A stretch of DNA of 32,863 nt, taken from assembly GCA_020052735.1 (NCBI GenBank), contig JAGVON010000026.1, positions 1 to 32,863 on the forward strand, in the 5' to 3' direction. The notes under the pieces are model-generated. The model saw only the letters and a list, made by a program, of their open reading frames with translations, had not been told where the DNA came from and ran no database searches. Made by a program: the position numbers and the translations under genes. Of this stretch, positions 1 to 32,863 are shown piece by piece; position 1 is the first letter of the stretch; each line of letters opens with the position of its first letter. This DNA comes from an archaeon (lineage in GTDB: Archaea > Micrarchaeota > Micrarchaeia > Anstonellales > Bilamarchaeaceae).

Positions 1-31
1 GCCGGAGCCCCGCCCGCCCCGCCTCAGGATA

Positions 32-622
32 ATGGAAACACAGGTGGAATACATGGAGAGAAGGCCAAGGACAGGGGAGGAGGCGCTGCGCCTTCTCATG
101 GAGGGGAACAGGAAATTTGTGGAAGGGAAACTAACGCACTACGATGTGGTTGCGCGCAGGAAGGAGCTCGTGAACGGCCAGCAGCCTTTCGCCATAGTCC
201 TCAGCTGCTCCGATTCCCGCATAGACCCGGTGAAGACCTTTGACGCGGACCTCGGGGGGGTATTCGCAATAGAGTCCGCAGGGAACGTGGTGGACGACAT
301 CGCGGTAGGCAGCGTTGAATACGGCGCGGAGCACCTGGGGGCGCCCCTCCTGGTCATACTCGCGCACGAGAAATGCGGCGCGGTCACCGCATGCTGCACC
401 GGGGGCCACTGCGGGGGCCACATAAAGGACATAATGAAGATGATAGAGCCCTCCGTGATAAAGGGCGACGTGGAAGCGAGCACGGACAGGAACGCGAGGG
501 CGGTGAAGGAGTGCATCCTGCATTCCAGCGAAATCATCCGCCGCCTTGTGGACGAGGGCAAACTGAAGATAGTCGTCGCAAAATACATGCTGGAGAGCGG
601 GCAGGTAAAGATACTAGAGTGA
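32..622 (+). CDS. Beta-type carbonic anhydrase
   Basis: Translated ORF contains CSDSRIDP and HEKCGA zinc-ligand motifs typical of beta-carbonic anhydrases. Confidence 0.92.
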   Translation: METQVEYMERRPRTGEEALRLLMEGNRKFVEGKLTHYDVVARRKELVNGQQPFAIVLSCSDSRIDPVKTFDADLGGVFAIESAGNVVDDIAVGSVEYGAEHLGAPLLVILAHEKCGAVTACCTGGHCGGHIKDIMKMIEPSVIKGDVEASTDRNARAVKECILHSSEIIRRLVDEGKLKIVVAKYMLESGQVKILE

Positions 623-628
623 ACAAAC

Positions 629-1831
629 ATGGCAGGGGAGAAGGAATACGGGCTCAAGAAGATGGTGCGCACGCTGAAGGCTTTCAGCGGAAGCGGCACC
701 CAGCTCATCTCCGTCTACATCCCCGCGGGCTACCCAATCCACGAGACCGGAGGAAAACTGAGGGAGGAGCTCTCCCAGGCCTCCAACATAAAGTCCAAGC
801 AGACGCGCACCAACGTAACGGACGCGCTGGAAAAAATCATAAACTACATGAAGATGTTCAGGCAGACGCCGGAGAACGGCATCGCCATATTCGCCGGCAA
901 CATCTCGGACAACCCCGCAAAGACGGACATAAAGCTCTTCTCGCTTGAGCCGCCGAGCAAGCTCAACGTTTCCATTTACCGGTGCGACTCCCGCTTCTTC
1001 CTTGAGCCCCTTGAGCGCATGATGGGGGCGAAGGACTCATACGGAATAATCGTCCTTGACGGGAGGGAGGCGACGCTCGCAATCGTGAAGGGCACAAACA
1101 TAGAAGTGGTTGACAGGCTCATCTCCCACGCGCACGCGAAGGTGCGCAAGGGGGGGCAGAGCCAGAGGCGCATTGAGCGCCTCATAGAGGAGTCCATAGA
1201 GAAATACTACAAGCGCATCGGGGAGTCCGTGGACAAGCACCTCCTCGGCAGGGTGAAAGGCGTCGTGGTCGGCGGCCCGGGCCCCACGAAGGAGTTCTTC
1301 GTGAAGATGTCCCCGTTCAACTACCAGATAAAGGTCATGGGCGTGGTTGACACTGGCTACACGGACGATTTCGGCATCCGCGAAACCCTCTCCAAATCCG
1401 AAGCCATACTTGAGGGGCAGGAGGCGGTGAAGGAGCGCGCCCTCGTTGAAAAATTCATAAAGGAAGTGGTGAAGGAGGGGCTCGCCACATACGGGCTGAA
1501 GGAAGTGATGGAGGCCATAGCAACAAAACGGGCGGACACCGTGCTCGTTTCCGAGGGGCTTCTGTTCCAGATGGTGGAATGGAAATGCTCATCGTGCAGC
1601 GAGGCGCTCTCCAAGGCGACGAAGGAGGAGCCCAAGCCCGTCAAATGCCCCAAATGCGGCTCGGAGATGGAGGTGATGGGCGTCGTCCCGCTCCTTGACT
1701 ACCTCATAGAGAACGCGGAGGGGAAGGGCATAAAGATGGAGATAATCTCAACAAACACCGTGGAGGGGAACCAGTTCCTCCAGGGCTTCGGCGGAATAGG
1801 CGCATTCCTCAAATACCGGACTAATTATTGA
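629..1831 (+). CDS. prf1: Archaeal peptide chain release factor aRF1
   Basis: NIKS motif (ASNIKSKQTR), GGQ motif (KGGQSQRRIERL), C-terminal CxxC pairs; full-length 400 aa. Confidence 0.96.
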   Translation: MAGEKEYGLKKMVRTLKAFSGSGTQLISVYIPAGYPIHETGGKLREELSQASNIKSKQTRTNVTDALEKIINYMKMFRQTPENGIAIFAGNISDNPAKTDIKLFSLEPPSKLNVSIYRCDSRFFLEPLERMMGAKDSYGIIVLDGREATLAIVKGTNIEVVDRLISHAHAKVRKGGQSQRRIERLIEESIEKYYKRIGESVDKHLLGRVKGVVVGGPGPTKEFFVKMSPFNYQIKVMGVVDTGYTDDFGIRETLSKSEAILEGQEAVKERALVEKFIKEVVKEGLATYGLKEVMEAIATKRADTVLVSEGLLFQMVEWKCSSCSEALSKATKEEPKPVKCPKCGSEMEVMGVVPLLDYLIENAEGKGIKMEIISTNTVEGNQFLQGFGGIGAFLKYRTNY

Positions 1832-2331
1832 GGCGCAGTGATGTTTGCGCCGGAGTTCCCCCCGCTTACAGGAAGCACGGGCGGGCTCCGCACCCCTATG
1901 TTGCACCCGTTCTCCGTGTAATCCGCGCCCATGCCCACCACGAGCTCGTTCCAGAATATCTTCGTCTCGTTGTTCTTCCTTATGTAGATGATGGATGTGC
2001 CCTGCACGTCCCTTGCCTCGCCTATCTCGTCAAGGCACACGCCCAGGGGGTTCGTGTACGTTGTCCCGTTGTCATACGTCCTTATGCACTCGGAATCCAG
2101 GGAATAGAACCTTTTGCTTATGCCGCCCACGGCCGTGCTGTATGAGATGTCAACCGCGCACTGCATTATGTTGCTCCTCACATCGTCCTCGCCCGCGCCC
2201 CTGAGGTCCATCACGATGTACATCTCCTGCGAGGACGCCAGGTTGCTTGAGAACTCGCTGAGATACACCTCCTCCCTCCCTGCCCACGGGTCCTGCGAAG
2301 GCCCCTGCATGAAGAAGATGTACGCCCCCAT
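1825..2331 (-). CDS. Small membrane-anchored protein of unknown function with a four-Cys domain (N-terminus probably extends upstream of the listed ATG)
   Basis: ORF track; in-frame codons upstream of the ATG encode hydrophobic ATGIIIIAAFAMGAYIFF. Domain resembles the C-terminus of the adjacent upstream protein. Confidence 0.65.
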   Translation of the reverse strand: MGAYIFFMQGPSQDPWAGREEVYLSEFSSNLASSQEMYIVMDLRGAGEDDVRSNIMQCAVDISYSTAVGGISKRFYSLDSECIRTYDNGTTYTNPLGVCLDEIGEARDVQGTSIIYIRKNNETKIFWNELVVGMGADYTENGCNIGVRSPPVLPVSGGNSGANITAPQ

Positions 2332-2386
2332 GGCAAACGCCGCGATTATGATTATCCCGGTTGCAACCGCCTTCGTGTTCAGCCAA

Positions 2387-4516
2387 TCACCCGTCTACAG
2401 TTTCGTTCGCGCCGCCCTCCGGCCCCAGGGCGATTTCGCCCACCGGCACCGCGAGCATCCCCGCGACCTCGCATTCCCTGAAGTACTGCTCGTCGCCCGT
2501 GAACACCGCGTTGTCAACGAAGACCACGGAGAACTCCGGCCTGGTCTGCAGCGCCGAGTACCTGAGCGTTATTATCGGCTCCTCCACGCTGTTGTAGCAT
2601 TCGCCGAGCGTGGTGCTCTGGCTGGTTATGCAGTCCCCGTCCGTCTTGTCATAGACATCCACGGCCCTCGGGGACAGCTCGCCCGCCATCTTCTGCGCGC
2701 ACGCCATCATCTCAGCGGCGGCCCCGGAGCTCACCCCCTCGGTCTCCACAAGTATGGACACGTGTTCGGAATCCGCGAGCGAAGCCCTGTATTCCGTGAA
2801 GTCCGCGTCAGAGGCCGAGCCCTTCAGGGTGAGATACGCCCCTGCCGAGACCGCGCCCGCCACGAGCAGGCCGAGCCCCAGGAAGATGAAACCCACGAAC
2901 ATCGCCCCCCTGCCCATCTTTGCCGACCTGGCGAAGAAGAACAGGAACGCGAACGTGAGCAGCGAGCCGAGCGAGAAGAACGAGAGCGCGGAAAGCATTA
3001 TGGGCGCGTATTCGGACAGGTTGCCCTTCTCCACCCGGTCCATCGGCTGCACCGCGACGGCAAGGTTCTCAACGCCCTCGTTGGTGCTCCTTGCCGCGGC
3101 CCTCAGCGGGCTGAGGTACACGCTGCCCGAGGAGACCTGCTGCACGACCGGGTCAGCCGCCGCGGTTATGTTCAGGTAATCATCCCTGAGCGCAGCGTAC
3201 CTCTCCGGGGAAAGCCCAGGGACGAAGCTGCGGTCCAGGTTGCCCTTCCTTGCGGACAGCGCCGCTGCCAGCGCCGCCTGCTCATCGTTCAGGTTGGATG
3301 TTTCCAGTATGAAGATTGCCAGGGAGGCCTCGGATTTCGCCTCCTCGGTTGAATTGTACACCTCCCACTGCACGGGTATCGCGGCGGCCAGCCGGTTCGT
3401 CTTCGCGCCCAACTCGTCAATTGATGCGTTGAGCTGCGAGAAGTTGCCTGCCGTGAGGTCCGCGTCTATCCTGGTGATGAGCGTGTCTATCCGGTTGGCG
3501 TCCGTGCTGACCTGCGAGTCCGCCACGACCTGGAGCAGCGCCCTCGCGTCCGCGGCCGTTCTCTGCCCCCTTGTTTTCAGCGGGTCATAAATGCCATGGT
3601 AATATGCGCGCGCGGCGTTGTCCGCGGCCATCAGTATCCTCGTGTTCTCGCTGGCAACCATCGCAGCGCCAATCCCCTCCGAGCCCTCCAGCCGCGCGGT
3701 CTTCTCCAGCAGCGCGTCTATTTTCGCATCCGCGTCGTCCAGGTGCGCCTCGTTTATCAGTATGTACGGGCATACGCCCAGGCAGTCGGTGCAGTGCTCG
3801 TCGGGCTTCGGCATCCTGAAGCGCGTGCTCTCCAGCTTCTCCTCGTCCGCCATCATCGCGGGTATGTAGCCCTTCATCTCGGTGAGGCTCTCCCGTATGT
3901 TCCCGCCGTCCATCCGGTCAAAAAGGAGGAATATGGCATCCGTCTTGCTCGTGAGCCCGTTGCTGGCGTATGAGAATTCCTGGACGTCCGGCATGATGTC
4001 CTCTATGTTTGAGCAGCCGATGGCATCCCCCATCTCGTCGCACAGGAAAAGCGCGGTGGTGAAGCAGTCCGTATCGTTCGTGCAGGGGAACTGCTGCAGG
4101 AAAAGCCCCATCCTGCAAACCTCCTCCTCATAGCCGACCTCCTCGTCCAGCCAGGGCAGGTTCACCACAGTGCCAGGGTAGTTGTCCCCGTTGTTCCTGC
4201 TGTCGTCGTACGCCTCAAAGTCAGCCCTCAGCGCCGCTATCTCCTCATCCGTCGGGTAATACAGGTCCGCATAATGCGCGTTCATCGCCGTCCCCACGAC
4301 CTCCGGGTCGGTGATTATGGCCCCGCTGCCGTCCAGCAGGAACGCGGGCTCCCCGTTTATGTATACGATAGTATAAGGGACCGCATCCACCACAAAAGTG
4401 TCCTGGCCGGTTATGTTCTCGCCGGGCGCGAGGTACTGCGTAAGGTCCGCGGAAAAGGCTGCGGGGAGCAGCAGTAATAAAACTATCAGAACGCTGGTGG
4501 TCGGTCGCATGGGCAA
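2387..4516 (-). CDS. Secreted/membrane protein of unknown function (signal peptide, Cys-rich N-terminal region, helical middle, TM segments, C-terminal four-Cys domain)
   Basis: N-terminal signal-like MRPTTSVLIVLLLLLPAAFSA; two hydrophobic segments near residues 530-600; TATA-like ctttataaataag upstream on the minus strand. Confidence 0.8.
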   Translation of the reverse strand: MPMRPTTSVLIVLLLLLPAAFSADLTQYLAPGENITGQDTFVVDAVPYTIVYINGEPAFLLDGSGAIITDPEVVGTAMNAHYADLYYPTDEEIAALRADFEAYDDSRNNGDNYPGTVVNLPWLDEEVGYEEEVCRMGLFLQQFPCTNDTDCFTTALFLCDEMGDAIGCSNIEDIMPDVQEFSYASNGLTSKTDAIFLLFDRMDGGNIRESLTEMKGYIPAMMADEEKLESTRFRMPKPDEHCTDCLGVCPYILINEAHLDDADAKIDALLEKTARLEGSEGIGAAMVASENTRILMAADNAARAYYHGIYDPLKTRGQRTAADARALLQVVADSQVSTDANRIDTLITRIDADLTAGNFSQLNASIDELGAKTNRLAAAIPVQWEVYNSTEEAKSEASLAIFILETSNLNDEQAALAAALSARKGNLDRSFVPGLSPERYAALRDDYLNITAAADPVVQQVSSGSVYLSPLRAAARSTNEGVENLAVAVQPMDRVEKGNLSEYAPIMLSALSFFSLGSLLTFAFLFFFARSAKMGRGAMFVGFIFLGLGLLVAGAVSAGAYLTLKGSASDADFTEYRASLADSEHVSILVETEGVSSGAAAEMMACAQKMAGELSPRAVDVYDKTDGDCITSQSTTLGECYNSVEEPIITLRYSALQTRPEFSVVFVDNAVFTGDEQYFRECEVAGMLAVPVGEIALGPEGGANETVDG

Positions 4517-4561
4517 CTATTGCCCTTACTTATTTATAAAGATTTTGAATTTTTGCGCTGG

Positions 4562-5560
4562 CTATTTCTCACGGCGCACGATGTAGTCCGCGAGCGAGTC
4601 CATCAGCCCCCTTCCCGCGCCCGCTTCCACCGCTTCCAGGGACGCCTTCGCATCCCTCACCAGCCGCTCCGCATAATCCGATGCGTACCTTATGGAGCCG
4701 CATTCCTGCGCCAGCCCTATTGTCTCGCGCACATCTGCCGCGCTCTTCTTCCCTTTCCCCAGTATCCCTATCACGCGCCTGCGCACCTGCGGCGGCGAAT
4801 TCGCAATGAGATGGATTGTTATCAGCGACCTCTTCCCCTCGTCTATGTCCTCGCCTATCTTCTTCTTGTATTTGGACGGGTCCGCGGTCAGGTTCAGGAC
4901 GTCGTCCTTTATCTGGAACGCCAGCCCGATTTTCTCACCGAACGTGCGCAGCGCATCCCGCTCCACCATCCCCGCGCCCGCGCAGTACGCCCCTATCTCG
5001 CAGGACGCCCCTATCAGCGAAGCGGTCTTCCCGCCGACCATCCTCAGGTATTCCTCCTCGCCCACGTCAAACCTCTTCTCCCTGTACCAGTTCAGCTCCC
5101 TCCCCTGGCCTTCCGCGACCGCCCTGAACGAGCTTATGAGTATCCCCGCCCCTCCGCTCAGGAGTTCCGGCTCCGCATTCCGCACGAGCGAGTGCCACAC
5201 CAGGTTGTACAGCGCATCCCCGCTGTTTATCGCAATCGGGATGCCGTACTCAATGTGCAGCGTGGGCCTCCCCCTCCTCATGGGCGATGAGTCCTCTATG
5301 TCGTCGTGTATGAGGGTGAAGTTGTGGAACAGCTCAATCGCCACGGCGAAGGGCAGCACCGTGGATTCCTCCCCGCCGCACGCTGAGCAGGACGCGAGCG
5401 CGAGCACGGGCCTTATCCTCTTCCCGCCCCTGGAGATGTATTCCCCCAGCATCCCGTACACTTCCTTCGGCTCCGGGGGCAGCTCGGCATGCACCGCCTT
5501 CTCAATCAGTTCTGCCTGCGATTTTATGTAAGCGTCGGCATCCATGTTTTCCCTTTTCAT
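4562..5560 (-). CDS. Polyprenyl diphosphate synthase (GGPP/FPP synthase-like)
   Basis: GGKRIRP, LIHDDIEDSSPMRRGRPT (first Asp-rich motif) and FQIKDDVLN (second Asp-rich motif); ORF open to 5602, start taken at MKREN. Confidence 0.93.
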   Translation of the reverse strand: MKRENMDADAYIKSQAELIEKAVHAELPPEPKEVYGMLGEYISRGGKRIRPVLALASCSACGGEESTVLPFAVAIELFHNFTLIHDDIEDSSPMRRGRPTLHIEYGIPIAINSGDALYNLVWHSLVRNAEPELLSGGAGILISSFRAVAEGQGRELNWYREKRFDVGEEEYLRMVGGKTASLIGASCEIGAYCAGAGMVERDALRTFGEKIGLAFQIKDDVLNLTADPSKYKKKIGEDIDEGKRSLITIHLIANSPPQVRRRVIGILGKGKKSAADVRETIGLAQECGSIRYASDYAERLVRDAKASLEAVEAGAGRGLMDSLADYIVRREK

Positions 5561-5601
5561 AAGGCAAGTATTAAATTCGCTCCTTTTCAATTCATCCACC
5601 A

Positions 5602-6438
5602 ATGTCCGACCTCATCACAGATTTCTTCCTGAACCCGATTGCGGACCGCACCGGCTATAATCCAATCAACACGCTTTTCTATGCCGCGCTCGCAATCGCC
5701 GCCGTCTACCTCATCTGGCTCGCGTTCAAAAAATTCAAAATCCGCATAGGCGACGATTTCTTCTACGGCGTCCTTTCTTTCGTCCTTTTCGGCTCCACAG
5801 CGCGCGTAGTGACGGACGCGGTGGACATGGGCACGCTCACGGCCGCAACCCCGCTCCATTCCCTCGTCCTCAATTCCGGCTTATACCAATACGGATTCCT
5901 CACCGTGAGCCCGGGCATCTATGTTGTGGTAGCGTCCCTCCTGCTCATCTCCATAGCCATCCTCCACCGCTTCGGCCGCATGGACCTGCTCAAGTATATC
6001 GGCATCGCCCTTTTCGCCTTCAATTTCATCCTCCTTCTTCCCTTCTTCCACTATTGGATGCACGCAATTCCGGTATTGCTCATGGCTGCAATCCCATTGG
6101 CGATAGCATACTATTATTTCCGTGATTTACCCTCCGCCCTCGTGGTTGGCGCGCAGGCATTGGACGGCGCAGCCACATTCTACATAATAGACATATTCTC
6201 CCCGCTTTCCGGCATATCCTATTTTGAGCAGCACGTCATCTCCCGCGCGGTGGGGGAGTTCATGGACACTTACCTCCTGTTCTACGTAATAAAAATCGCA
6301 ATCGCATTCGCCGCCGCATATTTCGTGGGCAGGGAGAAGATGCCGATGGACGAGAAGCGCTTCATCCTCCTCATATTCATAATAATAGGGCTCGCGCCCG
6401 GGCTGCGCGACCTCCTCCGCATGATGGCAGGGACATAA
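5602..6438 (+). CDS. DUF63-family polytopic membrane protein
   Basis: Multi-TM archaeal protein; N-terminal NPI..RTGYNPINT and FGSTARVVTDA are characteristic of DUF63. Confidence 0.82.
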   Translation: MSDLITDFFLNPIADRTGYNPINTLFYAALAIAAVYLIWLAFKKFKIRIGDDFFYGVLSFVLFGSTARVVTDAVDMGTLTAATPLHSLVLNSGLYQYGFLTVSPGIYVVVASLLLISIAILHRFGRMDLLKYIGIALFAFNFILLLPFFHYWMHAIPVLLMAAIPLAIAYYYFRDLPSALVVGAQALDGAATFYIIDIFSPLSGISYFEQHVISRAVGEFMDTYLLFYVIKIAIAFAAAYFVGREKMPMDEKRFILLIFIIIGLAPGLRDLLRMMAGT

Positions 6439-6498
6439 CAGTTCCCTGTTTTGGGCGCCAAGGAAAGTATTTTAACCATCCCCGCCTCTACCTAATGC

Positions 6499-6780
6499 AT
6501 GAAGCGCGAGGAGCTGATTGAACGAATAAAGGCCGTGCTCGTGGGGCACGGCATAAAAAAGGCGTATCTGTTCGGCAGCTTTGCAAGAAATGAGCCAAAG
6601 TTCAATGACATAGACATAGCGATAGAGCCGCCAAGAGGGAAGTTCTCCCTTCTTGACCTGGTTGGCGTGGAGCAGGAGCTTGAGGATGAAACGGGCAAGC
6701 ACGTAGATGTCGTCCTTCTGCGTTCCATGAAGCCGCGCATAATGCAGCACATCCAGAAGGATTTGAGGGTGCTCTTCTGA
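6499..6780 (+). CDS. Minimal nucleotidyltransferase (MNT) antitoxin-type protein
   Basis: LFGSFARNEPKFNDIDIAIE matches the GSxARx(n)DxD MNT signature. Confidence 0.9.
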   Translation: MKREELIERIKAVLVGHGIKKAYLFGSFARNEPKFNDIDIAIEPPRGKFSLLDLVGVEQELEDETGKHVDVVLLRSMKPRIMQHIQKDLRVLF

Positions 6781-6902
6781 TGGCGGCAAAAAGGGACGAC
6801 CTGGTTTATGTTGATGACATCCTGGATGCGCTGGGGCGCATCAAAAGATACTGCGATAATGTTGAAAAAGAGGGATTCACGAAGGACGACATGCCTCCCT
6901 AA
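6780..6902 (+). pseudogene. Truncated DUF86-type HEPN toxin remnant (40 codons)
   Basis: TGATG overlap with MNT; translation MAAKRDDLVYVDDILDALGRIKRYCDNVEKEGFTKDDMPP* resembles only the N-terminal part of DUF86 HEPN. Confidence 0.65.
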
Positions 6903-7030
6903 TCTGGCTTTGTGTTCCCGTTTCCCGACCCATTAGCCATCCATTCCTTTCTGCGCCTGCCATCCTCCTGATTGTGCAACAGGGCAACCCGGTGCAAAAG
7001 TATTTATTCTTTCTTGTACCACGGTTCCTA

Positions 7031-7831
7031 GTGCAAAAACAAAAACGCATTGTCGCTGTCATCTCCGGCAAAGGCGGCGTGGGCAAAAGCACCATCGCGG
7101 TAAACACGGCATCCCTCCTGAGCCTCCGGGGCGCCTCAACGCTGCTCATAGACGCGGACGTCTACAACCCCTGCGTCTCGTTCCACCTCGGCCTGCTGCC
7201 GCATCCGGTCGGCCTGCTGGACGTGCTGGAAAACAAGGCGAAGATTGAGGACGCGCTCGTCATAGATCCGGCGAGCGGGTTGCGCTGCCTCTCGGCGTCC
7301 ATCCAGCTCAACAATAAAATAGGCACAGAAAATCTCGGCAGGCTCATAAAATCCCTGGATTACGATTACATCATAATAGACTGCGCGCCCGGCCTTTCAT
7401 CCGTTGTGGAGGACGTGATTGCCGCCTCCAACGAGCTCGTCATCCTTATGACGCCGGACATTCCCAGCGTGACCGCGGCGATGAAGCTCATCTCTCTCGT
7501 AAAAGATAAGATTGACCATACCAGAGTCCACTTCGTCCTCAACAGGGTGGCGGAGAAGCCATACGAGCTGAGCAAGCGCGAGGTACGCACGCTCTGCCAG
7601 GGCAGGCTGGACGCATCCATCCCGGAGGACGCCGAAATACCAAAAAGCATTTCTTCCAAGACGCCTGCCGTCATCCACAATGCCTCGGCCCCGTCCAGCC
7701 GCGCCATCAGCCAATTTTCCAGCATGGTTTTCCCGGAAGCGTTCCACAGAGGAGCAATCCGCATACCATTCCTTGGGACAATCGGGGGGGGGGGGCGCCC
7801 ACTTTTTCTCGATAATTACGGATTTCGTTAG
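7031..7831 (+). CDS. minD: MinD/ParA-family ATPase; C-terminus depends on the length of a 12-G tract
   Basis: Deviant Walker A ISGKGGVGKST, LLIDADVYNP, DYIIIDCAPG. Start taken at GTG 7031 (ORF open from 6974). G12 at 7784-7795. Confidence 0.85.
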   Translation: MQKQKRIVAVISGKGGVGKSTIAVNTASLLSLRGASTLLIDADVYNPCVSFHLGLLPHPVGLLDVLENKAKIEDALVIDPASGLRCLSASIQLNNKIGTENLGRLIKSLDYDYIIIDCAPGLSSVVEDVIAASNELVILMTPDIPSVTAAMKLISLVKDKIDHTRVHFVLNRVAEKPYELSKREVRTLCQGRLDASIPEDAEIPKSISSKTPAVIHNASAPSSRAISQFSSMVFPEAFHRGAIRIPFLGTIGGGGRPLFLDNYGFR

Positions 7832-7883
7832 AAAGCTGTTTTCGCATTGACACAATCTATCGTTTTATAAAATTTGGCGCATA

Positions 7884-8807
7884 GTGGAGGGCATGCATTC
7901 CGGTTCCCTGTCCCCAGTTTCCAGTATCCAGTCCCCGGTACTTCTTATCCGGAAACGGGAAACCCTGAACGGGAAGCCGACCGCCCCCGCCGGGCTCGCC
8001 CTTCTCATCCTGCTCGCCGTTGTTTTGCAGGGTCTCGCCCATTCCGATGCCCAGAACGCAACCGGCACCGGAGGTTCTGGAAACGCAACGGATCTGATGA
8101 ATGCGAGCCAGTCCGCCGCGCAGGGGACCGCCAATGAAAGCGCAAATGCCTCTGATACATGTCTTCCTGCCGGCGGGGCCGCAAGCGCCGGGCCAGGGGT
8201 GCAGCCAGCCCAGACCATCGGGCTTGCGAAGGCGGAGATACACAAGGCATGGCACATCCAGGAGGGGGGCAGCGAAGTTTTTGAATTCCTCCGCCCCCAC
8301 AATTTCGGCGAGCTCCAATACGTGCTGATACGCGATGCGGGCGCTTACGACGTCGCATACGGCGACTTCAGCATGGGCGCATGGATAAGGACCAGTGCGG
8401 AGGATGCCGGCACCATCATCACTAAGGGAAGCTACGAGGAGGGAAAATATTACACGCTTGGCGTCAATGGCGAAGGCACGCTCTTTTTCGGCATGGGCGA
8501 CAGCTCGCGGAACGTATGGGTTGAAACGTCCGATGCGTTCAACGACGGCAGATGGCACCACGTCATATCGGTGCGCAACGCAACGGGCGCCGCGATATAC
8601 GTTGACGGCGAAGAGGCGGCATCAATTGAAGCGGAGCCGCTCAACCTTTCAAACAAAGGGGTGCTCGGCATAGGCGCCGACATGAGCGACTACGATTGGT
8701 CGCAGGCCCCGCGCACCCAGTTTGCCGGAGGGATAAAGGACCCCGCCATCTGGCGCAGGGCATTGGGCGGCGATGAGATAAAAAAACTTTTTGAAGAGGG
8801 GAGATGA
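7884..8807 (+). CDS. Secreted LamG/concanavalin A-like domain protein
   Basis: FSMGAWIRTSAEDAGTIITKG...WHHVISVRNATGAAIYVDGEEAAS pattern of LamG-like domains; hydrophobic signal-like LALLILLAVVLQGLAHSDA; exact start uncertain. Confidence 0.8.
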   Translation: MEGMHSGSLSPVSSIQSPVLLIRKRETLNGKPTAPAGLALLILLAVVLQGLAHSDAQNATGTGGSGNATDLMNASQSAAQGTANESANASDTCLPAGGAASAGPGVQPAQTIGLAKAEIHKAWHIQEGGSEVFEFLRPHNFGELQYVLIRDAGAYDVAYGDFSMGAWIRTSAEDAGTIITKGSYEEGKYYTLGVNGEGTLFFGMGDSSRNVWVETSDAFNDGRWHHVISVRNATGAAIYVDGEEAASIEAEPLNLSNKGVLGIGADMSDYDWSQAPRTQFAGGIKDPAIWRRALGGDEIKKLFEEGR

Positions 8808-8808
8808 G

Positions 8809-10917
8809 ATGCGCGCCCATATCCCGTTCCTTATGCTTCTTCTGGTCGCCGGAGTCTCCTTCGCAAGCGATGCAATGATTTCCTACCGCTCAAACACGGG
8901 CACGTGCGGCATCAACTGCCCCAAGATACGTGCCTGGAACAGTGCGAGCGCAAGCTGGGGGGGCGAAGCAGAGATAGGCAGCACCACCTATGCAGCGATA
9001 CGAGCGGCGCGGATTGCGTTCTCTCCCCTTAACCAAAAGAGGATAATGGTAACGGAGAACAACAATGGCGAGCTGGACCTTTACGTCTCGTGGAATGGCA
9101 CCTCCTGGACCCAGACAAGGAACCTGACGAAAATATGGACAGCCGCGCCAGCCGTGCATTACAGGGGTTTTGACATCGCCTTTGAAACCACAAGCGGCAA
9201 CGCCCTCATAATATTATCGCCCACCGATGCCGCCGCAACGTGCGACCTCGCATATTTTGTGGTGCTGAGAAATGACACCGTTGCAAACAGCTCCGCATAT
9301 ACGTGCATTGATGATTCCGGGCATGCAACCGATATCCAGTACGGGTGGGTTGTTGCAGATTCCGACCCCGCAAGCGGCAGCAACGAAATAATCGTGGTGG
9401 GGGAAGACAGGACTGACAATGATGTGAATGCCTGGGTGTGGAACGGCGCCGCCTGGGGGAACATGCAGGCGGTCACGGCAGCCGCGACCGCCACTGGCGA
9501 TTTTGAGGCGCTTGGGGTAAAATACAGCGCCGACGGCAGCGACGGGATGGTCATTGCCGCAACAAGAACCGCCGGAGTCGTTAATTACCAATTCTGGACA
9601 GGGGCCGCCTGGAACGGTGCTGCGGCTTCCTCTGGGGACTGGAGTGCATCCGGTTCCGATGACGTGACCTTCATCCAGATGGCCGCCGACCCTGCGACCG
9701 ACGATATAATGGCCATCGGGATTACCAACAACGGCGGTTTGACGGGCAATTACTGGAGTGGAAGCGCTTGGACTCTTACTGTTGATATTGACACTATAAC
9801 TGATGCCGCCACAGGAACCATGAGGCCCGCCTCCTTCGCATGGATGCCCACCGGTTCCACAGGGAGGCTTGTCTGGGACACCGACACCACCCTGGCCACG
9901 CTGAGCAACAGGACGTTCGCGGCAGGCGCCTGGGGCGCCACCACCACCTTTTCGACCTATGCGGGCACAGGCGCATGGATACAGATGGCGACCAACCCGA
10001 CATCCACGGATTCGGTGAAGATACTTGGCGCAAGGATGAACAGCACTTTCAACGTCGGCTCGTTTAATTTTTCCGCCGCATACGCCAATTACGGAGACGC
10101 AGCGATAACATCCCAGGCAACACTCACAACGTACGAAGCGTTCAGGATATCATTTATCCGCGCGGTTGATTCCACCGCGCCAACCGTGGGGAACACGAGC
10201 GTGAATGCGACCTCAGTGACGGTCAACACGACCATCTGCGTCAATGCGACCGCGGTTGACCAGAACGGCGTCCCGGTGAGCCAGGTGCTCGCGCAGGTCG
10301 TTTTTCCAAGCGGGACCGTTGCAAATTATACGATGAGCGACACCGGCTGCAACGCGGGGGTTGCCGGGGACAACTGGTACGGCGTGCAGGTCAGCGTTGG
10401 CGCCGACCAGGGCACCCTGACCGTGAACACCACCTTCGCGAACGACAGCTTCGGGAACATGGGCTACCAGTCGCCCTATCCGAACAAGCAGGTGACCTTG
10501 ACGTTGGGAGCCGTCGTGGACACGTCCATCTCGGTCAGCACCCTTTCATTCGGCTCGCTGGACCCCGGGACGTCCAACAACGCGGCAACGGAAAACCCCA
10601 TCACCCTCACGAACACGGCAAACAGCAACACCGCAGTGGACGTCTACCTGAACAACTCAAACATGACCTACACTTCGTACAACATGCCGTACTACAACCT
10701 CTCGGTGTTTTCATCTGACAATGCGGCAGCCTCCACGATGCTCAACGGAAGCTCGTGGATAAACAACACCGCCGCGAATAACGGCTTTTTGGAAAACCTC
10801 GCCGTGAGCTCAACGGCAGACCTTTACTTCTGGCATGATGTCCCGCCTGCGCAGCAGGCAGGCGCCTACACGGCCACGGTGACAATCCGCTCGGTTGCGA
10901 ATGGAGAAGCTCCCTGA
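8809..10917 (+). CDS. Large secreted surface protein with repeated W(N/S/T)G(A/S/T)xW blades (propeller-like) and C-terminal Ig-like region
   Basis: Signal peptide MRAHIPFLMLLLVAGVSFAS; recurrent WNGTSW, WNGAAW, WTGAAW, WSGSAW motifs; Asn/Thr-rich C-terminal beta-like region. Confidence 0.75.
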   Translation: MRAHIPFLMLLLVAGVSFASDAMISYRSNTGTCGINCPKIRAWNSASASWGGEAEIGSTTYAAIRAARIAFSPLNQKRIMVTENNNGELDLYVSWNGTSWTQTRNLTKIWTAAPAVHYRGFDIAFETTSGNALIILSPTDAAATCDLAYFVVLRNDTVANSSAYTCIDDSGHATDIQYGWVVADSDPASGSNEIIVVGEDRTDNDVNAWVWNGAAWGNMQAVTAAATATGDFEALGVKYSADGSDGMVIAATRTAGVVNYQFWTGAAWNGAAASSGDWSASGSDDVTFIQMAADPATDDIMAIGITNNGGLTGNYWSGSAWTLTVDIDTITDAATGTMRPASFAWMPTGSTGRLVWDTDTTLATLSNRTFAAGAWGATTTFSTYAGTGAWIQMATNPTSTDSVKILGARMNSTFNVGSFNFSAAYANYGDAAITSQATLTTYEAFRISFIRAVDSTAPTVGNTSVNATSVTVNTTICVNATAVDQNGVPVSQVLAQVVFPSGTVANYTMSDTGCNAGVAGDNWYGVQVSVGADQGTLTVNTTFANDSFGNMGYQSPYPNKQVTLTLGAVVDTSISVSTLSFGSLDPGTSNNAATENPITLTNTANSNTAVDVYLNNSNMTYTSYNMPYYNLSVFSSDNAAASTMLNGSSWINNTAANNGFLENLAVSSTADLYFWHDVPPAQQAGAYTATVTIRSVANGEAP

Positions 10918-10939
10918 GGGGACAACGGGCTGATGGATT

Positions 10940-11686
10940 ATGGTGCGGGCTATGAGGTTTCCCTTTATTTTGTTAACCCTCACCATCATCTTTTCCATGG
11001 GCGCGGGTTTCGCCGAACAGTCCCAGCCGCTTTATGATTTCGGGACCATGCAGCAGGGAAGCTCAACCCAGGCCGAACCCGGCGGTAACGCCACGTTCAG
11101 CTTATTCTTCTTCGTTGATTCGGAGTATGGCAACAGGATAACCCACATAAGCGTCAGCGCCGAAGAGGTGCCCGAGGGATGGACCGTGGAGTTGGATCCG
11201 CCCCTCCACACGGAATACCTTAATGTGAGCGGGATAGTCACCGCTTCCTCTGAAAACATTTACGTGGAACCCCGGCCGGTGCTTTCATCCATTCCCGAGA
11301 ACCCCGAGGATGGCATATATTATCTCGCCTCGCCCAGCGGGCTGGGCTACCTGCAGGCAAAGCGCGTTGAGGTCAGGATCGGCATCCCCGAGTCGGCGCA
11401 GCTTGGCCAGACCTATACCATAAAAGTGACGGCCCACGCCGCCTGGTTCGGCCAGTCAGGCAACATAGCGCTTGAGCAGAGCAGGCCTTTCCGCTATACC
11501 GTCCAGCTCGCTAGGCAGGAGTACAGCGAGCAACTCCTCGGCAACACGACCGCCGCGCAGGCTGAAGAAACACAGGCCGTGGAAGCGGCGCCCATTGATA
11601 CGAACACGTACCTGCTCGCCGCCTTGGCAATAGTCATAATCGCATTGGTGGGTTACATCCTGTTCTCCAAAAGGAAAACCGGATAG
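10940..11686 (+). CDS. Surface protein with N-terminal signal and C-terminal TM anchor
   Basis: Hydrophobic N-terminus and terminal TYLLAALAIVIIALVGYILFSKRKTG. Confidence 0.75.
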   Translation: MVRAMRFPFILLTLTIIFSMGAGFAEQSQPLYDFGTMQQGSSTQAEPGGNATFSLFFFVDSEYGNRITHISVSAEEVPEGWTVELDPPLHTEYLNVSGIVTASSENIYVEPRPVLSSIPENPEDGIYYLASPSGLGYLQAKRVEVRIGIPESAQLGQTYTIKVTAHAAWFGQSGNIALEQSRPFRYTVQLARQEYSEQLLGNTTAAQAEETQAVEAAPIDTNTYLLAALAIVIIALVGYILFSKRKTG

Positions 11687-11741
11687 ACGCCGTTAGCATA
11701 TACTTTTAAGTTTTCTTCACAAAGTCCACGGTAGTGAATGT

Positions 11742-13454
11742 ATGTCCGGTTGCATGCAATTCCGAAATTTCGCCCTTCTTCTCGCCATTGCCCTCGTTGT
11801 CGCCTCATTTTCCGCGGTGGACTTCACAATACCCGCATTTCTTGATGTCAATAATAACGCCACAATCGTGTTGGGCGGTTTCTCCATGGGCAGCCAAAGC
11901 ATCACGGCGGGCGCGCCAGCCAGCTTCATAACCGTCATAAGCAATGCCGGCAACCTTATCGCAGAGGCCCGGGCGGACGTCCGCATCTATGATGCAGGCA
12001 ACAATCTAATCGGCAACTTCAGCTATGCAAATGCCACCCTCGCAGGGGGCGAGACGCAGACGCTCATAAAATCATGGGACACCTCCGGCGTCCCCACCGG
12101 CACGTACACTGCGTTCGTCAATGTGAGCTATGATGGCACCTCGGCAGGCGAGGGGAACATTACCTTCACAATTGCCCCGCGGCAGGCGCCTTCCCATGTC
12201 AGCGTAAGGAAAGGGGAAGGGAACATCTCGCTGGCTGTGCTTCCGGAAGCCCCGGAAGCCACGTTGCCGGCACAACCGCTGGAGGCGGGGGGATTGAGGC
12301 TGCTCCGCTACCCTGTTTTCGGAGAGTTCGTGGCTGGGGATAACGAACTGTTCTTTTCAATCATAGAAAACCCCGGCGACGATGTCGTCCAGGTCAGCAT
12401 AATCCCTTCCGGCCCAAGCGCAGGGCTGGCGAGCCCCACATTCAACTATTCCCTGGCCCCGCACCAGAAGAGCTCGGTGGTCGTGCCGATTCAAATCCCC
12501 GAGGGGACGCCGCCAGGCTTCTATTTCCTGCCATTCGAGCTTTCAGTCGGCAATTCAACAATATCCTATCCGTCGCTTATCCAGGTTGTATCCCCGGCAG
12601 CGGAGGGGGAGCTGATGGTCCAGCGCAGAATTTCCCTTGATCTGGAAAAGAACAGCTCGTTCATCGTGCTTCAGCTGGCCAATACGGGCACAAAGGCCCT
12701 TGCGCATGTCCAGGTCTATGAGGAAATCCCAAAATCCCTCGCAGGCAATCTTAACGATGTGCTGTTTACCACGGAACCGAACAGAATATGGCTGGAAGAT
12801 TCGCGCGTGAGATGGGACCTGGAAAACATCCTCCCCGGCGAGACAAGGGCAATAATCTACCAATTGCCGTCCATTTCGCACGACCTTTCGGAATACTCAT
12901 CGTGGCAGCTTGCCCAGCTCGTCGTCATAGAGCCCTTAGGCGACAAGGAAATCCTCATACAGGACATGAGCATACCCTCGCTGATGGCCGGCGAGCAAAA
13001 AAGAATCGCATTCAAGATATTCAATGCGGGGGCGGTTGACAGAACGGTGGATATGGATGTTCTCGGCCCGGGCAATTGGCTTATTGCGCCGAATTCTTTC
13101 TCGGTGCTAGTCCCTGCCAGGGAAAGCAGGGAGGTCAGTTTCGCCGCAGGCTCACCGCTTTCTGCCGTTCCGGCCGCATACCCGATTACCCTGAGCCTGC
13201 GTTACGGGGATACGGCCGACCAAAAAACAATATTCCTGGTAGTCAGCGAACCGCCGGTCCTCGTGGCCCCGCCGCCCCTTGGCGTTCAGCTTTTTGCATG
13301 GCTCGGGGATAACATCCAGATACTCCTGTTTTTCGCGATTGGGCTGCCTTTGGGCGCGTTTGCGTTCCACATAACATACAAAAGGACGCAGGCGCCAAAG
13401 TACAGCGAGGAGCGCATGGACTATATGAAAATGGTCAGGCGCATGTTCAAATGA
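11742..13454 (+). CDS. Surface protein with CARDB/NEW3-like beta-sandwich repeats and C-terminal TM
   Basis: Signal-like N-terminus; VISNAGNLIAEARADVRIYDAGN..., LQLANTGTKALAHVQV, IFNAGAVDRTVDMDV patterns; TM near C-terminus with basic tail. Confidence 0.75.
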   Translation: MSGCMQFRNFALLLAIALVVASFSAVDFTIPAFLDVNNNATIVLGGFSMGSQSITAGAPASFITVISNAGNLIAEARADVRIYDAGNNLIGNFSYANATLAGGETQTLIKSWDTSGVPTGTYTAFVNVSYDGTSAGEGNITFTIAPRQAPSHVSVRKGEGNISLAVLPEAPEATLPAQPLEAGGLRLLRYPVFGEFVAGDNELFFSIIENPGDDVVQVSIIPSGPSAGLASPTFNYSLAPHQKSSVVVPIQIPEGTPPGFYFLPFELSVGNSTISYPSLIQVVSPAAEGELMVQRRISLDLEKNSSFIVLQLANTGTKALAHVQVYEEIPKSLAGNLNDVLFTTEPNRIWLEDSRVRWDLENILPGETRAIIYQLPSISHDLSEYSSWQLAQLVVIEPLGDKEILIQDMSIPSLMAGEQKRIAFKIFNAGAVDRTVDMDVLGPGNWLIAPNSFSVLVPARESREVSFAAGSPLSAVPAAYPITLSLRYGDTADQKTIFLVVSEPPVLVAPPPLGVQLFAWLGDNIQILLFFAIGLPLGAFAFHITYKRTQAPKYSEERMDYMKMVRRMFK

Positions 13455-13482
13455 GATGAAATGCTGGATATAGGTGCAGATT

Positions 13483-14220
13483 ATGACGCTCTCTCTTGTC
13501 GGTTTGGGAATCGCATACGACATTACACTTGCAGGTTTAGAGGAAGCCAAGGCGGCGGATGAGCTTTACCTGGAATCCTACACCATGCCCATAGAGGAAA
13601 AGGAGATATCCAAACTGGAAAAGGCGATAGGAAAAAAGATGGTTCGCCTTCCCCGTGAAAAGGTGGAAAGCAAATTCCTGGTGGAGCGCGCAAAGGAGCG
13701 CAACGCCTGTTTGTTAGTCGTGGGCGACCCCCTTTCCGCGACCACCCATGTTTCCCTCCTCATAGATGCGAAGAAAGCTGGCGTACAGGTAAAAATAATC
13801 CACAACTCATCAATCCTTTCCGCAGCCCCTGGCAAGTCCGGCCTCCAGCCCTACCGCTTCGGAAAGACCGTCACGCTAGCATACTGGAGGAAGAATTACG
13901 AGCCCGTTTCTCCGTTGCAGCTCATTGAGCAAAACTTATCCATGGATATGCACACCCTCCTATTGCTGGATTTGGACCCGGAGCTCGGTCCCATGGATGC
14001 GAAAACCGCATTGGAGCAATTGGAAAAGATGGAAAAGAAATACGGCAAAAGGGTTTTCGGCAAGCTGGTCGTCTTGAGCAGGGTGGGGCATCCAGATGAA
14101 AAGATAACTTACGGCACCCGCGCGGAACTCAAATCCAAAAACCTGGGGAAGCCGCCCTTCTGCTTCTGCATCCCCGCAAAGCTGCATCCCATTGAGGAGG
14201 AATACCTTTCGCTGCTTTGA
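13483..14220 (+). CDS. dph5: Diphthine synthase
   Basis: MTLSLVGLGIAYDITLAGLEEAKAADELYLESYT and VVGDPLSATTHVSLL are typical of Dph5. Confidence 0.94.
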   Translation: MTLSLVGLGIAYDITLAGLEEAKAADELYLESYTMPIEEKEISKLEKAIGKKMVRLPREKVESKFLVERAKERNACLLVVGDPLSATTHVSLLIDAKKAGVQVKIIHNSSILSAAPGKSGLQPYRFGKTVTLAYWRKNYEPVSPLQLIEQNLSMDMHTLLLLDLDPELGPMDAKTALEQLEKMEKKYGKRVFGKLVVLSRVGHPDEKITYGTRAELKSKNLGKPPFCFCIPAKLHPIEEEYLSLL

Positions 14221-14280
14221 ACAGTGGCAGCCTTTTAACCTTTTCCAACATTCTAATAATATCCCATTAATGGTGCTCTG

Positions 14281-16023
14281 ATGTGCGGAATAATCGGCTA
14301 TGTAGGCGGCAGGAAGGCTTCCGAAATCCTTTACAAGGGGATTCGCACCCTAGAATACAGAGGTTACGATTCCGTTGGCATGGCGATAGACACGCAAAAA
14401 GGAATTGAAGTGCGCAAGGACAAGGGAAGCGTGGATGAAGTTGCGGCTGCGATGCAATTTACCTCAATGGATGGGAGCGTCGGCGTGTCGCATAGTCGAT
14501 GGGCAACCCACGGCGTGCCGTGCAAGGAGAACGCCCACCCGCACACGGATTGCACAGGCAAAATCGCAATAGTGCATAACGGAGTGATAGAGAATTACCA
14601 GGAGCTCGGGGAAGCGCTGGCAAAGAAGGGCCACAAATTCTCCTCGGAAACGGATTCCGAGATTTTCGCGCACATGGTGGAGGACGAAAAAAAACAGGGC
14701 AAGGACACCTTCCACGCGTTCCTCGCCTCGCTCAATAAGCTCAAAGGCTCGTTCGCAATCGCCCTCCTCGCGGAAGGGGAAAGGAGGATATACGCCGCAA
14801 GGAAGAACAGCCCGCTCGTAATCGGGCTGGGGAAAGGCGAGAACTTCGCCGCCTCGGACATGACCGCGATGCTGGAGCACACGAAGGACTTCGTCCCGCT
14901 AGGCGAGATGGAATGCGCCGTGCTTGAGCCGGGAGGCGTAAAATTCTATTCGCTGCTTGATGGAAAAGAACTGAAAAAAACCCCGATGCACGTTGACTGG
15001 TCCCCGGAGATGGCGGAGAAGGGCGGCTACGCGCATTTCATGTTAAAAGAGATTTACGACCAGAAGCATTTCGTGTATGAGTCGCTCGCAACGGACGTGT
15101 CCGCCGCCAATGCCCTAATCTCCAAATCCAGGGACATCCACATAACCGCGTGCGGCACCTCGTACCACGCCGCCCTCATGTTCAAGTACCTTTCTTCAAA
15201 ATATCTTGGAAAAACCTGCGATGCGGTAATCGCTTCCGAGTACCCGTTCATCGCAAGCCCGGACAAGGATACTTTAGTAATCGCAATCTCGCAGTCCGGG
15301 GAGACCGCGGACACGATGAAGGCGCTGGAATTCGCAAAGGAAAAAGGGGCGAAGATACTCGCACTCACCAACGTGGTCGGCTCCTCCATCACGAGGGTGG
15401 CGGACGAGGTTGTGTATCTCAATTCCGGGCCGGAGGTTTCCGTCGCCGCCACAAAGACCTTCACCTCCCAGCTTGCGGTCGTGTACAAGCTGCTTTTCCC
15501 AGGCAATGATTTTTCGGAAATACCGAAAATAATTGCGGATTCCCTGCAGAAGGAAGTGGAGATAAAGAAAATCGCGGAAATGATAAAAGGAAAACAGGAC
15601 GTCTTCTTCATCGGGAGGGGGCTCTCCGTTCCCATAGCGATGGAAGGCGCCCTAAAGCTGAAGGAAATCTCATACATCCACGCGGAGGCATATCCGGGGG
15701 GGGAACTCAAGCACGGGCCCCTGTCCCTCATAACCGAGGGGGTCCCGGTAATCGCATTGGCACCCAGCGACGACAGCGTCTATAAGATGCTGGGCAACAT
15801 ACGGGAGGTGCGCGCACGGGGAGGGTTCGTCATCTCCCTCAACAACAGTTCAGAAATAGAAAAGGAGTCCAACGTCTCCATAAAGCTCTCAAGCGTGGAC
15901 CCCATGCTCCATCCCTTCGCGATGGTGGTCCCCCTCCAGCTGCTCGCATATTATGTCAGTGTGGCAAGGGGAATAAACCCGGACCGCCCGCGCAACCTCG
16001 CGAAATCCGTCACCGTGGAATGA
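14281..16023 (+). CDS. glmS: Glutamine-fructose-6-phosphate aminotransferase (isomerizing)
   Basis: MCGIIGYVGGRKA N-terminal nucleophile, RWATHGVP, HNGVIENY, two SIS domains, C-terminal LAKSVTVE. Confidence 0.97.
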   Translation: MCGIIGYVGGRKASEILYKGIRTLEYRGYDSVGMAIDTQKGIEVRKDKGSVDEVAAAMQFTSMDGSVGVSHSRWATHGVPCKENAHPHTDCTGKIAIVHNGVIENYQELGEALAKKGHKFSSETDSEIFAHMVEDEKKQGKDTFHAFLASLNKLKGSFAIALLAEGERRIYAARKNSPLVIGLGKGENFAASDMTAMLEHTKDFVPLGEMECAVLEPGGVKFYSLLDGKELKKTPMHVDWSPEMAEKGGYAHFMLKEIYDQKHFVYESLATDVSAANALISKSRDIHITACGTSYHAALMFKYLSSKYLGKTCDAVIASEYPFIASPDKDTLVIAISQSGETADTMKALEFAKEKGAKILALTNVVGSSITRVADEVVYLNSGPEVSVAATKTFTSQLAVVYKLLFPGNDFSEIPKIIADSLQKEVEIKKIAEMIKGKQDVFFIGRGLSVPIAMEGALKLKEISYIHAEAYPGGELKHGPLSLITEGVPVIALAPSDDSVYKMLGNIREVRARGGFVISLNNSSEIEKESNVSIKLSSVDPMLHPFAMVVPLQLLAYYVSVARGINPDRPRNLAKSVTVE

Positions 16024-16039
16024 CGGGCGGAGGGCATCG

Positions 16040-16825
16040 TCACCGCTTAGCGGCGTCCCTCACTATTTTCGGCACGTCCCTTATGCTCTCTATTACAAAA
16101 TCCGGCCTTATCCTGCCTTCCATCGCCTCTGCGCGGGAGCTCACGCCCGTGAGCACGAGCGCACTCTTCATCCCTTCTTTCTTCGCCATCAAAATATCCG
16201 TGGAAAGCTGGTCCCCCACCATGAGCGCCCCTTCTTTCCTAATTCCGTGCTCCTCCACAATCAGATCCAGCATGTACGGCTCCGGCTTCCCTATTATGAT
16301 GGGTCTCCTCCTTGTGGAATAAGCGAGGGAAGCGACAATCGCCCCCGCACCCGGCAGGAACCCGTCCTCCACCGGATAGGATGGGTCGTCGTTCGTGGCT
16401 ATGAAATGTGCGCCCCGCAAAAGGGCCCTGAACGCAATTGACAATTTCGCATAAGTGAGCTTCCTGTCCAGCCCAACCACAACAGCGTTCGCCTTTTCGT
16501 CGTGCACGCACCGTATCCCAACATCCGTGAATTCCTTCTCCGTGTCCTCCTCAAGTATGTATGCGGTGGCGCCCGGCATGTTCGCAGCCATATATTTCGC
16601 CGCCCCGTAGCTGGTGCAATACACCCTCCCCAGCGGCGCCTTTATCCCAAAAGATGAGAGCCGCCTGGCAAAATGCCCCCGGGTGCGCGAGCCGTTGTTC
16701 GTGAGGAAGAACACCTCCACCCCTTCTTTTTCAAGCGCCCGAACCGCCTCCTTCGCCCCGGGCATCGCCTTCTCCCCCCTGTAGATTACGCCGTCCATGT
16801 CAAAGATAACCGTCTGTATCTGCAT
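16040..16825 (-). CDS. HAD-superfamily phosphatase (NagD/phosphoglycolate phosphatase-like)
   Basis: VIFDMDGVIYRGE, FFLTNNGSRT, GKPEPYMLDLI, MVGDQLSTDILMAKK. Confidence 0.92.
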   Translation of the reverse strand: MQIQTVIFDMDGVIYRGEKAMPGAKEAVRALEKEGVEVFFLTNNGSRTRGHFARRLSSFGIKAPLGRVYCTSYGAAKYMAANMPGATAYILEEDTEKEFTDVGIRCVHDEKANAVVVGLDRKLTYAKLSIAFRALLRGAHFIATNDDPSYPVEDGFLPGAGAIVASLAYSTRRRPIIIGKPEPYMLDLIVEEHGIRKEGALMVGDQLSTDILMAKKEGMKSALVLTGVSSRAEAMEGRIRPDFVIESIRDVPKIVRDAAKR

Positions 16826-16866
16826 GCAGTCCCTCCTGCTATTTATGCGCACCCCCATCCCGCACC

Positions 16867-16885
16867 CAGTTTCCGGTTTCCAGCA
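16867..16885 (+). repeat. Dispersed repeat copy: CAGTTTCCGGTTTCCAGCA
   Basis: Exact 19-nt match to 23839-23857; flanked by further CACCCAG/CAGCCAG-like sequence. Confidence 0.75.
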
Positions 16886-16899
16886 GCCAGCATACGCGC

Positions 16900-18588
16900 T
16901 TACCGCATCGTCCCCAGGAGCATCTTCTCCAGCTCTATGGGCTTCCAGACCTCAAGCGCCTTTATTGAGTATTCCAGCGCGGCCTCGCTCTCCGCATAAA
17001 TGTCAAAGAGCAAATCGCCCGGCTTCACCCTGTCGCCCTTGAGCCGGTAGAGGTACAGCCCAGCGCCCTTGTTCTTCGGCGCGCCCGCCGCCCTCGCAAT
17101 CCTTGAAATCGCCTTGTTGTCTATGTGGCTTATCTTGCCCTCCTTGTCCGCCCTCACGGTGTGCTTGTACTGCCCTATGGGGATGTCGGACTCCTTGAAG
17201 TTGGGGTTGCCCCCCTGCTCCCCGACAATCTCCTTCATCTTCGCCCATGCCTTCCCGTTCTGCAGCAGGCTGAACGCCGCGTCATATCCGTCCCCCTCCT
17301 TCACCTTGCCCACGAGCTCCAGTATCTTCCCCGCCAGCAGGCAGCTCTTGTTCCTCAGGTCCGCGGGCCCGGCGCCCTGCAGCACCTGCATCACATCCTT
17401 CACTTCCAATCCCGGCCCTATTCCGTTGCCAACGGGCTCCGAGCCGTCCGTAATCAGGCCTTCAATCGTCATGTCCAGCCGCTTCCCTATCTTGATGAAG
17501 TCCGCGCCCAATGCCTCCGCGTCGTCCATGTTCATTATCTTAACGCCCCTTCCCAGGGGGATGTCCACGACCACGTATTGCGCGCCCACGCTCTTCTTCT
17601 TCGCGAGTATGCTCGCGAGCAGCATCCCGCGCGGGTCAAGCGCGAGCGGGTTCCTTATCTTTATCAATCTGTCGTCCGCGGAGGCGAGGTTCATCCCCCC
17701 GCCCCATGCAATCGCCCCGTGCGCCTTGAGCACGATCCTCTTCATCTCCTCCACGCTGAAATCCACGGGCGCGAGCACCTCCATGGTGTCCGCGGTGCCC
17801 GAAGCCGAGGTTATTGAACGGGAAGACGTCTTCGGCATGTAGATGCCCGCCGCCGCTATTATCGGCACCAGCACCATCGTCGTCCTGTTCCCCGCCACTC
17901 CCCCTATGCAGTGCTTGTCCGCGATGGGCTTCGCCCCAAGCTCAAGGTGGTCCCCCGACTCCACAATCGCATTCGTGAGCGACACCACCTCGTCCTCGCC
18001 CATGCCCCTTATGTAAGTGGATGTTATCCACGCCGAAAGCTCCGCCTCGCTCAGCCGGTTGTCCATCAGGTCATGGATTATGGTGTGTATCTGGGAGGAC
18101 TCCAGCCCCTCCCCATCCAATTTCTTCTTTATGTAATCAACGCTCGCAGGCCTCTCCATCTTCACTACCTGCACTATGTCGCCCTCCTCCATCTTCAGCA
18201 CTCCGGCGACGTCCCCGAAAACGCCTATCTCGCCCCTCTTCACCATCTCCCTGCTCAGGTCCACAAGGCAGACCTTGTCCCCGCCCGTGGTCTTGAGGTC
18301 CACCCTGTATCCCTGCCTGATGTCGTTCTCCAGGGCCTCATCCTCGTTCAGCACCACAATGTTCTTGCCGGTCTGTATCTCTATCACGTGCGCCTGCACG
18401 ATGTACTTGCGCTGCTCCCACAGCTCCTCCTTCTTTTTCCTCTTCTGCTTCTCCTCTTCGCTCAGTATCTCGTGGTTGTGGTTGCCGTTCTTTCCCGCCT
18501 CATTTGCCTTTCCCTGGGCCCCCTTTTCGCGGTTTCCAGCACCCGGCACCCCTTTCTTTCCCTTCCCGAACAATGCAGCAATCATCAT
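16900..18588 (-). CDS. deoA: AMP phosphorylase with a non-canonical ~60-residue N-terminal extension
   Basis: Archaeal thymidine phosphorylase-like sequence: DKHCIGGVAGNRTTMVLVPIIAAAG, PKTSSRSITSASGTADTMEV, WGGGMNLASADD, IDNKAISRIARAAGAPKNKGAG. Confidence 0.93.
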   Translation of the reverse strand: MMIAALFGKGKKGVPGAGNREKGAQGKANEAGKNGNHNHEILSEEEKQKRKKKEELWEQRKYIVQAHVIEIQTGKNIVVLNEDEALENDIRQGYRVDLKTTGGDKVCLVDLSREMVKRGEIGVFGDVAGVLKMEEGDIVQVVKMERPASVDYIKKKLDGEGLESSQIHTIIHDLMDNRLSEAELSAWITSTYIRGMGEDEVVSLTNAIVESGDHLELGAKPIADKHCIGGVAGNRTTMVLVPIIAAAGIYMPKTSSRSITSASGTADTMEVLAPVDFSVEEMKRIVLKAHGAIAWGGGMNLASADDRLIKIRNPLALDPRGMLLASILAKKKSVGAQYVVVDIPLGRGVKIMNMDDAEALGADFIKIGKRLDMTIEGLITDGSEPVGNGIGPGLEVKDVMQVLQGAGPADLRNKSCLLAGKILELVGKVKEGDGYDAAFSLLQNGKAWAKMKEIVGEQGGNPNFKESDIPIGQYKHTVRADKEGKISHIDNKAISRIARAAGAPKNKGAGLYLYRLKGDRVKPGDLLFDIYAESEAALEYSIKALEVWKPIELEKMLLGTMR

Positions 18589-19511
18589 AACCCCCCTTTC
18601 AGTTTTTTCATCGCAATAGAGGACAGCGCCTGCGGAGGCACCACCCCCATCTCGGTGATGTATCCGTTGATGTACCTTGCCGCCGTCGCGTCAAACGCCG
18701 GGTTGGACACCTTCACGCCCCTCGGCGGCCTTTCCCAAACCTCCTTCGGATCTCTTTCTTCTATCTCCTCCCTCTCCCCGTACAGGGTGAGCGGGTCATA
18801 CTTGTAAAGCTCCGCAGCCGAATAGAAAGAAACGTCGTTCATCCTCGCAATCCTCGCGACGGACGAGGTCCCGACCTTGTTTATCAAATCCCCCATCGCC
18901 GTGATTGCGTCCGCGCCCACCAGCACCAAATCCGCCTTCTTCATGAACTTGTTCAGCCCCATATCCACCGTAATCGTCACGTCCATCCCCGCCTTCGCCA
19001 ATTCCGCGGCGGTAATCCTGCCCTGGAACCTGGGCCTCGTTTCGCAGCAAACCACGCTTATCTTTTTCCCATCCTTCTTCGCCCTCTTCAGTATGCCAGT
19101 GACCGTGCTGGAGTGGCAGTGCGTCACCACCATCCCCTTCTCCGGGAGCAGCATCGCGCCGAACTCCGCGATGTTAGCCATTGCGGCATCCATCCTGCAC
19201 AGGTACTCCTCTTCGTCCCTAATGACCTTCCTCTTTATCGCTTCCACGGACGCGGCCGGCCTCCCCGCAATTTCAGAGATGGCGAAATCAACGGACTCCC
19301 TCATCATGTTCCTGAGCATGGGCTCGGTTGGCCTCACGTGCATAATCTTCCCGCGCGCCCTTCTCAACTCTTCAATGAGCTGTTCCTTCGTCTTCGCCTT
19401 TGAATCCTCAACCGTCCAGATGATTGCGCATATCCCCGCCTTTGCGACGTTCCTCGCTCCCTGCACCTTGAGCGCCTTTATGTCCTTCAGCAGTTTGTCA
19501 ACCCTGTTCAT
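18585..19511 (-). CDS. Ribose-1,5-bisphosphate isomerase (eIF2B alpha/MtnA-like family)
   Basis: VVTHCHSSTVTGILKRAKKDGKKISVVCCETRPRFQGR, VGADAI; ATGA overlap with AMP phosphorylase. Confidence 0.92.
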   Translation of the reverse strand: MNRVDKLLKDIKALKVQGARNVAKAGICAIIWTVEDSKAKTKEQLIEELRRARGKIMHVRPTEPMLRNMMRESVDFAISEIAGRPAASVEAIKRKVIRDEEEYLCRMDAAMANIAEFGAMLLPEKGMVVTHCHSSTVTGILKRAKKDGKKISVVCCETRPRFQGRITAAELAKAGMDVTITVDMGLNKFMKKADLVLVGADAITAMGDLINKVGTSSVARIARMNDVSFYSAAELYKYDPLTLYGEREEIEERDPKEVWERPPRGVKVSNPAFDATAARYINGYITEMGVVPPQALSSIAMKKLKGGL

Positions 19512-19545
19512 GTCAGCACCCAGTTCCCAGCACCAGCCTTAACCA

Positions 19546-20514
19546 TCATCCCACTCCGCCATAATCCAATCTTGTTTTTCCAAGATAAACACCAGGCTTC
19601 TCAGTCACCCGCCCGATTGCCTGCGCCTTCACGCCGTTCTTCTTCGCAATCCCGATTATCCTGCCCTCATCTTTTTCAGGGACCGCGACAACCATGCCCA
19701 TCCCCATGTTGAACGTCCTATACATCTCCATCTCGTCGTCAACGTGCTCCCATAGCTCCATGAATATCTTCCCGGGCTTCATCGGCTCTTCAATCAAAAA
19801 TCCGTATTTCTTATTCAATCTCATGAGCTTGGAAAAAGCCCCGCCGGTTATGTGCGCAAGCCCGTGCACCTCGCATGTGTGGAGCATCTCCATCACCGGC
19901 TTCACGTAGATTTTCGTGGGCGTGAGCATCGCCTCGCCCCATTTATCCATATCCAAAACCTTCCGCGCAAGGGAATACCCATTTGAATGCAATCCAGAGC
20001 TTTCCAGCCCGATGAGCACGTCCCCCTTCCTTATCGCATCCCCGGTCGTGTATTTCTCCACCTTCCCCAAAACCGTGAAAGCCAAATCAAATGGCCTCTC
20101 CCCGCCCTTTATCACATCCTTCATTATGGCGGTCTCGCCGCCCACGATCTTGATTTCACTTTCCCTGGCCCCTGCGACCAATCCTTTCATGATTTCCGTA
20201 ATCAGGTATTCGTCCTCTTCCGCCACTGCCAGATAATCCACGCCAGCGAGGGGCCGCGCACCCACGCAAATGATATCATTTACATTCATCGCAATCGCGT
20301 CTATCCCGACCGTGTCGTATTTCCCGACCGCCTGCGCCACGAGCACCTTCGTGCCCACGCCGTCCGTGTGCATCGCGAGCCGCTCGTTCCCGACGTTTAT
20401 TATGCCGGCATAATGCCCGACAAGCGCATTTTTATCCCCGGCAAAAATAGCCGCGTTTATCGCCGCCTGTATGCCGCGCACTTTCTTTATGTCAACGCTG
20501 TACCCTACTCCCAT
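19546..20514 (-). CDS. purM: Phosphoribosylformylglycinamidine cyclo-ligase (AIR synthase)
   Basis: HTDGVGTKVLVAQ, DAIAMNVNDIICVGARPL, ESSGLHSNGYSLAR, HITGGAFSKLMRLNKKYGF; start set at MGVGYSVDIKK, with TATA-like sequence (gtatataaagata, plus strand) just upstream. Confidence 0.93.
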   Translation of the reverse strand: MGVGYSVDIKKVRGIQAAINAAIFAGDKNALVGHYAGIINVGNERLAMHTDGVGTKVLVAQAVGKYDTVGIDAIAMNVNDIICVGARPLAGVDYLAVAEEDEYLITEIMKGLVAGARESEIKIVGGETAIMKDVIKGGERPFDLAFTVLGKVEKYTTGDAIRKGDVLIGLESSGLHSNGYSLARKVLDMDKWGEAMLTPTKIYVKPVMEMLHTCEVHGLAHITGGAFSKLMRLNKKYGFLIEEPMKPGKIFMELWEHVDDEMEMYRTFNMGMGMVVAVPEKDEGRIIGIAKKNGVKAQAIGRVTEKPGVYLGKTRLDYGGVG

Positions 20515-20529
20515 GCCCCGGTTTCGGGA

Positions 20530-20548
20530 GTAATGTATATAAAGATAA
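20530..20548 (-). promoter_or_regulatory. Probable archaeal TATA box of purM
   Basis: Minus-strand tatctttatatac located ~20-30 nt upstream of the inferred purM start. Confidence 0.5.
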
Positions 20549-20635
20549 GGTAGTCGTGCCGGCAACAGCCGGCAAAGGCGGCACCCAGCACAATCCTGCA
20601 TGCGCCCTGCCGCACCTGGCACCCAGCCGCCACCC

Positions 20636-21595
20636 TCATCCAATCAGCGCATTGAACAGCAGCCCCACAACCACAAATGAAACGGCGAGTATCCCAGCAA
20701 ACACCGCAATCAATTTTGGCTTCAATACCTTCCTCAGAATAATCATCTCCGGGAGGGAAAGCGCGGTTATGCTCATCATGAGCGCAAGCGCGGTGCCCAT
20801 CGCCATCCCCTTCGCCATAAGCGCCTGCACTATGGGGATTGTTCCCGCCGCATTGGAATACAAGGGAACCCCAATCAAAACCGCAATCGGCACAGCAAGC
20901 GGATTGTCCTTTCCCGCAATCTCCGCGAGGAATCCCATCGGCACAAATCCGTGTATAAGCGCCCCAAGCCCCACGCCCAATATGATGTAAGGCCCGACCT
21001 TCCCCACGATGCCGAGCATCTGGCATTTCGCAAATTCCACCCTCTCCGCCCAGGTGAATCTCTTATCCTTAGTTTTGCCCAGGGTGCTCGCATACACAAA
21101 CCCCTCCACTTCTTTTTCCAGCCCCAGCCTCCCGATAAGGATGCCAGCAAAAACCGCAATAAACAATCCCGTCCCGGCATAAAGGAGCGCCACCTCCCAT
21201 CCAAAAAGCCCTAAAAGCATCGCGAGCGCAATCTCATTTACAAGAGGCGCGGAAATCAAAAATGAAAACGTAACCCCCAGCGGAACGCCCGCCTCCACAA
21301 ACCCGATGAATAGAGGCACCGCGGAGCATGAGCAAAAAGGCGTTGGCACCCCGAGGAGCGCGGCAAGCACGTTCCCCACGCCCTCCTTCCTTCCCCCCAG
21401 CCATTTCCTTACTTTCTTAGGAGTAACAAACGTGCGTATTATGCCCACAAGGAAAGTCATAACCGCAAGGAGCAGGAATACCTTTATCACGTCCGCTATG
21501 AAGAACTCAAGGGCGTCAGCCGCCGCCCCGGCACCCATGCCCAGAAGGGAATAAACAACCCAGCCCGCAAACTCCTCCAGCATAAATGTCACCAT
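20636..21595 (-). CDS. ArsP/DUF318-like permease
   Basis: GVPTPFCSCSAVPLFIGFVEAGVPLGVTFSFLISAPLVNEIA signature; about 8 TM segments. Confidence 0.9.
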   Translation of the reverse strand: MVTFMLEEFAGWVVYSLLGMGAGAAADALEFFIADVIKVFLLLAVMTFLVGIIRTFVTPKKVRKWLGGRKEGVGNVLAALLGVPTPFCSCSAVPLFIGFVEAGVPLGVTFSFLISAPLVNEIALAMLLGLFGWEVALLYAGTGLFIAVFAGILIGRLGLEKEVEGFVYASTLGKTKDKRFTWAERVEFAKCQMLGIVGKVGPYIILGVGLGALIHGFVPMGFLAEIAGKDNPLAVPIAVLIGVPLYSNAAGTIPIVQALMAKGMAMGTALALMMSITALSLPEMIILRKVLKPKLIAVFAGILAVSFVVVGLLFNALIG

Positions 21596-21837
21596 CTCCT
21601 TATCGCGTCCAGTATTCTCTTCCCCTTTTCAGAAATGGAGTAAATCCTCATCTTCCCGTCCCTGCGCATGCGCACCAGCCCCGCATCCAGCAGCACGGAC
21701 AAATGCTGCGAAACCGCGGGCTGCGTCTTGCCCACGAGTGCGGGCAACTTGCACGCGCAAATCTCCTTCCGCGCAACCCTTTCCAGAATGCGCATCCGGG
21801 TTTCGTCCGCCAGCGCCTTCAATATCCCAATTTTCAC
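21589..21837 (-). CDS. ArsR-family winged-helix regulator
   Basis: ILKALADETRMRILERVARKEICACKLPALVGKTQPAVSQHLSVLLDAGLVRMRRDGK; CxC metal-site-like motif. Confidence 0.93.
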   Translation of the reverse strand: MKIGILKALADETRMRILERVARKEICACKLPALVGKTQPAVSQHLSVLLDAGLVRMRRDGKMRIYSISEKGKRILDAIRRW

Positions 21838-21859
21838 ATATAAGTATCTACTTATATGT
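21836..21859. promoter_or_regulatory. Perfect inverted repeat overlapping the arsR-like promoter (candidate operator)
   Basis: ACATATAAGTA-TC-TACTTATATGT, 11-bp perfect arms with 2-nt centre, abutting GTG start at 21837. Confidence 0.75.
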
Positions 21860-21923
21860 TCTTAAACCCGCCTCCCCAAGCCCCGCCCAAGCGTTTTTAA
21901 CCTTCTCTTACCCAATCCACCAT

Positions 21924-23525
21924 ATGAAGGGGGAGATGTCCGGGCAGCTGGTCAACGTTTTCACCCGCGAGACATACCCCGCAAAAATAGAATGGGAGGA
22001 CGGCATCTTCACCAGCATAGAGGAGCTCGGGCACGCCCCGGAGCATTTCATAATACCCGGATTGATTGACGCGCACATACACATGGAAAGCTCCTTCCTC
22101 TGCCCCTCCCGCTTCGCGGAGCTCGTCGTCCCGCGCGGCACGTGCGCCACCATCACGGACCCGCACGAGATGGCGAACGTGTGCGGCCTCGCCGGAATCA
22201 ATTACATGCTCAGGGACTCCGCGCGCATCCCGCTCAAGTGCTTCTTCACCGCGCCATCCTGCGTCCCCTCAACGCAGTACGAGACCTCCGGCGCATCCAT
22301 CGGCCCCAAGCAGATAGACGAGCTGATGAGGGACAAGAGGGTCGTGGCGCTAGGCGAGGTGATGAACTACCCCGCAGTCATCAGGAGGGAGAAGAGGATG
22401 ATGGCGAAGATTGCCGTCGCAAAAAAGTACGGCAAGCCCATAGACGGCCACGCCCCGCTCCTAACCGGGAGCGACCTGCGCAAATACATATCCGCCGGCA
22501 TCTCCACGGACCACGAATGCACGAAGCTCTCGGAGGCGAACGAGAAGGCCCGCCTGGGGATGATAATACACGTGCGGGAAAGCTCCGCGGCCAAGGACCT
22601 GAAAGAGCTCTCCCACTGCAAAGGCATAAAGTGCCTGGTGAGCGACGACCTGGAACCGGACACCCTGCTCAAGCACGGGCACATGGACCGCATCCTCCGC
22701 CTCGCGGTGGAGAACGGCATAGACCCGGTGGAGGCGATAAGGATGTGCAGCCTGCACCCCTCCCGCCACTACGGGCTCGGGATGGACGGCATCGCCCCCC
22801 GCTTCCCAGCAAATTTCGCGGTGTGCGACAACCTGCGTTTTTTCAACATGCGGCTCGTCTTCATTGACGGCAAGGTCGTGGCGGACAACGGCAAGCCCCT
22901 CTTCCGCGTGAGGCCCGCCAGGCCCGTGAACAACTTCCATTGCACGAAAAAGAAACAGGATGATTTTGCCATACGCCTCCACAAGAAATGCTGGAGGGTG
23001 AACGCGCTGGGCGCGAAGGACGCGGGGATACACACGCAGAAGATGCTGCTCACGCAGGCGCAGGCGGCGAAGGCGAACATCATAACCATAGTTGAAAGGT
23101 ACGGCCACGGCCGCATAGGGAAGGCGCATTCCGTGGGCTTCAACATAAGGGACGGCGCCTTCGGGCTTTCCGTCTCGCACGACAGCCACAACATAATCGC
23201 GGTGGGCAGCTCGCCCGAGCCCATCTGCCAGGTGGTAAATAAGATAATAGACATGAAGGGCGGCATAGCCGTCCTTTCCAAAGGGAGGATGCACACGCTC
23301 GCCCTTCCGGTGGGGGGATTGATGAGCGACCAGCCGGCGGAGGGGGTCGCCCGCAAGATAGACGAATTGGAGGAGGAGATAAGGAAATTGGGCTGCACCT
23401 TCAGGCACCCCATGGGAACGCTCTCCTTCATGGGGCTCCTCGTAATCCCGGAGATAAAGATGAGCGACAGGGGGCTCTTTGACGCGCAGAATTTTGAGTT
23501 CATGCACTCCTGCGTGGAGCTGTAG
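21924..23525 (+). CDS. ade: Adenine deaminase
   Basis: IIPGLIDAHIHMESSFLCPSRFAELVVPRGTCATITDPHEMANV; SHDSHNIIAVGSS; start set at MKGEMSG (ORF open from 21738). Confidence 0.94.
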   Translation: MKGEMSGQLVNVFTRETYPAKIEWEDGIFTSIEELGHAPEHFIIPGLIDAHIHMESSFLCPSRFAELVVPRGTCATITDPHEMANVCGLAGINYMLRDSARIPLKCFFTAPSCVPSTQYETSGASIGPKQIDELMRDKRVVALGEVMNYPAVIRREKRMMAKIAVAKKYGKPIDGHAPLLTGSDLRKYISAGISTDHECTKLSEANEKARLGMIIHVRESSAAKDLKELSHCKGIKCLVSDDLEPDTLLKHGHMDRILRLAVENGIDPVEAIRMCSLHPSRHYGLGMDGIAPRFPANFAVCDNLRFFNMRLVFIDGKVVADNGKPLFRVRPARPVNNFHCTKKKQDDFAIRLHKKCWRVNALGAKDAGIHTQKMLLTQAQAAKANIITIVERYGHGRIGKAHSVGFNIRDGAFGLSVSHDSHNIIAVGSSPEPICQVVNKIIDMKGGIAVLSKGRMHTLALPVGGLMSDQPAEGVARKIDELEEEIRKLGCTFRHPMGTLSFMGLLVIPEIKMSDRGLFDAQNFEFMHSCVEL

Positions 23526-23594
23526 CGGCGCCCTGCAACCTGCACCCGGCAACCAGTTAAGATTAAAAACACTTTACCGTCTATTTATCCTTTA

Positions 23595-23689
23595 CCCGCC
23601 GTAGCTCAACGGCAGAGCGATCGGCTGTAGCTTGTTTCTCTACGAAAGTAGAAACCGATAGGTTGCTGGTTCAAATCCGGCCGGCGGGA
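23595..23689 (+). tRNA. tRNA-Tyr(GTA) with a ~23-nt intron (23631-23653) at position 37/38
   Basis: Acceptor CCCGCCG/CGGCGGG with C1-G72 and A73 (archaeal Tyr identity), D-arm GCTC/GAGC, anticodon stem ATCGG/CCGAT, GTA at 23627-23629, T-arm GCTGG TTCAAAT CCGGC. Confidence 0.93.
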
Positions 23690-23734
23690 TGTTTTTTGCA
23701 TACTACCTGCAATGTTGGCTCATTTCCAAGGTTT

Positions 23735-23808
23735 CCGCATCTCTGCGGAGATGGCTGGCAGAAATCCGCTTCTCTGCTGAGAAGACTGGCGAAGTCCTGC
23801 TGGACTTC
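23735..23808 (+). repeat. Three consecutive perfect hairpins with TGCG/TGCT tetraloops
   Basis: CATCTC-TGCG-GAGATG (23738-23753), CTTCTC-TGCT-GAGAAG (23769-23784), GAAGTCC-TGCT-GGACTTC (23791-23808). Confidence 0.8.
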
Positions 23809-23838
23809 ACCACCTGCTGGTTTCCGCCATCCTGTTTT

Positions 23839-23857
23839 CAGTTTCCGGTTTCCAGCA
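23839..23857 (+). repeat. Dispersed repeat copy: CAGTTTCCGGTTTCCAGCA
   Basis: Exact 19-nt match to 16867-16885. Confidence 0.75.
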
Positions 23858-23888
23858 AATATAAAAACCATGGCTCTGGAATGGATGC

Positions 23889-24272
23889 ATGAGGGAAGAA
23901 ATACTCTGGTGGCTGAAGCAGGGGGAGGCGGATTTCCGCGCCTCAAAGAACTCCTTCGCCAGCAAGGACTACCACGCTAGCGTGTTTTCGGCACACCAGG
24001 CGGTTGAGAAATGCCTGAAGGCGCTCTACATCCAGAGGGAAAACACGGCGTCGCTAAGGACGCACAACCTCATAGAGCTTGGGAAACTGCTGAAAGTGCC
24101 TCCGCTGACGTTGAATTTCCTTGCAAAGCTCTCTCCGGAATATTCCCTTTCGCGTTATCCGGATGCGTCTTATGGGATTCCAGCAGAGAGGTATACGCCG
24201 GACATCGCCAGGGAATACCTGGAAGGCGCGGAAAAGGTGCTCGCATGGGTGCAATCTCAGATAAAAAAGTGA
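23889..24272 (+). CDS. HEPN-domain protein (PF05168-like)
   Basis: WLKQGEADFRASKNSFASKDYHASVFSAHQAVEKCLKALYIQRE ... RTHNL pattern. Confidence 0.88.
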   Translation: MREEILWWLKQGEADFRASKNSFASKDYHASVFSAHQAVEKCLKALYIQRENTASLRTHNLIELGKLLKVPPLTLNFLAKLSPEYSLSRYPDASYGIPAERYTPDIAREYLEGAEKVLAWVQSQIKK

Positions 24273-24556
24273 TTTCCTTTATCTCGCGGGTGAAAAAAGC
24301 ATTTGCCGCAAAAGTCATACTGTTCGGCTCCCGCGCAAGGGGGGAGCAGCTTAAGGAGAGCGACTACGACCTCCTGGTCATCTCAGAAAAGTTTGAGGGC
24401 GTTCCCCTTCGGGAGCGGCTGCAAGGGCTCTACAAAATGATGATAAATGCGCCGTTCAACGCCGACATACTCGCGCTCACCCCCAAGGAATTTGAAGTGC
24501 TTTCCCATAAATTGACGATTTACAGCGAGATACGGAAAACGGGAGTGTATGCCTAA
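24245..24556 (+). CDS. MNT-type nucleotidyltransferase paired with HEPN
   Basis: ILFGSRARGEQLKESDYDLLVIS; start MGAISDKK overlaps the HEPN 3' end. Confidence 0.88.
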   Translation: MGAISDKKVISFISRVKKAFAAKVILFGSRARGEQLKESDYDLLVISEKFEGVPLRERLQGLYKMMINAPFNADILALTPKEFEVLSHKLTIYSEIRKTGVYA

Positions 24557-25598
24557 ATCCCCCGGAGGAAAAAGTCTTCTTTTTCTGGTTTCCGCAGTAA
24601 TGATAATGGTAATATCCGCAATCGGAATCGGCTTGCTCCAGAACCAAAATTCTACTCTGCAATCCAATCCCGTTCCCGAGGGTTGCGGCCTCCTCAGGAT
24701 TTACGTAATCAACGTGAGCCAGGCGGACTCAATCCTCATAATCACTCCGCAGAACAAAACAATCCTCATAGACGCGGGCTCCAAGATGAAGCCCAACTCA
24801 TCTTCAAACGCTGTCGCATTCCTCCGCCAAATGAACATCTCCCGCATAGACCACCTCATCGCCTCCCACTACCATGAGGACCACATCGGGGGGATGCCCG
24901 CAATCTTCAACGCTTTTGAAATTGGAAAAGTTTATGACAATGGAAACTGCGGCAACTATTCCAGCGGGGTGCAGAGGGATTTCCAGCTGTATGCATCCAG
25001 ATCTGAATTCATCCACGTCTCGCAGGACACTCCCCTGCAAATAGATTCCTGCCTCTCCGAATCAAAATTAATCACTCCGTATTCCCTGCCCGGAAAATGC
25101 TTCAATTCCCGCAGCGATTCTTCCAATGAGAATGATAATTCTGTCCTTCTCCGCATAGTTTATGGGAACACCTCCTTCCTCTTCACCGGGGATTGCGAGG
25201 AAAAATGCGAAGAGGAGCTATTGGGCAAGGGAGAAAATATCCATTCCGATTTCCTCAAGGTGGGCCACCACGGCAGCGCAACCTCCTCCTCTCCCCAGTT
25301 CCTCTCCGCAGTAAATGCACAATACTACGCAATCTCCACGGACAATGTCCGCAGCATCACAGACAGGTATTTCCATCCAAGGCAAGCCCCGCTCGGAAAC
25401 ATTTATGCGAGAGGGGCAGATGCAAATTCCCTCTTCCGCACAGACCTGAACGGAAACATCGCAATAGTCTCTGATGGAAAAGCAATAAGTGCAAGCGCGG
25501 ACGCCTTTTCTCCATTGTGCGAACTCTTCAGCGGCTACTCCTCGTCCAACGTTTCTTCCTATGCGCCAATCCCCGCCCTTGCCGGAAGGTGCGGCTAG
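24549..25598 (+). CDS. Membrane-anchored or secreted ComEC-like metallo-beta-lactamase domain protein
   Basis: N-terminal TM; INVSQADSILIITPQNKTILIDAGS, SHYHEDHIGG, FTGDCE, LKVGHHGSATSSS. Confidence 0.9.
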   Translation: MPKSPGGKSLLFLVSAVMIMVISAIGIGLLQNQNSTLQSNPVPEGCGLLRIYVINVSQADSILIITPQNKTILIDAGSKMKPNSSSNAVAFLRQMNISRIDHLIASHYHEDHIGGMPAIFNAFEIGKVYDNGNCGNYSSGVQRDFQLYASRSEFIHVSQDTPLQIDSCLSESKLITPYSLPGKCFNSRSDSSNENDNSVLLRIVYGNTSFLFTGDCEEKCEEELLGKGENIHSDFLKVGHHGSATSSSPQFLSAVNAQYYAISTDNVRSITDRYFHPRQAPLGNIYARGADANSLFRTDLNGNIAIVSDGKAISASADAFSPLCELFSGYSSSNVSSYAPIPALAGRCG

Positions 25599-25690
25599 CA
25601 GGCCATCAACCGGTGTCCCCCATCCGGCCCCGGCCCTTTCCCTCTGAAAACCCCGCCCTTTTATAAACCTTTTTTCCCCAACCTTCTCCA

Positions 25691-26779
25691 ATGTTCAAAA
25701 AAATAATCCCTGCACTCATACTGCTGTCATTAGTGTTCTCCATAGATGTGACAATGTATTACGGGGTGGGCTGCCCCCATTGCGCGAGGACGGAAGCCCT
25801 TTTCGGGGAAATAGGCGCGCAGTACAACCTCAGCATAACCCAGAAGGAAATCTACCAGGATTCGGCAAACCGCGCGGAGATGTTCGCCGTGTATGAAAGG
25901 TTCAGCCAGGACCCGGCAAGGGGCGGCGTCCCAACAATCCTGGTGGAGAACACCACGATGATTATAGGGGAATTGGAAAAATACCAGTGGGAGACGCTCT
26001 TCACGATATGCCAGAACAGCTCCTGCCCCACCGGCGTATACACAAAATCAACAATAGACTCCGTCAGCCCCCTCCACGAGCAGGACCCGACAACCCAGCT
26101 CACCTGGGGAGTCCTCATAGGCGCCGCACTCGTTGATTCCATAAACCCCTGCACGCTCGCAGTGATGACGATGCTTCTGGGCCTGGTCCTCATTTCCAAG
26201 GGAAGGAACAGGATGCTCCTTTCCGGAGTGGTCTTCTTCTCGGTCATCTACATAATGTATTTCCTTTTCGGGCTGGGAATCCTGCAGGCGCTGGGAACGC
26301 CCTGGATAACCGACCTCTTCTTCAAGGTGGTGACCGTGGGCGCATTCGTCCTCGCCGCGCTGGAAATAAACGCATACCTCAATTACAAGCCCGGATTCCT
26401 CGCGGTGGAGATGCCCGTGTTCCTCCGCCCTTATGCCAATAAGGCGATTGAGAACGCCACCTCGCTCCCCGGCGTGGCGGTGGCAGCCCTTTTCTGCTCC
26501 ATCTTCCTCCTCCCCTGCTCCTCGGGCCCGTACCTGATGGTGCTGGCAATGGTCTCCCAGGCGGTCACGATGCAGACCCTGACCTATCTATTGGTCTATA
26601 ACCTGGTGTTCATCCTGCCGATGATAATCATAACGGTAGCGGTGTATTTCGGCTATGCGACCGTGGAGCAGATTGGGGACGCGAAGGACAAGTACATAAG
26701 GCAGATACACCTGGTTTCCGGGATAATCCTGTTCCTGCTGTTCCTGTTCATGCTGAACGAATGGATGCACTTCCTCTGA
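25691..26779 (+). CDS. Thioredoxin-fold domain fused to CcdA/DsbD-like membrane protein
   Basis: Signal, YYGVGCPHCARTE active site, then LIGAALVDSINPCTLAVMTMLLGLV and CSIFLLPCSSGPYL multi-TM region. Confidence 0.88.
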   Translation: MFKKIIPALILLSLVFSIDVTMYYGVGCPHCARTEALFGEIGAQYNLSITQKEIYQDSANRAEMFAVYERFSQDPARGGVPTILVENTTMIIGELEKYQWETLFTICQNSSCPTGVYTKSTIDSVSPLHEQDPTTQLTWGVLIGAALVDSINPCTLAVMTMLLGLVLISKGRNRMLLSGVVFFSVIYIMYFLFGLGILQALGTPWITDLFFKVVTVGAFVLAALEINAYLNYKPGFLAVEMPVFLRPYANKAIENATSLPGVAVAALFCSIFLLPCSSGPYLMVLAMVSQAVTMQTLTYLLVYNLVFILPMIIITVAVYFGYATVEQIGDAKDKYIRQIHLVSGIILFLLFLFMLNEWMHFL

Positions 26780-26808
26780 TACAAAAATCTTTGTTTATAT
26801 TTTGTATC
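26778..26808. terminator. Inverted repeat between convergent genes (possible bidirectional terminator)
   Basis: GATACAAAA (26778-26786) / TTTTGTATC (26800-26808), AT-rich 13-nt spacer. Confidence 0.45.
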
Positions 26809-26809
26809 G

Positions 26810-28123
26810 TCAGGGCCTTACCCACTCCCATCCCTGCAGCTGCGGCCCGACCACCAGCAGGTTATGGGTGAAAGTCCCATAGTCGCCTGCGGTCCATACT
26901 TCCGAATATGTGCCCGTCCTGGTCGTAATCGGGAAATACACATAGCAGAGCGTGCCATGCAGGGTCGCCTCGTTTATGACGGCCGCCACGTAGGCGCGGT
27001 CGTGCGTCCACAGCTCCGCCACCCCGGTATTATATGCATTTATGAACCTTGAACTGCCGCTCGGCGGCGTGACGTTCAGCACCAGGTATGCGCGTACGTC
27101 CTGGAGCGTGGCGTCATATTCCCCCGGGCCGCCATCCAGCACCCCCATTATCCCAAGGTTCCTGCATGGGACCAGCGTGACCGCGGTATTCAGGTTCGTG
27201 GGCGTCAGATCCACAATCAGCTCCTGCCCGTTGAGCGCATTGGTCATCGCCCCCCTTGCGCATGCAAGGGCGGACACGTCCAGGTATGGGGAGAGCATAA
27301 CCCTCTTGCCCACAACCCTCCTCACCGGAACCACGGCCTCGCATTCCGGGCTTCCCTCCAGCCGGGTGACCTCGGTTGAAACGGTCACGACCTGGGAGCT
27401 GCCGCACACGGGTTCGGGGCCGGTGGATGTGGCCGGCTCAATCGTTACGCTTCTCGTGCACTCGGGCGCATCCGCTTCGGTGCCGGAATCCTCTGCCTCT
27501 TCCCCATCACTGGCTTCTGATTCTGGAACATCTACAACGTCCGGAACCTCTTCCACATCCGGGGCATCAACAACATCTTCGGGGGTGTCCGGAACATCCT
27601 CCACTTCGGGCGCATCAGGCACGTCCTCCACATCTTCAACGCCCCCATCCTCCTCAGGGGCGGCATCCTCCACTGTCCCCTCATCCGGCGTTTCCACATC
27701 CTCGGCCGGGGAAACGTCCTCTGCCGCGCCATCATCTTCACTAACGTCCGCATCCGGCTCCATGTCCGCGGCAACATCCGCGTCCTGCTCCGCATCAACA
27801 TCCGGCTCATCGAAAGCTATTCCGCCGCATGCAATGGCGACAGCGAGCTCAAGCGCTACGGCAATGGGGACGAACAGCCCTCCCCTCTTCACAAAACCCG
27901 CGGGGGCTTCAACCCGCTCAACCTCCTCCCTTAAGGTTCCAGCCATTTTCTCGGTAGAATCGGCAATGCCCTTCTGCCCAACCATCCTCATCCTCGTTGC
28001 CTCAAGGAGTTTTGCATGCCTTTCCCTCGCCCTCCTCTCGTGCCTGTTCTTCGGAACGGAAGAATGCAAATCCTTTCCCGCCTCAAACCTTTTCCTTGCA
28101 AGTACCCTAATATCATTCGTCAT
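26810..28123 (-). CDS. Membrane-anchored protein: basic N-terminus, TM, acidic Asp/Glu/Pro/Val repeat stalk, unknown beta-like C-terminal domain
   Basis: LFVPIAVALELAVAIACGGIAF TM followed by VEDVEDVPDAPEVEDVPDTPEDVVDAPDVEEVPDVVDVPE; C-terminal domain shared with ORF at 32445-32861. Confidence 0.85.
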   Translation of the reverse strand: MTNDIRVLARKRFEAGKDLHSSVPKNRHERRARERHAKLLEATRMRMVGQKGIADSTEKMAGTLREEVERVEAPAGFVKRGGLFVPIAVALELAVAIACGGIAFDEPDVDAEQDADVAADMEPDADVSEDDGAAEDVSPAEDVETPDEGTVEDAAPEEDGGVEDVEDVPDAPEVEDVPDTPEDVVDAPDVEEVPDVVDVPESEASDGEEAEDSGTEADAPECTRSVTIEPATSTGPEPVCGSSQVVTVSTEVTRLEGSPECEAVVPVRRVVGKRVMLSPYLDVSALACARGAMTNALNGQELIVDLTPTNLNTAVTLVPCRNLGIMGVLDGGPGEYDATLQDVRAYLVLNVTPPSGSSRFINAYNTGVAELWTHDRAYVAAVINEATLHGTLCYVYFPITTRTGTYSEVWTAGDYGTFTHNLLVVGPQLQGWEWVRP

Positions 28124-28199
28124 GTTGTTATATACGGTCTTTAATGTTTAAAAACCTTCCCTAACCCACCAAACTCAAAAAACGCAATCTTTAAATATA

Positions 28200-28228
28200 T
28201 TCACTTACTGAATTATTCAGTAGGTGAA
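28200..28228. promoter_or_regulatory. Near-perfect 13-bp inverted repeat upstream of the ATPase gene (candidate operator)
   Basis: TTCACTTACTGAA-TTA-TTCAGTAGGTGAA (12/13 matched); TATA-like tttaaatatat at 28190-28200. Confidence 0.7.
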
Positions 28229-28232
28229 TGCT

Positions 28233-29603
28233 ATGAGATTTATCAACCGCGAAGCGGAACTGAAGGAACTCAGGGAGATAGAGGAACTGTCAAGGAAGAA
28301 GCTTTTCGTAATCGCAATCTACGGCCTCAGGAGGGTCGGCAAGACCAGGCTCATCCTGGAATTCCTGAAGGGCAGGGGGATGTATTTTTTCGTAAACAAG
28401 AACAAGTCATCAGCCGACCTGCTCGGCGAGTACCAGCAGATACTCAGGATGAACGGGGTGCTGGGGGAGCTGGAAACTGTGGATTCCTGGGACAAATTCT
28501 TCCAGGCGGTCATGGCGAGGAAGACGCCCCCCATGGTGTTTGACGAGTTCCAGAACTTCGGTTCCGTGGAGCCTTCCGTATTCGGGATGATGCAGAAGGG
28601 CATAGACCTTAATGAGGATGAGCCGGGCCTCATAATCCTTTCCGGTTCGCTTATCGGCCTCATGAAAAAGCTTTTCGAGGATTCCGGGGAACCGTTGTAT
28701 GGGAGGATAAAAAAGGGCAGGAAGCTGGAGCCGCTTTCCCTCAAGTCCTGCCTGGAGATTGGGAAGGAGCTGAAGCTGGGGAAAAAGGACCTTATGGAAG
28801 CCTATTTTGTGTTCGGGGGCTATCCAAAGTATTATGTGGCCATTGAGGATTTCGGGCTCCGGGGCAGGACTTCGGAAGAAATCCTGCAGGGCCTGCTCCT
28901 TGCCAAGGACGCGCCTCTTGAGGACGAGGCCAACAGCATAATCTCGCAGGAATTCGGCGCCAGGGGCGGGACATACTACTCCATTCTTGAGGCGATAGCC
29001 ATGGGCAACAACACGCTCTCCGGCATCGCGGGCTATCTGAACACGCCCATGACCTCCATAACGCGCCAGGTCAGGGAACTGAAGGAACATTTCGAATTGA
29101 TAGAAGTGGAGTCCCCATATATCGGCAAGCGCGGCATCTACCGCATCAGGCATCCTCTCCTGGAGTTCTGGTTCTCGCACATATACAGGAACTATTCGGA
29201 CTATGCTGCGCGCAATCCGGAATTCATGAAGAAACTGGAGGGTGGGCTTAATTCCGCATACGGGCGCGCTTTTGAGAGGGTCGCGCTGGAATTCGTGGCG
29301 TCCAGGCTCGGGCTGGAGAGGGTGGGGCGGCAGTGGGGAAAGATCGCCGGTGCGCAAAAGGGCGAGAACGCCTACGAGATTGACATAATGGGCGAAAAGG
29401 CCGGGGAGAAGTATGCATTTGAATGCAAATGGAGGGATATGGGCTATTCCGAAGCCATGCAGGCCATCAAGGGGCTTGATGAGAAAACAAAGCATGTGGG
29501 CATTCCGGGGAAGGCAAGGCTTGGGATTGTGGCGATGAAGCTGCATGAAAAGGAGCGGCTCCGGTCCGGTGGCTATCTGGCTTATGACCTGGATGATTTC
29601 TGA
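28233..29603 (+). CDS. Archaeal ATPase (ATPase_2/DUF234 type)
   Basis: FINREAELKELREIEE, IYGLRRVGKTRLILEF Walker A, PPMVFDEFQNF Walker B, GGYPKYY, C-terminal nuclease-like YEIDIMGEKAGEKYAFECKW. Start ATG 28233 just after the palindrome (ORF open from 28224). Confidence 0.9.
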   Translation: MRFINREAELKELREIEELSRKKLFVIAIYGLRRVGKTRLILEFLKGRGMYFFVNKNKSSADLLGEYQQILRMNGVLGELETVDSWDKFFQAVMARKTPPMVFDEFQNFGSVEPSVFGMMQKGIDLNEDEPGLIILSGSLIGLMKKLFEDSGEPLYGRIKKGRKLEPLSLKSCLEIGKELKLGKKDLMEAYFVFGGYPKYYVAIEDFGLRGRTSEEILQGLLLAKDAPLEDEANSIISQEFGARGGTYYSILEAIAMGNNTLSGIAGYLNTPMTSITRQVRELKEHFELIEVESPYIGKRGIYRIRHPLLEFWFSHIYRNYSDYAARNPEFMKKLEGGLNSAYGRAFERVALEFVASRLGLERVGRQWGKIAGAQKGENAYEIDIMGEKAGEKYAFECKWRDMGYSEAMQAIKGLDEKTKHVGIPGKARLGIVAMKLHEKERLRSGGYLAYDLDDF

Positions 29604-29653
29604 TTGCCGAAAGCCTTATTAGGATGCGCGAAGGCATATTATAGGTGGCGAAT

Positions 29654-30655
29654 ATGGCATCCAAAAAGCCAGAACTCAAAGCTCATGGCGAACCGCACGC
29701 TCCAGAGCCACAAACCCCTGAAAAGAAAGGCAAGCCGTTTGCCCGTGGCAAGGGGGCGGTGGACGAAGGGAGGAGAGGCTTCCTTCGCTCAGTTTCAGGA
29801 AGGCACGGGGCCGAAAGAAACGAAACTACTGAAGAGCAGCCCTCGGGCCGCGCAGACATGGGAAGGAGAAAGTTCCTTGGCATTGTTGCCGGAGGGGCGG
29901 CTGCGGCTGCCTTGGGCATAAAAGGAAAGAAGGCGCGGGCTGATGAAACTGCTGAGGCGACAAGGGTTGCTTCTGCGGAAACCCCCAATGCGAGGGGGCA
30001 CGCGGAGCCTTCTGTTGGAGGTGTACCCGGGCAAGCATCTCTGAACGGCAGATCTGTTGAGATAACTAACACAGAACCGATTCCGGTTTCTTCTGAAGAA
30101 TTTAAACGGGATTATGCATATATGTTTGATAATAGAAATGCAACTGTTGTGGTTCTCCCCACGCCGGGTACACATACGTACGACGCAATGGATACAACTG
30201 TGGGTGATTGGGAGATAAGAATTGTGCGCGATGTAGGGAGCTCGCAGTGCATCTATCTGAAAAATTCTGCCTTGAACTATGAAACAGAATTAGATGGGTT
30301 GGACGGCGGAAAGGCAGTCTTGCTTCCCTTTCCTGAAAGTGAATACGCTAAAGGTCCGATGCTTGCCATAGTATTTTCTTATATGTCAGTGATGTATTTC
30401 TATAATAAAGTCACGCAGGAAGTTACAGTAGATATTGTTTCACACCAAAACTTCTTTGGAGCACCCCCCAGGATAGGAACGGATGTATTCCAGAATGAGC
30501 CATACATTGTTCTCGCTCCGGACGGCTCTTTGACTTCCGATAGCGATATGAAACCTGGAACGCGCTTCCTACAATATGCTCTGCTTGCGACTACAATGAG
30601 CAGAAATGGCGGCGGCCCCGCACCCTCTGGAGCTATATTTGAAAGGAGAGATTAG
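29654..30655 (+). CDS. Tat-signal-containing secreted protein of unknown function
   Basis: GRRKFLGIVAGGAAAAALG twin-arginine signal; ORF open from GTG 29645. Confidence 0.8.
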   Translation: MASKKPELKAHGEPHAPEPQTPEKKGKPFARGKGAVDEGRRGFLRSVSGRHGAERNETTEEQPSGRADMGRRKFLGIVAGGAAAAALGIKGKKARADETAEATRVASAETPNARGHAEPSVGGVPGQASLNGRSVEITNTEPIPVSSEEFKRDYAYMFDNRNATVVVLPTPGTHTYDAMDTTVGDWEIRIVRDVGSSQCIYLKNSALNYETELDGLDGGKAVLLPFPESEYAKGPMLAIVFSYMSVMYFYNKVTQEVTVDIVSHQNFFGAPPRIGTDVFQNEPYIVLAPDGSLTSDSDMKPGTRFLQYALLATTMSRNGGGPAPSGAIFERRD

Positions 30656-31519
30656 ATGCCAGTACCAGTAGGAGAACAGAACTCTTCTAAGTTATCCCCA
30701 GAAGTAAAAGCCAAGTTAGAAACTCTCCAAGCAACTCTTGGTCCCCAAACCCTCACCGAAGCCCTCGGAACTCCGGCAGCAGAAAGAACACTAGAAACGG
30801 CACTTACAAACAATGATTCACAAACAATCCAAGGACTTAGAAGATATGTAGAACTCTCAAGGCTTCCGCTCACAGACGCCCAAGAAGGTTTAATGGCAGG
30901 CGCACGCCTGCAACTGGAAAATGAAAACAATTCGGGCTTCCAAGAAGGCGTGGCAGCGGTCTCTGCATTCAATTCCGAAGTGTTCCGGTCCGCAACGGAG
31001 GGCATGTCCGTTAATATGCAGATGAAGTTCGCGCAGTTCTGGGTGGACAATGTCAACTTTGACAATTACGCCCAGTTGTCCTACGACAGGCAACTGCAAA
31101 CCGCTTCCCAGGTGCTTAATTCTTTCAACACACAAGAGGGGACAGGTTGGGCTCAAACCCAGATAACTAATATAGCCGCCGCCATGGTAACCACAATAGC
31201 CGGGGAACTCAGGGGCGCGGACCTGAAAACTATGCAGGAGGTATGGGCGGCAAGGAACATGGACGAGTTGCGCGCAGCCGCCACATACCTGTCCTTCGCA
31301 GAGGGAAATGCGCTTACCGCCTTCGTTGAAAGCTCTGATGCCGGCTCTGCTTCGGATGCCGCAACAGTGGCGGCAGAGCAGGTGATTCTGGGAATGCTGG
31401 ACATCCTCCGCCAAGACCAAGAATTATCAAAAGACCAAAAGGAAAAGCTAGACAAGATAATAGAGGAAGAGGAGGAAAAGAAGGAAGAAGAGAAAGAAAG
31501 GCGTGAGGAGCATGACTGA
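30656..31519 (+). CDS. Predicted helical protein of unknown function with charged Glu/Lys tail
   Basis: ATG immediately follows the stop of the upstream gene; 287 aa; C-terminal IIEEEEEKKEEEKERREEHD. Confidence 0.8.
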   Translation: MPVPVGEQNSSKLSPEVKAKLETLQATLGPQTLTEALGTPAAERTLETALTNNDSQTIQGLRRYVELSRLPLTDAQEGLMAGARLQLENENNSGFQEGVAAVSAFNSEVFRSATEGMSVNMQMKFAQFWVDNVNFDNYAQLSYDRQLQTASQVLNSFNTQEGTGWAQTQITNIAAAMVTTIAGELRGADLKTMQEVWAARNMDELRAAATYLSFAEGNALTAFVESSDAGSASDAATVAAEQVILGMLDILRQDQELSKDQKEKLDKIIEEEEEKKEEEKERREEHD

Positions 31520-31736
31520 AAGCAGGTTCTCTTTGATTGCGGACGCGGTGCCGGGCGGGTTCTTCGCCAGCGTGGGCTACTCAGGCGACTCAAAAATCCT
31601 TGGAGAGATGCTCACAGGAGTGAGGAAATACGACGCAAAGAGGATAAAAAGAATCTTCGCAGAAAACCCTAATCTTGCAAGGAAAGCAGCCAACTTTTTC
31701 ATAAACGCCGCGGATGGGAAGTTCAGGGGCATATAA
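31503..31736 (+). CDS. Small protein of unknown function
   Basis: Overlaps the upstream gene (ATG at 31512 or GTG at 31503); 74-77 aa. Confidence 0.65.
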   Translation: MRSMTESRFSLIADAVPGGFFASVGYSGDSKILGEMLTGVRKYDAKRIKRIFAENPNLARKAANFFINAADGKFRGI

Positions 31737-31803
31737 AAGAAGGGTTCCGTTGTCCTCCTGAGGATTACTGCTCTTTTATAAGCGCAGAATCACCGTGCCA
31801 CCC

Positions 31804-32355
31804 ATGGCACCTACGGAAAGAACGGAGAGAATTCTGGTGATTTCCGCCCACACGCCTGCGAAGAAGGCGCCTTTTTCCGAGCGGCATCCCCTGATTGCCG
31901 GATTTGGAAGGGGCATCGCCGCAGGCATCTTTGTGCTCGGTGCATCCTGCATGTTGATGGAAAGGCCCCCGCAAGCGGCAAGGGTGCCTTCCGGCCTGAT
32001 GCCCGCATTCAGGAATCCGGAACCGCAGAGGGGGTTGCCTCCCGTTGAGAGCAGGGCGCCCCGCGCCCCTGCCGGCGTCATAGTAGTGCCTGTAGCCGCT
32101 CCAGTCCCTGCCAACCCGCTGGCGTTCCGTCCATCGGTTCCTACCATAGAGTCCCCCGGGGTTAATTTGATGCTGGATGTTTCTGGCCCGGCTCCGGCCC
32201 AGGTGGCGCCTTTCATCCCCATCTATGGCGATGGCTCATTCTCGATAGGCATAGGTGTCCAGGGCAACCCGCAGAGCATAGACCACAGCCCGAACCCCGA
32301 GCCGGGTCCGTGGTCGGTCGGTCCGATGGGCACGTTTGACATTTCGGACCGCTGA
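31804..32355 (+). CDS. Membrane-anchored Pro-rich protein of unknown function
   Basis: Hydrophobic LIAGFGRGIAAGIFVLGASCMLM then Pro-rich exported-looking region; TATA-like cttttataag ~25-30 nt upstream. Confidence 0.65.
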   Translation: MAPTERTERILVISAHTPAKKAPFSERHPLIAGFGRGIAAGIFVLGASCMLMERPPQAARVPSGLMPAFRNPEPQRGLPPVESRAPRAPAGVIVVPVAAPVPANPLAFRPSVPTIESPGVNLMLDVSGPAPAQVAPFIPIYGDGSFSIGIGVQGNPQSIDHSPNPEPGPWSVGPMGTFDISDR

Positions 32356-32444
32356 GCAAAATCCGCAACTCTTTATTCCTTTTTCTTCTCTCCAGCGGAA
32401 AACCTACACTTAAAGGAAAGGAAGAAACAATAGAGTAAGAGAAC

Positions 32445-32863
32445 CTAAGGCCTTACCCACTCCCATCCCTGCAACTGCGTCCCATCACCGGACAGCACCG
32501 GGTTGAACGTGAAGGTTCCCCCATCCACAGTCCAGACCTCCCCGAAGCCGGCGGTCCTTGTGTTTATCGGGGCGTACACATAACATAGTGATGTGTGCCA
32601 CGTAGCGAAATCTATGTCAAACGCAACATATCCGCGGTCGCCTGTCCATACTTCCGCGACTCCGGTATCGCGTGGGCTCAAGAGTCTAGAGGATCCACTG
32701 GGGGGTCTCACCCGCAACGTTATCTCATATGGCCATGGAACATCCTGAAATTCAGCATCATATTCCGCAACCCCTCCATCCAGTACCCCACCTGTGCTCA
32801 TATTGAACTGGCACGGCACAACCGTAATCGCCGTATTGAAATCCGTAGGCGTCAAATCCACAA
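32445..32863 (-). CDS. Partial CDS: second copy of the unknown C-terminal domain (continues beyond window)
   Basis: DLTPT(D/N)(F/L)NTA(I/V)T(V/L)VPC ... PPSGSSR ... LCYVY.PI.TRT ... QLQGWEWVRP shared with ORF 26810-28123. Confidence 0.85.
   Translation of the reverse strand, partial: VDLTPTDFNTAITVVPCQFNMSTGGVLDGGVAEYDAEFQDVPWPYEITLRVRPPSGSSRLLSPRDTGVAEVWTGDRGYVAFDIDFATWHTSLCYVYAPINTRTAGFGEVWTVDGGTFTFNPVLSGDGTQLQGWEWVRP

Follow-up and report, generated by a model that had tools for sequence, protein, structure and literature searches.

What does the right-hand end of this archaeal contig encode? The initial annotation proposed a discrete accessory island, bracketed by two copies of an undescribed exported domain and specifying a candidate surface system. 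The question is of general interest because the means by which tiny DPANN archaea recognize and hold their hosts are largely unexplained, and genus-specific surface genes are natural candidates for this role. The window analyzed here (32,863 nucleotides) is an entire contig, denoted C15, of a fragmented metagenome-assembled draft genome of a Micrarchaeote (88% complete). Comparisons covered the 5 species (genomes) of its genus and 84 genomes of its order. The source genome carries three or more genus-specific cassettes, paralogous to each other and with partly shuffled components, and the region (Table 1) represents one of them.

Table 1. Features of the right-hand part of the window
Feature	Coordinates	Strand	Basis or remarks
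Full-length WEWVRP protein, 437 aa	26810..28123	-	ORF, alignment, composition
Putative promoter of the WEWVRP gene, TTTAAACATTAA..CCGTATATAACAACATG	28124..28170	-	Alignment; conserved with contig C6 and the sister species
Palindrome ATTCACTTACTGAATTATTCAGTAGGTGAAT, putative operator	~28199..28229		Just upstream of the likely ATG 28233
ATPase_2 + DUF234 protein	28233..29603	+	Pfam domains above cut-off
Anchored 'AYMFD'-domain protein, 336 aa	29645..30655	+	N-tail and body homologous to the anchored protein of contig C66
Helical protein without signal peptide	30656..31519	+	Genus-specific family; AF2 model all-alpha, pLDDT 64
Small ORF	31512..31736	+	8-nt overlap with the helical gene; 56% identity to the C-terminal part of the G004 helical protein
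Pro-rich anchored protein, 186 aa, 33 Pro	31795..32355	+	N-terminal segment in common with the C66 anchored protein
Block TAAGGCCTTA/KGKEETIE-stop, ~26-27 bp	32412..32438	+	Intact ORF absent at this site
Second WEWVRP gene, C-terminal 138 codons	32445..32863	-	Truncated where the contig stops; more similar to the C66 and C89 copies than to 26810-28123

Copies and phyletic distribution of the WEWVRP domain

Both WEWVRP ORFs and every motif quoted for them are present, and the homology of their C-terminal domains is clear: the alignment shows 61% identity over 138 residues with 60+ invariant positions, a similarity far above chance (E=2.2e-44; profile E=9e-70). The likeness of the 3′ ends at the DNA level holds as well, with 33 of 35 bases identical around positions 26813-26847 and 32449-32483. 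Outside this short tract, the two genes are close to synonymous saturation (dS ~2.9), so that recombination between them as direct repeats, which had been suggested as a route to deletion or reshuffling of the segment, is unlikely.

Nor do these two copies delimit an island. The right edge is merely the end of the contig, and a search beyond the window located additional copies on contigs C66, C89 and C6, bringing the family to at least four C-terminal copies in the source genome, with one more in the sister species G003. Contig ends fall inside most of these copies. C66 and C89 are short contigs of a fragmented assembly and putatively belong to the source genome, their WEWVRP copies being similar to the C15 ones; comparison of the ends of all four contigs detected no overlaps of the assembly type, the single match being one of 19 homologous bases at the ends of C66 and C15. 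In a profile search, the family was found in 2 of the 84 genomes of the order, both from the same genus, and in none of the other 82; three of the five genus members, with genomes ~85% complete, lack it. A scan of named genomes with the WEWVRP alignment, which relied on strict peptide patterns and may have excluded the source and very near genomes, gave no match. The G003 gene occupies an orthologous site, adjoining the same thioredoxin/multi-TM gene as in C6, and in both contigs the WEWVRP gene is divergent from a beta-helix-like repeat gene.

The closer copies, those of C66, C89 and the contig end of the window, are under purifying selection (dS 0.65-0.78, dN 0.11-0.21, dN/dS ~0.17-0.27), and dN stays below dS even where variation is greatest (residues 81-120 of C66). 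The idea of tips diversified by positive selection is thus not borne out.

Architecture and predicted export of the WEWVRP protein

The full-length protein consists of a basic N-terminal tail, a hydrophobic segment (residues 83-99) ending in Cys99, a 121-residue acidic stalk (53 Asp and Glu) and the C-terminal domain (residues 222-437), in which four cysteines are kept in the sister species. A cysteine closing the N-terminal hydrophobic segment is a feature of lipoproteins and is seen in C15 (AVAIAC99), C6 (AVALAC101) and G003 (VAAGC107); other anchored proteins also combine a hydrophobic segment with a Cys. In place of the short basic n-region of lipoproteins (roughly 5-30 residues), however, ~82-91 residues precede the hydrophobic segment of the WEWVRP proteins. 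In the window protein this region (~82 aa) greatly exceeds the length expected of a signal peptide, which makes export a prediction. In acidic-stalk lipoproteins, a hydrophobic segment ending in Cys is followed by a linker rich in Asp, Glu, Val and Pro and by a folded domain. The WEWVRP protein is similar to these in all three parts but differs in that its long N-region has its own conserved sequence and in that no family match was obtained. The predicted ectodomain is probably disulfide-rich; the AF2 model of the domain (pLDDT 42) yielded no usable fold. The conserved DNA upstream of the gene is likely to serve as a promoter, with a short leader or none.

An independent ATPase gene

As initially stated, no gene of the region other than the ATPase matches a family in Pfam, NCBIfam or PHROGs. 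The exception is a member of the ATPase_2/DUF234 archaeal ATPases, with a P-loop domain (PF01637; E=2.3e-13, 50.9 bits against a cut-off of 33.2) and a C-terminal DUF234 domain (PF03008; E=3.6e-10, 40.6 bits against 22.5). Translation likely starts at ATG 28233 rather than at GTG 28224, and the palindrome immediately upstream, which is real, is a likely operator of this gene. The assignment of the ATPase to the surface system did not stand: neither the C66 nor the C89 cassette includes it, its relatives are located outside the cassettes, and orthologues bearing the same palindrome are present elsewhere in several genera, this type of ATPase being widespread. We judge it to be an independent gene that is not a part of the cassette; it would be an unrelated, self-regulated, horizontally moving gene lodged in the middle of the region.

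Cassette organization and evidence of shuffling

The annotated helical, small overlapping and Pro-rich ORFs are all present. For the WEWVRP, anchored and helical proteins, no known surface domain (S-layer, PKD or beta-propeller) was matched in Pfam or NCBIfam, and profile searches of the PDB found nothing. The anchored AYMFD protein was initially assigned a Tat signal, and a twin-arginine motif, RRKFLG (RRxFLG; GRRKFLGIVAGGAAAAALG), does precede its hydrophobic segment, which begins at residue 77. However, Tat export lacks support, since TatC (PF00902) was detected in none of the five genus genomes, with 11 of 14 controls positive; at 88% completeness of the source genome, this absence is unproven.

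The family of the helical protein is represented in C15, C66 and C89 and in the genomes G002, G003 and G004, that is, in 4 of the 84 genomes of the order and 4 of the 5 species of the genus. The protein is probably cytosolic; a fold search with its model returned nothing below E=0.1 and no confident fold match. In G004, one fused protein corresponds to both the helical and the small protein. The Pro-rich protein shares with the C66 anchored protein an N-terminal segment composed of HxPxKxxPFSxRHP, a hydrophobic segment and Cys52 (Pro-rich protein numbering).

The operons of contigs C66 and C89 resemble that of the window in their make-up (anchored, helical and small proteins). The two contigs have the same gene order, namely helical, small and big helical genes followed by a convergent WEWVRP gene; the helical gene of C66 looks broken. 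In G003, an anchor and helical gene pair lies on a contig separate from that of the WEWVRP gene, so that the link between these two halves of the cassette comes from one genome, the source. The block at 32412 is the relic of the tail of a big helical gene, which is intact opposite the convergent WEWVRP gene in the C66 and C89 cassettes, and the junction at this site is conserved. N-terminal anchor segments are shared between different protein bodies. Judging from these sequences, both the shared anchors and the relic point to shuffling of cassette parts.

The neighbors thus recur as a set, in three paralogous cassettes of the source genome and, for the anchor and helical pair, in the sister species. 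The WEWVRP domain matches no known family, the intervening genes apart from the ATPase are syntenic elsewhere, and the proposal of lineage-specific, anchored, exported-looking proteins of undescribed families has held up, the families being confined to one genus.

Possible functions of the cassettes

On balance, we favor, with modest confidence, the view that these are genus-specific surface cassettes encoding membrane-anchored proteins displayed on the outside together with helical partners, and shuffled by duplication and exchange. Each cassette would comprise an operon for a helical protein lacking a signal peptide and for a small protein, in most cases with the gene of an anchored exported protein in first place and with a variable last gene (the Pro-rich anchored protein in the window, the big helical one in the other cassettes); this operon would run tail-to-tail towards the WEWVRP gene. 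The WEWVRP and anchored proteins would span the membrane with the N-terminus in and the C-terminus out, the long basic tail lying in the cytosol and the acidic stalk carrying a disulfide-stapled beta domain outside. The helical proteins may serve as adaptors or scaffolds that bind the anchored ones in the cytosol, and the outside domains may touch another cell or belong to the envelope. The repertoire would stem not from point diversification alone but from cassette parts being duplicated and exchanged. A host-contact role of the outside domains is plausible; AF2 modeling, the fold search and the PDB profiles yielded no structure or family match in support of adhesion.

At this locus, several orphan families occur as a group whose parts are separated in a sister species, and a rearrangement has been caught together with its relic. 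If the proteins are surface-exposed contact factors, host choice in Micrarchaeota becomes directly testable through these cassettes; otherwise, the locus is a caution that a repeat-bracketed 'island' can consist of a multi-copy family and an unrelated mobile ATPase.

The anchored proteins could instead be structural elements of the envelope, making up a patchy, lineage-specific coat or a cell-shape system for which the helical proteins provide a scaffold in the cytosol, and have no dedicated role in partner binding. This alternative is unlikely but has several observations in its favor: the acidic stalks, selection that is purifying rather than positive, the several anchored proteins in each cassette, the giant beta-helix surface proteins nearby and the strain-specific secreted surface proteins of another Micrarchaeote (see below). 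The lack of WEWVRP in most genus members would, however, be odd for an essential coat, their incomplete genomes notwithstanding. It is rather doubtful that the proteins are genus-specific, membrane-spanning contact receptors with conserved cytosolic tails, exchangeable ectodomains and a cytosolic helical partner each, the repertoire being renewed as cassette parts are swapped at short conserved junctions, a form of DPANN surface variation.

It appears improbable that a genus-specific virus or mobile element carries the cassettes as cargo or left them as its remains, having multiplied them as it moved, and that they have no role at the host surface. Such an origin would fit the multiple copies with contig breaks, a dip in GC content to 47% at 30-31 kb of the window, the broken-looking C66 gene and the relic, as well as the mobile-type distribution of the ATPase. 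However, searches of PHROGs, IMG/VR, plasmids and BFVD viral folds were negative, and on these searches an origin from a virus or plasmid was rejected; none of the cassette genes was seen to encode an integrase, capsid or replication protein, the neighbor of WEWVRP is kept between species, the anchor and helical pair recurs in the sister species, and dN/dS is well below 1. Contact-dependent antagonism, with the outside domains acting as effectors or receptors and the small signal-less proteins as antidotes, would be in keeping with compact operons, overlapping genes and paralogous cassettes with variable parts and small partners, but is highly improbable, given that the cassette proteins carry no toxin, nuclease, peptidase or defense signatures and that a fusion of the small protein to the helical one, as in the sister species, speaks against antidotes.

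Comparison with known systems

The protein families are new, but surface proteins restricted to single lineages are already known as a general kind from small symbiotic archaea. The available portion of the report on Mia14, a host-dependent Micrarchaeote, describes strain-specific secreted surface proteins with PKD, Kelch or YVTN domains, which are proposed to be involved in cell-cell contact (PMC5498576). The cassettes are similar in that they encode lineage-specific exported-looking proteins in a Micrarchaeote but differ in that PKD, Kelch and YVTN domains are unmatched here and that the same portion of the Mia14 report mentions no cassette containing a helical partner (PMC5498576). In C6, the WEWVRP gene adjoins a gene for a NosD-like right-handed beta-helix protein (Pfam NosD, Beta_helix), and its neighbor in G003 looks like another; such proteins are likewise exported-looking, yet their sequences show no relationship to that of the WEWVRP domain.

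The WEWVRP gene family

The window is complete contig C15 of a 1.09 Mb draft (112 contigs, 88.4% complete). The organism is a Micrarchaeote; among named genomes it stands closest to Candidatus Micrarchaeota archaeon USDE_metabat.57 (JAKQHW01; G003), a 10,211-bp contig of which gives a 71%-identical match. The two WEWVRP ORFs that were proposed to bracket an island are present with the motifs described, and their C-terminal domains share 61% identity across 138 residues. However, the reported DNA likeness is confined to a 3'-terminal tract in which 33 of 35 bases agree, with no other blastn match between the two copies at E < 1e-3, and dS is ~2.9 across 133 shared codons; the two copies are therefore old duplicates. 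Instead of a two-copy bracket, WEWVRP forms a family, with the C-terminal domain found twice on C15, once each on contigs C66 and C89 of the same genome and once in G003 (E=4e-31), and the N-terminal half of the gene on C6. The contig-end copy is much nearer to those of C66 and C89 (75-78% DNA identity, dS 0.69-0.78), and the closer copies show purifying selection relative to one another (dN/dS ~0.17-0.27). When 84 genomes of the order were searched with a profile, WEWVRP was limited to two species, the source and G003; pattern scans of IMG/VR and GTDB-220, and plasmids, yielded no match. Contig ends truncate every copy in this genome except 26810-28123. The ends of contigs C6, C15, C66 and C89, as well as of C63 of G002 and C12 of G004 (two further genus members), fall at or within genes for WEWVRP, helical or anchored proteins, a hint that the cassettes contain repeats or vary between strains.

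In G003, the WEWVRP gene is flanked on one side by a divergent beta-helix-like repeat gene and on the other by two more anchored-protein genes, past which lie a thioredoxin/multi-TM gene and adenine deaminase, the same as in the window; on C6, the N-terminal half is also divergent from a NosD/beta-helix protein of 1,900 aa. Judging by these neighbourhoods, the site adjoining the thioredoxin/multi-TM gene appears to be ancestral. The genes around the thioredoxin/multi-TM gene are different ones in the family's other genera.

Paralogous cassettes and probable exchange of their parts

C66 and C89 follow the same layout as the window, an operon running tail-to-tail towards a WEWVRP gene. Homology connects the anchored proteins of C15 and C66 (E=9e-9), the N-termini of the Pro-rich protein and the C66 anchored protein (E=3e-6), the helical proteins of C15 and C89 (E=2e-18), and the small ORF of C15 and the C-terminus of a fused helical protein of G004 (E=4e-23); the big helical proteins of C66 and C89 are weakly similar (E=5e-4), with a tail in common. 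On contig C32 of G003, a protein in which helical and small parts are fused comes immediately after an anchored protein. The helical family is restricted to the genus (4 of 5 members; absent from the rest of the order). A domain of ~60 residues, GD...EWxxFWTxERxxAF, is repeated in the helical and small proteins of C66 and C89 and in the big helical protein of C66, with no convincing match outside these cassettes in 40 related genomes; its recurrence suggests an interaction module.

Just past the WEWVRP copy at the contig end, on its 3' side, a relic block, AAAGGAAAGGAAGAAACAATAGAGTAA, matches exactly the end of the C89 big helical gene, encoding KGKEETIE-stop, and no intact ORF of the window runs into it. 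In the simplest reading, the Pro-rich gene took the place of a big helical gene at the 32412 junction. Together with N-terminal anchor segments common to proteins with differing bodies, this relic supports exchange of cassette parts.

Features of the window and of related contigs
Feature	Location	Description
WEWVRP N-tail		basic, ~82 residues; own conserved sequence MTxDIRxL...NRxE+R
WEWVRP hydrophobic segment		17 residues, after N-tail; Cys at its end
WEWVRP stalk		121 residues, after hydrophobic segment; acidic, 53 D+E
WEWVRP C-terminal domain		four Cys aligned across species
C15 cassette	29645-30655(+), 30656-31519(+), 31512-31736(+), 31795-32355(+)	anchored AYMFD, helical, small, Pro-rich anchored
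C66 cassette		anchored, helical (frame appears split), small, second AYMFD-domain protein, big helical
C89 cassette		start cut off; helical, small, big helical
Relic block	32412-32438	
EWxxFWTxERxxAF domain	L014:918-1441, L015:1480-2944	neighbouring proteins of C66 and C89 cassettes
ATPase palindrome	28199-28229; relatives L032, L038, L040, L041, L047, L051	
C66 helical gene	L015:2750-3938	split across frames 3384-3938 and 2750-3523, through either decay or assembly error
G003 C63 anchored protein	L027:3756-4667	HELTH motif, zinc-peptidase-like, no Pfam match; between WEWVRP and thioredoxin-like genes
HEPN-domain protein	23889-24556	Pfam E=5e-26
Metallo-beta-lactamase-fold protein	24549-25598	hydrophobic segment at N-terminus
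G002 C63 GlmS	L115:810-4031	intein with LAGLIDADG endonuclease

The ATPase gene

The ATPase, an ATPase_2 + DUF234 protein, had been assigned to the surface system but appears to be a separate gene: its orthologues in other genera (67% and 66% identity) are closer than the same-genus one (62%) and have the same palindrome, ~TATTCAnTTAnTGAATwATTCAnTwGGTGAATA, next to a TATA-like box. ATPase paralogues in the order have palindromes of other sequence: a strong one occupies this position in 9 of 20, versus 2 of 114 genes in the control set (p=2.7e-7 by Fisher's test, the related genes being not fully independent). Taken together, these observations point to a self-regulated, horizontally moving gene outside the cassette. 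Where DUF234-type ATPase genes of Micrarchaeota carry such a palindrome, as they often do, it sits after the TATA-like box and ahead of the start codon and differs in sequence by subfamily, suggesting that each such ATPase controls itself via a private operator; a literature search found no paper stating this.

Protein architecture and proposed role

C15 and C6 agree at 90% of the first 153 bases of the WEWVRP gene, dS being low (0.32 for codons 1-40). The likely promoter, TTTAAACATTAA...TATATAACAACATG, is mostly retained, even in G003. The AF2 model of the domain is all-beta with low confidence (pLDDT 42), and no structural claim is built on it. The ORF at 29645, labelled a Tat-signal protein, does carry RRKFLG ahead of its hydrophobic stretch, but TatC was detected in 0 of 5 genus genomes (positive controls, 11 of 14). 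As Tat genes are reported in another Micrarchaeote, Mia14 (PMC5498576), loss in the genus is possible, the genomes including the source at 88.4% completeness.

The WEWVRP and anchored proteins have anchor-like segments and would sit N-in/C-out, with a disulfide-stapled outside domain carried on the acidic stalk and the helical proteins as putative cytosolic partners; their role would lie in surface contact or in the envelope. Other DPANN archaea offer an analogy (PMC5498576, PMC6142677) that makes host interaction a reasonable guess. The observation behind the initial annotation was confirmed and its interpretation supported in part; the protein families are new, the general kind already known.

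Other genes

The HEPN gene and the next frame, minimal-nucleotidyltransferase-like by eye, are likely a HEPN-MNT toxin-antitoxin pair, adjoining tRNA-Arg. The metallo-beta-lactamase-fold protein is possibly an exported hydrolase. In G002, the gene for GlmS (glucosamine-6-phosphate synthase) is split by an intein (Pfam Intein_splicing, E=1e-23); that of the sister G004 is uninterrupted.
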